The notes beneath the pieces are model-generated. The model ran no database searches. It saw nothing but the letters and a program-made list of their open reading frames with translations, and was not told the origin of the DNA. A stretch of 64,000 nt of DNA, from positions 45,283 through 109,282 of the IMG/VR virus record IMGVR_UViG_3300043436_002883; one strand, written 5' to 3'. Of this stretch, positions 1 through 64,000 are shown piece after piece. Made by a program: the position numbers and the translations under genes. Within the stretch, counting starts at the first letter, position 1. The number at the start of each line of letters is the position of its first letter. Origin of the DNA: a virus.

Positions 1-29
1 TCCAGAGATTGAGGCTCTTTTTCTTCCAT
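1..29 (-). CDS. Partial small gene, cut by window edge
   Basis: An ATG at 29..27 on the minus strand overlaps the stop of the upstream gene in a TAATG arrangement, as at many real junctions in this genome. Only the first nine residues (MEEKEPQSL) are visible, so no function can be given. It is the fourth gene of the leftward operon that begins with the lysozyme-like gene. Confidence 0.45.
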
Positions 30-232
30 TATGGTCTCCCCATATCTTCCCAAAATTTTTCTCTCCCCATAGAATCTGTTTCCGTAAGGGTGTTTGACTC
101 AAATTCATATGAAGAAAATGTCTCTTCATCCGCCGCACTGAAATTCGCACTATTTTGCGGAATCACTTTAATGTGAAAAAAATTCTCTTCTTGTTCACAG
201 GCACATTGCCCGTTTTTACATTTATCCAACAT
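29..232 (-). CDS. Hypothetical protein, 67 aa, Cys-containing N-terminus
   Basis: This short leftward gene overlaps the end of the preceding gene by 11 bases, which suggests translational coupling. The N-terminus has a Cys cluster (CKNGQCAC), and the rest is acidic and polar with no membrane segment. I do not recognise the family. Its place behind a lysozyme-like gene does not by itself make it a lysis protein. Confidence 0.6.
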   Translation of the reverse strand: MLDKCKNGQCACEQEENFFHIKVIPQNSANFSAADEETFSSYEFESNTLTETDSMGREKFWEDMGRP

Positions 233-431
233 TTTCCACCGCTTTCACGATATTGTCGTAATCTTTAGATCCAAGGACTTTTTTATAATTACAGGATAAG
301 CAGTAAACAAATACCCTGTCTTCGCCGTCTTGATTAGGATAAAGAGAGCCTTGATCCATTGGGCATAAAAGCTCTGGAACAAGGCCCTCTTGTGATAAAG
401 AGAGATACTTCGATACATACTGTACCTTCAT
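222..431 (-). CDS. Small zinc-ribbon-like protein, 69 aa
   Basis: Two Cys pairs are visible in the middle of this protein: one Cys in LLCPMDQG and a CxxC in YCLSCNYKK, with tyrosine and lysine after the second, as in many zinc ribbons. Only three cysteines are clear, so metal binding is likely but not certain. It lies five bases downstream of the lysozyme-like gene in the same leftward operon. Function is unknown. Confidence 0.6.
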   Translation of the reverse strand: MKVQYVSKYLSLSQEGLVPELLCPMDQGSLYPNQDGEDRVFVYCLSCNYKKVLGSKDYDNIVKAVENVG

Positions 432-436
432 TTATC

Positions 437-988
437 CTACTTCTTTTCAGTTGTTGGGAATCGCAATAGCCATTCCTGCGCTTTTGGGGTCATACCCTTC
501 CAGCTTGACCAATCTAAACCGCCGTTGGTCATATAGTACGTTATCTCTGCGTTTGTTACTGGGTCGAATAACTCTTTGTTACTCTTTAGGTTGAATTTCT
601 CTAGTCTGTCTGGACCGAGATCTCCAATCATGTTTATCTGGAATACTCCGTAAGAACTATCTCCAGTTTTCCTATCCCCGTTATATGCAAGCGGTCTTCC
701 GTTAGATTCACGCTTTGCTATTGACCAAGCTTTCTTAAGGCCTGCTCCTTCGAATCCTACAGTCTTGAGTAGCAATACTAGCTCTTCGTCTGTAAGCATC
801 TCAGATGGTTTGTAAACTTGATTACTGAACTTATCTAAGACTTCTTGCTTTAGTTGGGCTTCAGTTTTCACTAAAGGTTTTACTACTAAGGCTTGTGCGG
901 GCTGGACTGGAAACATAAATAATGTTATCATTACTATTGTAACCAGATTATGAGCCAAATCACTAACCTGTTGTTTTATTTTCTCCAT
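437..988 (-). CDS. Secreted lysozyme-like (transglycosylase-fold) protein, candidate endolysin
   Basis: The protein (183 aa) starts with a signal peptide: a Lys-containing N-terminus, a hydrophobic stretch (LVTIVMITLFMF) and an AQA-like cleavage site. The catalytic domain follows, with the signature AKRESNGRP (probable catalytic Glu), then SSYGVFQINM, and a final DWSSW; this is the SLT/lysozyme-like fold. It probably cleaves peptidoglycan glycan strands for host lysis or entry. An in-frame ATG at 1075 is possible, but the promoter at 1022-1051 lies downstream of it. A GAGGAGG ribosome site stands eight bases before the ATG at 988, so I chose 988. Confidence 0.8.
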   Translation of the reverse strand: MEKIKQQVSDLAHNLVTIVMITLFMFPVQPAQALVVKPLVKTEAQLKQEVLDKFSNQVYKPSEMLTDEELVLLLKTVGFEGAGLKKAWSIAKRESNGRPLAYNGDRKTGDSSYGVFQINMIGDLGPDRLEKFNLKSNKELFDPVTNAEITYYMTNGGLDWSSWKGMTPKAQEWLLRFPTTEKK

Positions 989-1021
989 TGGCATTTCCTC
1001 CTCTAGAGATAACGAACTACA

Positions 1022-1051
1022 ATCATAACATTGATAGGATAAGCCTGTCAA
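1022..1051 (-). promoter_or_regulatory. Sigma70-type promoter for the leftward lysin operon
   Basis: On the minus strand TTGACA (1051..1046) is followed after 18 bases by TATGAT (1027..1022). The transcript would start near 1015, giving a leader of about 26 bases that carries GAGGAGG. It faces away from the rightward glycosyltransferase gene, so this is a divergent intergenic region. Confidence 0.75.
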
Positions 1052-1073
1052 GCCAGTCAACCAGAAAGAAAAC

Positions 1074-2075
1074 ATGGATATATCTTATTATACTATTCAA
1101 GCAGGACTAAATCCTGCGGTTGGCTTTGGCTATGCGGGAAAAAATATTGTTAAATCATTAAATAATCTAGGACACTCTGTATCTTTTGCAAATCCTAAAT
1201 CTACTATTCAATTAAATTTTACTCAGCCTCATCATTATAAGCTTCACAGAAATCAGTATCAAATTGGATATACTCCGTGGGAGTCAACATCTATGAGATC
1301 AGACTGGGTTGAAAGATTTAACGCTTGTGATGAAGTGTGGGCAACATCTGATTGGTGTGCACAAGTTTTTAAAGAAAACGGAATAACAAAACCAATATAT
1401 GTTTATCCACACGGTATTGAAGATTTTTGGAAACCAAAGCGCAGGGTTGTTAAAGAAGGACAACCGTTAAAGTTTTTACACATTGGAGAACCATCTCCAA
1501 GAAAAGACGGGCAGCTAGCAGTAGACACTTTTATCAAGCTATATGGCAATAACCCAAACTATCATTTAACTATTAAAGCACACAATTTTAACACTGTTAG
1601 AGTTTATGATAAAGATAATCAGTTTATGAGTCCAGAGATGGCATATAATAATATTACTTTAATAACAGATGAGATTAAAGAAGCAGATCTTGTTGCTTTG
1701 TATCACAGCCATCATGTTTTGTTGTATCCCACATGGGGAGAAGGTTTTGGGTTTATTCCGCTTCAAGGTTTAGCAACAGGCATGCCAGTTATATCAACAT
1801 ATGATTGGTCTCACTATGTGGACTATATGGGACCACTTAAATTAAAATCTAAACTTACAGATGAGACTTTGCCAAAAGCAGTTGGAGACGGACACATTGG
1901 AAAAATGTTTAAACCAGATGCAAAACATTTAGAGCAACTAATGCGTGAAGTTTCTCTTGATTATAAAGCATACTCTGGTTATTATTTTGCTCAGTCAATT
2001 AAAATACATGAAGATTATAATTGGGATCAGTTGACCAAGAAAGCATTTGATCATTTAGTAGAAAAATTTTCCTAG
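1074..2075 (+). CDS. GT-B fold glycosyltransferase (GT4-like)
   Basis: The 333 aa protein has a GT-B layout. The N-terminal half includes an FGYAGKNIV loop typical of acceptor-side Rossmann domains, followed by a linker (YPHGIEDFW) and a donor-binding C-terminal half with LHIGEPSPRKDG and EGFGFIPLQG. The second acidic residue of the usual E-x7-E donor motif is Gln here (E223 to Q231). It probably transfers a sugar from a nucleotide donor. Phage substrates could be modified DNA bases, virion proteins or host surface glycans, and nothing here decides which. It sits alone between the divergent lysin promoter and nrdJ. The ribosome site is weak (AGAAAGAAAAC). Confidence 0.8.
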   Translation: MDISYYTIQAGLNPAVGFGYAGKNIVKSLNNLGHSVSFANPKSTIQLNFTQPHHYKLHRNQYQIGYTPWESTSMRSDWVERFNACDEVWATSDWCAQVFKENGITKPIYVYPHGIEDFWKPKRRVVKEGQPLKFLHIGEPSPRKDGQLAVDTFIKLYGNNPNYHLTIKAHNFNTVRVYDKDNQFMSPEMAYNNITLITDEIKEADLVALYHSHHVLLYPTWGEGFGFIPLQGLATGMPVISTYDWSHYVDYMGPLKLKSKLTDETLPKAVGDGHIGKMFKPDAKHLEQLMREVSLDYKAYSGYYFAQSIKIHEDYNWDQLTKKAFDHLVEKFS

Positions 2076-2078
2076 CGC

Positions 2079-2107
2079 TTCCACTTTTAATTATTCTTTG
2101 GTAGAAT
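2079..2107 (+). promoter_or_regulatory. Promoter for nrdJ
   Basis: TTCCAC (2079-2084), a 17-base spacer and TAGAAT (2102-2107), preceded by TGg (extended -10), stand between the glycosyltransferase and nrdJ. A leader of about 50 bases contains a small perfect hairpin, CCGC-TAG-GCGG. It is too short for a cobalamin riboswitch. Confidence 0.6.
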
Positions 2108-2162
2108 AGGATCTTCACACTAAATCAAATTAACCGCTAGGCGGAGAAACAGGTAATTTTAA

Positions 2163-4097
2163 ATGTCTAAGACTATTGCAAACCCATACGAAAATTTTAT
2201 TGCGTTATCACGTTACGCTAGATGGATTCCAGAAGAGAATAGACGTGAGACATGGGGAGAAACAGTAGATCGATATTTTTCTTTTATGTTAAATCATTTA
2301 AAAGAAAATCATAATTATATTCCAACTGAGAAGCTTGTAGCGGAATTAAAAGACGGTGTATTTAACAGAAATGTGATGCCGTCTATGCGCTCCGTGATGA
2401 CATCAGGAGCAGCATTAGAAAGAGACAATGTGGCTGGATACAATTGTTCATTTGTTCCAGTAGATTCTCCACGTTCATTTGATGAAACAATGTATATTCT
2501 TATGTGCGGAACAGGTGTAGGATTTTCTGTTGAATACAAGTACGTTAATAAACTTCCTGCCGTCCCAGATTCGTTTGAAAAGTCAGATACAGTAATTGTT
2601 GTAGAAGATTCAAAACAGGGTTGGGCAAAAGCATATCGTGAGCTACTAGCATTGCTCTGGACTGGACACATTCCAGCAATTGACGTTTCTAAAGTACGTC
2701 CCGCAGGTGCACGTCTTAAGACAATGGGTGGACGCTCATCGGGACCACAACCACTTGTAAATCTTTTTGATTTTACTATTGCAAAGTTTAAAAATGCAGC
2801 AGGTCGTCAACTTAAGCCTATTGAGGCGCATGACATTATGTGTAAGATTGGAGAAGTTGTTGTCGTTGGCGGAGTACGTAGATCAGCAATGATTTCTCTT
2901 TCCAACATTAATGATATTGAGATGGCTGCAGCAAAGTCAGGCAACTGGTGGGAAAATAATACACAACGTGCACTTTCAAATAACTCTGTTGCTTATTCAC
3001 GCAAGCCAGAGATGGAGCAGTTTATAGCAGAATGGAAAAACCTTTATGATTCAAAATCAGGAGAACGAGGTATATACAATGTGGCCGCAGCTCAAGCCCA
3101 AGCAGCCAAGTATGGAAGAAGAGATCCAGATATTCACTACGGAACTAACCCATGCTCAGAGATTATCTTACGTCCTTACCAGTTTTGTAATCTTTCAGAA
3201 GTCGTACTTCGTGAAAAAGATACAGTTGAAGATGTTGCAAACAAAGTTCGCCTTGCTACAATTTTGGGAACATGGCAATCAACGCTAACAGATTTTAAGT
3301 ATTTACGTAAAATATGGAAAGATAATACAGAAGAAGAACGCCTGCTTGGTGTATCCTTAACTGGACAATTTGGACATAAGTTCTTTTCTGGAAAGCAGGG
3401 CTTGGATAAGTTGGAAACAACTCTATCGGGTCTTCGTGAATATGCAAGAGAAACGAATAAAGAAGAGGCTGGGAAAATTGGGATTCCTGAGTCTGCAGCT
3501 ATTACATGTGTAAAGCCTTCTGGCACAGTATCTCAATTGGTCGGGGTATCTTCAGGAATGCATCCTTGGCATTCACCATATTACATTCGTACAGTTCGTG
3601 GCTCAAAGGGAGATCCAATTTCTACATTCTTAAAGGAAGTCGGAATTCCAGTAGAAGATGATGTTATGAAGCCAAATGATACATACGTATTTTCATTTCC
3701 AGTTAAGGCACCAGAGGGTGCAATTGTTAGAAATGATTTAACAGCATTAGACCACCTAAATACATGGTTAGTTTATCAACGTGCATGGTGTGAGCACAAG
3801 CCTTCAATTACAGTTTCTGTAAAAGAAGATGAGTGGATGGAGGTTGGGGCATGGGTATATAAGCATTTTGATGAGGTATCTGGAATTTCATTCCTGCCTC
3901 ATTCAGATCACTCATACAAGCAGGCTCCCTACCAAGAAGTAGATAAAGCAGAATATGATGCACTTGTTGCAAAGATGCCTAAAGAAATTCGCTGGGAAGA
4001 TTTATCTTTTTATGAGACAGAAGATGGCACTTCTACTAATGCCACTCTTGCCTGCAGCTCAGATGGAAACTGTGAGCTTGTAGATATTTCCGCTTAA
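2163..4097 (+). CDS. nrdJ: Adenosylcobalamin-dependent (class II, monomeric) ribonucleotide reductase
   Basis: NrdJ reduces ribonucleoside triphosphates to deoxynucleotides using coenzyme B12, with no oxygen requirement and no small subunit. Key residues line up with the Lactobacillus enzyme: C331 in NPCSEI (thiyl radical), E333, the disulfide pair C95 (YNCSF) and C342 (QFCNLSE), and C-terminal C631/C637 that re-reduce the active site. C331 and C342 are 11 residues apart, as are C408 and C419 in the Lactobacillus enzyme. At 644 aa it is shorter than the roughly 740 aa cellular type, as is usual for phage forms. There is no intein at NPCSEI. It has its own promoter. It supplies dNTPs for phage DNA and depends on host cobalamin. 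Confidence 0.95.
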   Translation: MSKTIANPYENFIALSRYARWIPEENRRETWGETVDRYFSFMLNHLKENHNYIPTEKLVAELKDGVFNRNVMPSMRSVMTSGAALERDNVAGYNCSFVPVDSPRSFDETMYILMCGTGVGFSVEYKYVNKLPAVPDSFEKSDTVIVVEDSKQGWAKAYRELLALLWTGHIPAIDVSKVRPAGARLKTMGGRSSGPQPLVNLFDFTIAKFKNAAGRQLKPIEAHDIMCKIGEVVVVGGVRRSAMISLSNINDIEMAAAKSGNWWENNTQRALSNNSVAYSRKPEMEQFIAEWKNLYDSKSGERGIYNVAAAQAQAAKYGRRDPDIHYGTNPCSEIILRPYQFCNLSEVVLREKDTVEDVANKVRLATILGTWQSTLTDFKYLRKIWKDNTEEERLLGVSLTGQFGHKFFSGKQGLDKLETTLSGLREYARETNKEEAGKIGIPESAAITCVKPSGTVSQLVGVSSGMHPWHSPYYIRTVRGSKGDPISTFLKEVGIPVEDDVMKPNDTYVFSFPVKAPEGAIVRNDLTALDHLNTWLVYQRAWCEHKPSITVSVKEDEWMEVGAWVYKHFDEVSGISFLPHSDHSYKQAPYQEVDKAEYDALVAKMPKEIRWEDLSFYETEDGTSTNATLACSSDGNCELVDISA

Positions 4098-4106
4098 TGG
4101 TAGAAT
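4078..4106 (+). promoter_or_regulatory. Promoter for the holin-like gene, overlapping the nrdJ stop
   Basis: TTGTAG (4078-4083), 17 bases, then TAGAAT (4101-4106) with TGg in front. The -35 lies in the last codons of nrdJ. Transcription would start near 4113, so the leader begins at the first hairpin described at 4114. Confidence 0.6.
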
Positions 4107-4113
4107 ATGAGTA

Positions 4114-4149
4114 TTGGGTATTAACCCAAAATTCTGGGCACCCCGCCCA
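4114..4149 (+). promoter_or_regulatory. Tandem hairpins in the leader of the holin-like gene
   Basis: Two adjacent perfect hairpins are visible: TTGGGT-ATTA-ACCCAA (4114-4129) and TGGGC-ACCCC-GCCCA (4135-4149). The second arm of the first and the first arm of the second could pair instead (CCCA with TGGG), so the RNA has mutually exclusive folds. The ribosome site GGAG follows at 4154. This may be post-transcriptional control of a toxic membrane protein. No U-tract follows, so it is not a classical terminator. Confidence 0.45.
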
Positions 4150-4165
4150 AAATGGAGATGATAAA

Positions 4166-4408
4166 ATGGCTATCAAAAAATTTGATAAGGCTGACTTGAA
4201 CAAAGATGGGAAAGTAACAATGCAAGAACAAATTTTAGCAGCAATTGGAACATACGGAAGAGCATTTTTGGCAGCAGCCACAGCTCTATACATGACTGGA
4301 AATACAAATCCAAAGGATTTGATTGCAGCTGGCGTAGCAGCAATTGCTCCAGTAATTCTAAAGGCATTAAGCCCAAGCAACAAAGAATTTGGATTTACAA
4401 GCAAGTAA
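4166..4408 (+). CDS. Small membrane protein with an EF-hand loop, candidate holin
   Basis: This 80 aa protein begins with a complete EF-hand-type calcium loop, D10-x-N12-x-D14-G-K16-V-T-x-x-E21. Two hydrophobic segments follow, around residues 28-45 (AFLAAATALYM) and 50-68 (LIAAGVAAIAPVILKAL), ending in a polar tail. The two-segment, alanine-rich layout resembles r1t-type phage holins. A longer frame opens at 4097, but the ATG at 4166 has GGAG eight bases upstream and the promoter starts the RNA at about 4113, so I use 4166. It follows nrdJ rather than the lysin, which is unusual for a holin. The holin role is inferred. Confidence 0.6.
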   Translation: MAIKKFDKADLNKDGKVTMQEQILAAIGTYGRAFLAAATALYMTGNTNPKDLIAAGVAAIAPVILKALSPSNKEFGFTSK

Positions 4409-4416
4409 TTTAATTA

Positions 4417-4446
4417 TTACTGTTAGGATAGCTCCTGTGCTAAAAT
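4417..4446 (+). promoter_or_regulatory. Promoter for the fibre gene block, inside a terminator
   Basis: TTACTG (4417-4422), 18 bases, TAAAAT (4441-4446) with TGc in front. The -10 box forms the loop of the terminator hairpin at 4432-4457. Predicted start is near 4453, and the AGGAG ribosome site at 4469-4473 precedes the gene at 4483. Confidence 0.5.
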
Positions 4447-4462
4447 AAGCATAGGAGTTTTC
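4432..4462 (+). terminator. Intrinsic terminator after the holin-like gene
   Basis: CTCCTGTGCT (4432-4441) pairs with AGCATAGGAG (4448-4457) over ten pairs with one G-T, a six-base loop (AAAATA), and then TTTTCC. It ends the nrdJ/holin transcript. Confidence 0.65.
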
Positions 4463-4482
4463 CTATTTAGGAGTACTATAAA

Positions 4483-4830
4483 ATGGCAGGGCAAAAGAAT
4501 TTCGAAGTGGATCAAAATGCCACATTTTCATTTATTGTTGAATACAAAGACGATAATGGGCTACCTATTGACCTAACAGGCTCAACAGCAAAAATGCAGG
4601 TAAGAGATACAAAAGGTGGAACTAAATTAGCTTTTAGTTTAACTTCACCATCAGGCGGAATCACAATAACCCCACTACTTGGCAAGTTAACTATTAAAAT
4701 GACTCCAACACAAACCAATAAACTATTCTATCCAAAATCATCATATGACATTATGCTGACAGATTCAAACGCAAATAAAATTAAATTGCTAGAGGGCTTT
4801 ATGACACTTAGCAGATCGGTGACAATATAA
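4483..4830 (+). CDS. Small beta-rich virion protein (fibre or baseplate Ig-like)
   Basis: The 115 aa protein is beta-rich. It opens with a pattern common in phage baseplate/fibre N-terminal domains (a run of Val/Ile-Asp followed by DLTGSTAKMQVRD and, later, a TPTQTNKL turn). This recalls the N-terminal domain of BppU-type baseplate proteins and similar Ig-like modules. It starts the fibre block with a good AGGAG site, and its stop overlaps the next start (TAATG). A structural role in the adhesion apparatus is likely; no enzyme motif is seen. Confidence 0.6.
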   Translation: MAGQKNFEVDQNATFSFIVEYKDDNGLPIDLTGSTAKMQVRDTKGGTKLAFSLTSPSGGITITPLLGKLTIKMTPTQTNKLFYPKSSYDIMLTDSNANKIKLLEGFMTLSRSVTI

Positions 4831-5267
4831 TGGTAGAGACAATTGTTGTAACAGTTCCAAGCAACGAAGTTGTAGTTTCTACTCCTGGCCCCCAAGGCCC
4901 AAGAGGAAAAAGCATACTTAATGGAGTAGGTGCTCCTGCAGAAAATTTTGGTCTTGAAGGAGATTTTTACTATGATAAAAATACAACAAGATTCTATGGG
5001 CCAAAGCCAACAGATCTAACTTGGGCAGGAGCAACAAATTACCTTTTAAACATGACTTTAGAGTACTCTTGGGAACTTACACAAGTTACTGGACCAGTAT
5101 CTGGAGTATATTCTGTAGAAATTAATCATAATTTAGGCATGAAGCCAAACGTTACAATTAAATCAAGCGCAGGCGACGTTTTAGAAACAGGAATAGATTA
5201 TAATAGTAGTAACAAAATAACACTGACAATGGCTCAACCATTCTCAGGGACAGCGTACCTGTCTTAA
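4830..5267 (+). CDS. Fibre-associated protein with a short collagen-like segment
   Basis: The 145 aa protein has an N-terminal beta strand, then a very short collagen-type run (TPGPQGPRGK, residues 18-27), a GDFYYDKNTTRFYGPK unit often seen in fibre proteins, and a C-terminal beta domain beginning HNLGMKP. The C-terminal domain resembles the end of the next protein (HNLGTRD...). The Gly-Pro-x run is too short for a stable triple helix alone but could nucleate trimers, and it is also a conceivable substrate for the prolyl hydroxylase-like enzymes at 15777-21414. Start and stop are coupled to neighbours. Confidence 0.65.
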   Translation: MVETIVVTVPSNEVVVSTPGPQGPRGKSILNGVGAPAENFGLEGDFYYDKNTTRFYGPKPTDLTWAGATNYLLNMTLEYSWELTQVTGPVSGVYSVEINHNLGMKPNVTIKSSAGDVLETGIDYNSSNKITLTMAQPFSGTAYLS

Positions 5268-5279
5268 GGGAGTTAGCAA

Positions 5280-6701
5280 ATGGCAAGAAAATTTTTAGTT
5301 AGCGTTGATCTCAATAAGAATGAGCTTCTCAATGCCAGAATCCAAAACCTCGGAGCTGCACCATCTAGCCCAGTAACTGGACAAATTTACTATGACAGCG
5401 GCAACAATGTCATGTACTACTACAATGGATTACCTTCACCAAATGGTCCATGGATGCCAATGTCTGGCTCTACAGAAGTTATCCAAGATGTTATTGGGTC
5501 TTCAGTATTAGGTGGAAATGTTTTAACAGCGACATACGATGACACCGCTGGAACAACAACAATTGATTTAGACAATACAGCAGTAACAGCTGGATCTTAT
5601 GGTTCAACAACAGCAATTCCAACATTTACAGTAGACGCACAAGGTCGTTTAACTGCTGCAAGTACAGTAAGCGTAGCAACAGCTCTTTCAATTGCTGCAG
5701 AATCTGGAACAGCAGACACAGTAGACCTTCTAACAGATACACTAACCTTTGCCGCAGGCGAAGGAATTAATACAGATGTTACAAACAACACAATTACAAT
5801 TTCTGGAGAAGATGCCTCTACAAGCAATAAGGGTATTGCGTCATTTAATTCAGATGATTTTAATACAACAGATGGACATGTAGAGCTAGAGGATACAGTT
5901 GTTAAAACAGTTACAACAGACTCTGGAGCTCTTACTCCATCATCACACGGCCTCTCTATTCTTGGCGGAGAAGGAATTGATGTAACGCATTCTGGAACAT
6001 CAATTACAGTGGCTGGAGAAGATGCAAGTACAACTAATAAGGGTGTGGCTTCATTCTCAACAGATGACTTTACAGTAACATCTGGTGCAGTAACAATCAA
6101 GAATGTGAATCTTGCTACACAGACAACTGGAAATTATATTGCAACAATTGCTGGAACAGAAAATGAAGTTACAGTTTCAGGATCTGGAACAGAAAATTCA
6201 GCAGTAACAATTGGACTTCCAGACGATGTATCAATTACTAACAACTTAACAGTTGGCGGAAACCTAACAGTTAATGGTACAGTAACTGCGGTAAATACAG
6301 AAACAACAACATTAAATGATAATATTATTGTTTTAAATAACAATGAAACAGGTACTCCGTCCCAAAACGCAGGACTTGAAGTAGAACGTGGAACATCTGC
6401 TAATGTTTCAATAGTATGGAATGAATCTTCAGATCAATGGACACTTACAAATGATGGTACAAACTATCATGAAGTAGTACGTAAGTGGAAATCTAATATT
6501 ACTACAACCACTGAAGCCCCTTACACATTTGCGGCAGAGCATAATCTTGGAACACGTGATGTAACGGTTGCAGTTTATTCAAACTCTACTCCATATTCCG
6601 AGGTTGAGGTAGATGTTGATCATACATCAGATACTACAGTTACACTAACATTTGCAATCGCACCAACAGCTGGAGCATATAGAGTAGTAATTACAGGATA
6701 A
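5280..6701 (+). CDS. Tail fibre-like virion protein, 473 aa
   Basis: The protein is Thr/Val/Asn-rich and almost free of Cys. It has an N-terminal [16 protein letters not shown] display unit, two copies of a repeat carrying EDAST[ST]NKG[IV]ASF, a [15 protein letters not shown] beta-helix stretch like those in T4-type and cyanophage fibres, and a C-terminal HNLGTRDV beta domain shared with its upstream neighbour. It is probably a trimeric fibre or side-fibre subunit. The ATG has a GGGAG site eight bases upstream. Confidence 0.75.
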
Positions 6702-6704
6702 AGT

Positions 6705-7121
6705 ATGACAAAAAAATTCTTAACGCCTATAGCACCACCAGCGCTTACTGAAGATCCATCTGTAGGAATAACTGGAGCTATTTACTATAATAGTTTAACT
6801 GGAAAGTTAAAGATTTATTCTGGTACGGCTTGGGAAAATGTTTCTACAGGAGTTTCAGTATTATCGGGACCACCATCTAATCCAGATTTAGGGCAACTTT
6901 ATTTTGATACATCAGAAAGTACATTTAAAGGCTACAATGGACAAGTTTGGTATGACGTTGCGGGACCAAAAGAAATTTTGGAGCATACACACAACGCATC
7001 AAGTGGTATAGTAGAAGAAGTAAATTATGGAGAGTATGTTGATGACTCTAGAATTTTTGCAAGTTCAGGCAGTGCTAGTTCAAATTTTATAGGTGATTAT
7101 ATTGACGGAGGTGGTGCATAA
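6705..7121 (+). CDS. Short fibre-associated protein, 138 aa
   Basis: Two copies of a fibre display unit are visible: GAIYYNSLTGKLKIYSG at residues 26-42 and GQLYFDTSESTFKGYNG at residues 64-80. The C-terminus is Ser/Gly-rich with a HTHN cluster. The start lies three bases after the previous stop and the end overlaps the next start (TAATG), so it belongs to the fibre transcript. It is probably a connector or chaperone-like fibre segment, but the exact role is unknown. Confidence 0.65.
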   Translation: MTKKFLTPIAPPALTEDPSVGITGAIYYNSLTGKLKIYSGTAWENVSTGVSVLSGPPSNPDLGQLYFDTSESTFKGYNGQVWYDVAGPKEILEHTHNASSGIVEEVNYGEYVDDSRIFASSGSASSNFIGDYIDGGGA

Positions 7122-10100
7122 TGGCAATTAGAATTCAATTACGCAGAGACACAGCAGCAAATTGGACTTCAGCAAATCCTGTTTTAAGAGCAGGAGAATT
7201 TGGTGTTGAAACAGATACACTTAAGGTAAAGGTAGGTAATGGCACCAGTACATGGACACAAATATCTAGCTACCTAAATATTACACCCGCACAACTAGCA
7301 ACAACAGTTACAGCAGTAAATGCTTATACAGATGCAGCAGTAGCATCTTTAGGAAATACTGCATCAACCACTTATGTTCCTCTTTCAGATGTTGGAAATA
7401 TAGATGGCGTTGCCTCACTTGATGCCACTGGTAAAATCCCAGATTCACAAATTCCAGCAGGAATAACTAGAGACACAGAGCTATCTTCTGCTATTTCAAC
7501 AGCAATTAATAATCTTATTGATGGTGCGCCAGGCGCATTAGACACACTTAACGAGCTTGCAGCAGCAATTAATGACGATGCATCATATGCATCAACTATA
7601 ACAACAGCCCTTGGTTTAAAAGCACCACTGGCCTCACCAGCACTTACTGGAACACCTACTGCACCAACAGCAGCGGCAGACACAAGTACAACTCAAATTG
7701 CAACCACAGCTTTTGCTAAATCCGAAGCAGATGCAGCACAAGCAGCCGCAATCTCTGAAGCAGCAACAGATGCTACAACAAAAGCAAACGCAGCAAAGTC
7801 TGGCGCAGAAGCAACAGCAGCATCTGCACTTTCTTTGCACGAATCAGATACAACAAATATACATGGTATTGCAGATACAGCAGAACTGGCAACCAAAGCA
7901 TTTGCAGCAGAGCTGCTTACAAATGCTACAAAGTCTAATATATCAATTACAGGAGATAAAAACGGACTTACTATTAATGCTGAAAATGGAGTGGCGGACT
8001 CTACAACAGACGCCTTAGCTGAAGGTGGTACAAATAAATACTTTACAGATGATAGAGCACAGGATGCTGTAGCAACCGCTTTAGCAGCTGGTACACATAC
8101 AAATATTTCAGTATCTTATGATGATGTAGCAAATTCAATTTCTTTAACTGGAGCGGTAACATATACAGATGAAAATGCTCAAGATGCAATAGGAAATGCA
8201 GTTGGAACAGGCCTTTCTTATAACGATACAACTGGAGCAATTTCTGTAGACCCTTCAGAATTTGCACTAAATACAGTCGGTGCACCAACTGGCAACGTAT
8301 CTCTTGCTACCTATAAAATCACAAGCCTTGGAACACCAACTGATTCAACAGATGCTGCTACAAAGGCTTACGTTGACTCAGTAACAGAAGGTCTTCATAT
8401 TCACGAGTCCGTAATTGCAGCAACAACTACAAATGTTAATCTCGCAAATGCTCTTGAAAACGGTGACACTCTTGACGGAGTAACCCTTGCAACTGGCAAC
8501 CGAATTCTTGTTAAAAATCAGACAACTACATCTGAAAACGGTATTTACGTAGTTCAGGCTTCAGGACAACCAGTACGTGCAGCCGATTTTGATACAGCAG
8601 CAGAAGTTGATTCTGGTGATTTTGTATTCGTATATTCAGGAACAGCAAATGCTAGCACTGGATGGGTACAAACAAATAAACCAGCAACAATTGGAACGGA
8701 CCCAATAGTATTTACACAGTTCTCAGGTGCTGGTACATATCTTGCGGGTAATGGATTAAGCCTTAATGGAAATACATTTAGTATTAATACAGGAACAACT
8801 GTAGATTTAAATACAGCTCAAACTCTTTCAAACAAAACACTGACATCTCCAGTTATAAATGGTGCAACAATTGGTGGAAGCTTAATTCCATCAGCAAATG
8901 CCTCATATGACCTTGGATCTGCAGCTAACAAGTTTAAAGATCTATATTTGTCTGGAACAACACTTTACCTAGATACAGCATCTATGCAGTTGGATTCTGG
9001 AAATATTCAATTTAGTCATAGCGGAAATACAACAACAATTCCAGTTGCAAATGGTGCACATACAGTAACAACTCGTGCTGGTATTGAAACTTTAACAAAT
9101 AAAACTTTAACTGCTCCAGTTATTAATAATCCAACTGGAATCACAAAATCTGATGTAGGTCTTGCAAATGTTGATAATACTTCAGATGCAAATAAGCCAG
9201 TTTCAACTGCTACACAAACAGCACTTGACCTTAAGGCACCACTTGCGTCACCAGCACTTAGTGGTGTACCAACTGCCCCAACAGCAGCAGCCAACACAAA
9301 TACAACTCAAATTGCAACAACTGCTTACGTGCAAACAGAGATTGCTGACTTGATTGCAGCTGCTCCTGGAGCACTAGATACTCTTGATGAGTTGGCAGCA
9401 GCTCTTGGTGATGACGCAAACTATGCAGCTACAATAACAACAGCACTTGGTACCAAGGCTCCAATAGCATCACCTACATTTACAGGGACAGTAGTACTTC
9501 CAAATAATACAATTACCAACGCAATGTTAGCTGGATCAATTGAAAACAACAAGCTTGTAAATTCCTCTATTACAATTAATGGGAACGCAGTATCTTTGGG
9601 TGGAACGGTTACGCTGGCCACTTCTGCAGCAACTGAAAATACTCTTGGAACTGTATACGGAAAGGTAACAACATCTGGTGTTGACAACACATCACTAGGA
9701 AGCCTAACTTTACAGAATATAGAAACTGGAACTGAAAATACAGCACTCGGAAATGAATCTTTAAGATCATTAACAGAAGGAAGCAGAAACGCAGTGCTAG
9801 GATTCCAGGCTGGTACTTTAATAACAAGTGGAATAGGAAACGTCCTATTAGGAACTAGCGCAGGAAGCAATTTGGTCGGCGGAAGTAATAACATTATTAT
9901 CGGTGATGTTGTACAGTCCACTACAAGTAATACCAGCAACGAAATTATTATTGGAAATAATGCAAGCAACGCATTTAAAATTCCAGGAATAGGTCTTTCA
10001 GCATCAGTAGCTAACTATATTATAACAGCAACAGATACACAAAATTTAACCAATAAAACAATAACAGCACCAACAATTAGCAACCCTAACTTTACTGGGC

Positions 10101-10525
10101 CAATATCTGTTGCAGACCCAGTATCTGCAAGTCACGCAGTAAATAAAGCTTACCTTGAAGCAGAAATTGCCGATTCGGTAGGAAGCGATATATATCCTTT
10201 AGACTCATTGTCTCAATTGTTTGATGGATATACTTCAAGATTTAAGCTAAAATTTGATGGAGTAGATTTTATTCCATCAAACCCATATAAGCTTTTTATA
10301 ACAATTAATGGTATAATTCAAATATTGGGAAACCAAGATCAGCACTGGCTCAGCGCATTGCCGTCCGAGGGGTACTTTTTAGATAATGATGGATATATTC
10401 AGTTCGGGGAACCAATTCCAGCTGGGTCATCATTTGAGGCAAAGTATATCTCAGGACCAAATACGCAAACAGTTAAAAAATCTAGATATCCGTTCAGAGC
10501 AACAGATATATTATTAGGAGATTAA
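7121..10525 (+). CDS. Large tail fibre protein, 1134 aa
   Basis: The N-terminus (IRIQLRRDTAANWTSANP, then AGEFGVETDT) is the conserved module found at the start of many phage fibres and tropism determinants. The centre holds a repeated segment (APGALDTL[ND]ELAAA... and KAPLASPAL[TS]G), and then a run with N-x-A/V-L-G motifs (ENTALGNESL, RNAVLGFQAG, GNVLLGTSAG) typical of trimeric beta-helix fibres. A compact non-repetitive C-terminal domain of about 110 residues (from SLSQLFDGYT) may be the receptor-binding tip. No intramolecular chaperone motif was recognised. It is probably the main long fibre. Confidence 0.8.
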   Translation: MAIRIQLRRDTAANWTSANPVLRAGEFGVETDTLKVKVGNGTSTWTQISSYLNITPAQLATTVTAVNAYTDAAVASLGNTASTTYVPLSDVGNIDGVASLDATGKIPDSQIPAGITRDTELSSAISTAINNLIDGAPGALDTLNELAAAINDDASYASTITTALGLKAPLASPALTGTPTAPTAAADTSTTQIATTAFAKSEADAAQAAAISEAATDATTKANAAKSGAEATAASALSLHESDTTNIHGIADTAELATKAFAAELLTNATKSNISITGDKNGLTINAENGVADSTTDALAEGGTNKYFTDDRAQDAVATALAAGTHTNISVSYDDVANSISLTGAVTYTDENAQDAIGNAVGTGLSYNDTTGAISVDPSEFALNTVGAPTGNVSLATYKITSLGTPTDSTDAATKAYVDSVTEGLHIHESVIAATTTNVNLANALENGDTLDGVTLATGNRILVKNQTTTSENGIYVVQASGQPVRAADFDTAAEVDSGDFVFVYSGTANASTGWVQTNKPATIGTDPIVFTQFSGAGTYLAGNGLSLNGNTFSINTGTTVDLNTAQTLSNKTLTSPVINGATIGGSLIPSANASYDLGSAANKFKDLYLSGTTLYLDTASMQLDSGNIQFSHSGNTTTIPVANGAHTVTTRAGIETLTNKTLTAPVINNPTGITKSDVGLANVDNTSDANKPVSTATQTALDLKAPLASPALSGVPTAPTAAANTNTTQIATTAYVQTEIADLIAAAPGALDTLDELAAALGDDANYAATITTALGTKAPIASPTFTGTVVLPNNTITNAMLAGSIENNKLVNSSITINGNAVSLGGTVTLATSAATENTLGTVYGKVTTSGVDNTSLGSLTLQNIETGTENTALGNESLRSLTEGSRNAVLGFQAGTLITSGIGNVLLGTSAGSNLVGGSNNIIIGDVVQSTTSNTSNEIIIGNNASNAFKIPGIGLSASVANYIITATDTQNLTNKTITAPTISNPNFTGPISVADPVSASHAVNKAYLEAEIADSVGSDIYPLDSLSQLFDGYTSRFKLKFDGVDFIPSNPYKLFITINGIIQILGNQDQHWLSALPSEGYFLDNDGYIQFGEPIPAGSSFEAKYISGPNTQTVKKSRYPFRATDILLGD
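7523..7711 (+). repeat. Internal fibre repeat, copy 1 (copy 2 near 9233-9486)
   Basis: This part of the fibre gene encodes APGALDTLNELAAAI...ALGLKAPLASPALTGTPTAP. A second copy near 9233-9486 has the same elements (KAPLASPALSG, TAPTAAANTNTTQIATTA, then APGALDTLDELAAAL). The copies differ at many bases, so this is an old duplication or modular exchange. Confidence 0.7.
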
Positions 10526-10529
10526 GAAA

Positions 10530-13500
10530 ATGGCAAGAAAAGTATTACTAGAAACGTCTTATACGTTTACCCCATCAACAAGAACTATTTCGATTCCAAA
10601 AACAATCTTGAAAGAAAGATTGCTTTTGATCACGAACGTAACAACAAATCAGGTTATTTATAATTTTTCAGATCCAAGCTTGGGTTCAACATCATACTCA
10701 GCTACTACAAACTCTGCGATGGTAGAAAATACAACAATTGTTCTATCATATAACACTGCATCTATGACATCAACAGATAAACTTATGTTTACAATTGATA
10801 CATTTGATGAAAGCTTTACTCCAGCAGAGTCACAGCTAGACCCAGCTAACAAGTTTAGAGTTTCACAACCAAGAGCTCTTATCGACACTGATTTTGAATA
10901 CGGAACACAGACTTCTAAGTGGGAAAACCTAGGATTAATTAACAATAGACCATTTTCTTATGCAAGACCAACACCTATTGCTAATATCTCTTCTATTAAT
11001 CTCCCAACAGGCTCAAAAACAGTAACAGTTACACTCAGCTCTGGAACAGCTCCAGCAAACGGAACTCCAGTTACAATCCAAGATTCATTTTTGGCAATTG
11101 CAGATGGTAACTTTATTATCGAAAACGGCGGTGGAGGATCTAGCTTCACATATACAGCCTCTGCTATTAACAGAACAAGCATTACAGAAATCCTTGATCC
11201 AAACAAGACAATAGTTAATCAGGGAGTTCTTTTTAGCGGTGCTCAAATTGGCGGAAGTGCATCATTAACTTATTCAGGAAGAAAGATTACAGCAGTAACA
11301 TCAGTTCCTCACGGACTTGCCCTAGGAAATGAAATTGTTGTACTTGGAGCTACAGCAACAACTAATCCTCCAAATGGCAATCAAGAAGTTGCTCAGATAA
11401 TTAACACAACAACATTTGCATTCTATGTAGATGCAGCACCAACAGGAACAATTGCTGGTGGAATTGCAATTTTTGTAAGACCACAGTCTACATTTGCACA
11501 TAGACCACATGATGGTGGTGTTTTGTTTAGTGCTAACTCAGGCTCTAACTATGCACAATGCGTTCGTCAAACACGTCGCTACTTTAGATATCAATCAGGT
11601 AAGGGAATTCAGATTTCTTCAGGAACAGTTCTAAAGCCTTACGCAGGAATTGAAAATATAACATCAAATAACACAGTAGCAGTAACAGTTCAAACAAAAG
11701 AAAAGCACAATCTACAACCAGGAACAGTTATTAAAATTGGTGGATGTAATGAAGTTGCATACAATGGAACATTTACAATTACGAATGTATTAAGTGCTAC
11801 AGCTTTCCAATATCAAGCACTATCAATTCCTTCAGCCACAGTTGCAACAGGACCATTCTACGCATCAGTAGAATCTTGGTATGGTTGCCAAAATAGACTA
11901 GGTGCTTTTGATGAGCAGAATGGTTTGTTCTGGGAGTACGACGGAACTACACTTTATGCAGTTCGCAGAAGCTCAACTTTCCAGCTATCTGGTAAGGTAA
12001 CAGTTTCACAAAACTCTGCAACAATTCTACAATCTAGCGCAGAATTCCCAACATATTTCTCTAAGCAGCTAATCCCAGGAGATAAGATTGTAATCAGAGG
12101 ACAATCATATAAGGTTGTTTCAATTGCATCAGATACATCTCTAACAATTAGCCCAGCATACCGTGGAGCAAGTGCTTCAATGTGTATTGTTTCTAGAACA
12201 GATGATACAAAAATTGCTCAAAGCGATTTTAATCTAGATAAGATTGACGGTACAGGGCCTTCTCAGTACAACATTGATCTTGGAAAGATGCAAATGTTCT
12301 ACATCGACTATACATGGTATGGTGCAGGATTCGTAAGATGGGGAGTTAGAGGGCCAAAGGGTAACGTTATTTACGTACACAAGATGCCTAATAACAACGT
12401 TAATACAGAAGCCTACATGCGCTCTGGTAACCTTCCAGGTAGATATGAAAGCTCAACAAATCCACCTTACACAAAGGCAACTACAGAAATTTTAACAACA
12501 GATGCAGCGCTAACAGTTGCTTCTACAGCTGGATTCCCACCTTCAGGAACACTAGTTATAAGAAACGAAAATACTTATGAGTATGTTAACTACACAGGAA
12601 AGTCAGCAACAACATTTACTGGACTTACAAGAGGAAAAGCTGGTGTAGAAGCAGGACTAACTGTTACTATAGCAACTGGAACAAGCACTGGAACAGTAGC
12701 AAGCGCAACTGGAATTCAGGTAGGACAAAGAGTTATATCTAATGCCTTCCCTGAAGGAACATTTATTTCTTCAATTACTGGTACATCAGTTCAGTTTAGC
12801 AAAGCAGCTTTAACAGATAACCCTACTGGAGTAATTATTGCTCCAATGGGAGCCACATCCGCTCAAGCCTTTACATTTGCAGCAACTTCACCAACAATGG
12901 TTGAGTTAGCATTCCCATCATTCTCAGCATCCATATCACACTGGGGAACATCGGTAATCATGGACGGTAACTTTGATGAAGATAAGTCTCTCGTGTTTAC
13001 ATACGGACAGAGAACTGGAAACTCTATTCCAGCAGGACAATCAAGAGCACTATTTGCAATCCGTGTAGCACCTTCAGTAGATAATGGTATTGCTGCAGCA
13101 TTCGGACAAAGAGAACTAATTAACCGTATGCAGCTTACACTTAAAGCACTAGATGTTACAACGTCTCTAGCTAACGCTAACCTTCTTGTAACTGCAGTTC
13201 TAAATGGAGTTCCATCAACAACAAATGCATGGACTAATGCGGTAGGAAACGTAGCAGGAGTAGCAAACTCATCACTAGCACAGATTGTAGATTATCAAGG
13301 TAGCTCAACCACTTTATCTGGTGGAGAAACTACTGCAGGTTTCTTCGTAGGAACTGGAGCTAACTCAATCGATCTGTCAAACGTTAGAGATCTTGGAAAC
13401 TCAATTGTGGGTGGAGGATCAGTAAACTCAAATACAAACATCTACCCAGATGGTCCAGACACACTAACAATTGTTGTTGCAAATCTTGGTTCAACAACAG

Positions 13501-13544
13501 CTCCAGTGTTCGCAAGACTATCCTGGACTGAGGCACAGGCATAG
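10530..13544 (+). CDS. Large virion structural protein, 1004 aa
   Basis: The protein starts MARKVLLETSYTFTPS and contains an SQPRALIDTDFEYGTQ segment (near residue 110). I associate that segment with large structural proteins of cyanophages and related environmental phages. The rest is beta-rich, with GT-rich Ig-like modules (near residues 160 and 390) and an EYVNYTGKSATTFTG element near residue 690. No catalytic motif is seen. It lies within the fibre block, four bases after the previous gene, so it is probably a fibre or baseplate-periphery component. Confidence 0.7.
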   Translation: MARKVLLETSYTFTPSTRTISIPKTILKERLLLITNVTTNQVIYNFSDPSLGSTSYSATTNSAMVENTTIVLSYNTASMTSTDKLMFTIDTFDESFTPAESQLDPANKFRVSQPRALIDTDFEYGTQTSKWENLGLINNRPFSYARPTPIANISSINLPTGSKTVTVTLSSGTAPANGTPVTIQDSFLAIADGNFIIENGGGGSSFTYTASAINRTSITEILDPNKTIVNQGVLFSGAQIGGSASLTYSGRKITAVTSVPHGLALGNEIVVLGATATTNPPNGNQEVAQIINTTTFAFYVDAAPTGTIAGGIAIFVRPQSTFAHRPHDGGVLFSANSGSNYAQCVRQTRRYFRYQSGKGIQISSGTVLKPYAGIENITSNNTVAVTVQTKEKHNLQPGTVIKIGGCNEVAYNGTFTITNVLSATAFQYQALSIPSATVATGPFYASVESWYGCQNRLGAFDEQNGLFWEYDGTTLYAVRRSSTFQLSGKVTVSQNSATILQSSAEFPTYFSKQLIPGDKIVIRGQSYKVVSIASDTSLTISPAYRGASASMCIVSRTDDTKIAQSDFNLDKIDGTGPSQYNIDLGKMQMFYIDYTWYGAGFVRWGVRGPKGNVIYVHKMPNNNVNTEAYMRSGNLPGRYESSTNPPYTKATTEILTTDAALTVASTAGFPPSGTLVIRNENTYEYVNYTGKSATTFTGLTRGKAGVEAGLTVTIATGTSTGTVASATGIQVGQRVISNAFPEGTFISSITGTSVQFSKAALTDNPTGVIIAPMGATSAQAFTFAATSPTMVELAFPSFSASISHWGTSVIMDGNFDEDKSLVFTYGQRTGNSIPAGQSRALFAIRVAPSVDNGIAAAFGQRELINRMQLTLKALDVTTSLANANLLVTAVLNGVPSTTNAWTNAVGNVAGVANSSLAQIVDYQGSSTTLSGGETTAGFFVGTGANSIDLSNVRDLGNSIVGGGSVNSNTNIYPDGPDTLTIVVANLGSTTAPVFARLSWTEAQA

Positions 13545-13556
13545 GAAAACATAACA

Positions 13557-14057
13557 ATGTCTATTACTAAAGGAAAGTTTCCCTACGAAACAGATTTGCA
13601 GGTTAAATCATTATCAGTTTCTGATAACTGCGGTCTTTCTGGAATAACAACATTTTCTGGAGTAGTAAAGTTAAGTGGAACACTTGACAGCACATTGGGT
13701 AATATTCAGTTTATAGATGGGGTACAGTCAAAACAAGGTACCCCGTCTATAACACCTATATATACTAAATTTTTTAATTACACATTAAGTAATTTAAATG
13801 AAAGAGATTCCATTATCGATATGAGAATGACTGTTGCAAATACAGTAACCATTCCAGCAGATACGGTTATCAATTTCCCAGTTGGTACTACTCTTGATAT
13901 TTTACAAACAGGAGCAGGACAAACTACGGTTCAAGCAGGACCTGGTGTAGTATTAAACTTTACTCCAGGACAAAAGTTAAGATTTCAATGGTCAATTGCA
14001 ACAATATTAAAAAGAGATGCCAACACTTGGCTTTTGTTCGGAGACTTGACAGCGTAA
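13557..14057 (+). CDS. Small beta-rich virion protein, 166 aa
   Basis: This is a Thr/Val-rich protein without Lys-rich or membrane segments. The C-terminal half (from DSIIDMRMTVANTVTIP) looks like the beta-strand end domain of phage fibre-associated proteins, with alternating small and hydrophobic residues. It sits between two large fibre genes on the same strand. I see no family-defining motif. It is probably structural. Confidence 0.6.
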   Translation: MSITKGKFPYETDLQVKSLSVSDNCGLSGITTFSGVVKLSGTLDSTLGNIQFIDGVQSKQGTPSITPIYTKFFNYTLSNLNERDSIIDMRMTVANTVTIPADTVINFPVGTTLDILQTGAGQTTVQAGPGVVLNFTPGQKLRFQWSIATILKRDANTWLLFGDLTA

Positions 14058-14073
14058 GAAGGGTATTTAAAAA

Positions 14074-15738
14074 ATGGGTAAAAAGACGGGTAGAAAAGCG
14101 CAACTTTCTGGAGATTTTGAATATCCAGTACCACCAATAAATGTAGTTGCAACAGATGTAGGAACAAATAGACCATATAACAATGGGGCTATAAATATTA
14201 CTTTTGAATACCCAACAGGCCAATTGCCTATTATAAATTACACTGCAAAGTTTACTCCTAATACTGGATCAGTAACTTATACAGATTTTTCTGCAACATC
14301 CCCAATTTTAATTACTGGAATACCTTCAGGACTAACTGGCTTTGTAACAGTAAATGCAACAAATGTAAATGGAACTTCTCAGGAGTCTACCGCAACCGCC
14401 CCTCTTTTAGTTACAACAGTTCCACAATCACCAAGAACAGTTACAGCAGTATCTAACACTACAGGTCCAGGCCATAGCACAGAAGGTACACAAACCACTA
14501 CACCAGGACAACGTGGACAAGATATTGTTTCATGGGGGCACCCAGCAACTGGTGGAAAAGATATATCAAAATATATAATTACATCTTCAGATTTAACTAC
14601 ACAGCCAGGCGGACTAGCATCACCATATGAAGCTAATTTCCCAGCAACATCTATAGCAATTAGAGAGACTATGGCAAGTGCCCAGATATATACAGTAAAA
14701 GCAGTAAACGCAAATGGAACTTCTTTAGGTTCTGCAACTGGTGAAGTTACAACATTCTTTTCACCACCAGCTTTTTTCTCCCCACCAAACTTCTTTGCGC
14801 CACCTAACTTTTTTGCGCCACCTAACTTTTTTGCGCCACCTAACTTTTTTGCTCCACCAAACTTCTTTGTGCCGCCAAACTTCTTTGCGCCACCACAATT
14901 CTTTGCGCCACCAAACTTCTTCGTGCCGCCACAGTTCTTTGCGCCACCACAGTTCTTTGTGCCACCACTATTTTTTACACCACCAAACTTCTTTACACCT
15001 CCACTATTCTTTAGCCCTCCAAGATTCTTTTCACCTCCAGGGTTCTTTAGCCCTCCAAGATTCTTTTCACCTCCAAGATTTTTTGCACCTCCAGGATTCT
15101 TTGGCCCTCCAAGATTCTTTGGCCCTCCAGGATTCTGTATACCAGCAGATACGGAGGTGCTTACTAAGGACGGATACAAAAAAGCAAAAGATATAAAGAT
15201 AGATGATATTCTTTTAACCGCTTATTTTGATAATTTGCCAGAACATTCTTCTAACTGTGCACAAGGATACATAAGCACAGACTGCATGATTCAAGTTGCT
15301 TCATGGAGAGATTCTAATTTAATTAATCAAAAAACATTAGAGTCAAAGGTTACAAATATATTCAAGGAAACAAAATCATCAGTTGTAAGAATTAATAACA
15401 ATCCTAAATATGATTTGTCATTAGTAGAACAACCTGTGATAAAAAGAGGCAATGAATATATGCTTCCAGAAGCAGCTAACCTAGAAATTGGCGATGAAAT
15501 ATTTAATTACGATAACCCTTCTGATCCAATAGTTGTTGAGTCCTTGGATCTTGTAGAAAAAGATACAGACGTATTTTTATTCTACAGAGAACCGTGGGGA
15601 CTTCTTGTGGCAGGATCAATGCTTGCATATAATGGATGCGAAACTTACAGCGAGATAGATCCAAATGATGTGGACCCTCATATTGCTGAAAATCCACACA
15701 ATGAAGAAGAGTCGGACGCAGAATTTCAGGATAACTAA
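14074..15738 (+). CDS. FN3-FFxPPx repeat-Hint protein (probable adhesin), 554 aa
   Basis: Three parts are visible. Residues 1-227 form two fibronectin III-like domains (PPINVVATD..., then PQSPRTVTAV...). Residues 228-353 are 21 uninterrupted hexapeptides of the form FFxPPx. From C355 (CIPADTEVLTKDGY, intein block A) to about N520 is a Hint (intein/hedgehog-type) domain. The Hint core is degenerate: block B has VEQPV where TxxHPV is usual, and the end reads AYNGCE rather than HN followed by C/S/T. An acidic tail of 33 residues follows. The array ends exactly at the predicted scissile Cys, so autocleavage would expose it. The oxygenase operon starts 38 bases downstream. It is probably a virion surface protein. 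Confidence 0.75.
   Translation: MGKKTGRKAQLSGDFEYPVPPINVVATDVGTNRPYNNGAINITFEYPTGQLPIINYTAKFTPNTGSVTYTDFSATSPILITGIPSGLTGFVTVNATNVNGTSQESTATAPLLVTTVPQSPRTVTAVSNTTGPGHSTEGTQTTTPGQRGQDIVSWGHPATGGKDISKYIITSSDLTTQPGGLASPYEANFPATSIAIRETMASAQIYTVKAVNANGTSLGSATGEVTTFFSPPAFFSPPNFFAPPNFFAPPNFFAPPNFFAPPNFFVPPNFFAPPQFFAPPNFFVPPQFFAPPQFFVPPLFFTPPNFFTPPLFFSPPRFFSPPGFFSPPRFFSPPRFFAPPGFFGPPRFFGPPGFCIPADTEVLTKDGYKKAKDIKIDDILLTAYFDNLPEHSSNCAQGYISTDCMIQVASWRDSNLINQKTLESKVTNIFKETKSSVVRINNNPKYDLSLVEQPVIKRGNEYMLPEAANLEIGDEIFNYDNPSDPIVVESLDLVEKDTDVFLFYREPWGLLVAGSMLAYNGCETYSEIDPNDVDPHIAENPHNEEESDAEFQDN
14755..15132 (+). repeat. 21 x 18-base tandem repeat encoding FFxPPx
   Basis: There are 21 consecutive 18-base units, each coding Phe-Phe-x-Pro-Pro-x. 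Position 3 is A, S, V, T or G. Position 6 changes along the array from N and Q (units 2-11) through L/N to R and G (units 15-21). The first units are nearly identical at the DNA level (units 3-6), pointing to recent unit expansion. The glycine-rich open frame on the opposite strand is a shadow of this repeat. Confidence 0.95.
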
Positions 15739-15741
15739 TCC

Positions 15742-15770
15742 TTGACTATATTACGCAAAAATGCTATTCT
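15742..15770 (+). promoter_or_regulatory. Leaderless promoter for the oxygenase operon
   Basis: TTGACT (15742-15747), 17 bases, TATTCT (15765-15770) with TGc in front, and then six bases to the ATG at 15777. The predicted first base of the RNA is the A of the start codon, so this operon is probably translated from a leaderless mRNA. No Shine-Dalgarno sequence is present. Confidence 0.75.
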
Positions 15771-15776
15771 TTAATA

Positions 15777-16400
15777 ATGATATACAACAAAAAACAGTTG
15801 TACCCTGGGATATGGGTATATCCTAATTCTTTTCCAAAAGAACTTGATTTAATTAATCGTATTGAAGATTGCGTATCCAGCAAAGAAACTGACTGGAATA
15901 GTGCAACTGTTTGTTTAGAAGAGACAGATAAAACATACAGGGATGCATGGGACTTTAAGATCTCTGCTCTTGGAAAATCTCACCCACTTTACAAAGATAT
16001 TTATAATTGCCAAAAAGATGCAGTTGAAGATTTTTGCAATATGTATTCAATTAAAATGGATTTTTGGGAATGGACTAATGTAGTTAAATATTACCCTAAT
16101 CAATTTTTTCAAGAGCATGCAGATGACGGGTGGTCATATAAATGTGCCGTATCTTTAGTCGGATATCCAAATGATGGTTATACTGGCGGTGGGCTATATT
16201 TTCCTAAATTTAATTTACATATAACACCAGAGATAGGGGATTTAGTTATATTTCCTTCCTCTTTTATATATTCTCACGTAGCTCTTCCAGTTGAGTCAGG
16301 AGTCAAGTATTCTTTTGTTACCATGCTAGACTACAATGATGATGCCCATACCGAAGAATATGATAGAATGATAGATAACAAACACAAGGGGAAAAAATAA
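15777..16400 (+). CDS. 2-oxoglutarate/Fe(II) oxygenase A (P4H-like)
   Basis: The 207 aa protein carries the iron triad H114-x-D116 (EHADD) and H167 (IYSHVALP), with K177 placed to bind 2-oxoglutarate. Between them is a GGGLYFP turn and the GDLVIFPSS strand typical of prolyl-4-hydroxylase relatives. Such enzymes hydroxylate a protein or small molecule using oxygen and 2-oxoglutarate. It is the first gene of the six-oxygenase operon and is leaderless. It shares the YRDAWDFKI segment with the next gene, so they are tandem duplicates. The substrate is unknown; the upstream FFxPPx protein is a candidate. Confidence 0.85.
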   Translation: MIYNKKQLYPGIWVYPNSFPKELDLINRIEDCVSSKETDWNSATVCLEETDKTYRDAWDFKISALGKSHPLYKDIYNCQKDAVEDFCNMYSIKMDFWEWTNVVKYYPNQFFQEHADDGWSYKCAVSLVGYPNDGYTGGGLYFPKFNLHITPEIGDLVIFPSSFIYSHVALPVESGVKYSFVTMLDYNDDAHTEEYDRMIDNKHKGKK

Positions 16401-16401
16401 T

Positions 16402-17142
16402 ATGCTTCCAAATGCAGAAACTATATATCCAGGAATTATTGTATACAGAGACGTCTTTAAAAAAGAGTACAATCTGGCAGAAAGACTAGAAAAGGTTTTA
16501 GAAAAACAAGAAAGCAAGAAGCACTGGAACCTGGCTCAAACAGGCTTTGATACACTAAATACAGATTATCGTGATGCCTGGGATTTTAAAATTAAAGAAA
16601 ATGACGGCGGATCCCTAATGTATGGCAATGGAAATCATGTTCAGCAAGAAGATCTTACAGAGGATGAAATAGAGCTAAGACAGATATGGAGAGACTCAAA
16701 AGGAGTACAGCTTAACGCTGTAGCAGATTACATGAAAATGTTTCAGCTTCCACCCTTAAACTATTGGGAATCTTTTAACTTTATTAAGTATGCAAAAAAT
16801 CAACACTTTAATGTCCATTCAGATCACGGATATTCATATGTGTGTGTGCTTTCATCAGTAGGTTATATTAACGACGACTACGAAGGCGGAGAGTTGTTTT
16901 TCGATAAGCTTGGCTTAAAGATTAAACCTAAAGCTGGAGATCTATATCTTTTTCCTTCTTCTTATATTTATTCTCATGCAGCAATGCCAGTAAAATCTGG
17001 AACTAAATATGCAATTGTTACAATGTTAGATTATCAAGAGGCTCCACACACACCTCTTTATAGAGAAATAGAGGCAGGCTATGAATATAACCATTTTACC
17101 GAAGGTAAAAAATTTATCCCAGCAGAACAAAGGGATAATTAA
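16402..17142 (+). CDS. 2-oxoglutarate/Fe(II) oxygenase B, paralogue of A
   Basis: The 246 aa protein has H139-x-D141 (HSDHGYSY), H192 (IYSHAAMP) and K202, with DDYEGGELFF and AGDLYLFPSS in between. It matches oxygenase A over most of its length (both have YRDAWDFKI, YSH, and a MLDY end) but carries an insertion of about 25 residues before the iron site. It starts one base after the stop of A and is probably translated from the same mRNA. All cofactor-binding residues are present, so it should be active. Confidence 0.85.
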   Translation: MLPNAETIYPGIIVYRDVFKKEYNLAERLEKVLEKQESKKHWNLAQTGFDTLNTDYRDAWDFKIKENDGGSLMYGNGNHVQQEDLTEDEIELRQIWRDSKGVQLNAVADYMKMFQLPPLNYWESFNFIKYAKNQHFNVHSDHGYSYVCVLSSVGYINDDYEGGELFFDKLGLKIKPKAGDLYLFPSSYIYSHAAMPVKSGTKYAIVTMLDYQEAPHTPLYREIEAGYEYNHFTEGKKFIPAEQRDN

Positions 17143-17856
17143 TTGATTAAGGTAACAGCATATGATAATTTGCAAGATACAGCTAACATAGAGCCACTCT
17201 CTGCAAAAAGAGATTGGATGGACCAGACGGAGCATAATCATGCATACAGGTGCTTTCCACTAACTCTAGCAAATCAATTAGGCTGGGGAATATCTTTTCC
17301 AGAAGATATAACTTTTATGTGGGATGGAGTAACAAGTACCTATCCACATAATGTTCAGGTTTTACAAGGACAAAAATACTGCGAAACTGGTAGAGGTCAC
17401 TCAACAATTAATTTTAAAACAAATCTAACTTTTGAAACAGAAAGTAATTACACATTGCTATCTTTCCCAGTTCCAAATATGTTTGTTGATGGAGCCCAGG
17501 CCGTAACAAGCTTACTAACAACATCTTTTTTTGGTAGCCCATTGCCAGTTGCATGGAAGATTACAAAGCCATACGTTCCAATCACAATCAAAGCTGGACA
17601 ACCAGTAATTGCAATTTTGCCAATATCTTTAACAGAGCTAAACAACTCTACTCTTGAAGTAAAGGATATAAGGCATATGCCACAGCCACACTTTGAGAAT
17701 GTTCCAACTTATGAAGGAGCAGTTGCTGCAGCTAAAGAGGCGGCAGAAAAACAAATTTGGACAGACTACTATAGAGATGCCACAGACTATCTAGGAAATA
17801 AACTAGGATCTCATGAAGTAAAATCAATTAAGCTGAAAGTCAATAAATACAAATGA
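17143..17856 (+). CDS. DUF6065-like protein, 237 aa
   Basis: This protein has no oxygenase triad. It has HAYRCFPLTLANQLGWGISF near residue 33 and, near residue 150, a stretch with IKAGQPVIAILPI resembling the G-x-P-x-A-x-I-x-PI element of the next protein. I relate both to the DUF6065 family of phage and bacterial proteins of unknown function; this rests on pattern memory. The likely start is TTG at 17143, one base past the previous stop, with AGGG about nine bases upstream. It lies inside the oxygenase operon, so a shared pathway is likely. Confidence 0.6.
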   Translation: MIKVTAYDNLQDTANIEPLSAKRDWMDQTEHNHAYRCFPLTLANQLGWGISFPEDITFMWDGVTSTYPHNVQVLQGQKYCETGRGHSTINFKTNLTFETESNYTLLSFPVPNMFVDGAQAVTSLLTTSFFGSPLPVAWKITKPYVPITIKAGQPVIAILPISLTELNNSTLEVKDIRHMPQPHFENVPTYEGAVAAAKEAAEKQIWTDYYRDATDYLGNKLGSHEVKSIKLKVNKYK

Positions 17857-18563
17857 AAATTGTTTTTAATTCAAATAGACACTATAACAATAAAGATCTT
17901 GTTCCAAGCCCTACAAAAAATGTTATGCCAGGATGGTTTAAGAATGCTAGCAAGTACTGGAAAGATTTTGAAGGAAATGATGTAGTCGGTCCTCCAGACA
18001 ATCAAAGAGGCCCAGGCTTTAAAGCCTGTCCAGCCTTACATGATATTTTTACGACAGGATATATGCTTACAACACCATGCGACATTAATGTTTTTATAAA
18101 AGACGGATACACATTAGTGCAAGCAGAGCCAGGATTTGATGACTTTGTTTCAATTCGTTCGCACATGGGAGAATTTCATTATCCAGAAGGATATTATAAA
18201 TTTGTTTATCACTGGTATCCAAATTGGGGATTTACCCTTCCAGAAGGGTATAGCGCTTTAGTTGTACAGCCTATTAATAATTTTGAGCTGCCTTTTTTAA
18301 CGGTAGGCGGTATAATTGATAGTGATAGGTATGCCCCGCCAGGGCTAATGCCATTTTTTATTAGAGATGGCTTTAAAGGAATTATTCCAAAAGGAACTCC
18401 CTATGCACAAATAATTCCAATCAAAAGAGAAGAATGGAAATCAGAGTTTAATTTGTATACGTATCAAGAAATGCAAAAAAGACACAATGACCATGTGGCC
18501 ATATATAGAGCAAATACTGGAGTATATAAAAAAAATACCTGGGTACCCAAGAAATATGAATAG
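17853..18563 (+). CDS. DUF6065-like protein, 236 aa
   Basis: The start overlaps the previous stop (ATGA). Visible features are GWFKNASKYW near the N-terminus, then HWYPNWGFTLPEGYSALVVQ, SDRYAPPGLMPF and IIPKGTPYAQIIPIKREEW. The last two elements are the strongest DUF6065-type signature. It resembles the previous protein in the second half and so looks like a distant duplicate. There are no obvious catalytic residues. It stands between oxygenases B and C, so it could bind the substrate or act before them, but that is a guess. Confidence 0.6.
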   Translation: MKIVFNSNRHYNNKDLVPSPTKNVMPGWFKNASKYWKDFEGNDVVGPPDNQRGPGFKACPALHDIFTTGYMLTTPCDINVFIKDGYTLVQAEPGFDDFVSIRSHMGEFHYPEGYYKFVYHWYPNWGFTLPEGYSALVVQPINNFELPFLTVGGIIDSDRYAPPGLMPFFIRDGFKGIIPKGTPYAQIIPIKREEWKSEFNLYTYQEMQKRHNDHVAIYRANTGVYKKNTWVPKKYE

Positions 18564-18572
18564 GAAAAATAA

Positions 18573-19256
18573 ATGGAAAACACTGTAGAGAACCCTTCGG
18601 ATATTAGAAAGCACAGAACATCAATCACGCCTTCTGGTTATTTTGGCAATGGTAAAGAAAACATTGTTGAAATAGAGAACTTGTTAACGGAAGAAGAAAA
18701 CGAATACCTTTTAAATTTTATTAAAAATAATGAAGTTTGGGATCAGGGCCAAGATGTTAAAAATGAGAATGGAACAATCATCTATCAACACAACGTATGG
18801 GCAAACCGTGTTGCAACAAGAAAATCTTTAGATGAGTCAGATCCAGCTGTTTCAGTAATGCTAGAGTCAATAATTGAAAGACTAAGAGTAATGATTGAAA
18901 AGCATTTTAATGTAGAGGTAAAGCCTACAGGCCCATGCCTTGTTAGATGGCCAGTTGGCTCTATGCAGTGGCCACACGCAGATAAAGAATTGCACGAAGG
19001 ACCAGATAAGGGAACTGCAAACAATTTTCCATGGTATGACATTGGGACAGTAATCTATTTAAATGAAGATTACGAAGGTGGTAGATTGCATTTTCCAAAA
19101 CAAGAAATTGCTTTTAAGCCAAAAGCTAGAGCGGCATATTTTTTTCCAGGTGATTTAAACTATATACATGGTGTCGATATTATTACAGAAGGAACAAGAT
19201 ACACCTCACCTTGGTTTTGGACTATAACTAAATTAGGAGAAAAAATAAATGGATAA
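18573..19256 (+). CDS. 2-oxoglutarate/Fe(II) oxygenase C
   Basis: The 227 aa protein has H135-x-D137 (WPHADKELH), H199 (YIHGVDII) and R209 in TRYTSPWFW. An arginine at this place is the classical 2-oxoglutarate anchor, so C differs from A and B, which use Lys. A YEGGRLHFP turn and an AYFFPGDL strand complete the fold. It has an AGGA-type ribosome site about ten bases before the ATG. Similarity to A and B is confined to the core motifs, so it is a separate lineage. Confidence 0.85.
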   Translation: MENTVENPSDIRKHRTSITPSGYFGNGKENIVEIENLLTEEENEYLLNFIKNNEVWDQGQDVKNENGTIIYQHNVWANRVATRKSLDESDPAVSVMLESIIERLRVMIEKHFNVEVKPTGPCLVRWPVGSMQWPHADKELHEGPDKGTANNFPWYDIGTVIYLNEDYEGGRLHFPKQEIAFKPKARAAYFFPGDLNYIHGVDIITEGTRYTSPWFWTITKLGEKING

Positions 19257-20109
19257 TATAGTATCAAAGACCCTGTATCCCAGAATTGAAATTTACAAAG
19301 GTTTACTTCCAGATCATAAGGAAATTTTTGATGTTGTAAAGTCTACAGAAAACATTGAAAAAGATTCAGATGAACATTATTTTGTTCCGTGGACTAGATG
19401 GAGCTCCTTTGGCACATACTCATCAACAAAATTTAAGGGTGCTATGGATAACCTACGTGGCAAAAATGAAACTTTTGACAAAGAGTATTGGGCTGCAGAA
19501 ACAGTTTGGGATGCATATAATATTGCTCTTGAAGACTACATAAAGAAATATAATGTTGACCTTCCAGAAGGAGCAGAGCTCGGCTCATCATCATTTTGCA
19601 AATATTTTACTAACGTAGATTCTTTAAAGAATAATTTAACAATGCAGTATCACACAGATTTTAAACAAACAGATAAGGATGCTCCAGGAAATAAATTTTA
19701 TATAACCTGTACGGTTTATATAAATGACGACTATGAAGGCGGAGAAATTGAGTTTTATGTTAATGGAGAATTTGTTCCCGCATACAAGCCAGAGGCAGGA
19801 GACATAATGGTATTTCCTTCTGGAGAAGGATACTATCATGGCGTAAGAACGGCGACTAAAGGAAATAAATATTTAATCAGAAACTTTATGGTTTATCCAT
19901 ATAAGGGGTCTGATGAATGGCTAGAAAACCAATTAAAATACGGTGCAACAAAATGGGCTGAAATGGAAAAAAGAAGAATGAGCCTAGATGTATATGGCGG
20001 GAACCTAGTATTTGAAAATGGAAAACTAAAGGTTCCAACTGAAAAAGAAATACAAGATCATATAGATTATATCGATAGTCTAGAAGATAAAGATAAGACG
20101 GAGTGCTAA
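19249..20109 (+). CDS. 2-oxoglutarate/Fe(II) oxygenase D
   Basis: The 286 aa protein is the longest of the six. It has H135-x-D137 (QYHTDFK), H197 (YYHGVRTA) and K207, with INDDYEGGEIEFY between and GDIMVFPSG before the second His. A charged C-terminal extension of about 65 residues follows the fold. It overlaps the end of oxygenase C by eight bases, and its AGGAG site lies inside C. Its stop overlaps the next ATG (TAATG). All metal ligands are present. Confidence 0.85.
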   Translation: MDNIVSKTLYPRIEIYKGLLPDHKEIFDVVKSTENIEKDSDEHYFVPWTRWSSFGTYSSTKFKGAMDNLRGKNETFDKEYWAAETVWDAYNIALEDYIKKYNVDLPEGAELGSSSFCKYFTNVDSLKNNLTMQYHTDFKQTDKDAPGNKFYITCTVYINDDYEGGEIEFYVNGEFVPAYKPEAGDIMVFPSGEGYYHGVRTATKGNKYLIRNFMVYPYKGSDEWLENQLKYGATKWAEMEKRRMSLDVYGGNLVFENGKLKVPTEKEIQDHIDYIDSLEDKDKTEC

Positions 20110-20819
20110 TGGAAATTGTATCGCTTAAGGATGATGTTTTTGTTGTTGATGGTTTAATTACAGAAGAAGAATGCCAAAAAATAATTGCTTATTTTGACGC
20201 AATTACCGACGCTGGTCATTTAAAGTGGAATCAAATTTCTTTTTACGGATCTCTTGCCATGGGCTACTGGCCTTGGGACGATAACCTACTTCTATTTGGC
20301 TTGCCTAAAGATTATTTTTCTATACTAAAAGAAAAAGTTAAACTAGCAGGGGAAACCTGTTTTAACAAAGAGTTATCAGAAGTAAGTTACCACGCACAAA
20401 AGTGGGTAATAGGAGCATTTGCAGGTTTTCACTCAGATAATACCCATGAAGACGGAAAGCCTTCCGCATTCTATAAAAGTAAATATGCAGGATTCCTTTA
20501 TCTAAATGATAATTTTGATGGAGGGTTTTTAAACTTTAAACATCATGATATTGCAATAAAGCCAAAGCCTGGTAGACTTGCTTTCTTTAAAGGTGGATAT
20601 GGCAACGAGCATGAAGTCACGATGGTTGAAAAGGCAGAAAGATATACAGTGGGATCGTTTTGGGATGATGCTGATGCAGTTTATACACCAGAACAAATAG
20701 CTGAGTGGGAAGCCGAACTTAAAGAAACAAGAGCAGAACAAGAAAAAACTTACGAAGAGTGGAATGATCTTAAGAAAAGGGGAACTCCACCAACACATAA
20801 AGGTAAGTATGATGCTTAA
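20109..20819 (+). CDS. 2-oxoglutarate/Fe(II) oxygenase E
   Basis: The ATG at 20109 has GGAG upstream and forms TAATG with the previous stop; an in-frame GTG six bases earlier is less likely. The 236 aa protein has H108-x-D110 (GFHSDNTHED), H168 (NEHEVTMV) and R178 in ERYTVGSFW. It begins with an FVVDGLITEEEC segment typical of P4H-fold proteins. The C-terminus is a charged helix of about 50 residues, possibly a partner-binding tail. Confidence 0.85.
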   Translation: MEIVSLKDDVFVVDGLITEEECQKIIAYFDAITDAGHLKWNQISFYGSLAMGYWPWDDNLLLFGLPKDYFSILKEKVKLAGETCFNKELSEVSYHAQKWVIGAFAGFHSDNTHEDGKPSAFYKSKYAGFLYLNDNFDGGFLNFKHHDIAIKPKPGRLAFFKGGYGNEHEVTMVEKAERYTVGSFWDDADAVYTPEQIAEWEAELKETRAEQEKTYEEWNDLKKRGTPPTHKGKYDA

Positions 20820-21414
20820 AGAAATACTTACTCCAGATATACATTACTATACAGAAGTATTTGACAACCCTGAAGAGTTAATAAAAGAAATTGAATTAAT
20901 GGATCAATTTCAAGATATGGGCTCTCAGATAAGTAAATGGGAGCCATGGAATTCTTCATGCAAAACTGTTCAGTATGGTTATGAAAAAACAATCAATTAT
21001 AAAAATGTTTTAAATAATAATAATAGAGACAGGCATAACTCTAAGTTTGCCAGTATGATTCATTATAGGGCAATACAAATAGCAGAAGAGTACGCTTCGG
21101 CACATCAAATAGATTTAGGGGATCTCCCAACACATTGCAAGATATATAAATATAACAATTCTACAGAAATGGGCCCACATACTGACTGGGATCCAGACTA
21201 TAGCCCACAGCACTTGACAGGCACAGTTTCAATTGTTTTTTACTTAAACGATAATTATCAGGGTGGAGACCTGGCTTTTCCTAATGACAACCTTTCTGTT
21301 AAGCCAAAGCCTGGAAGCGCAGTCGTATTCAAGTCCCATGGAATTTTGCATGAGCCTTTGCCAACAACAGAGGGTACAAAGTATATGGTTGCAATCTTTT
21401 TCTTTAGAAAATAA
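20809..21414 (+). CDS. 2-oxoglutarate/Fe(II) oxygenase F
   Basis: The start was set at 20809 because AAAGG lies just upstream; ATG at 20812 is equally possible, and an earlier in-frame ATG at 20764 lies deep inside gene E. The 201 aa protein has H124-x-D126 (GPHTDWDPDY), H181 (SHGILHEP) and K191 in GTKYMVAIFF, with YQGGDLAFP and a SAVVFKSHG strand. It is the last gene of the oxygenase operon and overlaps the previous gene by 11 bases. All core residues are present. Confidence 0.8.
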   Translation: MMLKEILTPDIHYYTEVFDNPEELIKEIELMDQFQDMGSQISKWEPWNSSCKTVQYGYEKTINYKNVLNNNNRDRHNSKFASMIHYRAIQIAEEYASAHQIDLGDLPTHCKIYKYNNSTEMGPHTDWDPDYSPQHLTGTVSIVFYLNDNYQGGDLAFPNDNLSVKPKPGSAVVFKSHGILHEPLPTTEGTKYMVAIFFFRK

Positions 21415-21433
21415 TATATAAAGGAAATAGGTA

Positions 21434-21439
21434 TATAAT
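21434..21439 (+). promoter_or_regulatory. Leaderless -10 box for the LamG-type gene
   Basis: A consensus TATAAT (21434-21439) stands exactly six bases before the ATG at 21446. No good -35 box and no Shine-Dalgarno sequence are visible. The spacing matches the leaderless pattern at 15765, 25242 and 43825. Confidence 0.55.
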
Positions 21440-21445
21440 AATAAG

Positions 21446-23218
21446 ATGAGCTACCAACTTAAAGTAATAAACGATTACCCTATTGGCTTTTGGCCGCTAG
21501 ACGAGCTGTCTGGCACTACCGCAACCGACGTTTCTGGATGTGGTAATTCTGGAACCTACACGGGGGCAATTTCTACGGGGCTTATTCCACTTGTTGCTGG
21601 CGGGGCAAATGGATCATTAATAACAAACACAAAGTACATTACTTTACCAGTAACCAAAGATTACTATGGATCTACCGCCGATGGTGGATTTGCAGATAAT
21701 AACTCATCAGATAACGCATTTTCATTAGAAGTTTGGATTTACCCTAAAATTACTACAACTGGGTTAACAACTATATTTGCAGACTCAACAAATAATATCG
21801 GTATTTTTTACGAAAAGGGTAACATAGTATTTAAACTTGAAGCGGAAAGACTTGATTATACTTTACCCAATATTAGCCAATCTCATCATATTGTAGCCAC
21901 GTATTCTATTACAGAAATGTCTTTATATGTAGACGGCAAATTTGCAGCAAGCAAATCTTTAAATAATTACAAGTTTACTAGCCCAACAATTACATTAAAA
22001 CTAGGTCCAACAGGAAATGCGTCCGATTCATTCATTGTAGATGCTCCAGCAGTTTACAGGTATGCTCTTGGCTCAGATAGAATTTTAGAACATTATAATT
22101 ATTCTGGCACTACTTCACCATTTCAAGTTTCTTACCCAGATAGCGGTACGTTGTTTGAAATATACGACGATAGCGTTAGCAAACAATTTAACTTTGCCTA
22201 TCCAGCTAATAAGCCGCTAGAAATTTTTGCATCAGAAGATTTAACATATAACATCCAAGAGAAATGCCTTGAAATAAACAAAACGGACTCTGCAGCCTCT
22301 AAGAGCGTAGTTGTTGTAGATGCCATAGCAATTCCTGCAGGATTCGACTTAGACTCCTCTAAGATAGAGTGGAGCGGCGATAATGGGGTGTCTGTAAGAA
22401 CTTCTACAGATGGAACAACATGGCAAGCCTGTTCTAATGGAAGAGCAATTCCTCAATTTAAATTAGGATCATTTAGTTCTGAAAGAACCCTTTATCTTGA
22501 GATAACATTTGCATCATCAGATACATCTAAATTTATTCCAAGACTATACAACCTACTACTTTGTTTCTATAAAGATCAGATCCTATATTCAATAAGCAAC
22601 CCCGATTATATTTATACAATAGAGGGCACAGCTGGATTTGCCTCAAAAGATATTACGCTAGGACGAGTTAAATATCCTATCTTGTCCCGCCAAAAGCTAA
22701 ATGGTGTGACAACAGCAGATGGGGCGGGATTTAAAATTAACACCGCAGAATCAATAAAGACAATAGAGTTATTTTTAACTCTATCAGACCTTACATCAAA
22801 CTCTATTATATCAAGCACGGCAAATGGAGACTTTGTAGCAGCAGGATATTCTTGGGCTACTAATGGAACTATTACTAAATCTAATATATCTGCTATTTAT
22901 GTTAATGGGGTAGATAGAACATCTCAGACAAATATAAGCTCTGTATTTACCCCAAACGAGCTTTATCATATTATAATTGTAACAAGTGGACCAATTACAG
23001 GCCAAATATTATTTAATCATTCAGCAACAGGTGGCCCTTCTAGCCTATATCAATATATCTCTTACTATCCATCTACATTTACAGCCCCTACCGCACTGTC
23101 TCATTACAACATGCATATTGGAAGATCTGCTACTGTAGCAGATGATTCGTCCATTACGTTGACAGAAAACTCAGTAGAGTTCTACGACAATGACTGGATT
23201 GTACTCCAAAACAAATAA
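21446..23218 (+). CDS. LamG/concanavalin-like virion protein, 590 aa
   Basis: The N-terminal 230 residues look like a LamG/concanavalin-type carbohydrate-binding fold: GFWPLDELSGTTATDVSG, then FSLEVWIYP, HHIVATYS and LYVDGKFAASKSL, an order typical of laminin-G modules in phage minor tail proteins. The remaining 360 residues are beta-rich and end with another FTAPTALSHYNMHIGRSA-like strand group. It is probably a tail or fibre protein that binds host surface glycans. It is transcribed separately from the oxygenases. Confidence 0.75.
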   Translation: MSYQLKVINDYPIGFWPLDELSGTTATDVSGCGNSGTYTGAISTGLIPLVAGGANGSLITNTKYITLPVTKDYYGSTADGGFADNNSSDNAFSLEVWIYPKITTTGLTTIFADSTNNIGIFYEKGNIVFKLEAERLDYTLPNISQSHHIVATYSITEMSLYVDGKFAASKSLNNYKFTSPTITLKLGPTGNASDSFIVDAPAVYRYALGSDRILEHYNYSGTTSPFQVSYPDSGTLFEIYDDSVSKQFNFAYPANKPLEIFASEDLTYNIQEKCLEINKTDSAASKSVVVVDAIAIPAGFDLDSSKIEWSGDNGVSVRTSTDGTTWQACSNGRAIPQFKLGSFSSERTLYLEITFASSDTSKFIPRLYNLLLCFYKDQILYSISNPDYIYTIEGTAGFASKDITLGRVKYPILSRQKLNGVTTADGAGFKINTAESIKTIELFLTLSDLTSNSIISSTANGDFVAAGYSWATNGTITKSNISAIYVNGVDRTSQTNISSVFTPNELYHIIIVTSGPITGQILFNHSATGGPSSLYQYISYYPSTFTAPTALSHYNMHIGRSATVADDSSITLTENSVEFYDNDWIVLQNK

Positions 23219-23262
23219 TTTGTCCTACTGGTTGACAAAAGCTGGACTTAAGCGGGAAGTAA

Positions 23263-23271
23263 TGGTAAAAT
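23263..23271 (+). promoter_or_regulatory. Extended -10 promoter before the head operon
   Basis: TGgTAAAAT (23263-23271) stands eight bases before the ATG at 23280, so the leader is two bases or none. A TTGACA at 23232 is too far (28 bases) to pair with it. No Shine-Dalgarno sequence is present. Confidence 0.5.
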
Positions 23272-23279
23272 AAATTACT

Positions 23280-23621
23280 ATGGATATCAACCGAATAAAT
23301 TCTAAAATCCTTGAAGAGGAAACAACTCTTGGGATATATGTTTGGCAAATGCCAGATGGTAGATGGATTGGAGACGATGATGGCAATTTTCTTTCAGTCA
23401 CGTCCAAAAAAGGAAATAGATCCAAGATCGATGCTTTGGCTAGAGAAGTTCGCTCATTCGGCATATATGAAGGCGGGCCTAAATTTCTTTCTGGAAGAAG
23501 AAAGATTGACGATGAAGAATTCCAACACCAAAAGCAAAGACTAGACTGGGGACTAGTTCCAGACCCACTAGATATTGGAAACTATAAAGACGAAATGAAA
23601 AAATTACGGGGTATAAAATGA
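23280..23621 (+). CDS. Hypothetical protein upstream of the portal, 113 aa
   Basis: The protein has a compact N-terminal part with MPDGRWIGDDDGNF near residue 20 and a basic, helical second half ending KLRGIK. It overlaps the portal start (ATGA) and is the first gene of the head operon. Small proteins at this place occur in many actinophages without known function. No metal or nucleotide motif is visible. Confidence 0.6.
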   Translation: MDINRINSKILEEETTLGIYVWQMPDGRWIGDDDGNFLSVTSKKGNRSKIDALAREVRSFGIYEGGPKFLSGRRKIDDEEFQHQKQRLDWGLVPDPLDIGNYKDEMKKLRGIK

Positions 23622-25201
23622 GCGTAGAATTTCTTGATGAGGACAACTCAGAAAACATAATTAATATTTCAAACAATGCCGATTGGTTTTCTTTAAAGAA
23701 AGATGAAATTAGCAATGACCCATTTGCGGTAGGACTAGAAGATCTTAAAAAAGTAAGAGGTCTTGGAACATCTTTTAAGCGCAAGATGAGCAGAGAATTT
23801 TCTAAATCATTTACTGGTAGAGAAGAGACTGGCACACAGCAAAATTTATTAGCACAAGCAATTACTGGCTATGCTATGTTCGACCTAGTAGAACCTCCAT
23901 ACAACCTAGAATACCTTTCAAAGGTATATGAGATTTCAACATATAACTACGCTGCAATTAATGCTAAAGTTGCAAACATTGTTGGCTTAGGATATGATTT
24001 TATAGAGACAAAGAAAACAAATGACGCCATTGATTCACTTACAGACGACAAGTCACTTGAAAGAGCACGTAGAAAGCTAAGTAAGCTAAGGCAAGATCTG
24101 CACACATGGCTTGATACAACAAATGATGAAGATACATTTACACAAACACTGATTAAGGTTTTTACAGATTACGAAGCAACAGGCAATGGCTATATTGAAA
24201 TTGGTAGAACGACAAATGGAAACATTGGATATATTGGCCACATCCCAGCAAAGACAATGCGTGTGCGTAGACTTAGAGATGGATTTATTCAACTGCTATA
24301 CGGAAAGGCTGTTTACTTTAAAAACTTTGGAGACACAGAAACAGAGAATCCAATTGCTGGTCAAGAAGACCGACCAAATGAAATTATACATTTGAAGAAG
24401 TACACTCCGATGAATAATTATTATGGAGTGGCAGATATTATTGCAGCTCAAGTCTCTTTGGCAGGTAATGAATTATCTGGCAGATACAACCTAGATTACT
24501 TTGAAAACAAGGCTGTTCCAAGATATATTATTACAGTTAAGGGAGCAAAGCTTTCAGCAGAATCAGAAAGAAAATTGCTTGAGTTTTTCCAGGTGGGACT
24601 AAAAGGAAAGAATCATAGATCCCTATATATTCCACTTCCAGGAGATACCCCAGACTCAAAGACAGAATTTAAGATGGAGCCAGTGGAAGCAAATCCACAG
24701 GAATCTTCATTTAATGTTTACCGCAAATCAAATAGAGATGAAATCCTATTGGCCCACCGTGTCCCAATTAATAAAATTGGAACTCCAGAAGGAGTAAATT
24801 TAGCGGTAGCTCGTGATGCAGATAAAACATTTAAAGAGCAGGTTTGTCGCCCAGCACAAATGATTTTAGAGAAAAAATTAAATAAAATATTTGAGGAAAA
24901 GACAGACGCATTAACTCTTAAATTTAATGAATTAACCCTTACCGATGAAGATACTCAATCTAAAATCGATGAAAGATATTTAAGAATGCAGGTAATTACC
25001 CCTAATGAAGTTAGAATTAGAAAGGGAATGATTCCACTAGAAGGCGGAGACGACGTAGTAGATTTAAAGGCTCAGGACGCCGCAGAGCAAACAGCCCAGG
25101 CTGGAAATACCCGACAAAGATCCCAAAACCGACAGGCAACTTCCCCAGATAATTCTGGAGAAGGAAGAAATGCTAAGGGCGATGGAAGACAGGTTGACTA
25201 A
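23618..25201 (+). CDS. Portal protein (HK97/PBSX-like)
   Basis: The 527 aa protein shows portal features: an AAINAKVANIVGLGYDF helix near residue 113, IPAKTMRVRR near 209, NEIIHLKKYTP with YYGVADI near 258-273 (crown and wing), and LLAHRVPINKIG near residue 384. Twelve copies would form the ring at the capsid vertex through which DNA is packaged and ejected. The C-terminus is Gln/Arg-rich and disordered. Neighbours are the protease and capsid genes, as expected. No large terminase gene precedes it in this window. Confidence 0.85.
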   Translation: MSVEFLDEDNSENIINISNNADWFSLKKDEISNDPFAVGLEDLKKVRGLGTSFKRKMSREFSKSFTGREETGTQQNLLAQAITGYAMFDLVEPPYNLEYLSKVYEISTYNYAAINAKVANIVGLGYDFIETKKTNDAIDSLTDDKSLERARRKLSKLRQDLHTWLDTTNDEDTFTQTLIKVFTDYEATGNGYIEIGRTTNGNIGYIGHIPAKTMRVRRLRDGFIQLLYGKAVYFKNFGDTETENPIAGQEDRPNEIIHLKKYTPMNNYYGVADIIAAQVSLAGNELSGRYNLDYFENKAVPRYIITVKGAKLSAESERKLLEFFQVGLKGKNHRSLYIPLPGDTPDSKTEFKMEPVEANPQESSFNVYRKSNRDEILLAHRVPINKIGTPEGVNLAVARDADKTFKEQVCRPAQMILEKKLNKIFEEKTDALTLKFNELTLTDEDTQSKIDERYLRMQVITPNEVRIRKGMIPLEGGDDVVDLKAQDAAEQTAQAGNTRQRSQNRQATSPDNSGEGRNAKGDGRQVD

Positions 25202-25218
25202 CTCTACTCAACTGTTAT

Positions 25219-25247
25219 TTGCCTTTTTATGTATAAGTCGCTAAAAT
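25219..25247 (+). promoter_or_regulatory. Leaderless promoter for the protease-scaffold gene
   Basis: TTGCCT (25219-25224), 17 bases, TAAAAT (25242-25247), and then seven bases to the ATG at 25255. The RNA would start at or next to the start codon. The same TTGCCT -35 occurs before the tail tube gene (30885). Confidence 0.65.
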
Positions 25248-25254
25248 TAAGCAT

Positions 25255-26607
25255 ATGAATATTGAAAAGTCTTTGTGGTCAAGTCATGGCGACAACATCA
25301 GTTTATCGGTTCCCTTCACCAAGGTCAACCGTGAAAAAAGAACTGTATCTGGATTTGCCACACTAGACAATGTTGATCAAACAGGTGACGTTGTAACAGC
25401 AGAGTCAAGCCTGAAAGCATTTGAAAGTTTCCGTGGAAACATTCGTGAGATGCACGGATCCAACGCAGTAGGTAAAATGGTTTCATTTAAGCCAGAAACT
25501 TTTTACGATGCGACATCAAAAGAATTTTATAACGGAGTCTATGTAGATGCATATATTTCAAAGGGTGCACAAGACACCTGGGAAAAAGTTCTAGATGGTA
25601 CGCTTTCTGGTTTTTCGATAGGTGGAAAGATTCTTGAATCAGACAACGAAGTTAATAAGTCAAACGGTAAGACTGTAAGATTTATTAAAAACTATGAACT
25701 AATTGAGCTTTCTATTGTTGATTCTCCAGCAAATGAACTATGCAACATTCTTTCTATACAGAAGGCAAACGGTGCATTGATATTTAAGGGAATAGCAACT
25801 GAAGTTACAACTGAAAATATTTTTTATTGCGAAGACAGCAATTCTGTTTTTATCTCAACAGAAAAAACATATGACTCTCCAATATCTGGAAAGCCAGCCA
25901 CACTAATAGGCTGGGTTGAAAGTTCAGATGTTAATAAGTCAAAAGAGATAGATAAAATTCTTGATGCATATAAGCATTCAAGATTTACGTTGCCTGAAAC
26001 ACAAACAATTGCAAAACAGGCAAACGCAGAAGGAGGTAATGAAATGTCAGATAATACAGAAAACGTAGTTGTCGAAGATGTTGCAGTTGAGGCACCAGCC
26101 GAAGCAGTAGCAGAAGAAGCAGCCGTTGAAGATACAGCAGTAGTTGCAGATGATGCAGCTCCAGCTGAAGCTCCTGCAGAAGAAGCAGCAGCAGAAGACG
26201 TTCCTGCCGAGACTCTGGAAAAAGCAGCCGAAGTATCAGAAGATAAGGTTGATGAACCTGATTTTGCGAAGATGTTAGGCGATCTAAAAGGCTTTTTCTC
26301 AGAAACTCTAAATAAGGCATCTGAAGTAAATGCAGCACAAGTAACAACAATACAAGAGACTGTTGAAGCTTTCAGCAAGAGCGTAGATATCAAAATTTCA
26401 GAGTTGGCAGAACAACACACAGCGCTTTCAAACGCTGTAAATAACATCAAGAGCACGATTGATGGTGTACAAAAGCGTGTCGATGCAGTAGAATCAGAGA
26501 CTGCAATTAAGAAGTCTTCAGATCTTGGCCGATCCGAAGAAGTAACAATCAGAAAATCTAAATGGAACGGTTCTTTCCTCGGTTCCGTAAACGAAATATT
26601 TAACTAA
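25255..26607 (+). CDS. Prohead protease fused to scaffold (HK97/S78-like)
   Basis: Residues 1 to about 175 are the protease: H67 in IREMHGSN, the serine region GTLSGFSIGG (S118/S121) and the conserved ELIELSIVDSPAN strand. It trims scaffold and capsid during maturation. After a linker, residues from about 264 form the scaffold: an acidic Ala/Glu-rich stretch, then coiled-coil helices (near 345-415). An internal ATG at 26044 with a strong SD can give scaffold alone. At 450 aa it is longer than single proteases because of this fusion. The major capsid gene follows directly. Confidence 0.85.
   Translation: MNIEKSLWSSHGDNISLSVPFTKVNREKRTVSGFATLDNVDQTGDVVTAESSLKAFESFRGNIREMHGSNAVGKMVSFKPETFYDATSKEFYNGVYVDAYISKGAQDTWEKVLDGTLSGFSIGGKILESDNEVNKSNGKTVRFIKNYELIELSIVDSPANELCNILSIQKANGALIFKGIATEVTTENIFYCEDSNSVFISTEKTYDSPISGKPATLIGWVESSDVNKSKEIDKILDAYKHSRFTLPETQTIAKQANAEGGNEMSDNTENVVVEDVAVEAPAEAVAEEAAVEDTAVVADDAAPAEAPAEEAAAEDVPAETLEKAAEVSEDKVDEPDFAKMLGDLKGFFSETLNKASEVNAAQVTTIQETVEAFSKSVDIKISELAEQHTALSNAVNNIKSTIDGVQKRVDAVESETAIKKSSDLGRSEEVTIRKSKWNGSFLGSVNEIFN
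26044..26607 (+). CDS. Nested scaffold protein from an internal start
   Basis: Inside the protease gene, AAGGAGGT (26030-26037) stands six bases before an in-frame ATG at 26044. The product (187 aa) would be the scaffold domain alone: an acidic Ala/Glu-rich region and a coiled coil. This is the arrangement of lambda C/Nu3, where separate scaffold is made in excess. The motif is the strongest Shine-Dalgarno sequence in the region, stronger than those at many gene starts. Expression is inferred. Confidence 0.7.
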   Translation: MSDNTENVVVEDVAVEAPAEAVAEEAAVEDTAVVADDAAPAEAPAEEAAAEDVPAETLEKAAEVSEDKVDEPDFAKMLGDLKGFFSETLNKASEVNAAQVTTIQETVEAFSKSVDIKISELAEQHTALSNAVNNIKSTIDGVQKRVDAVESETAIKKSSDLGRSEEVTIRKSKWNGSFLGSVNEIFN

Positions 26608-26622
26608 GGTAGGTATAAAATA

Positions 26623-27672
26623 ATGAGCAATGAAACATTAGAAAAGGCCGTAAACGCTGGTACTCAGGTATCAACAGGATTCGGTTCAACAACTGGTGGA
26701 ACAGGAGTACACGTAGCGTCAGAAAATGGCAACGGTGGACTTCTAAACCCAGAACAATCTGCTCGCTTCCTTGACTATATGTTCGACGCAACCGTAATCG
26801 GTAAGGTCGCACGTACAGTTCGTATGAAGTCAGACACAGCAGAAATTGATCGCATGTCAGTAGGCGAAAAGCTTATGAAGCTTGCGACAGAGGCAGACAA
26901 TACTGCAGTTAACTCAGCAGTAACTTTCTCAAAGATTTCTTTGACAACAAAGAAGCTACGCATGGATTGGGAGCTTTCAACAGAGTCTCTAGAAGATAAC
27001 ATCGAAGGTGCAGATCTAGAAGATCACATTGCACGTTTGATGGCAACACAGGCAGGAAATGACATCGAAGATGTTATTCTTAACGGTGATGCATCTAATA
27101 CAGGAGACGCTCTTTACAAGTCATTTGATGGCGTTGTAAAGAAGGCAAAGGCATCAGGTCGTGTCGTAGACGCAGCTGGCGCTAACGTATCACGTGAAGT
27201 ATTCAACAAGGCACTTAAGGCTATGCCACGTAAGTACAAGCAACGTCGTGGAGACCTTCGCTTCCTTGCTGGATCAAACTTGATTCAGGATTTCCTATAT
27301 GCTAACAGCATTGGAACAAATCAGACAATCCCACAGGATATCGCTTCAAGCGTAATTCGTGGAGGAGTTGCACCACTAGGTGGACCTGCAGGATATGTGG
27401 CACCATTCGCATTTGGTATTCCAATTGTTGAAGTTCCACTACTTCCAGAGACACAGACTGGAACACATTCAGGAGCCGCTGGTTCACATGGAGATATCCA
27501 CTTGACATTCCCAAATAACGTAGTTATTGGAATCAAGCGTGACGTAACCGTTTACCGCTTCTTCGTACCACGTAAGGACACAATCGAGTACACAATGTAT
27601 ACTCGTGTAGGTGTTCAGATTGAACAAGCAGATGCTTGGGTAGTCGTAAAGAACGTTAAGGTTGCTTCTTAA
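26623..27672 (+). CDS. Major capsid protein (HK97 fold)
   Basis: The 349 aa protein has the HK97-type order: a variable N-arm rich in Gly/Thr, SARFLDYMFDATVIG near residue 46 (start of the N-terminal delta-domain-like part), then MSVGEKLMKLATEADN, the A-domain with GDLRFLAGSNLIQDFLYA near residue 205 and FGIPIVEVPLLPE near residue 265, and IGIKRDVTVYRFFVPRKDT near the end. Codon use shifts to CGT/CGC for Arg, unlike the AGA-rich fibre genes, as expected for high expression. A strong terminator follows. Confidence 0.9.
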   Translation: MSNETLEKAVNAGTQVSTGFGSTTGGTGVHVASENGNGGLLNPEQSARFLDYMFDATVIGKVARTVRMKSDTAEIDRMSVGEKLMKLATEADNTAVNSAVTFSKISLTTKKLRMDWELSTESLEDNIEGADLEDHIARLMATQAGNDIEDVILNGDASNTGDALYKSFDGVVKKAKASGRVVDAAGANVSREVFNKALKAMPRKYKQRRGDLRFLAGSNLIQDFLYANSIGTNQTIPQDIASSVIRGGVAPLGGPAGYVAPFAFGIPIVEVPLLPETQTGTHSGAAGSHGDIHLTFPNNVVIGIKRDVTVYRFFVPRKDTIEYTMYTRVGVQIEQADAWVVVKNVKVAS

Positions 27673-27693
27673 TTAATTAAGAAATAGACCCCG

Positions 27694-27724
27694 AAAGGCC
27701 CCCAATTAATTTTGGGGGCTTTTC
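27694..27724 (+). terminator. Intrinsic terminator after the major capsid gene
   Basis: GCCCCCAA (27698-27705) pairs with TTGGGGGC (27712-27719), extended by an A-rich/T-rich outer stem, and is followed by TTTTCATTTT. It limits read-through from the capsid transcript into the connector genes. Confidence 0.85.
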
Positions 27725-27739
27725 ATTTTAATTTAACAA

Positions 27740-27748
27740 TGCTATAAT
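27740..27748 (+). promoter_or_regulatory. Extended -10 promoter for the connector operon
   Basis: TGcTATAAT (27740-27748) lies just after the capsid terminator, with a weak -35 (TTTTCA). The gene at 27774 follows with an AAAGGAG ribosome site. It restarts transcription at a lower level than the capsid. Confidence 0.6.
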
Positions 27749-27773
27749 TAAGGAACCTAACAAAGGAGAATAT

Positions 27774-28181
27774 ATGTCATTTGAGACATTGAAAGTAGCA
27801 GAACTCAGAAAAATTGCAGAAGATTTTGCAGTTGATACTGATGGACTAAAGAACAAGGCCGATATTGTTGCCGCTCTTGCCGAAGAGGGAGTAACATGGT
27901 CTGTTTACCAAAAGACTATCCAGGATATTGAAAAAGCGGCAGACGAATTTAGTGATGAAGCAGAAGAAATTCTTCCAAGATTTAATCCTGATTCTCAGCC
28001 AGAAAATACAATGCTAGTTAGAATGACTAGAGATAATTACAGGTATGATATTCTAGGTTTTACTTTTACAAAAGAGCATCCTTTTGTCGCAATGACATCA
28101 GAAGACGCTCAAGAAATTTTTGACAAGGAGGAAGGTTTTCGTTTAGCAACTCCAAAGGAAGTTCAGGAGTATTACGGCTAA
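27774..28181 (+). CDS. Head-region protein with an N-terminal SAP/HeH-like motif
   Basis: The N-terminus (LKVAELRKIAEDFAVD, then KNKADIVAALAEEG) is a helix-extended-helix motif of the SAP/Rho-N type, often used to contact nucleic acid or to link head proteins. A C-terminal small domain (MLVRMTRDNYRYDILGF, FVAMTSEDAQEIF) resembles short phage head-completion or decoration proteins. It is 135 aa and sits directly before the connector gene. A head-associated role is likely from position. Confidence 0.65.
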   Translation: MSFETLKVAELRKIAEDFAVDTDGLKNKADIVAALAEEGVTWSVYQKTIQDIEKAADEFSDEAEEILPRFNPDSQPENTMLVRMTRDNYRYDILGFTFTKEHPFVAMTSEDAQEIFDKEEGFRLATPKEVQEYYG

Positions 28182-28195
28182 ACAAACCTAAATAA

Positions 28196-29176
28196 ATGGC
28201 CGAGGTTTTAATAAAGAGTCAATCACCAATAACACATAAAGTTTTCTGGAATGGTGATGTTGCAAATGCAGACTCTCTTCCAACGGTAGCGTTGTATGAC
28301 GTCACCTTAGATGTAGCTGTAAGTCCAACAATTAGTCCTACACAGCTGCTTGCCACGCTCACAGCATCCCTGGATGAAAACAACCCTGGTACATATACCG
28401 TCAATATTCCATATCAATTTACAGACAGAAGCAAAACTTTAAGATTAAGTTGGAATTACTCTGTAAATGGAACTACAGTAAAGCATGATGATGAAGTTTT
28501 TGTTATTACTCCGTACGTAGATTTTAATCACGTATCAGATTTAAATTTTAGCACAGACTCCTCTGACCCAAACTATAAGTCCTATAGAGATCTTATTTTG
28601 GCAGAAAAATATGCTCGAAAGATTATAGAGCAGCACACAGGACAGAGATTTTATTTAGAAGACGAAACTGTTGTTGTATACGGAGATAATTCAGATACCC
28701 TGCCATTGCCTTCAAGAATTCATGAATTGCATTATTTACACGCAAACGACATATTACTATTAGACAATATCAATGAAATAAATAATTGGAATTATGATGT
28801 TGTTATCAGTGAGAGTGCATACGGTATCAGAATCAATCGTGCTTCAATGATAGACAACACAGTTTATGTGGCAAATGGAATGATACCTCCAAGCATAAAT
28901 GATTACAGCTATGGAGTTTTTCAGTCTGGAGTTCCATATAGAGTTCATGGAAGATTCGGTTGGGAAAAGGTTCCAGACAATGTCGAGCTAGCTGCAATAG
29001 AATTAATGAAAGACTATTTCTCTAAAGACAAAGTATGGAGAAATAAATATATACAGAGTATTCAGACTTTTGACTGGAACTTTAAATATGCAGATCAATC
29101 ATTTAGTGGAACTGGAAACAACTACGCAGACCAATTGCTTTCAGACTACGTTCTATCAAGATCGGTAGTAATCTAA
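28196..29176 (+). CDS. Head-tail connector (adaptor) with an N-terminal Ig-like domain
   Basis: The first 110 residues form a beta domain (TVALYDVTLDVAVSP, then YTVNIPYQFTDRSKTL). From about residue 130, helices with AEKYARKIIEQHTGQRFY and a later VELAAIELMKDYFS match the helical adaptor (gp6/gp15-like) that binds under the portal. The start lacks a clear ribosome site, and the stop (TAA) directly precedes the next ATG. It is 326 aa, long because of the extra Ig-like domain, which may decorate the neck. Confidence 0.7.
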   Translation: MAEVLIKSQSPITHKVFWNGDVANADSLPTVALYDVTLDVAVSPTISPTQLLATLTASLDENNPGTYTVNIPYQFTDRSKTLRLSWNYSVNGTTVKHDDEVFVITPYVDFNHVSDLNFSTDSSDPNYKSYRDLILAEKYARKIIEQHTGQRFYLEDETVVVYGDNSDTLPLPSRIHELHYLHANDILLLDNINEINNWNYDVVISESAYGIRINRASMIDNTVYVANGMIPPSINDYSYGVFQSGVPYRVHGRFGWEKVPDNVELAAIELMKDYFSKDKVWRNKYIQSIQTFDWNFKYADQSFSGTGNNYADQLLSDYVLSRSVVI

Positions 29177-29605
29177 ATGAATAACCTCATAGACTCCGTT
29201 CTGTCTATGACGTTAGACGTTTACAGACAGTTTGATACACAAAACGAAGACACAGGGGCTATTTTAAAAGAATGGCATTACTATAAAAGCGTATCTTGCC
29301 ATGCCAAGGGTGTAATAGGTAACTCATCTACATCGGGTTCAGGAGACAAACAGGTATTTGGTAATAGATACACTAATGATCAAACTATTCAAGTAAGAAC
29401 TGCTGAAAGATTAACTGCCAGAGAAAAGGTAACTAATATAAGAGATATTGACGGCAATGTAATTTGGGTAGAAATAAATTTTCCAACAGACACTCCAACA
29501 GTATTTGAAGTTATGGGCACTACTCCAATTACAGACCCATTTGGAAGAGTGGTTGCATATAACTCATCAATGAAAAGATCGGAGAACCAGGTAATTGGAC
29601 AATAG
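29177..29605 (+). CDS. Head-closure (neck) protein
   Basis: This 142 aa beta-rich protein has the features of head-closure/stopper proteins: an N-terminal LDVYRQFDTQNEDTG strand pair, a disordered Gly/Ser loop, then RLTAREKVTNIRDIDGNVIW. It follows the adaptor directly, as in other siphoviruses, and would plug the portal after DNA packaging. Its stop overlaps the next gene. Confidence 0.65.
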   Translation: MNNLIDSVLSMTLDVYRQFDTQNEDTGAILKEWHYYKSVSCHAKGVIGNSSTSGSGDKQVFGNRYTNDQTIQVRTAERLTAREKVTNIRDIDGNVIWVEINFPTDTPTVFEVMGTTPITDPFGRVVAYNSSMKRSENQVIGQ

Positions 29606-30377
29606 CTCTCTACTAGTTACAGCAGCCAGCGGATTGCAAAAAGGCATGTCTGGTACTAAAGGCAAAATTTTAAAAGACAGCACAGTGGCACAAATATCTG
29701 CTGCAGTTTATTATCAAGCTCAAGTTGTGTCCAAGTTAGCAACAAACAAGGCATTTGAAAAGAAATTTCAGTCAGTTATATTTAATCAAATAGAACAAGA
29801 CTTTGGATTGTATGTAGACTCTCAGGCAAGAGTAAATCCTAAATCTTTACACCATATGTACGAATGGAACAAGACGGGCAGCAAAAGCGCAAGATTGTTT
29901 AACCTTACAATGATGCCCGCAAGCGGTCTTTCATTTAAAATAGTATCTAATTTTTTGCCATCTAAATCATCCGTTCCAAATAATTTTGGAAAAAGAAAGC
30001 ATGTGTTTATAAACAAAGCTTCTGTGATAGAAGCTGGAATGCCTCTAACAATCCGTCCAAGGTACGCAGAGCGCCTAGTATTTGAAACTAACACTGGAGT
30101 GGTATACATGCCCAAAGGGGCCTCTGTGACCGTTACAAGGCCTGGCGGAGGCAAAGCAACTGGAAGATTCCAGATAGCTTATGCACAATTTTTTACAGGC
30201 AATTTAGTAAACTTATCAATAAAAAAGTCGGGATTTCAAAAGATATTTAATTCATCATTAACTAAAGCAATGAGAGTCCCGTCTGATGTTAGAAAAGTTA
30301 AATATTCATTTAATGCTAACACATTAAATATGCAGGCAGAATCAGCAATTGCTTCAGCATTCGGAGGTGCAGCATGA
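29595..30377 (+). CDS. Neck/tail completion protein, 260 aa
   Basis: The frame opens with TTG at 29595, preceded by GGAG; an ATG at 29646 is an alternative start. The protein is basic and has a FQSVIFNQIEQDFGLYVDSQ segment near residue 55, and a proline-glycine loop (TRPGGGKATGRFQ) near residue 185. It occupies the place of HK97 gp10-type tail-completion proteins between head closure and tail terminator, but it is longer than usual (about 110-150 aa). Assignment rests on position. Confidence 0.55.
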   Translation: MDNSSLLVTAASGLQKGMSGTKGKILKDSTVAQISAAVYYQAQVVSKLATNKAFEKKFQSVIFNQIEQDFGLYVDSQARVNPKSLHHMYEWNKTGSKSARLFNLTMMPASGLSFKIVSNFLPSKSSVPNNFGKRKHVFINKASVIEAGMPLTIRPRYAERLVFETNTGVVYMPKGASVTVTRPGGGKATGRFQIAYAQFFTGNLVNLSIKKSGFQKIFNSSLTKAMRVPSDVRKVKYSFNANTLNMQAESAIASAFGGAA

Positions 30378-30883
30378 CAGATTATAAAGCAGATGTAATG
30401 ATTGATTTAAGAAAATACCTTTGGTCGGAATTAAAGGCTAATGATATTTTTGTGGATACAGATTATTACTCAGATAATATAGGGCAAGAGATTGTCCCAA
30501 TTATTCCTGTCCAGCAGTCTCCAGAAATGAACCAATTTTTAAGCGGTAAAAAACATATCGTCTATGACAAGATAGGCCTATCCTATGAGGAAAACTGGGC
30601 AATATGTTGTGAGCAAATTTTATTTACCATTTATTCAACAGATGTCTCAGAGATCAATGAAATCAGAAATCTTATGACAGACCTATTTAGAAGAATGGAT
30701 GAATCGGCTAGGGATACCAACGCCTACTCTGGGATATCAAAAAAGTTTAAATTCTTTAGCATATTTGTTGCCGACATCTCTCCAACAGCCCCATCTGAAG
30801 AGCTGGCAGGATTTTTGTCTGCGGACGTAATCCTTGAGGTTAAATATGCAAGACATATAGACTCATCGGGCAGATTCCTATAG
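30374..30883 (+). CDS. Tail terminator protein
   Basis: It overlaps the previous stop (ATGA). The 169 aa protein has the alpha/beta pattern of tail terminators (gpU-like): an N-terminal helix (DLRKYLWSELKANDIF), then ICCEQILFTIYSTDVSEINEIRNLMTDLF and a C-terminal strand with VILEVKYARH. It would cap the tail tube and bind the neck. It stands immediately before the tail tube gene, as expected. Confidence 0.65.
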   Translation: MTDYKADVMIDLRKYLWSELKANDIFVDTDYYSDNIGQEIVPIIPVQQSPEMNQFLSGKKHIVYDKIGLSYEENWAICCEQILFTIYSTDVSEINEIRNLMTDLFRRMDESARDTNAYSGISKKFKFFSIFVADISPTAPSEELAGFLSADVILEVKYARHIDSSGRFL

Positions 30884-30884
30884 T

Positions 30885-30913
30885 TTGCCTTTTGGCGTAT
30901 TATACTCTATTAT
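30885..30913 (+). promoter_or_regulatory. Promoter for the tail tube gene
   Basis: TTGCCT (30885-30890), 17 bases, TATTAT (30908-30913). The predicted start near 30920 gives a leader of about 85 bases with a 16-base AT palindrome (30970-30985) and an AGGAGG site 30992-30997. Confidence 0.6.
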
Positions 30914-31006
30914 TGGATATAGAGGGAAGGGCCTAGCCAGCCAAGATTTAAGGTTTTACATTTTTAAAAAAAATATATATATTTTGAAAACAGGAGGTAC
31001 GAAACA

Positions 31007-31729
31007 ATGGCATTTAACTCAGCCAAAAATATTCTTGTAGGAGCTTCACCGCTCTACATTTCAACAAGCGATTCAACAGTATCTGGTTATAAGGAAAACC
31101 TTTTAGACAGAGCAACTGGTGGAATTTCTTTCACAGCAAGAACAAAAGCAGCAGTAGCACTAGACGCATCTTCAGATGTTCGTAACGTAGGATTTACAAA
31201 CAATGGTCTTCAGATCACTTACAACCCAACTTACGATTCAGTAACAGTAGATCAGCTTCTAGATACAGCAAAGCTTTTCAAGTCTGCTATGGAGGTTATG
31301 ATTGCAACCGAAATGTCCGAAGGTACACTAGAGAACACTCTGGTAGTATTCGGTCAAGGAGGAGCAACACTAACTAAGGCAGGTACAGCAGGAGCTGCAA
31401 CAGATGATTACCCAACAAAGGGTGCAACTGGCGCAGATGACAAGACTCTTACACTAGGACTTGAGGCAGGATCACTTGGTATTGCCCCAACAGAACGTCA
31501 GCTATTCGCAATTGGTCAAGCACCAACGCTAGCAACTACAACAACAGGTGAAGTAGACGCAGCAACAGAGCGTGTATATTATGCACGTCGTGTTCTTTCA
31601 GTACAACAGTCACAGTTCTCACTTGCACGTAACGCAGCAACAACTTTCCCAGTAACATTCCGTCTTCTACCAGACGCTAACTATAGCGGCTCAGAATACG
31701 GTAAGATTATTGACCGAGTTCTAGCTTAA
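31007..31729 (+). CDS. Major tail (tube) protein
   Basis: The 240 aa protein has a tube-protein pattern: TGGISFTARTKAAV, then DVRNVGFTNNGLQITYNPTYDSVTVDQLLD near residue 65 (beta sheets and a helix) and a disordered Gly/Thr segment near 125-145. It uses CGT for Arg, like the capsid gene, has a long leader with a perfect AGGAGG, and is followed by a strong terminator. Each feature fits the second most abundant virion protein. Hexamers stack along the tape measure. Confidence 0.85.
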   Translation: MAFNSAKNILVGASPLYISTSDSTVSGYKENLLDRATGGISFTARTKAAVALDASSDVRNVGFTNNGLQITYNPTYDSVTVDQLLDTAKLFKSAMEVMIATEMSEGTLENTLVVFGQGGATLTKAGTAGAATDDYPTKGATGADDKTLTLGLEAGSLGIAPTERQLFAIGQAPTLATTTTGEVDAATERVYYARRVLSVQQSQFSLARNAATTFPVTFRLLPDANYSGSEYGKIIDRVLA

Positions 31730-31743
31730 TTTATTTAAGCAAG

Positions 31744-31769
31744 AAAGGCCCCCGAAAGGGGGCTTTTCT
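31744..31769 (+). terminator. Intrinsic terminator after the tail tube gene
   Basis: GCCCCC (31748-31753) pairs with GGGGGC (31758-31763) around a GAAA tetraloop, with flanking A/T pairs, and then TTTTCTATTT. A GNRA loop makes this a stable terminator. Confidence 0.9.
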
Positions 31770-31771
31770 AT

Positions 31772-31800
31772 TTGTATAGATAATATCTATATGTTATAAT
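31772..31800 (+). promoter_or_regulatory. Promoter for tail chaperones, with a palindrome in the spacer
   Basis: TTGTAT (31772-31777), 17 bases, TATAAT (31795-31800) with TGt in front. The spacer contains TATAGAT-AAT-ATCTATA (31775-31791), a perfect 7-base inverted repeat that could be a protein-binding site. The gene at 31830 follows with a CTAGGAGG site. Confidence 0.7.
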
Positions 31801-31829
31801 AATTAAGACTAGATCCTAGGAGGATTAAA

Positions 31830-32162
31830 TTGGCAACAACAGTATATAGCGTAGAAGAACTAACGCTTCAGAATGGCTCAACAGTTAAGCTGAAGCCTTT
31901 AAGTATCAAAGAGCTAAGAAAGTTTATGCTCGTATTACAAGCAGCAAGCGATTCAACAACAGAGGATCAAACACTCAATGTATTAATTGACGCAGTTGCA
32001 GTAGCACTTGAAAAACAACTACCAGAGTTGGTAGCAGATAGAGATGCACTAGAAGATGCACTTGACGTCCCCACAATTAATCGCATACTTGAGGTATGTG
32101 GTGGGATTAAGATGGACGACCCAAACCTTCTAGCGGCAGCGGTTCTGGCTGGTCAGAACTAG
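31830..32162 (+). CDS. Tail assembly chaperone, short form (gpG-like)
   Basis: The frame is read as ATG-like TTG (31830) with AGGAGG upstream. The 110 aa protein begins VEELTLQNGSTVKLKPLS and is helical after residue 25, like gpG proteins of long-tailed phages. It binds the tape measure during tail assembly. Near its end lies CCCAAAC (32120-32126) in the correct reading phase, and a minus-one shift gives the longer gpGT-like form. Confidence 0.75.
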   Translation: MATTVYSVEELTLQNGSTVKLKPLSIKELRKFMLVLQAASDSTTEDQTLNVLIDAVAVALEKQLPELVADRDALEDALDVPTINRILEVCGGIKMDDPNLLAAAVLAGQN

Positions 32163-32497
32163 ATTTAGCCGCTTTAGAGGGTGAAGTTTTTCTTCTAGGT
32201 CACTGGAAGAATTACGAAGAACTAGAAGACAGTCTTTCAATGCCAGAACTTATTCAAACATTGAAATCTTTTAAGAAGCAGAAGTCGGAAGATAGAAAGT
32301 TTACTGCAAGTCTTAAGGGAATAGATTTAGATGTAGAAGAGGAAGATTCAGTACCACAGGGAAAAACTTTTGACGATGTTAAAAGGAAAGCGCTTGGTAT
32401 AGATGCTTCAGGTGATGATATAGTTTCCTTACAAGGAAGCCTGGCATCACAAGCAGGGTTCGGAATCGGAGCAGGTCTAGGCTACACAAAGGAGTAA
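31830..32497 (+). CDS. Frameshifted chaperone fusion (gpGT-like), via slip at 32120-32126
   Basis: Ribosomes slipping back one base at CCCAAAC continue from 32126 in the minus-one frame to the stop at 32497, giving about 222 aa. The extension (beginning PSSGSGSGW, then LDLAALEGEVFLLGHW) has a helical core and an acidic tail ending GLGYTKE. The later in-frame ATG at 32240 has no ribosome site, so independent translation is unlikely. The ratio of the two products is known to control tail assembly in other phages. Confidence 0.75.
32120..32126 (+). other. Programmed -1 ribosomal frameshift site
   Basis: The heptamer CCCAAAC reads as C CCA AAC in the chaperone frame, the canonical X XXY YYZ pattern. 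Frame -1 is open from 32111, so the slip must occur after that and before the 0-frame stop at 32160. This is the only canonical heptamer I see in that interval. Confidence 0.8.
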
Positions 32498-32508
32498 GAT
32501 AAAGATAA

Positions 32509-35500
32509 ATGGCTGATGAAAATATTGTAACTAATATAGTTGCTAATGCAGATTTTTCAGGTCTTATTGCAGATGTCAATAAGGTCACAGCATCTTTATC
32601 AAAACTTCAAGCACAAATAATTCAATCAGACACAAGACTCGCAAGTCAAGTGGCTACAATGAACAGGTCTTTTGGTGAAAACCTAAGAAGAACTGGACAG
32701 TTTTCATCACACTTTGTTACCTTAACATCTGATGTTGAAAAGTTTGGCACCAACCTAGACAGGGGCCAGATGAAGCTGAAGCAATATTTTCAGACGTTTC
32801 AGCAACATACAAGGACACAAGGCGGGTTAATTAGAGATCTTGCTAAGCAGCAAGTAGCATTACAAAATGCAATCATTCAGCCGATGGGTAAAAATGCTCA
32901 AGGGCTTATGCAGTACAGCGTACATATCCCACAAGGACTTGATGCTGTAAAAAATAAAACTGCCTTAGCAAGACAAGAACTACAGATCATGAACAAGGTT
33001 GTTCAGGATGGAGGAGTTCAACTTATTAACTGGGGTAAAAATACTCAGTGGGCAGGTCGTCAGTTAACTGTAGGGTTAACGGTACCGCTTGCAGCATTCG
33101 GTAAAGCGGCAGCAGATGCATTTAGAATGGCAGATGCAGAACTAGTTAGACTTACAAAGGTATACGGTGGAGTAGCAGCAACTTCTGCAGCAGATCTTGA
33201 AAAAGTAAGAAGAGAAGTCACTCAAACAGCTAAAGAGATTTCAAAGGCATACGGAGTTTCATTTAAAGATACTATTACTCTTGCGGCAGACATTGCGGCT
33301 ACTGGCAAGCAAGGCGATGAGCTTTTGCAATCAGTTAAAGAAACAAGCAGACTCGCAGTGCTTGGAGAAGTAGACAGACAAGAAGCAATGAAGGCCACCC
33401 TGGCAATTCAAACTACATTTAAACAAAACACAGAGCAACTTTCTGAATCCATTAACTTTCTTAACTCAGTTGAAAACCAAACTTCAACAAGTCTTGCAGA
33501 TTTAATTGAAGCAATTCCAAAGGCGGGTCCTGTTATTCAGGGTATGGGCGGAAGCGTAAAAGATTTAGCGCTTTATATGACCGCAATGAAAGAAGGCGGA
33601 ATTAATGCTTCAGAAGGAGCAAACGCTCTTAAGTCAGCACTTGCATCACTTATTAATCCTACTAAGGTAGCAAAAGAAAAATTTTCTGAAATGGGAATTG
33701 ATCTAGGCGGAATAGTAACAAAAAACGCTGGGAATCTGACGGGAACAATTTTAGAACTGCAATCAGCATTAGATAACCTAGACCCATTGCAAAAACAACA
33801 GGCGATTGAACAACTGTTTGGAAAGTTCCAATTTGCTAGATTAAATGCTTTATTTTCAAACCTTGGAAAGCAAGGAAGCCAAACTCTTCAAGTAATGGAC
33901 TTAATGAAAGCAAGTTCCCAAGAATTATCACAGGTAGCAGGACGAGAATTATCAATGGTAACAGAGTCCGCTTCTGGAAAGTATAAGAGAGCAGTAGAAG
34001 GATTAAAAGCAGATCTTGCAGGTATTGGCGACGAGTTCTTAAAAATTCAAACATTCTTTATTAATATTGTAGACGGTGTTATTAAGTTTATAAATAAATT
34101 ACCAGACCCAATTAAATCTTTGTTAACATTTGCTACAGGATTTACAGCAGTCATCGGCCCAGTAATTATGTTAACTGGTGTTCTTGCCAACTTCTTTGGA
34201 TATATAATTAAAGGAGCATCACACTTTAGAGCTTTATTTAAAGGTGGAGAAGGCTGGAAGATGCTTACGCCAGAAATTTTGGCAGCACAAAAAGCAGGAT
34301 CACTTGTTGAAGCAACATTCTATAGTGATGCTAAAGCAGCTACAGTATTAAAAACTGCAATTGCAGGCCTTGTAACAGAATTTGAATTACTTCAGTCCAA
34401 GGCTATGACTGGCGCAGTGTCTGCGTCACCAGCAATTTCAACAATGGCTGGAAATGTTGTTAAGCAAAGCGGAGCAAGAGTTGTTGATCCAAACCACCCA
34501 TTAATTAGCCCAGAAGACACAAGGTCAATGTCTCATCTTAATCCAGTTGCTGGAATGACACTAGATCAAAAATCAACACAAACAATTTTCAGTACAGTCC
34601 CAGGAGCACCAAAAGTAAACCAAAAGATTGGAAACAATCCTCAGATGTATATGTCTGGAGACCTTCCAAAGATTCCAGGACTGACATCTATTGGCGGAGC
34701 ATCAACAGGTATTGTTGCAGCCGAAGCAGCAAAATGGCATGCAATGACAGGCGCACTTGCAATGCAGTCACAGGCAGAAATTGCTTTACTTAAAAAAGAA
34801 GTGGCATCAACTGGCCTTATAACAGCATCACTATCTGATTCATACCAAGCATTGCTTCCAACAATGACAAAGCTTACCGCTAATGCCGCAGCTGAATCAG
34901 CAGCAATTGTTGCACAGTTGCAAGCTGGTAAATTAACAGTAGATCAAGCAAGAGCTAAAATTGTTCAATTAAACGCACAGGTAGAGGCTATGATTGCACA
35001 AGCTTCTGTAGACATTGCGGGACAACAGGGAAGAACAATTGGCCTAACAACAGTGCCATTGTTAAATCAGCCAGTTGTTAATGCAGCTGGAAAATCTAAT
35101 ATGAAAGAACTTCTTCGCCCAGGAAGAACCAGAAGCCTTCTTAATAAAATTGCAAGCGGACTTGGCGTAAAAACATTTGGTGCTGGATACAGCACAGAAA
35201 CAACAATTCCAAAAAGATTTAACACTGGAAGTCTTGTACCAGGAACTGGCAATACCGATACAGTTCCCGCAATGCTTACTCCAGGAGAATTTGTTATTAA
35301 CAAAGAAGCAACAGCAGCAAATCTGCCATTGCTTCAAGCAATAAATGGTGGAAAGGGATCTAATGGCCCTAATTTTAATAAAGGTGGAAAAGCTTTAAGA
35401 CTTCAAAGAACTCATATAACAGATGACTTAAGTGGTCTAGCTTTATTGTTACCAGCATGGCTAAATCTAGGAGTTAACTCTAATGGAAGTGGTTTAACTG

Positions 35501-38500
35501 GAAGTAAAATTGCTGATGGAATTAGAGAAACTTTACAGTCTGGATATGATCCAAATGACTTAATGAACGAAGCAACTGTTACTTTAGGTGGGGATAGAAG
35601 ACAGTCATCAAGAAGAACTAATGCAGCTTTAGAAAAACTAATTGCTTCTTTAGAAAGTCCAGAAAATGCAAATAGAATGATTGGCGGTAAGTCAGATCCA
35701 TTTGGATTTGAAAGACTTGCAAAAGAAATATATAGACCAGCACTTCGTGGAATTAAAATTGACTCTGCAAAATCTGGTGGAAGAAGAAATTTATTTTCTG
35801 CAATATCTCAAATATTTACTGAAAGATCTAAGGAAGTTTTAACTAGAGATGAAGCAATATCTCGTGGACTAATTACTGGATCTCCAACAGGATCAAGGCA
35901 AAAGGGCCAGATGGTTCAAAGAAGAAATGGAAGACTATCATGGGTCAGCGAAAATAGAACAATAGGCTCTAGGGTTCCTTCGTGGGCAAGAGGAACAAAT
36001 TTACCAACACTGCTAACAACATCAAGTGGTATTAGCCATGCTCTTAAATTGCTTAGAAGAAATTCTGGTGGGATTATACCAGGATACAATGCTGGCGGAG
36101 TTGTCGGAAATGTATTAAAGGGCACAGCTTTTAAAAATGTAGGAGCTAAGTTTGGAAAGATAGGAGAGAAGTGGGGAGCCACTTCTCTATCCATTGGTAT
36201 GGGAAGAAAACTATTTGGAAGTTCTGGCTTAACACCTAAAGCGCAAAACTTAATGTATGGAAAGCTAGTCGAGAATCTTGAAAAAGAAAGACCATACGGT
36301 TACGTAAAAGATGCTCAGGGAAGTCTTCAAAAGGCTTTAGAGCCAGACATTGTAGATTCATTATTAAAGATGTCAGCAGGAGATGTGCTTAGCACAGGAG
36401 GAAAGAGTTTAAGCAAGATTGATAGAGAAATCTTGCGAACTAAATATGCAAACTGGGATAACAAATCATGGACACCTTCAACTACTAAAGTAAGAAAACA
36501 AATGTTTGGAATGAACAAAGGCGGAATGGTACCAGGAGTTCAATACTTTAACAGAGGCGGGCAAGTAAAGGGTGTTCAGTATTTAAACAAGGGCAGCAAA
36601 AATCCTATAACATTTGGATCAGCTTACAGGCAAGAAAGAGCAAAGGGAAATATAGGAGCAGGAATGATGGGCTCAGGCCCAATGGCTGGCATGGGTATTG
36701 GTATGGGAATGCAAATGGCTGGCGGAGCAATAGGAGGACAAGCGGGACAAATTATGCAATTTGCATCAGTGCTTCCAATGCTTGCTCCAAATATGTTGGG
36801 CTCACTAGGTAAGCTAGCTGGAGGATTTAAAGGTGTTGGCGGAGCAGCAGGAATTGCAGGTAAAGCAATTGGCTTAGCAATGAGATTTGCACTAGGCCCT
36901 ATTGGTTTGCTTCTTACAGCACTTACTGCAGGATATGCAATATTTAAAAAGTTTAAGCAAGAGCAAGAGCAAAATAAAATTGAGAAAACTAACTCGGTTG
37001 GAATTACAGAGAAATCTGCAGCAGAAGCAGGCATTAAATATAACAATCTTTCTAATTCAATTAAAGCTGTTAATGATCAACTTGAGCTAACTAGAGCAAA
37101 AGGAAGAAATGCGTATGAAGCTTTAAACTCATCTGGAGTACAGGGACTAACCTTAAGCATTAAAGAATTAAGAGAAGGTATCAAGAATGCAAAAGAAAAC
37201 CAGAAAGAATTAGTTGGAACTTTTACCGACATAGATGTATCTGGAGATTCTAACAAGCAAGCAAAAGTTACTGAAATTGCTACTAATTTAAAAGCACAAT
37301 TTATTGCCGCTGGTGTTTCTGCTCAAGATGCAACAAATAAAATATATGCAATTATATCTGCTTCTGATAAAGCCGATATGGCATTCAACGCAATATCTAG
37401 TAAGGGATTTAGAGAAATTACAGATTCAGCATCAGCAGCAGATGCTATGATTAAAACTTTAAATAAAAATATGCAAAACGCAGCAGGAGCATATGATCCA
37501 GATGTGCTGTTTGGAAAAGATTTAGGTGTGGTTATTTCAAATACTACAGATGCCCTTGATGATAATCTACAAACATTAATGAAAACTAAAAAAGAAAACG
37601 GCGAATTAATGACACAGCAAGAAGCTATGTCAAAAATTCTAGATGATATTAATGCAAAAGAAGGATCTAAGCTAACACTAACTCAAGGGCAAATTACATC
37701 TCTTAAAGAAACTCATCCCGCTCTTGCTGAGATACTAAATGAGTCAGACAATGTTGCAGGCATGTATTCAAAATGGAGACTGCTTCTTTCTGGAGTTAGA
37801 ACTGATTTAAAGAATATAACATCAGAGCAGGCCCAAGCCCTGGTAGCATTTGAGTCAGCACTAGACTCTTCTATAGCCGCCTCCGAAGCCAAATCTTCAG
37901 GAAGCGGTATTGGAGCTAGATCACAAAAGTCTATTGCTGCTTTGCAAAAATTAATTGCATCAGGTGGCGCTAAAGCTGCAGCAAATGCACAAAAAACTCA
38001 AGATCAAATTAAAGAAGAAATTAAACTTATTGATAAAAAAATTGATAAGATTAATGAAGAAGCAGATGCTAGAAAGAAAGCATTAGAAGCTTCACAAAAT
38101 AAAGAAAACTTAGCCCTTGAAATTCAAAAAGCTCAGCTAGAATACGCAGACAAAATGGCTGCAGGAGATATGGCTGGAGCAGCACAAGCACAGCTAAAGA
38201 TTAAGCAGCTTGTTGGAGAAAGAGAAACTCAAAAGTCTATTGATGCAATTGAAGAAAATAGAGCTAAGCGTGAAAAAGAATTAATTGCTCAAAGAGAAAA
38301 GCTTCAGGCTCAGTCAGATAAGACTGCAAAAAATTTAACTAACGCTCAAAATAATGCTACCGCAGCAGGCGAAAGAATGAATAAGGTTGATCAATATCAG
38401 AACGAATATCAAAGATTAGTAAAAGAGCAGGCTAGACTTGATGTAATTTTAGAAAAAGATCCATCAAACAAAAAAGCATTAAAGGATCAACAGGAACTAG

Positions 38501-39378
38501 TAAGAGGACCTCTAGGGGATCTTGCAAAACAAATTGCTGCAGACTCAAAGGGGTCAGATAAAATTTTAGCAGCAGAGCTAAAGAAAATATTTACGGGAAC
38601 ATTAATTAATGAAAAGGGAGAGTCTATGGCAGGCAGAGTTATGTCTTCAACTCACCCAAAGGGTGTATCTACCTATAAGGCTGGCTCAGCAGATGCAGCA
38701 TTAAAGCAAGATGCTGCTGCGGCACTTGCGGGAGCCAAGGCAATCACAGGTGGAAAAACTATTGCAGATCTTTACAACGCATATATGGGTATTGGCATAC
38801 AGGGATCTAAAACTAAAGACACAGCATATGAAATTACAGCGACAGGAACTAAATCGGGAGTGGCTTACGGAGGAAATACTAATAAGGGCGGTCTTGAGCA
38901 ATGGGCTAAAGAATCAATTGTTAGAGAGTATGGTTTACAGGCAGGACAATTCTTTAAATACAATGGGCAGACATATAAAGTTGGATATAAAAACTCCATA
39001 ATTAGACAAGCAGAGGGAGGGTACATATCTGGCCCAGGAACTGGAACATCAGATTCTATTCCAGCAATGCTTTCAAATGGTGAGTTTGTTATTAATGCCA
39101 AGTCTGCAGCCTCATTCGGATATGGAAATCTAGAAACAATTAATAAGATGGCGGCTGGAGGCCTTGCTGCAAGATTTGATATTCCATCATACAACACATC
39201 AAGTAGAATGAAGTACGGATCAGAAGAATCAAGAACTTCTAATGTTACAATTAATGCTACACTTACTTTTGGAGATTCTCCTAAGAATGGCAGAGAGCTC
39301 TGGAAAGAATTTAAGCAGATGGCTAAAGCAGAAGGTGCAAAAATTGGAGAGAATATCGTTATAGGGGGAAGCAATTAA
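32509..39378 (+). CDS. Tape measure protein, 2289 aa
   Basis: Its length implies a tail of about 340 nm if the usual 0.15 nm per residue holds. The N-terminus is coiled coil; a TP901-like core includes GMGGSVKDLALYMTAMKEGG near residue 345. There are two hydrophobic patches, near residues 540-575 (FATGFTAVIGPVIMLTGVL) and 1455-1485. The motif PGTG[NT][TS]D[ST][VI]PAML is present twice (near residues 910 and 2173), both followed by GEFVIN. A long charged coiled coil covers about 1825-1960. No lysozyme or peptidase domain is seen. It sets tail length and probably helps DNA cross the envelope. Confidence 0.9.
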   Translation: MADENIVTNIVANADFSGLIADVNKVTASLSKLQAQIIQSDTRLASQVATMNRSFGENLRRTGQFSSHFVTLTSDVEKFGTNLDRGQMKLKQYFQTFQQHTRTQGGLIRDLAKQQVALQNAIIQPMGKNAQGLMQYSVHIPQGLDAVKNKTALARQELQIMNKVVQDGGVQLINWGKNTQWAGRQLTVGLTVPLAAFGKAAADAFRMADAELVRLTKVYGGVAATSAADLEKVRREVTQTAKEISKAYGVSFKDTITLAADIAATGKQGDELLQSVKETSRLAVLGEVDRQEAMKATLAIQTTFKQNTEQLSESINFLNSVENQTSTSLADLIEAIPKAGPVIQGMGGSVKDLALYMTAMKEGGINASEGANALKSALASLINPTKVAKEKFSEMGIDLGGIVTKNAGNLTGTILELQSALDNLDPLQKQQAIEQLFGKFQFARLNALFSNLGKQGSQTLQVMDLMKASSQELSQVAGRELSMVTESASGKYKRAVEGLKADLAGIGDEFLKIQTFFINIVDGVIKFINKLPDPIKSLLTFATGFTAVIGPVIMLTGVLANFFGYIIKGASHFRALFKGGEGWKMLTPEILAAQKAGSLVEATFYSDAKAATVLKTAIAGLVTEFELLQSKAMTGAVSASPAISTMAGNVVKQSGARVVDPNHPLISPEDTRSMSHLNPVAGMTLDQKSTQTIFSTVPGAPKVNQKIGNNPQMYMSGDLPKIPGLTSIGGASTGIVAAEAAKWHAMTGALAMQSQAEIALLKKEVASTGLITASLSDSYQALLPTMTKLTANAAAESAAIVAQLQAGKLTVDQARAKIVQLNAQVEAMIAQASVDIAGQQGRTIGLTTVPLLNQPVVNAAGKSNMKELLRPGRTRSLLNKIASGLGVKTFGAGYSTETTIPKRFNTGSLVPGTGNTDTVPAMLTPGEFVINKEATAANLPLLQAINGGKGSNGPNFNKGGKALRLQRTHITDDLSGLALLLPAWLNLGVNSNGSGLTGSKIADGIRETLQSGYDPNDLMNEATVTLGGDRRQSSRRTNAALEKLIASLESPENANRMIGGKSDPFGFERLAKEIYRPALRGIKIDSAKSGGRRNLFSAISQIFTERSKEVLTRDEAISRGLITGSPTGSRQKGQMVQRRNGRLSWVSENRTIGSRVPSWARGTNLPTLLTTSSGISHALKLLRRNSGGIIPGYNAGGVVGNVLKGTAFKNVGAKFGKIGEKWGATSLSIGMGRKLFGSSGLTPKAQNLMYGKLVENLEKERPYGYVKDAQGSLQKALEPDIVDSLLKMSAGDVLSTGGKSLSKIDREILRTKYANWDNKSWTPSTTKVRKQMFGMNKGGMVPGVQYFNRGGQVKGVQYLNKGSKNPITFGSAYRQERAKGNIGAGMMGSGPMAGMGIGMGMQMAGGAIGGQAGQIMQFASVLPMLAPNMLGSLGKLAGGFKGVGGAAGIAGKAIGLAMRFALGPIGLLLTALTAGYAIFKKFKQEQEQNKIEKTNSVGITEKSAAEAGIKYNNLSNSIKAVNDQLELTRAKGRNAYEALNSSGVQGLTLSIKELREGIKNAKENQKELVGTFTDIDVSGDSNKQAKVTEIATNLKAQFIAAGVSAQDATNKIYAIISASDKADMAFNAISSKGFREITDSASAADAMIKTLNKNMQNAAGAYDPDVLFGKDLGVVISNTTDALDDNLQTLMKTKKENGELMTQQEAMSKILDDINAKEGSKLTLTQGQITSLKETHPALAEILNESDNVAGMYSKWRLLLSGVRTDLKNITSEQAQALVAFESALDSSIAASEAKSSGSGIGARSQKSIAALQKLIASGGAKAAANAQKTQDQIKEEIKLIDKKIDKINEEADARKKALEASQNKENLALEIQKAQLEYADKMAAGDMAGAAQAQLKIKQLVGERETQKSIDAIEENRAKREKELIAQREKLQAQSDKTAKNLTNAQNNATAAGERMNKVDQYQNEYQRLVKEQARLDVILEKDPSNKKALKDQQELVRGPLGDLAKQIAADSKGSDKILAAELKKIFTGTLINEKGESMAGRVMSSTHPKGVSTYKAGSADAALKQDAAAALAGAKAITGGKTIADLYNAYMGIGIQGSKTKDTAYEITATGTKSGVAYGGNTNKGGLEQWAKESIVREYGLQAGQFFKYNGQTYKVGYKNSIIRQAEGGYISGPGTGTSDSIPAMLSNGEFVINAKSAASFGYGNLETINKMAAGGLAARFDIPSYNTSSRMKYGSEESRTSNVTINATLTFGDSPKNGRELWKEFKQMAKAEGAKIGENIVIGGSN

Positions 39379-39860
39379 TGGCAACCACAGTATATTTACC
39401 AGTAGGCTCACTTCTATACATTGACACATCTACTACAGATACTCCTACTTGGGCAAAGCTTTCAGAGCACAACAGGCAGCCAATGTCTATTGGCCAAAAC
39501 CGTATTCAAAAGGTAACAAGAATGAGCAATGGAACACTTAGAAAGTTTTTTATTGCAGATAAAAGAGAATTTAGCACATCCTGGAACATGCTGCCATCGT
39601 TTTCAAATATGACTGTAGATGCAGGATACGGAGCAATAGATTTAAAATCATATTTTGAGGGAGCTAAAGGTCAGGGTGTATTTAAGCTCAAGATAGTATA
39701 TGGCAAGAATCAGACAACACCATTTGCAGATAGAGAAGAAATATTCACGGTGTCTTTTACATCTTGCAGTTTTGAGGTAATAAAAAGAAACGTTAAAGAT
39801 TCTTCAAGCGATCCAGCTCAAGAATTTTGGAATGTATCTATTGCAATGGAGCAGGTATAA
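39378..39860 (+). CDS. Distal tail-type minor tail protein, 160 aa
   Basis: The start overlaps the tape measure stop (TAATG). The protein is beta-rich, with a VGSLLYIDTSTTD N-terminus and HNRQPMSIGQNRIQ near residue 30. It holds the place of the distal tail protein directly after the tape measure, but it is shorter than common Dit proteins and lacks a carbohydrate-binding insert. It probably forms the ring below the tube. Assignment rests on order. Confidence 0.6.
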   Translation: MATTVYLPVGSLLYIDTSTTDTPTWAKLSEHNRQPMSIGQNRIQKVTRMSNGTLRKFFIADKREFSTSWNMLPSFSNMTVDAGYGAIDLKSYFEGAKGQGVFKLKIVYGKNQTTPFADREEIFTVSFTSCSFEVIKRNVKDSSSDPAQEFWNVSIAMEQV

Positions 39861-42100
39861 TGATTACCACAGTTCCATCAAATAACAACACTGTTGTACA
39901 AAATCTATTTAAGCAAAAGTCTTCTGTTAAAATAAACACGGGATGCACAATAGAATACAACATGAACTCTATGCTTGACAATATTACCGTTACATATCCA
40001 TCTACAATGGATCAATATTATGCCAAGTCAGCAGATGGTAAAATTAATACATACAAAAAGCTTTTTCCAATTGATTCAATTATTAAGCCATTCAGACCTC
40101 TTTTCTCTGGAGTAAAGTATCTTATATGGACAAAGCTTCAAACAGATACTCCAGCAAATAGTTTTTATGCCCCAAGAACATTAATTTATCCACGGTCAAC
40201 ATCCCCACAAACAGATGGATATGAGTCTGCCGTCACAACACTATATCCAAGACTTTACTACCCTGGTCTAACAACTTCATATAAATATTGGGTAACACCA
40301 ATTAATCAAAGCGCAGATCTAACTGTTAACTATTCTATTCTTTCTGCAACGATTAAAGAAGCTTCTTCTTCTGGTTCTATTGTTACATACAAAACATTAA
40401 ACAATCACGGATTTTCTTCAGGGCAAACAGTAACAATTACTGGTCTTTCAACAGCTTCTTTTAATTTATCTGCAAGCGTAATTGCCTCTACTCCAAGCCC
40501 AACATCTTTTACTATTGCTTCATCTGCCACAGGAGCTTGGGCAAGAGAGCAATCAGCGACAGCAACATTGTCTGCAGCAACAAAGCCTGCCGTATCAAAC
40601 AAGATTGTTGCAAGATTTGAAAAAACTCACGCCTTCCCAAGTAATTATACAATGACCATTACATATTCAGATGCTACAACAGCAACAGTAGGTCCATCCC
40701 CAGTAGACCTCTCTGGACAAATTGTTTTGTATTATAACGGAACCACTTGGACTTCAACAGAGCCAGCTGCTTATGCTACACCTAAATTAATTAAATCAAT
40801 TAGACTTCAAGCAACAAATCCAGGCGGCGGTAAAGTGCTAGGAGTTATTGAGCTATCGGCAAGATGGATTAAGGATATATCTTCAGACATAGTTGCTCTT
40901 GATATTGAAAAAGAATCTTCTTCAAGCTCAGAAGACATCCTGCCTGTAGGTAAGATTACTGCAAACAGCCTAAGCATGGATCTTGTTAAGTATAATCAAT
41001 CTGCAATTGAATACGTTTCATACAATAGAGAATCAAATTTTGATATAACAAAAACATATCTAGTTAAGAATGCAGAAATGAAGCCCTACTTTTCTGTGTA
41101 CCACTCCGCTGGGACATATGGGTCGGCAGGAGATTTGTATGACAAAGTGCCACAAGGATCATTTTACATAGACTCCTGGCAAATATCAGATACTGGAGAT
41201 GTATCTTTAAATGCATTAGATGCTGCTAAATATCTAATGGATACGGTAGCCCCAGATATTCTATGTGAATCATATCCCGTAACTAGTATCATAAGAAGAC
41301 TACTAGACTCTATAGGCTTTACAAGCTATGAAATTAGAACTGCATCAGATGACAAGTCTATCCCAGTTATTAATTATTGGTGGACAACAGGCTCTAAAAC
41401 GGTTTGGCAGTGTCTACAAGAACTATGTCGTGATATACAGATGAATGCTTTCTTTGATGAAAATAACATTTTGCAGTTTGCAAGTCGTGATTATATTTAT
41501 AAGAAGACAGGCATAGACTGGGCATTTACTTATGATACAGATGGAACAACGCTTGCAAATATAGTTGATTTTAATAAACAAGAAATACCTTCTGCAAACC
41601 AAGTTAAAATTTTGTGGCAAAGCCAACTCACATCAAACTATGCTGGAAACTCAGGAGACTTGTGGACAGACGAGGTTTCATACCTAAGTGCTGGCGGACT
41701 AAGATCAAACATATCTGCAGATACTTCCCCAGAAAATACAATACTTGCAGTCGATGTAGAAACACTAGATGATTATAGTAATGCAACATTGTATAATTTT
41801 GCGGGATATGTTATGATTGATTCAGAAATAATTGAATACGATGCAATACAGTACCAGTATACTCCCATAGGATCAACAACATCTCAAAACGTATGGGTTG
41901 AGTCATCATCAGATGTAAATAAATTTAGATATCTATCTAGGCCAGGATATGACCTTGTGTCAAATCAAACATTTTTTAGACCTACAGGCTTATACCGTGT
42001 AAAGACAAGGGGAGCTTTTGGAACAACACCAGCATATCACGCAGCCTCTGCACTAACAGGGTTAGCGGACTGGTCTCAAAGAAAGGCTACGTGGGCATAA
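39860..42100 (+). CDS. Tail tip/baseplate hub protein, 746 aa
   Basis: The ATG at 39860 forms TAATG with the previous stop, with GGAG upstream; a longer frame from 39827 is a shadow of the overlap. From about residue 420, GSFYIDSWQISDTGDVSLNA leads into LDAAKYLMDTVAPDIL and SIIRRLLDSIGF, then WQCLQELCRDIQMNAFF, a series of hub-like elements seen in minor tail proteins of actinophages. It probably forms the tip hub to which fibres bind. No peptidase motif is seen. Confidence 0.65.
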   Translation: MITTVPSNNNTVVQNLFKQKSSVKINTGCTIEYNMNSMLDNITVTYPSTMDQYYAKSADGKINTYKKLFPIDSIIKPFRPLFSGVKYLIWTKLQTDTPANSFYAPRTLIYPRSTSPQTDGYESAVTTLYPRLYYPGLTTSYKYWVTPINQSADLTVNYSILSATIKEASSSGSIVTYKTLNNHGFSSGQTVTITGLSTASFNLSASVIASTPSPTSFTIASSATGAWAREQSATATLSAATKPAVSNKIVARFEKTHAFPSNYTMTITYSDATTATVGPSPVDLSGQIVLYYNGTTWTSTEPAAYATPKLIKSIRLQATNPGGGKVLGVIELSARWIKDISSDIVALDIEKESSSSSEDILPVGKITANSLSMDLVKYNQSAIEYVSYNRESNFDITKTYLVKNAEMKPYFSVYHSAGTYGSAGDLYDKVPQGSFYIDSWQISDTGDVSLNALDAAKYLMDTVAPDILCESYPVTSIIRRLLDSIGFTSYEIRTASDDKSIPVINYWWTTGSKTVWQCLQELCRDIQMNAFFDENNILQFASRDYIYKKTGIDWAFTYDTDGTTLANIVDFNKQEIPSANQVKILWQSQLTSNYAGNSGDLWTDEVSYLSAGGLRSNISADTSPENTILAVDVETLDDYSNATLYNFAGYVMIDSEIIEYDAIQYQYTPIGSTTSQNVWVESSSDVNKFRYLSRPGYDLVSNQTFFRPTGLYRVKTRGAFGTTPAYHAASALTGLADWSQRKATWA

Positions 42101-43812
42101 TGGGTGTAGAGAGAACATTTGAACCTTATGTAGTTCAATCAACAACTAATATCGGTGCCATACCAGAAATAACTTTTGATTCAACATCATCAATTTCTGT
42201 TAAAATTTCTAAAACAAATATGACTGTTGAGCCAGTGAGCTACTCTGTCACATATTATAAAATAGATGCATCAAATAACATGGTTGCTGGAACTTCTCAA
42301 ACTGTAACAAAAACTGAAAACCCATTTACAATAAGCGGTCTTTCAACAAACCAATCCTATGGAATTTCTGTAAAAGCCAGCAACGGAACTACTTTTGGAA
42401 ATACTGTTTACAGATCATTTGCTACTCCAATTGAATATAATGTGGCAGGGTATAAGGGTACAGTTGTAGATCCTAATAAAGCGGCAGCAGCAAAATCATT
42501 TTTAAGAATGGCTAATAACTCAAAAAGTGCTAAAGAATACTCTGTAGCATATAGAACATTTAGCGCAATATCATTGCCAACGGTTACAACATCGTACGCT
42601 GGGCTTCCTTCATATATTCAGGAAGCAATAAGAGTAAATTCAACAAAGCACTACGCATTTGGAACAAAGATGTTTTTGGAGTCCACTATTGATAGAACAA
42701 GGCAGTCGGCAGGACTCGGATTTTTTGTAGATGGACAGGGAAATGATGGATACTATATTTTAATTGATAGCACAGAAACGGCTGGTGCGGTAAATAAAAA
42801 AGAAGTAAGAATTTGTAAGGTAAAGGGTGGAGATATCCGTGTATTAAATGATACTCAAAAAAATACGGTAACTAGTCTTAATGGGGTATACGGAGGAAGG
42901 TCTTATGATATTGATGTTAAGGTTAAGGTTAATCTATCAACAATAAAGATCAGCGTATACATTAATGGATTTTTAATTTCTGCAACAGATAGCACTGGCG
43001 TCTATGAGGATGAAAATGGAAAAAGCTCAGTAAGCCAGATATTAAATCCAACAAAAACAATTGCCCTTGTGTGTAAGTACGGAGAGGCTATCTTTGATTA
43101 TGTGTATGGTACAGATATAGACGAAAAGAAATATAATGATTCTGAATTTGCAAAAAATATGTATCAAGGATCTTTTTCTAATGACTATTTAGATATTGGA
43201 TTTGGCGACATTATTTACAATAATTCTATAGAAGAAGACAATGCAAATAAGCCAGTGGGAATAGATGAATTTGGAACTTCGGTTAGAGAAATAAGAAAGG
43301 TGTCTTTAAGATACAATAGTGCTCCAGCATACCCAATTAAATTTTCAACAGGGCTAAATACATCTGTAAAGATATTAGGATCTAGGGTTAGCAATTTTGG
43401 TGGGGAGACATATGTATTGAATAACAGCTCCGCCCTTACTCCATTAAATGACGAAAAGGCAGCAACATTTTATTTATATGGAGACACAATTGCCCCATCT
43501 GGAACTCTAGAGTATAACTCAGATATTCTGTCAGAGTATATAAACCAAGAGCCAGTAATATTTGAATCATCCTGGCTACAAAATCTTTCAGATGTAGAAG
43601 CACTAGGAACCTGGATTAAAAATAATATTGTAAATAAGGGCAAGCTAATTAATTTATCAGTATTTGGAAATCCATTTATTGCCGTTGGAGATATTGTATC
43701 TGTTAAATATTTATATCAAGGATTAGATGGCACACAAAAATTTATAGTTACAAACGTTAGACACACGTTTAGCGACGGACTAGATACGGAGATTACTTGT
43801 CGATCATTATAG
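42100..43812 (+). CDS. Minor tail protein with FN3-like and concanavalin-like domains, 570 aa
   Basis: The ATG at 42100 forms TAATG with the previous stop; a GTG at 42091 is in frame. An FN3-like domain covers about residues 10-115 (SYSVTYYKIDAS, ISGLSTNQSYGISVKASNG). A middle domain with GLGFFVDGQGNDGYYILID and IKISVYINGFLISATDS is a concanavalin/LamG-type fold. The C-terminal part resembles hub-associated domains (NNIVNKGKLINLSVFGNP, VKYLYQGLDGTQKFIV). It probably contributes to host contact at the tail tip. Confidence 0.65.
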   Translation: MGVERTFEPYVVQSTTNIGAIPEITFDSTSSISVKISKTNMTVEPVSYSVTYYKIDASNNMVAGTSQTVTKTENPFTISGLSTNQSYGISVKASNGTTFGNTVYRSFATPIEYNVAGYKGTVVDPNKAAAAKSFLRMANNSKSAKEYSVAYRTFSAISLPTVTTSYAGLPSYIQEAIRVNSTKHYAFGTKMFLESTIDRTRQSAGLGFFVDGQGNDGYYILIDSTETAGAVNKKEVRICKVKGGDIRVLNDTQKNTVTSLNGVYGGRSYDIDVKVKVNLSTIKISVYINGFLISATDSTGVYEDENGKSSVSQILNPTKTIALVCKYGEAIFDYVYGTDIDEKKYNDSEFAKNMYQGSFSNDYLDIGFGDIIYNNSIEEDNANKPVGIDEFGTSVREIRKVSLRYNSAPAYPIKFSTGLNTSVKILGSRVSNFGGETYVLNNSSALTPLNDEKAATFYLYGDTIAPSGTLEYNSDILSEYINQEPVIFESSWLQNLSDVEALGTWIKNNIVNKGKLINLSVFGNPFIAVGDIVSVKYLYQGLDGTQKFIVTNVRHTFSDGLDTEITCRSL

Positions 43813-43821
43813 TCGACCAGA

Positions 43822-43830
43822 TGATATAAT
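43822..43830 (+). promoter_or_regulatory. Leaderless extended -10 promoter for the distal fibre genes
   Basis: TGaTATAAT (43822-43830), then exactly six bases to the ATG at 43837. No -35 box and no Shine-Dalgarno sequence are visible. The start codon would be the first transcribed base. Confidence 0.6.
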
Positions 43831-43836
43831 AATAAA

Positions 43837-44607
43837 ATGACAAAAGACACTAATAGAGTTGACGGAAAATCGGTTGTTGTTGGGCCTCCAATTGTTTTGC
43901 CAAAAAATTCTCCTGACCGTGTTTTTTTAAGAAAAACAGTTGGCATAGATATTGAAGAAGGGTCTAGGTCAAACGGAGTTAGCCCATTTGCCATCGGTTC
44001 TGGTGGTGGAGATAGCGGAGGAACCACACCAGTAGATCCAAACCCGCCAGTAGAAATAAATGACATTCCTCAATTAAGCGATATTGAAAATATTACATAC
44101 CAGCAATATTATAATAGCTCTAATGCAATAAGAATTAAAGCTATTATTAAAATTAGAAATTCTAGCAAAAATAAAGCAAATGTTGTAGGGGTAGATGCAA
44201 GAAACCAGCCAAGTGGACAATCATCTTCAACAGAACCTGCTTTGCCAATAGGCTTTACAAAACCTTCTCCTTCAGTTCCATCAGTTGCTTTTGATAGAAC
44301 AGGAACTGCAATAGCTTGGGGATGGAACAATGTATCAGGATTAGGTTCTTATCAATCGGTTACTTATCAATGGGAAATAAGATCATCTTCAAGTATTACA
44401 AGTACAAAAATAAGTTCTGGAACAAAGACTTATGTATCAGGCGGATTGTTATCAATAGGAGATAGCGGAAAGACTAGAAATTATAGAGTCAGCTCAGGGC
44501 AAGGAGATACTCCTGCAACATCTTCTGAAAGATGGCTAAGAGTTAGGGCGGTTGTTTTGGCAACAGACGGCAAAACATATTATTCAGGATATTCTGTACC
44601 AATCTAA
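43837..44607 (+). CDS. Minor tail protein, 256 aa
   Basis: This probably leaderless gene encodes a protein with a basic N-terminus, a Gly-rich linker (IGSGGGDSGGTTP near residue 53), and a C-terminal Ig/FN3-like domain (TAIAWGWNNVSGLGSYQSVT... then ERWLRVRAVVLATDGKTYYSGYS). The linker suggests a flexible attachment between tail tip and fibre. The stop is eight bases before the next gene. Confidence 0.6.
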   Translation: MTKDTNRVDGKSVVVGPPIVLPKNSPDRVFLRKTVGIDIEEGSRSNGVSPFAIGSGGGDSGGTTPVDPNPPVEINDIPQLSDIENITYQQYYNSSNAIRIKAIIKIRNSSKNKANVVGVDARNQPSGQSSSTEPALPIGFTKPSPSVPSVAFDRTGTAIAWGWNNVSGLGSYQSVTYQWEIRSSSSITSTKISSGTKTYVSGGLLSIGDSGKTRNYRVSSGQGDTPATSSERWLRVRAVVLATDGKTYYSGYSVPI

Positions 44608-44615
44608 GGGGAATC

Positions 44616-45539
44616 ATGATAAAAGGAACATATATATACTACGAAGACGGCCATGAAGTATACAGGTCTGAAAATGTTATTACCAAATACGGTAAAAGAT
44701 TTTTGACTAGCTTTATAGCAGGAAGAGATTCATTTCAATCAAAGTCCATGGCTTTTGGTATTGATAGCACGGCAGCCCAAGACACAAATACAAGACTTGG
44801 TTTTGAATTTTATAGAACCCCAGTACTTTTTGGAAGCACGGATATACAAACATTAAATGATACATCTACGTATTCTGTAGTGTATAAAGCAACAATCCCA
44901 CAAGATGTTGTAGGATATATTACTGAGGTTGGCCTATACCCAGAATATAAAGAGTCCTTGGCATCTTATGATAGTAAATTTATAGCAGATTTTGACAACC
45001 AGTTGGATTGGACTAATGCTCCCTCAATAACAACAACTGATGCTAGGGTAGGTCAATATCTTTTAAGCATGTCTTCAGATGGAACATCTTTAAAAGAATA
45101 TAAGGCAAATATACAGCCTATAGATCTTTCAGGTTATAGCGTAAATGATACCTTAAAGTTAGCCTATGTAAAAAATGATGCTAATCTACAAAACATTGTT
45201 ATTAAGCTTTATAGTTCAACACTAGATTATTATTCAGTAACCATAATTCCAGACTCTGGAACTGGATACAAAATGTCTTCTGATATTAAAATAGAAAATC
45301 TTTTCTTGAATGCAAGCACTCTAAATGTTGACCCTTCAAATATTAATCAAATCGGAGTTACAATTACACCAGTCTCTGGGCAATCAACTACAGTTGGTTT
45401 AGATGCTTTAAGAATTAATGACGAAGATACATTTGATCCAAACTTTGGTTTAATTAGTAGATCAGTTTTATCAACACCATTAGTTAAATTGGCTGGAAGG
45501 CAAGTAGATGTAGAGTATAGATTGGATTTAGGATTCTAG
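44616..45539 (+). CDS. Tail tip-associated protein, 307 aa
   Basis: AAGGGGAA precedes the ATG. The protein starts KGTYIYYEDGHEVYRSENVI, followed by a FIAGRDSFQSKSMAFGIDS loop and a beta-rich C-terminal half (DLSGYSVNDTLKLAYV). The pattern resembles the N-terminal anchoring domain of phage fibres that attach to the tail tip plus a carbohydrate-binding beta sandwich. No enzyme motif. Its stop is one base before the next ATG. Confidence 0.55.
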   Translation: MIKGTYIYYEDGHEVYRSENVITKYGKRFLTSFIAGRDSFQSKSMAFGIDSTAAQDTNTRLGFEFYRTPVLFGSTDIQTLNDTSTYSVVYKATIPQDVVGYITEVGLYPEYKESLASYDSKFIADFDNQLDWTNAPSITTTDARVGQYLLSMSSDGTSLKEYKANIQPIDLSGYSVNDTLKLAYVKNDANLQNIVIKLYSSTLDYYSVTIIPDSGTGYKMSSDIKIENLFLNASTLNVDPSNINQIGVTITPVSGQSTTVGLDALRINDEDTFDPNFGLISRSVLSTPLVKLAGRQVDVEYRLDLGF

Positions 45540-45540
45540 T

Positions 45541-47865
45541 ATGGCATATGAAGATCTAGATGACTATAGCGTAGGAGCTGCTGGCAGCGATACGTTTGAT
45601 ATTGTCATACCAGATTTAGATCCTTCTAGTGCATACCCAATTCAATTTAGATGGCAGTTTGCAGATAAGACATCTGGTCTATGGTCTGTTTCTAAGGTGC
45701 TGTACACCCCAGAGATCTCCAGACCAGAATCAACAAACGTTGTGGCTGTATGGAATGGAACCAACCTAGAAATTACCTGGGAGGCTCCAAATCTTGCAAA
45801 TGGATTTACAATATACCTAACCTCTGGGGCAACAACGGTACCATTTGGTTATACCCTAGATAAAACAAAGACTACACAAAAAGCTATTCTTTCTTCTCAA
45901 GATCTTATTAATAATTTTTCAAGCGTTCTTCCAACAACTCTGACTGGACTATTAAAAACTACATACATAGATACGTCAACTACTGGAACAGCATTTGCTA
46001 TACCACCTTATTCAGATGCAATTTCAGGTCAGAATATTTTAGATACAGATTGGTCAGTACTTTCTGTTTCAAATGGATTTACAGTTTCTTGGAGTGGCCC
46101 ACTAGTTTCCTCTCCTTCATACAAATATACAGAAGTTCATACTTCATCTTCTCAATCTGGTACGTACGACCTAGTATATTCTGGAATAGGTCCAGCGATT
46201 GTAACAGTTGCATCTTTGTCTACAAACTATATTAAAATTAAGCATGTATCTGTTACTGGATTAAAGTCTAATTTTTCAAGCGTTAAAGAGGCAGTGCCGT
46301 TTGATCCAATAGTTTTTGATAGTACTCCGCCAGTTAACACATTTACTTTAGGCACCGCAACGGTAACAGATGACTCAAATGGATTATTTTCTTTTGACAA
46401 AAAGGTGTTATTCACATGGACGGAAAATACAGACTCCTCAACGTCTGGCTACAGGATAAGGTTTAGAATTGCTGGATCTGCATCTTCTTATACATACATG
46501 TCAGTACCAGGAAAAGAAAAAACTTCTACCTACATATACGGTCTAAAGGGCGGGAACTCTTATGAAGTTGCAGTAAGCACATTTGATATTTATGGAAATA
46601 CTAATGAGACGCAGTGGCAAACTTATCCAAACATAGTGGCTCCAGTAAGCAATTCTCTTTTGCCAGATGTTGCAATTACAGCTGGAGATATGAAATTAGG
46701 ATATGGAATTGGTGGAGATAATGCTAGAAAAGGTCTTTACATTGCTCCAGACAACTACTGGTATGTTCAGGGTAATACAAACGTATCTAGCGCTGCAGTA
46801 CTGTCAGTTGGTGGTGCAACAGATAAGTTGTTGTGGAATGGAACAAGCTTATCCGTAACTGGAACTATTAATGCAAACGCTGGTAACTTTACTGGTGCTA
46901 TTCAAGTTGGAACCCCAACCGTATATGGTCAATTTAAACTTCAAACTCCAACTGGAACTAAAATTGAAATGGGTGCTCTGACAAATTCTTTAGGAGCATA
47001 TACTGGCGGCGTTGGTATTCAAGGAACAGATTCAACAGGAACTCTTTTCCAATTGGACACATCTTCTGGAATTATTGTTAATAAAGGAACAATAGGTGGA
47101 TGGACAATTACATCTACTGCTATTAGCAAATCAAATACATCTTTGGGTTCCGACGGATCTATTACAGCTGGATCCGCTGGACAATTTTCAGTAAACTCAG
47201 CTGGAACTCTTTCAGCAACAGGAGCTACTATAAGCGGAACCATAAGGGCAGTTTCTGGATTTATTGGAAGCACAAATGGAACATCCGCCACTGGATTTAA
47301 TTTTAATGCTACACAAATTACATCAGTCGGTGCACCGTCGGGAACAACTCAAATTGTATTAGACGGATCCACTGGAACAATTTCTGGCGGATTAATTTCA
47401 GGATCAACAGTAAGAGGAGCAATTCTTGAAACTGCTCAATCAGGTACATCTGTAAAAATTGACGGAGTAAGCTACCCTGGAACAGTTCAGCTATATGCAT
47501 CAGGGTATGCATCTCCAGGAATCATTGATGTTAGCGGAAGTTATCCCACAAATGAATACACGCTTGGTGAGCTTATTATGATGCCACCAAGAGCAACGGG
47601 TCATTCTTCACCAACCTTAAGGCTATACTCTAGTGCAAGTGGAGGATTTACTGTTCTTGAATCTTCATCAACATCGATTGGAGATGTAAATGATACAACT
47701 TCTAATGTTAGATTAGATGGGTATGTGACAATAAACCCTACTGGAGATTTGCCAGTGGCACTTAAATCAGTTAGAAATATTGAAGCGTGGCAGGGGTCTG
47801 GCCCTCCAAGCGGATCATCATTTAATGGTAGCCGAATTGGCGACATTGTGCTATTCTACACATAG
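45541..47865 (+). CDS. Minor tail/fibre protein with FN3-like domains and a beta-helix, 774 aa
   Basis: The first 370 residues contain three FN3-like domains (PSSAYPIQFRWQFADKTSG; WSGPLVSSPSYKYTEVHTSS; TENTDSSTSGYRIRFRIAG). They are followed by a fibre stalk of GTINANAGNFTGAIQVG-like repeats near residue 440, then GWTITSTAISKSNTSLGSDG, typical of actinophage minor tail proteins. The C-terminus has a small domain (GSFNGSRIGDIVLFYT). It probably forms a trimeric fibre at the tail tip. Confidence 0.7.
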   Translation: MAYEDLDDYSVGAAGSDTFDIVIPDLDPSSAYPIQFRWQFADKTSGLWSVSKVLYTPEISRPESTNVVAVWNGTNLEITWEAPNLANGFTIYLTSGATTVPFGYTLDKTKTTQKAILSSQDLINNFSSVLPTTLTGLLKTTYIDTSTTGTAFAIPPYSDAISGQNILDTDWSVLSVSNGFTVSWSGPLVSSPSYKYTEVHTSSSQSGTYDLVYSGIGPAIVTVASLSTNYIKIKHVSVTGLKSNFSSVKEAVPFDPIVFDSTPPVNTFTLGTATVTDDSNGLFSFDKKVLFTWTENTDSSTSGYRIRFRIAGSASSYTYMSVPGKEKTSTYIYGLKGGNSYEVAVSTFDIYGNTNETQWQTYPNIVAPVSNSLLPDVAITAGDMKLGYGIGGDNARKGLYIAPDNYWYVQGNTNVSSAAVLSVGGATDKLLWNGTSLSVTGTINANAGNFTGAIQVGTPTVYGQFKLQTPTGTKIEMGALTNSLGAYTGGVGIQGTDSTGTLFQLDTSSGIIVNKGTIGGWTITSTAISKSNTSLGSDGSITAGSAGQFSVNSAGTLSATGATISGTIRAVSGFIGSTNGTSATGFNFNATQITSVGAPSGTTQIVLDGSTGTISGGLISGSTVRGAILETAQSGTSVKIDGVSYPGTVQLYASGYASPGIIDVSGSYPTNEYTLGELIMMPPRATGHSSPTLRLYSSASGGFTVLESSSTSIGDVNDTTSNVRLDGYVTINPTGDLPVALKSVRNIEAWQGSGPPSGSSFNGSRIGDIVLFYT

Positions 47866-47873
47866 GATAAATT

Positions 47874-50800
47874 ATGTATATTAAAACTGTAGCTGGATCG
47901 GGAAGCGTATCGACTAGATGGAAAAATACTGCAGAATTTTACATTAAAACTGGCGCATCTGTATGGGAAAGAGTTCGTCAGGGATACATAAAAGTTTCTG
48001 CCACATCCTGGAAAAGATTTTTTAATGAAGCAAACCTACCAGTTCAAATTACTGGTCCAACAATTAGAACAACAAACAACAGTGGATCTGGAACTATATA
48101 TGACGGTCCAGTGGCATCAAGTACTCAATTTTTAGACGCAGATCTTTTTGGAAAAGACGGAACCTATTCAAACTACACTTCAATAACTGATAGAAGATTT
48201 TCTTGGGCAGACACACTAGACTCAGCAACACGTACAACAGTTGTATCTGATGATAGGTTTACATCTGCTGGGGGAATAACAAACTCCATAAGACTTGGAC
48301 TAGATGACGATTATTTATTTTATGAGGTTCAGGTAAATAATGGAACAGGTGATAATTTTATTAACCCAGTGTCAAGTCCTGTCAAGATGATTAAAAAACA
48401 GCCAGTTTTAGATACATTTTCAACAGAACTTACAGGTACCGCTTCACCACTATTTACACTGACATTTAACTATGGCTTAGAAAATTATTATTATAATAGA
48501 GCAGAGCAGGCAAACTCTAAAATAAGATGGTGGAGATCTTCTACCACCTCCCCTGGCGGAGTCATGCTTAAAGAAGAAGTTCTTACTGACACTGTTACCT
48601 TTTCAGATTCTACTACCTTGCTAGGGCAAAGCACATATACAATAGGAGCTAGTGCTGACAATGATTCATACATAGTTGTAGAAATAGAAATCGGAAGCTC
48701 ATGGACAAGACATAACGGATACAGCAATGCTTATAGATTGGCTTCATATGCGGCTGGCCCAGTAAAAGCTCCATATAGATTCTCATTTGGAAAAACCCTA
48801 TATGTATCATCTAACGGACATATTGGTTTAGATTCTGGATCGTCTTCATTTTCAACAATGTCTTCTGGCAGAAATATTGCTATATTGGTAAAAGACTTAG
48901 AACAATATTACCTTGCCGAGTATTCGGACAATAGCGTTTATTATCTATATTATAAGGGCTATTTGTATAACACATCAGCTTCTGCTGCAAACGCTGTAGA
49001 TTATCAAATTAAATTTTATAATGATTCCAGTATTAATTATTGTGATGTGTATATGGTTAGAGTTGGAATAAATGTTACTATGCCGAACTTGGACCGTGGC
49101 TACTATGTTTCTGGCAATACACAATATTCTGGTCAAGATGGCGGATCATTTTTTATAGGAACTGGAGCAGTATTCAGGGTATACTTTGATTCAACACCAG
49201 CTAAAACAACAGGGGTATCCTGGACTACAGTAAATGATGCTTCATGGGATACTGTACAAACCTGGGCCTATCCACCTGGAGTAGACGATACATTTACTTC
49301 AGTAGTTTCGGCAGCAAATCAATCAGCCCCAGTTCCGACTACTCCTACTTCTTTATCAACTTCAATTAACGCAAGTAATTTAATTGTTGTAACATTTAGC
49401 GGAGGAACTGGAGATCAATATGATCTTTTTTATGCTAACCAAGACTCTAGGCCTACAGATCAACAAGCTACAACAGATTTTCCAAATGTAACTTCTCCGT
49501 ACACTGCAACAACATTAAATTTAAGAGGAATAACGAGATGGTTTTGGGTAAGAAAATCAACTGGAACACTAAGGTCTAACTGGTTTCCAGCAGGCACTGG
49601 TATTACAGCAAGGATCCCACTGTATGCTCCACCTGCTCCAGTAATAACAAATTCTGCACAAACGCAAAATAGCCTAAGTTGGCACTGGACACAACCTGCA
49701 CTTACAGCTACTCAAGATGAGCCTACATCGTGGGACTATGCTTTAACTCAAAGCACATCTACGCCATCAAGTTGGACAAATTTAACAACCAGGCCAACTT
49801 CAGCTGCCCCTCTTGTTATAGGCTCTTTAACTTCGGGAGTAGATTATTATTTACATGTTAGAGCAAAAAATGACGACAACAGTACGCTTGCTACACCAGT
49901 CCTTGGTAGAACAACTTCAAATAAGGTTCCGCCAACAATGGGCACTCCAACCCTATCAGCCGTAGGAGCTTTTGTAGCTGGGCAAAGAAGACTTTCAGTT
50001 CCATTTACAGCAGTTAGCGGTTCTGGACCAGCCTATCAAATTTATTGGTATTACAGTTCTACTAAACCGTCAGTGGTATCTACACCAGACGGGTCTGGTA
50101 CATCAAGCCCAATTTTAGATGAATCTGGCCCGACATCGATTGGTAGATGCTATGCATACATTAGATCTGCTGCCACAACAAGCACTACTGGATCAGTTGC
50201 TCCTTCAACAACACTTAGCGATTGGAGTGACGGTGTTTCATTTGACATATCGGGTACAAGAACACTAACATATGATGACAACACTACCGATACTACGGCC
50301 AGCATGCCAACTAGTCCAGTTAGCGGAACCGATCCCTGGGATGGGTGGGTTACAACAGTATCTGCAACCACCCCAACTAGAACAGGATATACATTTAATG
50401 GTTGGAACACATCAACAGATGGAACTTCAGGAACAAATTATGCAGCATCAGCAGCAATTACCTTAACTTCAAATGTTACCCTCTATGCAAAATGGACTGC
50501 CAATACATACACAATAACATATGATGGCAACGGAAATACTTCAGGATCTGTTCCAGATTCTCAAACTAAAACACATGGCACGAATCTTACTTTAAGAACA
50601 AACACGGGCAGTTTAGCAAAAACTGGATTTTCTTTTGGTGGATGGAATACAAATGCAGCAGGCACTGGAACAAGTTATACATCAGGTGGTACTTATAGTA
50701 CTAACGCAGGAGCAACTCTTTATGCTAGATGGACATCAACATTTGTTACTCCACAATGGAATGGAACTATGCCAACATGGAAAAATACTGGAACTAATGG

Positions 50801-51170
50801 TGTCTTTAATACAAATGGTTCAAACTTTCAAAGAACATCTACAGCATTAAGATATGGGTGGGATAACGGAACGTTTTCATTTAGTGGATCTGTAAGAGGA
50901 ACTGCTTCTACAGATAGAGGATGGGATTTTTATGTATCTGGAACCGAGCCATCTAGTACAACAACAGTTAGAACCCCAACTCATACAAGAGCATATTCTA
51001 CAACAGCAAATACCAATGCGGTTCATAGCACTAATTTTATATATTATGTTTCACCGACATATAGCTCTGCTTCTCGTTATGGAAGCATTAGGCCGTACGT
51101 ATATGGAACAGACAATAATAAATATGTAAGAGGAACCCAGCCAGATGGCACCTGGTCAGCTTCAATTTAA
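47874..51170 (+). CDS. Large distal tail fibre with InlB B-repeats, 1098 aa
   Basis: The N-terminus repeats a short unit (FYIKTGASVWERVRQGYIKVSATSWKR). The middle has several FN3/Ig-like domains (PPAPVITNSAQTQNSLSW; PPTMGTPTLSAVGAF). Residues about 790-955 contain two InlB B-repeat (Listeria-Bacteroides repeat) units, recognised by Y-T-F-N-G-W-N and YTITYDGNGNTSGSVP. A C-terminal non-repetitive domain of about 140 residues ends GTQPDGTWSASI. Its size and domain mix fit the main receptor-binding fibre of the distal tail. Confidence 0.7.
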   Translation: MYIKTVAGSGSVSTRWKNTAEFYIKTGASVWERVRQGYIKVSATSWKRFFNEANLPVQITGPTIRTTNNSGSGTIYDGPVASSTQFLDADLFGKDGTYSNYTSITDRRFSWADTLDSATRTTVVSDDRFTSAGGITNSIRLGLDDDYLFYEVQVNNGTGDNFINPVSSPVKMIKKQPVLDTFSTELTGTASPLFTLTFNYGLENYYYNRAEQANSKIRWWRSSTTSPGGVMLKEEVLTDTVTFSDSTTLLGQSTYTIGASADNDSYIVVEIEIGSSWTRHNGYSNAYRLASYAAGPVKAPYRFSFGKTLYVSSNGHIGLDSGSSSFSTMSSGRNIAILVKDLEQYYLAEYSDNSVYYLYYKGYLYNTSASAANAVDYQIKFYNDSSINYCDVYMVRVGINVTMPNLDRGYYVSGNTQYSGQDGGSFFIGTGAVFRVYFDSTPAKTTGVSWTTVNDASWDTVQTWAYPPGVDDTFTSVVSAANQSAPVPTTPTSLSTSINASNLIVVTFSGGTGDQYDLFYANQDSRPTDQQATTDFPNVTSPYTATTLNLRGITRWFWVRKSTGTLRSNWFPAGTGITARIPLYAPPAPVITNSAQTQNSLSWHWTQPALTATQDEPTSWDYALTQSTSTPSSWTNLTTRPTSAAPLVIGSLTSGVDYYLHVRAKNDDNSTLATPVLGRTTSNKVPPTMGTPTLSAVGAFVAGQRRLSVPFTAVSGSGPAYQIYWYYSSTKPSVVSTPDGSGTSSPILDESGPTSIGRCYAYIRSAATTSTTGSVAPSTTLSDWSDGVSFDISGTRTLTYDDNTTDTTASMPTSPVSGTDPWDGWVTTVSATTPTRTGYTFNGWNTSTDGTSGTNYAASAAITLTSNVTLYAKWTANTYTITYDGNGNTSGSVPDSQTKTHGTNLTLRTNTGSLAKTGFSFGGWNTNAAGTGTSYTSGGTYSTNAGATLYARWTSTFVTPQWNGTMPTWKNTGTNGVFNTNGSNFQRTSTALRYGWDNGTFSFSGSVRGTASTDRGWDFYVSGTEPSSTTTVRTPTHTRAYSTTANTNAVHSTNFIYYVSPTYSSASRYGSIRPYVYGTDNNKYVRGTQPDGTWSASI

Positions 51171-51173
51171 AAT

Positions 51174-51182
51174 GGTATACTA
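51174..51182 (+). promoter_or_regulatory. Extended -10 promoter for the first small coiled-coil gene
   Basis: TGgTATACT (51174-51182) at the end of the fibre gene. The gene at 51200 follows with AAAGGAGG, leaving a leader of about 10 bases. It allows these small genes to be expressed apart from the long fibre transcript. Confidence 0.55.
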
Positions 51183-51199
51183 TACAAAGGAGGAAATAA

Positions 51200-51427
51200 A
51201 TGAACACAGATCTAACTAATGAAGAAAAGATATTTATTGTTTCGTCTAAGATTCATTTTTTAAATGAAACTTTATTTAATTATAACTTAGACCTAGAGTT
51301 GCATCAATTTGATGAAAACGTAGACAACGATGAATATTTTACAAACCTAGAACAGTTTAAGATTAATGCTGAGGCTAAAAAGGCTGCTTTGCAGACCATG
51401 CTAGCAGAGCTAGAATCTTTGAGCTAA
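51200..51427 (+). CDS. Small coiled-coil protein 1, 75 aa
   Basis: The protein is helical, acidic and rich in Glu, Leu and Asn, and begins MNTDLTNEEKIFIVSSKI. It is related to the next gene (LTNEEK..IV near the start, then a helix ending KAALQTMLAELESL versus KRAALVTEKNSLTE). No membrane or enzyme motif. It has its own promoter and a strong ribosome site. It may be a fibre or tail chaperone, given the coiled coil and position, but that is a guess. Confidence 0.65.
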   Translation: MNTDLTNEEKIFIVSSKIHFLNETLFNYNLDLELHQFDENVDNDEYFTNLEQFKINAEAKKAALQTMLAELESLS

Positions 51428-51430
51428 TAA

Positions 51431-51439
51431 TGATATAAT
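51431..51439 (+). promoter_or_regulatory. Extended -10 promoter for the second small coiled-coil gene
   Basis: TGaTATAAT (51431-51439), followed by GGAAGGAGG and the ATG at 51457. It is the second of two promoters placed before paralogous small genes. Confidence 0.55.
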
Positions 51440-51456
51440 GTGGAAGGAGGAATAAA

Positions 51457-51678
51457 ATGACAACACTAACAAATGAAGAAAAGCTAAGCATTGTAAACCA
51501 GCACATCAAGTCAGTAGACTATAATATTTATGGTCAGGAGCTTGATTTGATTCAGGCTAATGCAGTGGCAACACCAGATGCTGGACAAATCTCTGCCCTT
51601 AATGCTAGAATTACAGAATCAAAAGCTAAAAGAGCAGCCCTCGTTACTGAAAAAAATTCATTAACTGAAACAGAGTAA
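51457..51678 (+). CDS. Small coiled-coil protein 2, paralogue of protein 1
   Basis: The 73 aa product (MTTLTNEEKLSIVNQHIKSV...) shares the LTNEEK..IV start and the helical C-terminus with the previous gene. A strong AAGGAGG site precedes it. The two look like a tandem duplication that kept separate promoters. Function is unknown; a helper role in fibre assembly is possible. Confidence 0.65.
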   Translation: MTTLTNEEKLSIVNQHIKSVDYNIYGQELDLIQANAVATPDAGQISALNARITESKAKRAALVTEKNSLTETE

Positions 51679-51688
51679 GGATATAAAA

Positions 51689-51862
51689 ATGGCAGATAAA
51701 GCCGAATTAATTATAACTGCTTTGCAACAAAGAATTGGTGAGATCGTCTCAAACTATGAGACTCAAATTGCTATTCTTCGTGCAGAGATTACAGCTATTA
51801 TGCAGGAAAAGCAAGAAAAAGAAGAAGCGGTAAAAGAATACGAAAATTCTTTGCCTATATAA
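51689..51862 (+). CDS. Small coiled-coil protein 3, 57 aa
   Basis: A 57 aa frame with an AAGGAT site ten bases after the previous stop encodes MADKAELIITALQQRI..., continuing into a Glu/Lys-rich helix (IMQEKQEKEEAVKEYEN). It is predicted to be a single amphipathic coiled coil. It is not clearly related to the two genes before it. The next gene starts after an AAGGAG site at its end. Confidence 0.6.
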   Translation: MADKAELIITALQQRIGEIVSNYETQIAILRAEITAIMQEKQEKEEAVKEYENSLPI

Positions 51863-51873
51863 GGAGATAAACA

Positions 51874-52311
51874 ATGGCAACAAATTCATTTATACCAGTT
51901 ACATTTAACGACGGGGAGCCACTAGATCCTACAAAGTTAAATAAGCTGGTTGATAATATAAATAATATATATCAGTCTAATGCCATATCCTTATCTAACT
52001 CATCAACAGGAACAGCTCCTCAAGTTCCCGTTATATTTACATTTAGACATAAGTTTGAAAATGTAGCTGCTGGAAAGCCACAGAGCACTGTTTTTAATTT
52101 TGGTGATAAGTTTACTCAGGCTGAGCTATCCGCAAGCAAAGTATACGTTTCTACAGGAATAAAGGCTTCTATAAACGATAAAGATGTTATAACCGCAAGC
52201 GTAGGTGGAGTTAATACAGGAAGCCCAACGCTATTTGTTAATTTTAGTGGAGACAAAACCCGCACCATATATGTAGATGTAATAGCAATCTGCATGAGGG
52301 ATATCATTTAG
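51874..52311 (+). CDS. Small virion protein at the end of the structural block, 145 aa
   Basis: The protein is beta-rich in its second half (TFRHKFENVAAGKPQST, then VGGVNTGSPTLFVNFSGDKTRTIYVDVIAI), and its N-terminus (FIPVTFNDGEPLDPTKLNKLVDNIN) has the FNDGEPLDP-type motif seen in small fibre- or baseplate-associated phage proteins. An AAGGAG site precedes it. It is the last gene before the regulatory region that starts the replication module. Confidence 0.55.
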   Translation: MATNSFIPVTFNDGEPLDPTKLNKLVDNINNIYQSNAISLSNSSTGTAPQVPVIFTFRHKFENVAAGKPQSTVFNFGDKFTQAELSASKVYVSTGIKASINDKDVITASVGGVNTGSPTLFVNFSGDKTRTIYVDVIAICMRDII

Positions 52312-52316
52312 ATCCC

Positions 52317-52344
52317 TTGACAAGCCCAACAAATATGTTACAAT
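52317..52344 (+). promoter_or_regulatory. Strong promoter for the replication module
   Basis: TTGACA (52317-52322), 16 bases, TACAAT (52339-52344) with TGt in front. The predicted start is near 52351, inside the palindrome at 52335-52355. An intrinsic terminator begins only six bases further on. Confidence 0.75.
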
Positions 52345-52355
52345 TACTGTAACAT
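52335..52355. promoter_or_regulatory. Operator-like palindrome over the promoter
   Basis: ATGTTACA (52335-52342) and TGTAACAT (52348-52355) form a perfect 8-base inverted repeat separated by five bases (ATTAC). It covers the -10 box and the predicted transcription start, where a bound repressor would block RNA polymerase. No repressor gene was recognised in the window; the HTH-like protein at 53330 is one candidate. Confidence 0.65.
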
Positions 52356-52356
52356 C

Positions 52357-52381
52357 AAAGTCACGTACCCGTGACTTTTTT
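52357..52381 (+). terminator. Intrinsic terminator just downstream of the replication promoter
   Basis: AAAGTCACG (52357-52365) pairs with CGTGACTTT (52370-52378) around TACC, followed by further T. It can end the structural-block transcript, but it also lies directly after the promoter at 52317, so that promoter would give an RNA of only about 30 bases unless read-through or antitermination occurs. Confidence 0.8.
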
Positions 52382-52398
52382 ACATATTAAGGTAGAAA

Positions 52399-53199
52399 AT
52401 GAGCAACGATTTAAAATGGATGATTTCATCCGACCAGCAATTTCCATATCAAGATGATAAGATGATTGCCCTATGGTTTAAAGTAATGAAATGGTTTAAG
52501 CCAGACGTTGTGGACTACCTTGGTGATACAGATGATCAGGCTTGCTACAGCAAGTACACAGAAGGCAAATCAGCAGAGTTCTTAAATTACCATAAGAATG
52601 ATAGCAAAGATCTTATTGTTCCTATGATGCGACATGAAGCAAAAGGAGCAAGAGATTTTTATGCCAAGACAAGAGAGATGCTCCCTGATGCCCAGCTATT
52701 TTCAGCCTTAGGCAATCACGACATTAGAGTGTTTAATTATGTAGACGCAAAGTTACCAGAGTATATATCTGAGGTAACACCAGAGTCTATGTGGAGCCTA
52801 GATTCATTGGGCTATGAATACATTTATTACAACGAACTTCCTAGACGACGCTTTGGAGATATTCACGTACACCATGGACTTTCAATTGCAGCAGGCGGTG
52901 CAGTAAGAAAAGATATGGAAGATCTACAGATATCATTAATCCGTGGACACTCACATAGAATTGCTTCACATATGGTAACATATGAACTTAGAAACAACGG
53001 AGAAGGCGAGACACTTCGTGGCTATGAAATTGGACATATGTGTGATGAGAAGAGTGACGGAATGAAGTATAGCCAACACCACGACTGGCAAAAAGGATTT
53101 GCTGTAGCGCATATCGTAAATGACTATCCACATATTCAAATGATTCACGTATCTCCTGACTACTCATGTGTAGTAGACGGAAAGGTATTTACTCTATAA
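52399..53199 (+). CDS. Calcineurin-like metallophosphoesterase
   Basis: The 266 aa protein shows the metallophosphatase motifs in order: SDQQ (D-x-Q in place of the usual D-x-H), GDTDD, GNHD, HVHHG and GHSHR. This fold hydrolyses phosphomonoesters or phosphodiesters using two metals. It is the first gene of the replication module and starts after an AGGTAGAA site. Its stop overlaps the next start (TAATG). Substrate unknown; roles in DNA end processing or nucleotide scavenging are possible. Confidence 0.85.
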   Translation: MSNDLKWMISSDQQFPYQDDKMIALWFKVMKWFKPDVVDYLGDTDDQACYSKYTEGKSAEFLNYHKNDSKDLIVPMMRHEAKGARDFYAKTREMLPDAQLFSALGNHDIRVFNYVDAKLPEYISEVTPESMWSLDSLGYEYIYYNELPRRRFGDIHVHHGLSIAAGGAVRKDMEDLQISLIRGHSHRIASHMVTYELRNNGEGETLRGYEIGHMCDEKSDGMKYSQHHDWQKGFAVAHIVNDYPHIQMIHVSPDYSCVVDGKVFTL

Positions 53200-53384
53200 T
53201 GTGGTGCGGTAAATGTAGTGGACGGGTTTTTATAGATAGAGTATTTTCTCAAAAACTACATATGGAGTTATTTTGTATCATGTGCGGCAGACGCTGGATG
53301 TGCAATAAGGAGACGAGTGCTTTTGGAAAATGGCTAGACAAAAAAGAAACAACAAACTCAAAAAGATACGGTATTTCTTCTTAA
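53199..53384 (+). CDS. Zinc-ribbon small protein, 61 aa
   Basis: The start ATG at 53199 forms TAATG with the previous stop. The protein begins MWCGKCSGR and has a second CxxC pair (FCIMCGRRW) 22 residues on, the layout of a zinc ribbon. The remainder is Lys/Thr-rich. Such proteins often bind nucleic acid or protein partners. It overlaps the next gene by 55 bases. Confidence 0.65.
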   Translation: MWCGKCSGRVFIDRVFSQKLHMELFCIMCGRRWMCNKETSAFGKWLDKKETTNSKRYGISS

Positions 53385-53812
53385 ACGATAAGATACACAA
53401 AGTAATTAAATCATCTAGATCAAAGGATGAAATAGTTGCTTGGTGCTACCCAGATAAAAAAAGAGTTATGTATTCATACTCACAGGTTGAAAAGTACATG
53501 GGTAAAGCTTACGGGATGAAAGAAGTATCTGGTTTGTTAAATAAGCATACCGTAACTCTGCATGACTATATTTTGGAGGGCAAGATAAAGGCTCCTCAAA
53601 AAATATATCCAATAGGTGATCCAGAAAACAAAAATTGGTCTAAGTATATGTTTTGTGAAAAAGATATATTAGATCTTCATGAGTTTATATTAGATTCAGG
53701 ACACTCTGGCAATGTTCCTTCAAGAACAGAATTATTGGGGCTTCTCAAACACAACATTATATTGTATACTAAGACAGACAGCGGGTTCATACCAGTCTGG
53801 AAGGCGGAGTAA
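53330..53812 (+). CDS. Putative HTH (MerR/excisionase-like) DNA-binding protein, 160 aa
   Basis: The centre of this protein (YGMKEVSGLLNKHTVTLHDY, then ILEGKIKAPQKIYPIG and KYMFCEKDILDLHEFI) has the winged-helix pattern of MerR/excisionase-like domains. A basic N-terminus (RQKRNNKLKKIRYFF) would aid DNA contact. Small HTH proteins at this place often control early transcription. It is a candidate regulator of the palindrome at 52335. Assignment is moderate, as no sequence search was possible. Confidence 0.55.
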   Translation: MARQKRNNKLKKIRYFFLNDKIHKVIKSSRSKDEIVAWCYPDKKRVMYSYSQVEKYMGKAYGMKEVSGLLNKHTVTLHDYILEGKIKAPQKIYPIGDPENKNWSKYMFCEKDILDLHEFILDSGHSGNVPSRTELLGLLKHNIILYTKTDSGFIPVWKAE

Positions 53813-53922
53813 TGGCAAGCAGCAGGATTGTAATTTGCCCAACTTGTAATAAAGAACTAGAAGTCAGATCAGATTTTGCACACATAACATTATCTAACCA
53901 CATAAAGAAGGAGCATAAATGA
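53812..53922 (+). CDS. Mini C2H2-type zinc-finger protein, 36 aa
   Basis: The ATG at 53812 forms TAATG with the previous stop, and the stop overlaps the next start (ATGA at 53919). The product is MASSRIVICPTCNKELEVRS..., with C9, C12, H30 and H35: a C-x2-C-x17-H-x4-H zinc finger. The rest is basic. It is translationally coupled to both neighbours. Confidence 0.6.
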   Translation: MASSRIVICPTCNKELEVRSDFAHITLSNHIKKEHK

Positions 53923-54122
53923 CAACGAGAGTTAAGGTGGACCTATCTTTTACAAGAAACTTAGGTAACTACGAAAGCATTAAAATTGGCGTAGGCGTTG
54001 AAGATGATCTCCGAGATGGAGAAAATGTAGATACGGCTACTGAGAGAGTTTATAAGTTTGTTGAAGACAAGCTTATTGAAAAGACTCGTGAGGTGGAAGA
54101 AGAATTAAAGCGTGGCAAGTGA
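53919..54122 (+). CDS. Hypothetical protein, 67 aa
   Basis: The protein begins TRVKVDLSFTRNLGNYESIKIGVGVEDD, a beta-rich first half, and ends in a charged helix (KFVEDKLIEKTREVEEELKR). I do not recognise the family. It is coupled at both ends to neighbours in the replication operon, so it is probably a real early protein. Confidence 0.6.
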   Translation: MTTRVKVDLSFTRNLGNYESIKIGVGVEDDLRDGENVDTATERVYKFVEDKLIEKTREVEEELKRGK

Positions 54123-54429
54123 GAAAGAACCGTACGTACTAATTGGCTTGTATTTATCTTTGTATAAAGAAAAGTATAATAAGTCTCTTACCGTTAATAG
54201 GTTTAGAGAAAAATGGGCTATGAATGACGTTATTGAAAGCGTAGGCTTTGAACGTGCTAAAGAACTTTTAATATATTATTTTGCTACCAACAAGCAAGGT
54301 CATCCATTAAACTTTTTCTATAACAACTTTGACAGAATTGATTCATTAAACAAAGAAATTAAAAAGGACAAGATTAACCGAAGCATCCTTTTGGGTGAGA
54401 CGAAGAAGATGGTGGAGGGCGAAGAGTGA
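54112..54429 (+). CDS. Hypothetical protein before the helicase, 105 aa
   Basis: Translation would begin at GTG (54112) inside the end of the previous gene. The protein is helical and basic (YLSLYKEKYNKSLTVNRFRE, then RAKELLIYYFATNKQGHPLNFFYNNF). Its position directly before the DnaB-like helicase suggests a loader or helicase partner, but no loader motif (P-loop or AAA) is present. The stop overlaps the helicase start. Confidence 0.5.
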   Translation: MASEKEPYVLIGLYLSLYKEKYNKSLTVNRFREKWAMNDVIESVGFERAKELLIYYFATNKQGHPLNFFYNNFDRIDSLNKEIKKDKINRSILLGETKKMVEGEE

Positions 54430-55691
54430 ATACAGAAGCAACATTAATCTCTGCTGTATGTAAGAATAAAGATATCAGCACACTATTGGCGGACAACGTA
54501 GACGAGCTCTTTACATCACATAGAGACATTTGGGAAAGCTTAAAAGGATACTACTATAAGTTTAAAGCAGTTCCAGAGGTTGGAGTCTTAATTGAAAGAC
54601 ATAAAGATTTTGAGCCAGTAGAAACAAAGGCAGAAACTGGATACTACTTAGACATGCTTAAGAATGAATTTATTTCAAATAAGCTTAAGTCTATTATTAT
54701 TAAAGGTGGATCTTCACTTAAAGAAGATGCTGCATCAAGAGTTCTTGCACAAATGCAAAGCGATCTTGCCAACCTAAGCAGGTTTACAAACAACGTTCGT
54801 GACTTAGATATTATTGATGTTGAAAATGCTGCAAGACATTATGAGGCAGTAAAAGAGCGTTCATCCGTAATGGGTGGTGCGCCAGGAATCCTAACTGGGT
54901 TTAGCGCTATTGATAAAGCTTATCCAACTGGAATGGCCCCAGGACATCTTATTGTCGCTATTGGCTGGCCAGGACGTGGTAAGACATGGTTTACATCATA
55001 CCTAGCCTGCAAGGCTTGGGAGCAAGGCTTTAAGCCAATGATCGTGTCTCTTGAAATGTCTCCAGAAAATATGCGTGACCGTATTTTTACTATGCTCGGC
55101 TCTGGTATATTTAAAGCAAGTGATTTGTCAAAGGGAGATATTAATATTGATGACTTCCGATCATGGGGTAATAAAAAGTTTGAGGGCAAGAATAGTTTTG
55201 TGCTTATTTCAAATGAAGGTGCTGCAGAAGTTACTCCAGCAACTATTCAAGGAAAGATTGACCAGCATAAGCCTGACCTAGTTATCCTTGATTACCATCA
55301 ATTATTTAATGATAATAAGAGATCTAATTCTGAAGTTGAACGAAATCGAAATGTGTCTCGTGAGTTTAAGATGCTTGCTGTGTCAAACAATATTCCTATT
55401 ATTGACATCACAGCAGCAACAGCTGACGATGTTTCAGATCAAGACAATCCACCTATGATGAGTCAGGTTGCTTGGTCTAAAGCAATTGAATATGATGCTG
55501 ATATGGCAATGGCAGTTCATAGATATCCTCAGAGTAATATGATTGAGATCGTATCTAGAAAGAATAGACACGGGCACGACTTTAATTTCTATCTAGACTG
55601 GGATATCAACCGTGGTATCGTCAAGGAAATTTACGAAAATCCATTTGAGAATGAATCACAAACAGATAAAAAGATTCCAAGTAAAGGTTGA
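54426..55691 (+). CDS. dnaB: DnaB-like replicative helicase
   Basis: The 421 aa protein starts at GTG (54426), overlapping the previous stop, with GGAGGG upstream. The Walker A motif GWPGRGKT lies at about residues 180-187 and the Walker B region LVILDYHQLF near 285, with a helical N-terminal domain. It unwinds DNA as a hexamer at the fork. It has the reduced N-terminal domain of many phage DnaB proteins. The primase follows after one small gene. Confidence 0.85.
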   Translation: MNTEATLISAVCKNKDISTLLADNVDELFTSHRDIWESLKGYYYKFKAVPEVGVLIERHKDFEPVETKAETGYYLDMLKNEFISNKLKSIIIKGGSSLKEDAASRVLAQMQSDLANLSRFTNNVRDLDIIDVENAARHYEAVKERSSVMGGAPGILTGFSAIDKAYPTGMAPGHLIVAIGWPGRGKTWFTSYLACKAWEQGFKPMIVSLEMSPENMRDRIFTMLGSGIFKASDLSKGDINIDDFRSWGNKKFEGKNSFVLISNEGAAEVTPATIQGKIDQHKPDLVILDYHQLFNDNKRSNSEVERNRNVSREFKMLAVSNNIPIIDITAATADDVSDQDNPPMMSQVAWSKAIEYDADMAMAVHRYPQSNMIEIVSRKNRHGHDFNFYLDWDINRGIVKEIYENPFENESQTDKKIPSKG

Positions 55692-55950
55692 GTTTCAAGA
55701 TGATTCTGGTATTCCAAGACTAAGATATCAATATGAAAGCATGCTAACGCATGATATGAGGAGTAAAGGATATGTCAGAGTTCTTGACATAGACACCAAC
55801 TTTTCGGTACAATTTGACGGAGAAACCTGGGTGTTCTTAATGACACTCTATGGAGTATATGTAGGAAAGAAGAAGGCATGGCTATCAGAGGGCATAACGC
55901 AAGGAAAGTTGATTCCACGCAGTATGCGCCAAACCATATCAAGTCAGTAA
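55651..55950 (+). CDS. Hypothetical small protein between helicase and primase, 99 aa
   Basis: The frame runs 41 bases into the helicase gene and 73 bases into the primase gene. It has a beta-rich centre (VLDIDTNFSVQFDGETWVFLMTLYGVYVG) and a basic end. It has a weak start site (TTGAGA-ATG). Overlaps are longer than usual for this genome, so it is less certain than its neighbours, but the gap between helicase and primase would otherwise be 186 bases. Confidence 0.5.
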   Translation: MNHKQIKRFQVKVEFQDDSGIPRLRYQYESMLTHDMRSKGYVRVLDIDTNFSVQFDGETWVFLMTLYGVYVGKKKAWLSEGITQGKLIPRSMRQTISSQ

Positions 55951-56873
55951 TTAAATCTTTAGGATTAGATATTGTGGCGGAACCAGGCAATGAGGTTATG
56001 TTTTACTGCCCATTTCATTCTAATAGACATACCGCTTCATGCTGCATAAATAAATCCTCTGGTGTATGGCTATGCTTTAACCCTTCATGCGGAGAGTCTG
56101 GAACTCTAATTGAATTAGTTAGAAGAGTTTTGCATAAGAATGACTTTGAAGCAATGAGATTTATTGCTGCAGAAGAAACAGCTATACTGAATAACTTTGA
56201 TGAAGTAATGGCAGGAATATTTGAAGAGAAACCAGACTTTGAAGAGTTCTCTCAAGATACTTTAAATAGATTACATGCAGACCTTGCGGGCAATAAAGAC
56301 GCAAGAGACTACCTTGAATCTAGAGGTATCAATGAAGAGTCCATGAAACATTTTAATCTTGGATATTCACCATCAATGAATATGGTTACTACACCAGTGC
56401 ATAGTCCAGACGGCACCCCTATAGGATTGGTGGGAAGATCAATTGAAGGAAAGTCTTTTAAGAATAGCACCAACCTTCCTAAAAGCAAAACATTATTTAA
56501 TGTGCATCGTGCAAAAAGAATTGGTAACCATGTAATTATTGTTGAGTCTAACTTTGATGCAATTAGAATACATCAGGCTGGTTTCCCTAATGTGGTAGCA
56601 GTACTAGGTGGTATATTATCTACAGAACAACACAAACTTTTAAATAGATATTTTAATAAAATAACAGTAATGACAGACTCAGATTTGGCTGGCAGGGAAT
56701 TAGGACTAAGCATAGCCAATAGATTAAAGAATAAAGACCTCTTGTGGGCTTCTTATGAATATGGTAAGATATACCCACATGATGCAAAAGATGCAGGCGA
56801 TATGACCGATGAGGAAATTAAAGCTTGTATTGTAAACGCAGTATCTGATATAGAATACAGATCCTGGGCTTAA
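55878..56873 (+). CDS. dnaG: DnaG-type DNA primase
   Basis: The 331 aa protein carries a CHC2-type zinc finger (FYCPFH near residue 45, then CFNPSC near residue 70), and a Toprim domain with E223 (IVESNFDA) and D267/D269 (TDSDLAGREL), which bind metals for primer synthesis. A DGTPIGLVGRSIEG element is the connecting primase core. It is shorter than bacterial DnaG and lacks a clear C-terminal helicase-binding domain. It works with the DnaB-like helicase upstream. Confidence 0.85.
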   Translation: MAIRGHNARKVDSTQYAPNHIKSVIKSLGLDIVAEPGNEVMFYCPFHSNRHTASCCINKSSGVWLCFNPSCGESGTLIELVRRVLHKNDFEAMRFIAAEETAILNNFDEVMAGIFEEKPDFEEFSQDTLNRLHADLAGNKDARDYLESRGINEESMKHFNLGYSPSMNMVTTPVHSPDGTPIGLVGRSIEGKSFKNSTNLPKSKTLFNVHRAKRIGNHVIIVESNFDAIRIHQAGFPNVVAVLGGILSTEQHKLLNRYFNKITVMTDSDLAGRELGLSIANRLKNKDLLWASYEYGKIYPHDAKDAGDMTDEEIKACIVNAVSDIEYRSWA

Positions 56874-56882
56874 TGCTATAAT
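56874..56882 (+). promoter_or_regulatory. Extended -10 promoter for the gp32-like gene
   Basis: TGcTATAAT (56874-56882), without a clear -35 box. The gene at 56931 follows after about 40 bases of leader with an AAGGAGA site. It gives this DNA-binding protein its own high-level promoter within the operon. Confidence 0.6.
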
Positions 56883-56930
56883 AGTAATACAGATGGATTT
56901 ATACCATCAACTACATACAAGGAGAAAAAT

Positions 56931-57599
56931 ATGGGAATTGTTAAAGGTTTAAAAGGATTAAATCAAGTTATGGACAAGCCGCAAGCTTCAAGCGGAGATG
57001 GAACCAAGGGTCGCTGGGTAAAGCTAGAAGACGGTGAGAGCGTAAAGATTCGTTTCTTGCAAGAATTAGATCCAGATTCACCAACATACAATGAAAAGAT
57101 GGGTCTAGGATTTATTGCTGTAGAGCACACTAATCCAAAAGATTACCGTCGCAAGGCGCTATGCTCAATGGATGACCAAGGTAAGTGCTATGGTTGCGAG
57201 CAACACCGCAAGGACTACAAGGCAGGATGGAAGGGTCGTTCACGACTTTACATTAATGTTCTTGTTGACGACGGCAAGGAAGATCCATACGTTGGAATCC
57301 TTTCACAGGGTTCAAGCGGAAAGACAGTAACTCCTACTCTTATTGAGTATGCAGGCGAAATGGGAAGCATTAGTAATCTAATGTGGCGCATTAAGCGAAC
57401 TGGCACAAAAACAGACACAAGTTATACAATTATTCCACTTGCTAAGGATGAAACACCATTCGATTCAAGTTCTCTTGAGCTTTTTAAGCTTGAAGAGACA
57501 GCCGTACGTGATATGCCATACACAGAGCAAGAGTCATTCTTTGCTGGTGAAAATGGTCACGGCGAAGAGTCTTCTGCTTCTAGCAGCGTAGACTGGTAA
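56931..57599 (+). CDS. T4 gp32-like single-stranded DNA-binding protein
   Basis: The 222 aa protein has features of the gp32 type: an OB-fold N-terminal strand (WVKLEDGESVKIRFLQEL near residue 29), a zinc-binding segment with C76, C84 and C87 and H90 (LCSMDDQGKCYGCEQH), and an acidic, disordered C-terminal tail ending VDW. It coats single-stranded DNA and recruits replication proteins. It has a good AAGGAG site and CGT/CGC codons for Arg, in line with high expression. A second, SSB-type protein is encoded at 62950. Confidence 0.75.
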   Translation: MGIVKGLKGLNQVMDKPQASSGDGTKGRWVKLEDGESVKIRFLQELDPDSPTYNEKMGLGFIAVEHTNPKDYRRKALCSMDDQGKCYGCEQHRKDYKAGWKGRSRLYINVLVDDGKEDPYVGILSQGSSGKTVTPTLIEYAGEMGSISNLMWRIKRTGTKTDTSYTIIPLAKDETPFDSSSLELFKLEETAVRDMPYTEQESFFAGENGHGEESSASSSVDW

Positions 57600-57624
57600 C
57601 AGGTTAAGAAGGCGGAGAATTAAG

Positions 57625-60600
57625 TTGAATTTTACACATCTACATGTGCATTCTTTCTATTCATTAATGGATGGGCTTAATTCTCCTGCCGAACTTGTTA
57701 AAGCAGCAAAAGAAGCTGGACAAACAGCAATTGCAATAACAGATCATGGCACATTGTCTTCACACCGTGAAATGCAAATTGCATGTAAGGATCAAGGCAT
57801 TAAGCCAATCCTTGGAGTAGAAGCGTATATATCACCAACAGATAGATTTGATCGCTCCTCTAAAACAGATAAATCAATTCAAGCTTATAACCACATTATT
57901 CTACTTGCAAAAAATAAAAAAGGTTTAGAGAATATTAATACATTACAGGAGCTTGCTTGGAACGAAGGGTTCTATCATAAGCCACGTATCGACAGGGAGA
58001 TTTTAAATGATTATAGCGAAGGTGTTATCGTTCTCAGCGGATGTCTTAATGGACTCATTAGTAAGGCTATCGATAAAGGTAACATGGAAGAAGCTGAACT
58101 TCTTCTCAAAGGCTTTAAGAAAACTTTCGGAAAAGATTTTTACGTGGAAGTGCAATCACATAACCCTGTGGAGATCAACTCCGCCCTTTTAGAATTAGCA
58201 GATAAACTGGGAATTAAAGCGGTGGCAACTGGAGATGCCCACTTCGCTAAAGAAGAAGATAGAGTTTTAGAAGAGGCTATGCTAATTTTATCAACATCCC
58301 CTAAGATGGATAAAGATGCTGACTTTGATATGTCCAGAAATATTAAAGATATTAATGATAGATTAAACTATTTATATCCAGATAGAAGAATATCTTTCCA
58401 GGATTACAACCTATTTATCCAGACTCGTGAAGAAATTCAAGCTGATTTTGTTAAGGCTGGTTTCACCAGAACAGATATTTACGAGAATACAATGGAAATT
58501 GCTAATAAAATAGGAGAGTATGACTTTAATCAGGGCCTAGACCTCCTACCAGTTCCTAAGACCGATGCCGATGAAAGACTACGGGAACTGTCCGAAAAGG
58601 GCTTAGAGAGGCTTCAGAAGGCTTCAGATGATATCTATAAAGCTCGCCTTGAGGAAGAACTTGGGGTAATTGCCTCAAAGAATTTTGCCTCATACTTCTT
58701 GGTGGTGGCAGATATGATTAACTGGGCTAAAGACAATGATATACGAGTTGGCCCAGGCCGTGGTTCTGCAGCAGGCTCTTTGGTCTGCTACGCTCTAGGA
58801 ATTACAGATGTTGATCCAATTAAATATGACCTTTTGTTTTTTAGATTTATTAACCCTGAGCGTAATGACTTTCCAGATATTGATACAGACTTTGAAGACC
58901 GACGTAGAAAAGAAGTTAAAGACTATTTAAAGAAGAAGTTTAAACACGTTGCCTCTATCTCAACGTACACCTATTTTAAAGATAAGGGTGTTGTTCGTGA
59001 TGCTGCTCGTGTATTCATGGTTCCTCTTCAAGAGGTAAACCGTGCACTAAAACCAGTAGATACTTTTGAAGACTTTATTGATTCTCCAAATACAAAAGAG
59101 TTTAGAACACGTTACCCAGAAGTTGTTTGGCTAGCAGAAAGATTACGTGGTCGTATTCGTTCTGTTGGTGTACACGCTGCTGGAGTTGTTGTTGCTAAAG
59201 ACGATATTAGAAAATATGCTCCTGTTGAATCTCGTGAAGACGCACAGGATAAGGTGTCAGGAAGAATTCCAGTCGTAGCATACGATATGGATACTGTTGC
59301 AGACATTGGCCTTATTAAACTAGATGCACTGGGACTTAAAACATTATCTGTTATGTCGGATACTCTTAAATCAATTAAGGGCAGAACTGGCAAAGATATA
59401 AATCTTTCCGACCTGCCTCTTGATGATCCTAAAGTTTATAAGATGTTAAGCGATGGATATACAAAGGGTGTGTTTCAGGCCGAAGCAACACCATATACAA
59501 ACCTTCTTATTAAAATGGGTGTTGATAAGTTTGAAGACCTTGCTGCATCAAACGCACTAGTGCGTCCAGGCGCAATGAATACTGTGGGTGCTTCGTATAT
59601 CAAGCGTAAGCACGGGGATGAGGCAGTACAGTTTATTCATCCTATTATGAAGCCGTTTACCGAGAACACTTATGGTGTTATTATATATCAAGAGCAAGTT
59701 ATGCAAGCTTGCGTCCACTTAGGTGGCATGTCTTGGTCAGAGGCTGATAAGGTCCGCAAGATTATTGGAAAGAAAAAAGATGCAAAAGAATTCGACCAAT
59801 TCAAGGATCGCTTTATTGATGGGGCTTCAAAGCACATTTCTAAGAAGCAAGCCGAAACGCTCTGGCATACTTTTGAGGCTCACGCTGGTTATTCTTTTAA
59901 CCGTTCCCACGCTGTTGCTTATTCTATGCTGTCTTATTACGCTGCTTGGCTTAAGACTTATTATCCTCTTGAATTTATGTTTTCAATTCTTAAAAATGAA
60001 AATGATAAAGATGCAAGAACAGAATATTTAATTGAGTCCAAGCGACTAGGTCTTCGTGTATCTCTTCCACACATAAATGAGTCTGACATTTACTTCTCAT
60101 TGCAAAAAGATAGAATTGTGTTTGGCTTAGCTGAAGTTAAATTTATTTCAGATAGCATTGCTAATAAAATTATTGATCAAAGACCATTTAAAGATTATGC
60201 TGACTTTATTGACAAAGCCTCAAAGAAAGGTAGTGGAATTAACAGCCGTGCTATTGCGGCACTTAATGCAATTGGCGGGGCGGCATTCGATGACAACCTT
60301 AGAACGGGTAATGAAAAAGATAATTATTATGAATATTTAGGTATACCTACATTTAACCTAGAAGGAATACCTCCAAGAATTAAAGCTCAAGCAAGACCAA
60401 TTGAAGACTTTGAAGACCTAGGTTCGTTTGTAATGTTTGGAATGGTCAAGTCAATTAAACGTGGAAACGGATGGGCTAGAGTAGAGCTGGTAGATGAAAC
60501 AGGATCAATTGGGTTATTCCATACGGAACAAACTCAAATTGAAACTAATCAGATGTATTTTATTCTTGTAGGAGATAATCGTATTGCAAGATATATTAAG

Positions 60601-60894
60601 GTAAGCGACATAGACCCAAAGAGTGGAGATATATTTGTTGACTATCTTTATAGAAAAGAGTATGATCTTGAAGAGGATGAGTATACTGTTGTTAACTTTA
60701 CTCCCTATGTTACTAAGGCGGGTAAAACAATGAGCCATATTGTACTCTCTAATAGCAATAAAGAGCTAACAAGAGTTATTGCTTTCCCAACAATGTATAA
60801 GATGTCTTTAGCAAGAATGCGTGAAGGAATGAAGTGTAAGGTTGTTCTATCTACTTTAGATGATGGAACTTTAATGGTAAAGGAAATAAAATGA
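57625..60894 (+). CDS. dnaE: DNA polymerase III alpha subunit (DnaE type)
   Basis: The 1089 aa protein starts at TTG (57625) with GGCGGAG eight bases upstream. Residues 1-260 form the PHP domain (HLHVHS, then TGDAHF), a nuclease-like fold. Polymerase catalytic acids are D418 and D420 (PDIDTDFED) and D567 (IKLDALGLK). A C-terminal OB domain is present near residue 930. No epsilon-like exonuclease domain is fused, so proofreading would need the host or another gene. A phage with its own DnaE replicates largely independently of the host polymerase. Confidence 0.9.
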   Translation: MNFTHLHVHSFYSLMDGLNSPAELVKAAKEAGQTAIAITDHGTLSSHREMQIACKDQGIKPILGVEAYISPTDRFDRSSKTDKSIQAYNHIILLAKNKKGLENINTLQELAWNEGFYHKPRIDREILNDYSEGVIVLSGCLNGLISKAIDKGNMEEAELLLKGFKKTFGKDFYVEVQSHNPVEINSALLELADKLGIKAVATGDAHFAKEEDRVLEEAMLILSTSPKMDKDADFDMSRNIKDINDRLNYLYPDRRISFQDYNLFIQTREEIQADFVKAGFTRTDIYENTMEIANKIGEYDFNQGLDLLPVPKTDADERLRELSEKGLERLQKASDDIYKARLEEELGVIASKNFASYFLVVADMINWAKDNDIRVGPGRGSAAGSLVCYALGITDVDPIKYDLLFFRFINPERNDFPDIDTDFEDRRRKEVKDYLKKKFKHVASISTYTYFKDKGVVRDAARVFMVPLQEVNRALKPVDTFEDFIDSPNTKEFRTRYPEVVWLAERLRGRIRSVGVHAAGVVVAKDDIRKYAPVESREDAQDKVSGRIPVVAYDMDTVADIGLIKLDALGLKTLSVMSDTLKSIKGRTGKDINLSDLPLDDPKVYKMLSDGYTKGVFQAEATPYTNLLIKMGVDKFEDLAASNALVRPGAMNTVGASYIKRKHGDEAVQFIHPIMKPFTENTYGVIIYQEQVMQACVHLGGMSWSEADKVRKIIGKKKDAKEFDQFKDRFIDGASKHISKKQAETLWHTFEAHAGYSFNRSHAVAYSMLSYYAAWLKTYYPLEFMFSILKNENDKDARTEYLIESKRLGLRVSLPHINESDIYFSLQKDRIVFGLAEVKFISDSIANKIIDQRPFKDYADFIDKASKKGSGINSRAIAALNAIGGAAFDDNLRTGNEKDNYYEYLGIPTFNLEGIPPRIKAQARPIEDFEDLGSFVMFGMVKSIKRGNGWARVELVDETGSIGLFHTEQTQIETNQMYFILVGDNRIARYIKVSDIDPKSGDIFVDYLYRKEYDLEEDEYTVVNFTPYVTKAGKTMSHIVLSNSNKELTRVIAFPTMYKMSLARMREGMKCKVVLSTLDDGTLMVKEIK

Positions 60895-61100
60895 CAGAAG
60901 AAACAAGCCCACAAGATATTTTAGGAGCAATGAATGCAACACGAGTTCTTGTTTCTATTTTAGAAACAGTTAAGAATGTTGAAGTTTCAGTAGACACTTT
61001 TGTAAATCTAGATGCAGAAAATCGTGAACTAAATATTGATTACGATGGAGACAAAAGAGTCTTTAATTTCTCATTAAAAAAAGAGGAAAACAATGAATAG
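60891..61100 (+). CDS. Hypothetical protein, 69 aa
   Basis: The start overlaps the dnaE stop (ATGA). The protein is acidic, helical at the N-terminus (DILGAMNATRVLVSILETVK) and with a beta pattern in the second half. The family is unknown. It overlaps the start of the next gene by eight bases. Confidence 0.6.
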   Translation: MTEETSPQDILGAMNATRVLVSILETVKNVEVSVDTFVNLDAENRELNIDYDGDKRVFNFSLKKEENNE

Positions 61101-61440
61101 CAATGACGTATTAACAGAGTATGGACTAGATGCGCTTTCTGCTATATTGCATGAAACAGCAATAGAAAAAGGATTTTGGCCCCATGAGATAGATACAAAT
61201 ATTGTTTGTACAAAATTAGCTTTAGTGCATTCAGAAGTAACAGAGGTTCTAGAGGCTATTAGAAAAAATAAACCCACTGAAGAAATTGTAGAAGAAATTG
61301 CAGATATATTAATTAGAACTTTAGATTTATATGCGGCTTTAAGAAATCATGAATGGGTTACAGAAAGCTTAGATGAAATTTTAGAAACAAAGATTAATAT
61401 AAATAAAGAGCGACCAAGGCTTCACGGCAATTTATTTTAA
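61093..61440 (+). CDS. MazG-like nucleotide pyrophosphohydrolase
   Basis: The 115 aa protein has the MazG fold signature: HSEVTEVLEAI, then VEEIADILIRTLDLYAAL (E-x-x-E ... E-x-x-D). These enzymes cut NTPs or alarmones to monophosphates, and phage versions are thought to help maintain nucleotide supply or counter host stress signals. It fits beside NrdJ and DnaE as part of nucleotide control. The exact substrate cannot be read from the sequence. Confidence 0.75.
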   Translation: MNSNDVLTEYGLDALSAILHETAIEKGFWPHEIDTNIVCTKLALVHSEVTEVLEAIRKNKPTEEIVEEIADILIRTLDLYAALRNHEWVTESLDEILETKININKERPRLHGNLF

Positions 61441-61449
61441 TGCTATACT
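61441..61449 (+). promoter_or_regulatory. Extended -10 promoter for recA
   Basis: TGcTATACT (61441-61449) between the MazG-like gene and recA, followed by an AGAGAGAG stretch and the ATG at 61470. No clear -35. Confidence 0.5.
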
Positions 61450-61469
61450 ATAAAAAAGAGAGAGTATAA

Positions 61470-62474
61470 ATGAGCATAGATATCGATAATATATTAGCAA
61501 AGCTAGATCCAAAAACACGAGCAAGAGTTCAGTCAGCACAGGATGTACAAGTTGAAAAACAACTTACCCCTAGCATTGGATTAAACTTTGCATTGCGTGG
61601 CGGTCTAGGATACGGCAGACAAGTTCTGGTATGGGGCAATAAGTCTGCTGGTAAATCCTCTTTCTGCCTACAAATGATTGCTCTTGCACAAAAAGAAGGC
61701 AAGACATGTGCCTGGATTGATGCAGAAGCTTCTTACGATCAGTCTTGGGCTGAACGGCTAGGAGTAGATTCTTCTTCCCTTATTTACTCTCCAGCAAAAA
61801 CCGTTAACGATATGGTTGATGTTGCTACTAAATTAATGGATGCAGGTGTAGATATGATTGTAGTAGATTCAATCTCAGCATTACTTCCTGCAATTTATTT
61901 TGAAAAAGATGGAAATGAAATGAAAGATTTGCAAGACACAAAGCAAATCGGCGCTGAAGCAAAGGATATGACCCACGCAGTCAAAATGTTAAACTATGCA
62001 AACAAAAACACATTACTTGTTCTCATCTCACAACAACGAAATCAGTTTGGATCTATGCATGCTAGTCACATCCCCACAGGTGGCATGGCAGTCAAGTTCT
62101 TTTCTTCCACGGTCATTAAGCTCTGGTCGTCTGAGGCTGAGGCTAATGCTATTAAAGCTGGGGTTAAAGTTGGCGACAAAATCATTGAGCAAAGAGTCGG
62201 CAGACCAGTTAACTGGATTATTGATTACAACAAACTCGGTCCCCCAAATCTATCGGGACAATACGACTTTTATTACCAAGGGGAAACTCTTGGTGTAGAT
62301 AGCGTAGGAGAAACTTTAGATGTTGCAGAAATGTGTGGCATTATAGAAAAGGGTGGCGCATGGTATACAGTAAATGGAGAGCGCTTTCAAGGACGTGCAA
62401 AGGCTGTAGCATATTTAAAGGAAAATCCAGATGTTGTAGACAGCTTAATCGGAGAGATAAATGCCAAGCATTGA
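61470..62474 (+). CDS. recA: RecA-family recombinase
   Basis: The 334 aa protein has Walker A GNKSAGKSS near residue 56, a Walker B-like IVVDSISALLPA near residue 130, and loop elements (ISQQRNQFG) near residue 190. It forms filaments on single-stranded DNA and promotes strand exchange for repair or recombination-dependent replication. Its length is close to the cellular RecA core; the C-terminal domain (GETLDVAEMCGIIEKGGAWY) is intact. Its stop overlaps the next gene. Confidence 0.9.
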   Translation: MSIDIDNILAKLDPKTRARVQSAQDVQVEKQLTPSIGLNFALRGGLGYGRQVLVWGNKSAGKSSFCLQMIALAQKEGKTCAWIDAEASYDQSWAERLGVDSSSLIYSPAKTVNDMVDVATKLMDAGVDMIVVDSISALLPAIYFEKDGNEMKDLQDTKQIGAEAKDMTHAVKMLNYANKNTLLVLISQQRNQFGSMHASHIPTGGMAVKFFSSTVIKLWSSEAEANAIKAGVKVGDKIIEQRVGRPVNWIIDYNKLGPPNLSGQYDFYYQGETLGVDSVGETLDVAEMCGIIEKGGAWYTVNGERFQGRAKAVAYLKENPDVVDSLIGEINAKH

Positions 62475-62649
62475 TGAATTTCTTAATAAGCCAGAAAAAA
62501 TATTTTCTCCAGAACTTGAAAGACTAGGTGGAGTTAAGCCTTGTAGCAAGTGCGACAAAGATTCGGAAGAATATTTTTGGGATGCAATTAATATGACAGT
62601 GTCTTGGGAGTGCCCAGACGGACATAAGAATTCATTTACGGTTCAGTAA
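62461..62649 (+). CDS. Zinc-ribbon-like small protein, 62 aa
   Basis: The start lies within the end of recA. The protein has CSKC (near residue 28) and a second metal element (WECPDGHKN near residue 49), typical of a zinc ribbon. The stop overlaps the next gene's start (TAATG). It probably binds nucleic acid or a replication partner. Confidence 0.6.
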   Translation: MPSIDEFLNKPEKIFSPELERLGGVKPCSKCDKDSEEYFWDAINMTVSWECPDGHKNSFTVQ

Positions 62650-62957
62650 TGTCAGAAAGATCAGAAGTAAAACGTGATGGTGCTAAGGCTCAAAAAAATA
62701 GTGGCCGTGGTGATTATCAAAAAGGTGATGCTAAGTGGAATCAGTTCCTTGTGGATTATAAAGAAGCAAAGGCATCATTTAATTTAAACAAAGATGTATG
62801 GGCTAAAATCTGTACAGATACTTTTAAGGTAAGTAGGGATATGCATCCTGCTCTTAAAATTATTATCGGTGAGGATTCCAAGGTTCGTCTTGGAATCATT
62901 GAGTGGTCAGTCTTAGAAGACTTGATCGCATTCTGGGAGGAAAATAATAATGGCTAA
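62649..62957 (+). CDS. PD-(D/E)XK nuclease-like protein (Holliday junction resolvase type)
   Basis: The 102 aa protein begins with a basic NSGRG element, then KGDA (D27) and FLVDYKEAK with D36 and K38, which fit the core of PD-(D/E)XK nucleases. ASFNLNKDVWAKI follows, as in Hjc- and phage-type families. It may resolve recombination junctions, consistent with its position beside RecA and SSB. Assignment is by motif pattern only. It overlaps the SSB start. Confidence 0.6.
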   Translation: MSERSEVKRDGAKAQKNSGRGDYQKGDAKWNQFLVDYKEAKASFNLNKDVWAKICTDTFKVSRDMHPALKIIIGEDSKVRLGIIEWSVLEDLIAFWEENNNG

Positions 62958-63372
62958 TCCAACAATTACAATAGTTGGTCGTGTAGGGCAAGATCCAGTT
63001 AAGCTTAATGGAGGCGGAGTTAGACTACGTATTGTATCTAATGACCGTGTAAAGAATGATTCAACGGGTAACTGGGATGACAAAGATACATCTTGGTGGA
63101 CTGTCAAGGCATGGAAGAGTTTGGCAGAACAGAGTATTGCTACCCTTAAGAAGGGCCAGGAAGTAGTTATAGTAGGTAAGATTTATGAAGAGACGTGGAA
63201 AGATAAAGAAGGCAATAGCAGAACATCTTATGATGTAAATGCGGACACAATTGCAGTCACTACATGGTCTCTATCAAAGGGAGATTCAAATGGATCTAAA
63301 CAATTCCCTAAGTCAGACTCATGGTCAGCCCCTGCTAAATGGGACATTACAGAGTCAGAGGTTCCATTTTAA
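62950..63372 (+). CDS. ssb: Single-stranded DNA-binding protein (SSB, OB fold)
   Basis: The 140 aa protein has the SSB pattern: ITIVGRVGQDPVKL, then WWTVKAWKSLAEQSIATLKKGQEVVIVGKI, and ends in an acidic-then-hydrophobic tip (TESEVPF), like the partner-binding tail of bacterial SSB. It overlaps the upstream nuclease start. It differs from the gp32-like protein at 56931, so two ssDNA-binding systems are present. Confidence 0.85.
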   Translation: MANPTITIVGRVGQDPVKLNGGGVRLRIVSNDRVKNDSTGNWDDKDTSWWTVKAWKSLAEQSIATLKKGQEVVIVGKIYEETWKDKEGNSRTSYDVNADTIAVTTWSLSKGDSNGSKQFPKSDSWSAPAKWDITESEVPF

Positions 63373-63530
63373 TGAAAGAATTATTCTTCACAACCGTTAC
63401 TGGAATTGCAGTAGGCGGAGTATTCAGTATATTTAAGTTGCCAATTCCTGCCCCACCAGTATTCGCTGGACTAATGGGAATTGTAGGGCTATGGATTGGG
63501 TATGCTTTAATTCAAAAGGCATTCGCATGA
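63372..63530 (+). CDS. XapX (DUF1427)-like small membrane protein, 52 aa
   Basis: The ATG at 63372 forms TAATG with the SSB stop. The protein (MKELFFTTVTGIAVGG..., then IPAPPVFAGLMGIVG) has two membrane segments with the PAPP turn that I associate with the XapX family. It is probably an inner-membrane protein of unknown function. It overlaps the next small gene (ATGA). Confidence 0.65.
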   Translation: MKELFFTTVTGIAVGGVFSIFKLPIPAPPVFAGLMGIVGLWIGYALIQKAFA

Positions 63531-63625
63531 CAGCATTTCTTATGGGACTAATGGTTGGGTTTGTAATTGGATACCCTGTAGGGCTATTTCTAGACAAGTG
63601 GGATAAGAGGATAAAAAATGGCTGA
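63527..63625 (+). CDS. Small membrane protein, 32 aa
   Basis: This short gene starts inside the previous stop (ATGA) and overlaps the next start by eight bases. The product MTAFLMGLMVGFVIGYP... is a single membrane segment followed by a basic tail (DKWDKRIKNG). Its topology is typical of small phage membrane proteins. No ribosome site is visible, so translation would depend on coupling. Confidence 0.5.
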   Translation: MTAFLMGLMVGFVIGYPVGLFLDKWDKRIKNG

Positions 63626-63956
63626 AGATAAAAATACTCTTGAGTTAATTAGTGATATTACAGAATTTAACGATCTGCACGAGTTCATGAAAGATGAACA
63701 CTTAGACAGAGCTCTTTCAATTGTGGTAAAATTGTTAATGAATCCTGATGTCCCATCAGCAAAAGCACCACATTTAATTATGGAGCTTCAGGCAATGTCA
63801 ACAAAGTTTGCAGTGCTTGCATCTGTATATTCTACAATTGCTAAGGACAAAGCGGGAACAGTAAACAATAACAAAAAGAATATATATTATTCTGTAAAAG
63901 AGTCCATAGACAAATTGGTAGATGCGCTTAAATATGTTGTGAGGTACAACTCGTGA
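63618..63956 (+). CDS. Hypothetical protein, 112 aa
   Basis: The protein is helical (HEFMKDEHLDRALSIVVKLL, then APHLIMELQAMSTKFAVLAS) with a basic linker (NNNKKN) and a second helix pair. The start has GGATAAGAGG upstream. The stop overlaps the GTG start of the next gene. I do not recognise the family. Confidence 0.6.
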   Translation: MAEDKNTLELISDITEFNDLHEFMKDEHLDRALSIVVKLLMNPDVPSAKAPHLIMELQAMSTKFAVLASVYSTIAKDKAGTVNNNKKNIYYSVKESIDKLVDALKYVVRYNS

Positions 63957-64000
63957 AAAACAAAATAATCATATCGTTATTTGTAGTAGTTTCTTTTGCA
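63953..64000 (+). CDS. Partial gene with a signal-peptide-like start, cut by window edge
   Basis: A GTG at 63953 overlaps the previous stop (GTGA). The visible residues (MKNKIIISLFVVVSFA with GTG read as Met) form a basic start and a hydrophobic stretch, typical of an exported or membrane-anchored protein. The function is not visible. Confidence 0.5.
   Translation, partial: MKNKIIISLFVVVSFA

Follow-up and report, generated by a model that had tools for sequence, protein, structure and literature searches.

A probable attenuated promoter ahead of the replication operon in large, probably actinobacterial, phages

Gene content and sequence features of the junction

The DNA analyzed here, a stretch of 64,000 nucleotides referred to as the window, belongs to a 109,282-base virus record. 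Its structural (tail-region) block ends with a plus-strand gene from the ORF list (51874..52311), whose product had no family match in Pfam and PHROG searches. An 87-nt gap containing a promoter, a palindrome, and a hairpin separates this gene from a plus-strand metallophosphoesterase gene (52399..53199; phrog_221; E value, 7.7e-54) that opens the replication block. It is followed by genes for a MerR-like winged-helix protein (the HTH protein; 53330..53812, plus strand; phrog_9440), which is a candidate regulator, a DnaB-like replicative helicase (54426..55691, plus strand; phrog_19; E value, 1.2e-66), a primase, a single-strand binding protein, and a RecA-like protein. The order minor tail protein, metallophosphoesterase, HTH protein, and DnaB was also found in Rhodococcus phages NiceHouse, Grayson, and Trina, and Streptomyces phages Comrade, Wakanda, Circinus, and Blueeyedbeauty share the same tail-to-DnaB gene order. 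The PHROG matches and the synteny with named phages show that the junction between structural and replication genes proposed in an earlier note on this DNA is real.

The promoter, operator-like palindrome, and terminator that the same note had placed at positions 52317-52381 are all present in the sequence. On the plus strand, a -35 element (TTGACA, 52317-52322), seen in the sequence and by a promoter scan, is followed after a 16-nt spacer by an extended -10 element (TGT-TACAAT, 52336..52344), in which TGT precedes the TACAAT hexamer at 52339-52344; the promoter scanner scored 52317-52344 as 11 of 12 plus TG. The palindrome (52335..52355) spans the -10 and the expected start site and has perfect 8+8 arms, ATGTTACA (52335-52342) and TGTAACAT (52348-52355), separated by a 5-nt loop. 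The intrinsic terminator follows on the plus strand (52357..52381), with a 9-bp stem formed by AAAGTCACG (52357-52365) and CGTGACTTT (52370-52378), a TACC loop, and a run of six Ts (52376-52381). As RNA, the hairpin has a folding energy of -10.7 kcal/mol (z = -5.8). The terminator rule of the scanner misses this site for the sole reason that three of the Ts are taken up by the stem. A transcript starting at approximately 52351 would reach 52381 after about 31 nt if termination were efficient (52351..52381, plus strand), and the terminator stem begins near +7. The ribosome-binding site of the metallophosphoesterase gene (AAGG, 52389..52392, plus strand) lies 3′ of the terminator and is kept in relatives.

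Across both strands of the 109-kb record, this is the single case of a hairpin plus T run with a strong promoter just upstream; one further promoter-adjacent hairpin plus T run is weak and on the minus strand. A record-wide hairpin scan identified no second plus-strand terminator within or bordering the replication block, so passing the 52357-52381 site would suffice for transcription of the block. The sole other plus-strand terminator-like site in the window is a 13-bp hairpin with a T-rich tail (GAAAGGCCCCC...GGGGGCTTTTC; 27693-27724), located just past the major capsid gene (26623-27672).

Two other candidate features were rejected. A promoter predicted at 55784 falls within a reading frame that has a protein-coding homologue in two related contigs (L143 and L144), and it is therefore probably due to chance. 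Four GTNAC motifs of the MtrA/GlnR type occur in the window, spaced 12, 11, and 11 bp apart; in relatives, GTNAC is broken by compensatory stem changes (GCCAC/GTGGC and GTCGC/GCGAC), and thus the motif reflects the hairpin.

Outside the window, the record (G000) carries a WhiB-family transcription factor gene (L370:17557-17868; Pfam Whib; E value, 4.3e-10), which supports an actinobacterial host; the encoded protein could be a regulator acting on phage or host promoters. The hosts of this virus family are probably lake actinobacteria, and we infer a freshwater setting for the phages. Elsewhere in the record, a large protein containing an extended tract of PAEEPPAEEPP-type repeats is encoded at L370:12325-14922, and FkbM methyltransferase and carbamoyltransferase genes, possibly involved in glycan modification, occupy one stretch near the terminase (L370:2926-10164). 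At 53166-53384, overlapping the metallophosphoesterase gene at its end, lies a gene for a small CxxC-rich (zinc-ribbon-like) protein that matches phrog_12850, a family of unknown function; a similar sequence is encoded 5′ of the HTH gene in Wakanda and Circinus.

Conservation and order of the promoter and terminator

The metallophosphoesterase is encoded by hundreds of IMG/VR contigs, and relatives were fetched from IMG/VR using this protein and, additionally, by a search with an exact 22-mer of the element. In the first metallophosphoesterase search, a promoter and hairpin lay directly 5′ of the gene in 80/80 loci. Exact matches to the 22-mer were found in 80 stretches, of which 79 continued into a metallophosphoesterase start and the remaining one ended before it, indicating that the element is single-copy. 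The homologous upstream regions, 217 distinct ones including the loci found with the 22-mer, kept the promoter in 185 cases, and 181 of these 185 promoters carried TTGACA. The promoter rule overlooks some weaker promoters (contigs L299 and L301 were counted as having none), so counts of absence are upper bounds, and the relatives are not independent. Counts of changes along the gene tree were left out owing to its poor resolution, with stars on 26 of the 119 inner branches.

Pairwise identity was calculated for 51 elements that share the same layout and were recovered independently of the 22-mer. The -10 was the most conserved part (0.97), which argues that the promoter is used. The T tail reached 0.90, the two stem arms 0.80 and 0.74, and the right arm of the palindrome 0.69, compared with 0.53 for the four-fold sites in the next gene. 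Identity was 0.44 over the first ten spacer positions and 0.39 in the upstream flank; within the spacer, only ATATGT, adjoining the -10, was conserved. The sequence just 3′ of the terminator (0.56) did not rise above the four-fold level.

The pairing itself is maintained. Among 35 distinct sequences, 97.1% of cells in the terminator helix were paired, with both-side changes at 6/9 pairs, and 92.5% in the palindrome helix, with both-side changes at 2/8 pairs; over all cells the figure was 94.9%, falling to 27-53% when the partners were slid. The terminator lay between the promoter and the start codon in 128 of the 217 regions and was 5′ of the promoter in 0/217. Thus the downstream position given in the earlier note holds wherever both features occur (128 to 0). 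The distance from the -10 to the stem was 12-14 nt in 123 of the 128 terminator-bearing regions. Distant relatives, namely, Streptomyces phage Comrade and two contigs with 35-37% identity in the gene (L299 and L301), carry hairpins of unrelated sequence at this position. Judged by this comparison, the promoter and hairpin terminator are clearly functional and under selection, with their order and spacing fixed.

The wider group also contains variants. In 28 relatives the hairpin has no T run, and by the same rule 29 have the promoter and no hairpin, so that termination is not essential across the wider group. Eighteen phages without the hairpin have a compact layout, in which the same promoter directly precedes the same gene, and no terminator was found within 1.5 kb upstream in any of them. 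Hairpins before the HTH gene of Grayson and Trina, which initially looked alike, were not counted, given their weak -35 elements; the Grayson hairpin starts ~3 nt past the -10, ahead of where a normal start site would lie.

These distributions bear on whether the hairpin serves to insulate, ending transcription of the structural operon while the promoter is incidental and the replication genes are expressed through leakage or from elsewhere. Such insulation would fit the position of the hairpin, the sole hairpin plus T run at the end of the structural block and exactly at the module border, where it would also stop incoming transcripts. However, the usual arrangement for that purpose, a terminator before the promoter, was seen in none of the 217 relatives, and the 18 compact relatives manage without any terminator in the upstream 1.5 kb. 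It follows that the junction does not generally require insulation and that the promoter belongs to the replication operon itself. We consider insulation as the main role unlikely. With no upstream terminators and with compact relatives lacking them, the terminator most likely attenuates the RNA of this promoter rather than solely insulating the structural operon, although from its position it would stop incoming structural-gene transcripts as well.

The hairpin could alternatively be a 5′-end structure that protects or shapes the replication mRNA and is no terminator. Its stem does start near the 5′ end of the predicted transcript, and the 28 relatives with strong hairpins lacking a T run, e.g., AGGCCATGAATATTCATGGCCT, point the same way. 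In four contigs (L277, L134, L285, and L108), this hairpin, which folds at ~-17 kcal/mol, replaces the terminator at the same place. In the clade of the window, however, conservation of the T run matches that of the promoter, and a protective hairpin would need no such run. Moreover, the T-less hairpins of the relatives may still terminate in actinobacteria: mycobacterial I-shaped terminators without a T run are described in a review (PMC12288462), which also cites work requiring the U-tract, so views conflict. A purely structural role thus appears improbable.

Two further readings concern the short RNA itself. A strong promoter with a close terminator would give an abundant 31-nt RNA, which might be a small regulatory RNA and the real product of the locus; against this, the loop and unpaired 5′ end vary freely among relatives, and the best match in an Rfam search (E value, 0.31) fell below the gathering score, making this very improbable. 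That the RNA primes replication at an origin adjoining the replication genes is suggested by its position and shortness and by nothing else. The GC skew shows no sign change at 52 kb, the sequence 3′ of the terminator is no more conserved than four-fold sites, and we regard a primer as hardly credible.

The palindrome over the -10 and the HTH protein

The palindrome was perfect in 85 of 185 promoters, compared with 0.0001 in shuffles, and at least 6/8 pairs were kept in 114 of the 185, also far above shuffles. Its arms covary: of 35 sequences, 7 show UA to CG changes and 2 show CG to UA. Within the 64 kb there is one exact copy of the palindrome, and with up to 3 mismatches there were 5 matches against 0.8 expected. 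Frequent perfect palindromes with covarying arms would be expected if a phage DNA-binding protein, for example the HTH protein encoded at 53330, blocked the -10 through the palindrome and the terminator were of minor importance. The AlphaFold model of the HTH protein (pLDDT, 81.6) suggests a MerR-like fold, its best Foldseek matches being MerR-type DNA-binding domains, albeit with weak E values (none below 0.06).

The comparison with relatives nevertheless argues against a repressor switch of this kind. Half-sites are separated by 3, 5, 6, or 7 nt among close relatives, unlike the fixed spacing of a dimeric repressor's operator, the right arm is conserved only moderately above four-fold sites, and the partner of the -10 half-site has been lost in many relatives whose elements are otherwise intact. 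In contigs L056, L108, and L329, the downstream arm is lost, and the -10 half-site instead has an inverted partner 5′ of it (TGTAGC-N5-GCTACA; TGTAGCA-CTA-TGCTACA). A fixed dimer operator would not explain the variable spacing and the upstream partners well. Homologues of the HTH protein are present with and without the palindrome, their helix-turn-helix residues do not follow palindrome type, and no covariation of the protein with the palindrome was detected across relatives. Repression by the HTH protein, as put forward in the earlier note, is thus not supported, and we judge a repressor switch to be quite improbable.

Two other roles for the palindrome were considered. An RNA hairpin in read-through transcripts gained no support from a strand test, in which G-U against A-C mismatches stood at 9 to 18, with no strand preference. 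A bidirectional promoter arising from the symmetric -10 was set aside since relatives do not conserve the final T of the hexamer on the minus strand. We regard the palindrome as a secondary, replaceable feature, most likely a binding site for a regulator; its function is the weakest part of our account. Inverted repeats also flank the -10 of the next gene's promoter after the metallophosphoesterase in Wakanda, Circinus, and Comrade (L095 ~3835-3862, L094 ~3840, and L093 ~3845; e.g., AACTACTCT-GCTATAATG-AGAGTAGTT), and their sequence differs between the phages.

Attenuation and comparison with phage antitermination systems

Taken together with its context, the element probably serves the phage replication operon as its attenuated promoter. 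At ~52351, host RNA polymerase carrying the main sigma factor would initiate, meeting the intrinsic terminator after ~30 nt, and only polymerases that read through would transcribe the metallophosphoesterase, HTH protein, helicase, primase, and further replication genes. The terminator would in this way tune or gate the RNA of its own promoter. The locus has the general makeup of a promoter-proximal attenuator, namely, a sigma70-type promoter upstream and a conserved GC-containing hairpin with a T run before the first gene. Whether read-through reflects leakage or a phage antitermination factor is about an even call.

Conditional antitermination in the style of lambda Q, AlpA, or GafZ, and with it the conditional read-through suggested in the earlier note, is plausible, but a leaky attenuator would have the same anatomy. 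In the lambdoid pR′/tR′/Q systems (lambda and 21), as here, one strong promoter is followed by an intrinsic terminator and a long phage operon, a shared layout in which read-through decides expression. The two differ in that pR′ drives late genes and the phage element replication genes, and in that the terminator described here, at ~+30, is nearer than tR′. Q binds between the -35 and -10, whereas the first ten spacer positions of the phage element are no more conserved than four-fold sites and contain no conserved element. A -10-like hexamer, TAACAT, lies at ~+1 to +6, the sort of position that the Q pause element occupies (PMC6606751). Among representatives, the pause-like TAnnnT occurred in 32 of 36 with the palindrome and in 10 of 31 lacking it (null, 3.9); its position is also that of a palindrome arm, however, and several of the ten palindrome-less carriers look closely related.

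The AlpA-controlled alpBCDE promoter of Pseudomonas aeruginosa likewise has an intrinsic terminator between promoter and first gene, and regulation acts on read-through (PMC7969949). There, AlpA binds an element between the -35 and -10, whereas the phage promoter is variable in this part and has its palindrome over the -10. The GafZ-dependent gene transfer agent promoter of Caulobacter combines a promoter palindrome, a downstream terminator, and antitermination (PMC11150451), with the palindrome between the -35 and -10 and the terminator after the first gene, compared with a palindrome over the -10 and a terminator before the first gene in the phage. Since Q, AlpA, and GafZ all bind between the -35 and -10, which is variable here, membership in these systems is not claimed. 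No member of the Q, AlpA, or GafZ families was identified among the replication-block proteins and a handful of others scanned from the 109-kb record. Palindromes of 17 bp associated with predicted SigA-type promoters are known from another group of actinophages, the Cluster O mycobacteriophages (PMC4351075); those number >30 copies per genome, in contrast to the single copy here. The conserved attenuation point may be described as similar in layout to phage antitermination switches. More speculatively, and although we hold this to be rather unlikely, it could be a new actinophage antitermination switch, in which a factor recognizing the -10 palindrome would allow polymerase to pass a terminator ~30 nt away and so turn on the whole replication operon.

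The element would represent a precise control point for replication-gene expression in abundant, almost unstudied, large, probably freshwater, actinophages. Because its order and spacing are fixed, it offers a good starting point in the search for an antitermination factor outside the Proteobacteria, and the occurrence of hairpins with and without a T run at one homologous site could serve to examine whether termination in actinobacteria depends on the U-tract, a disputed point.
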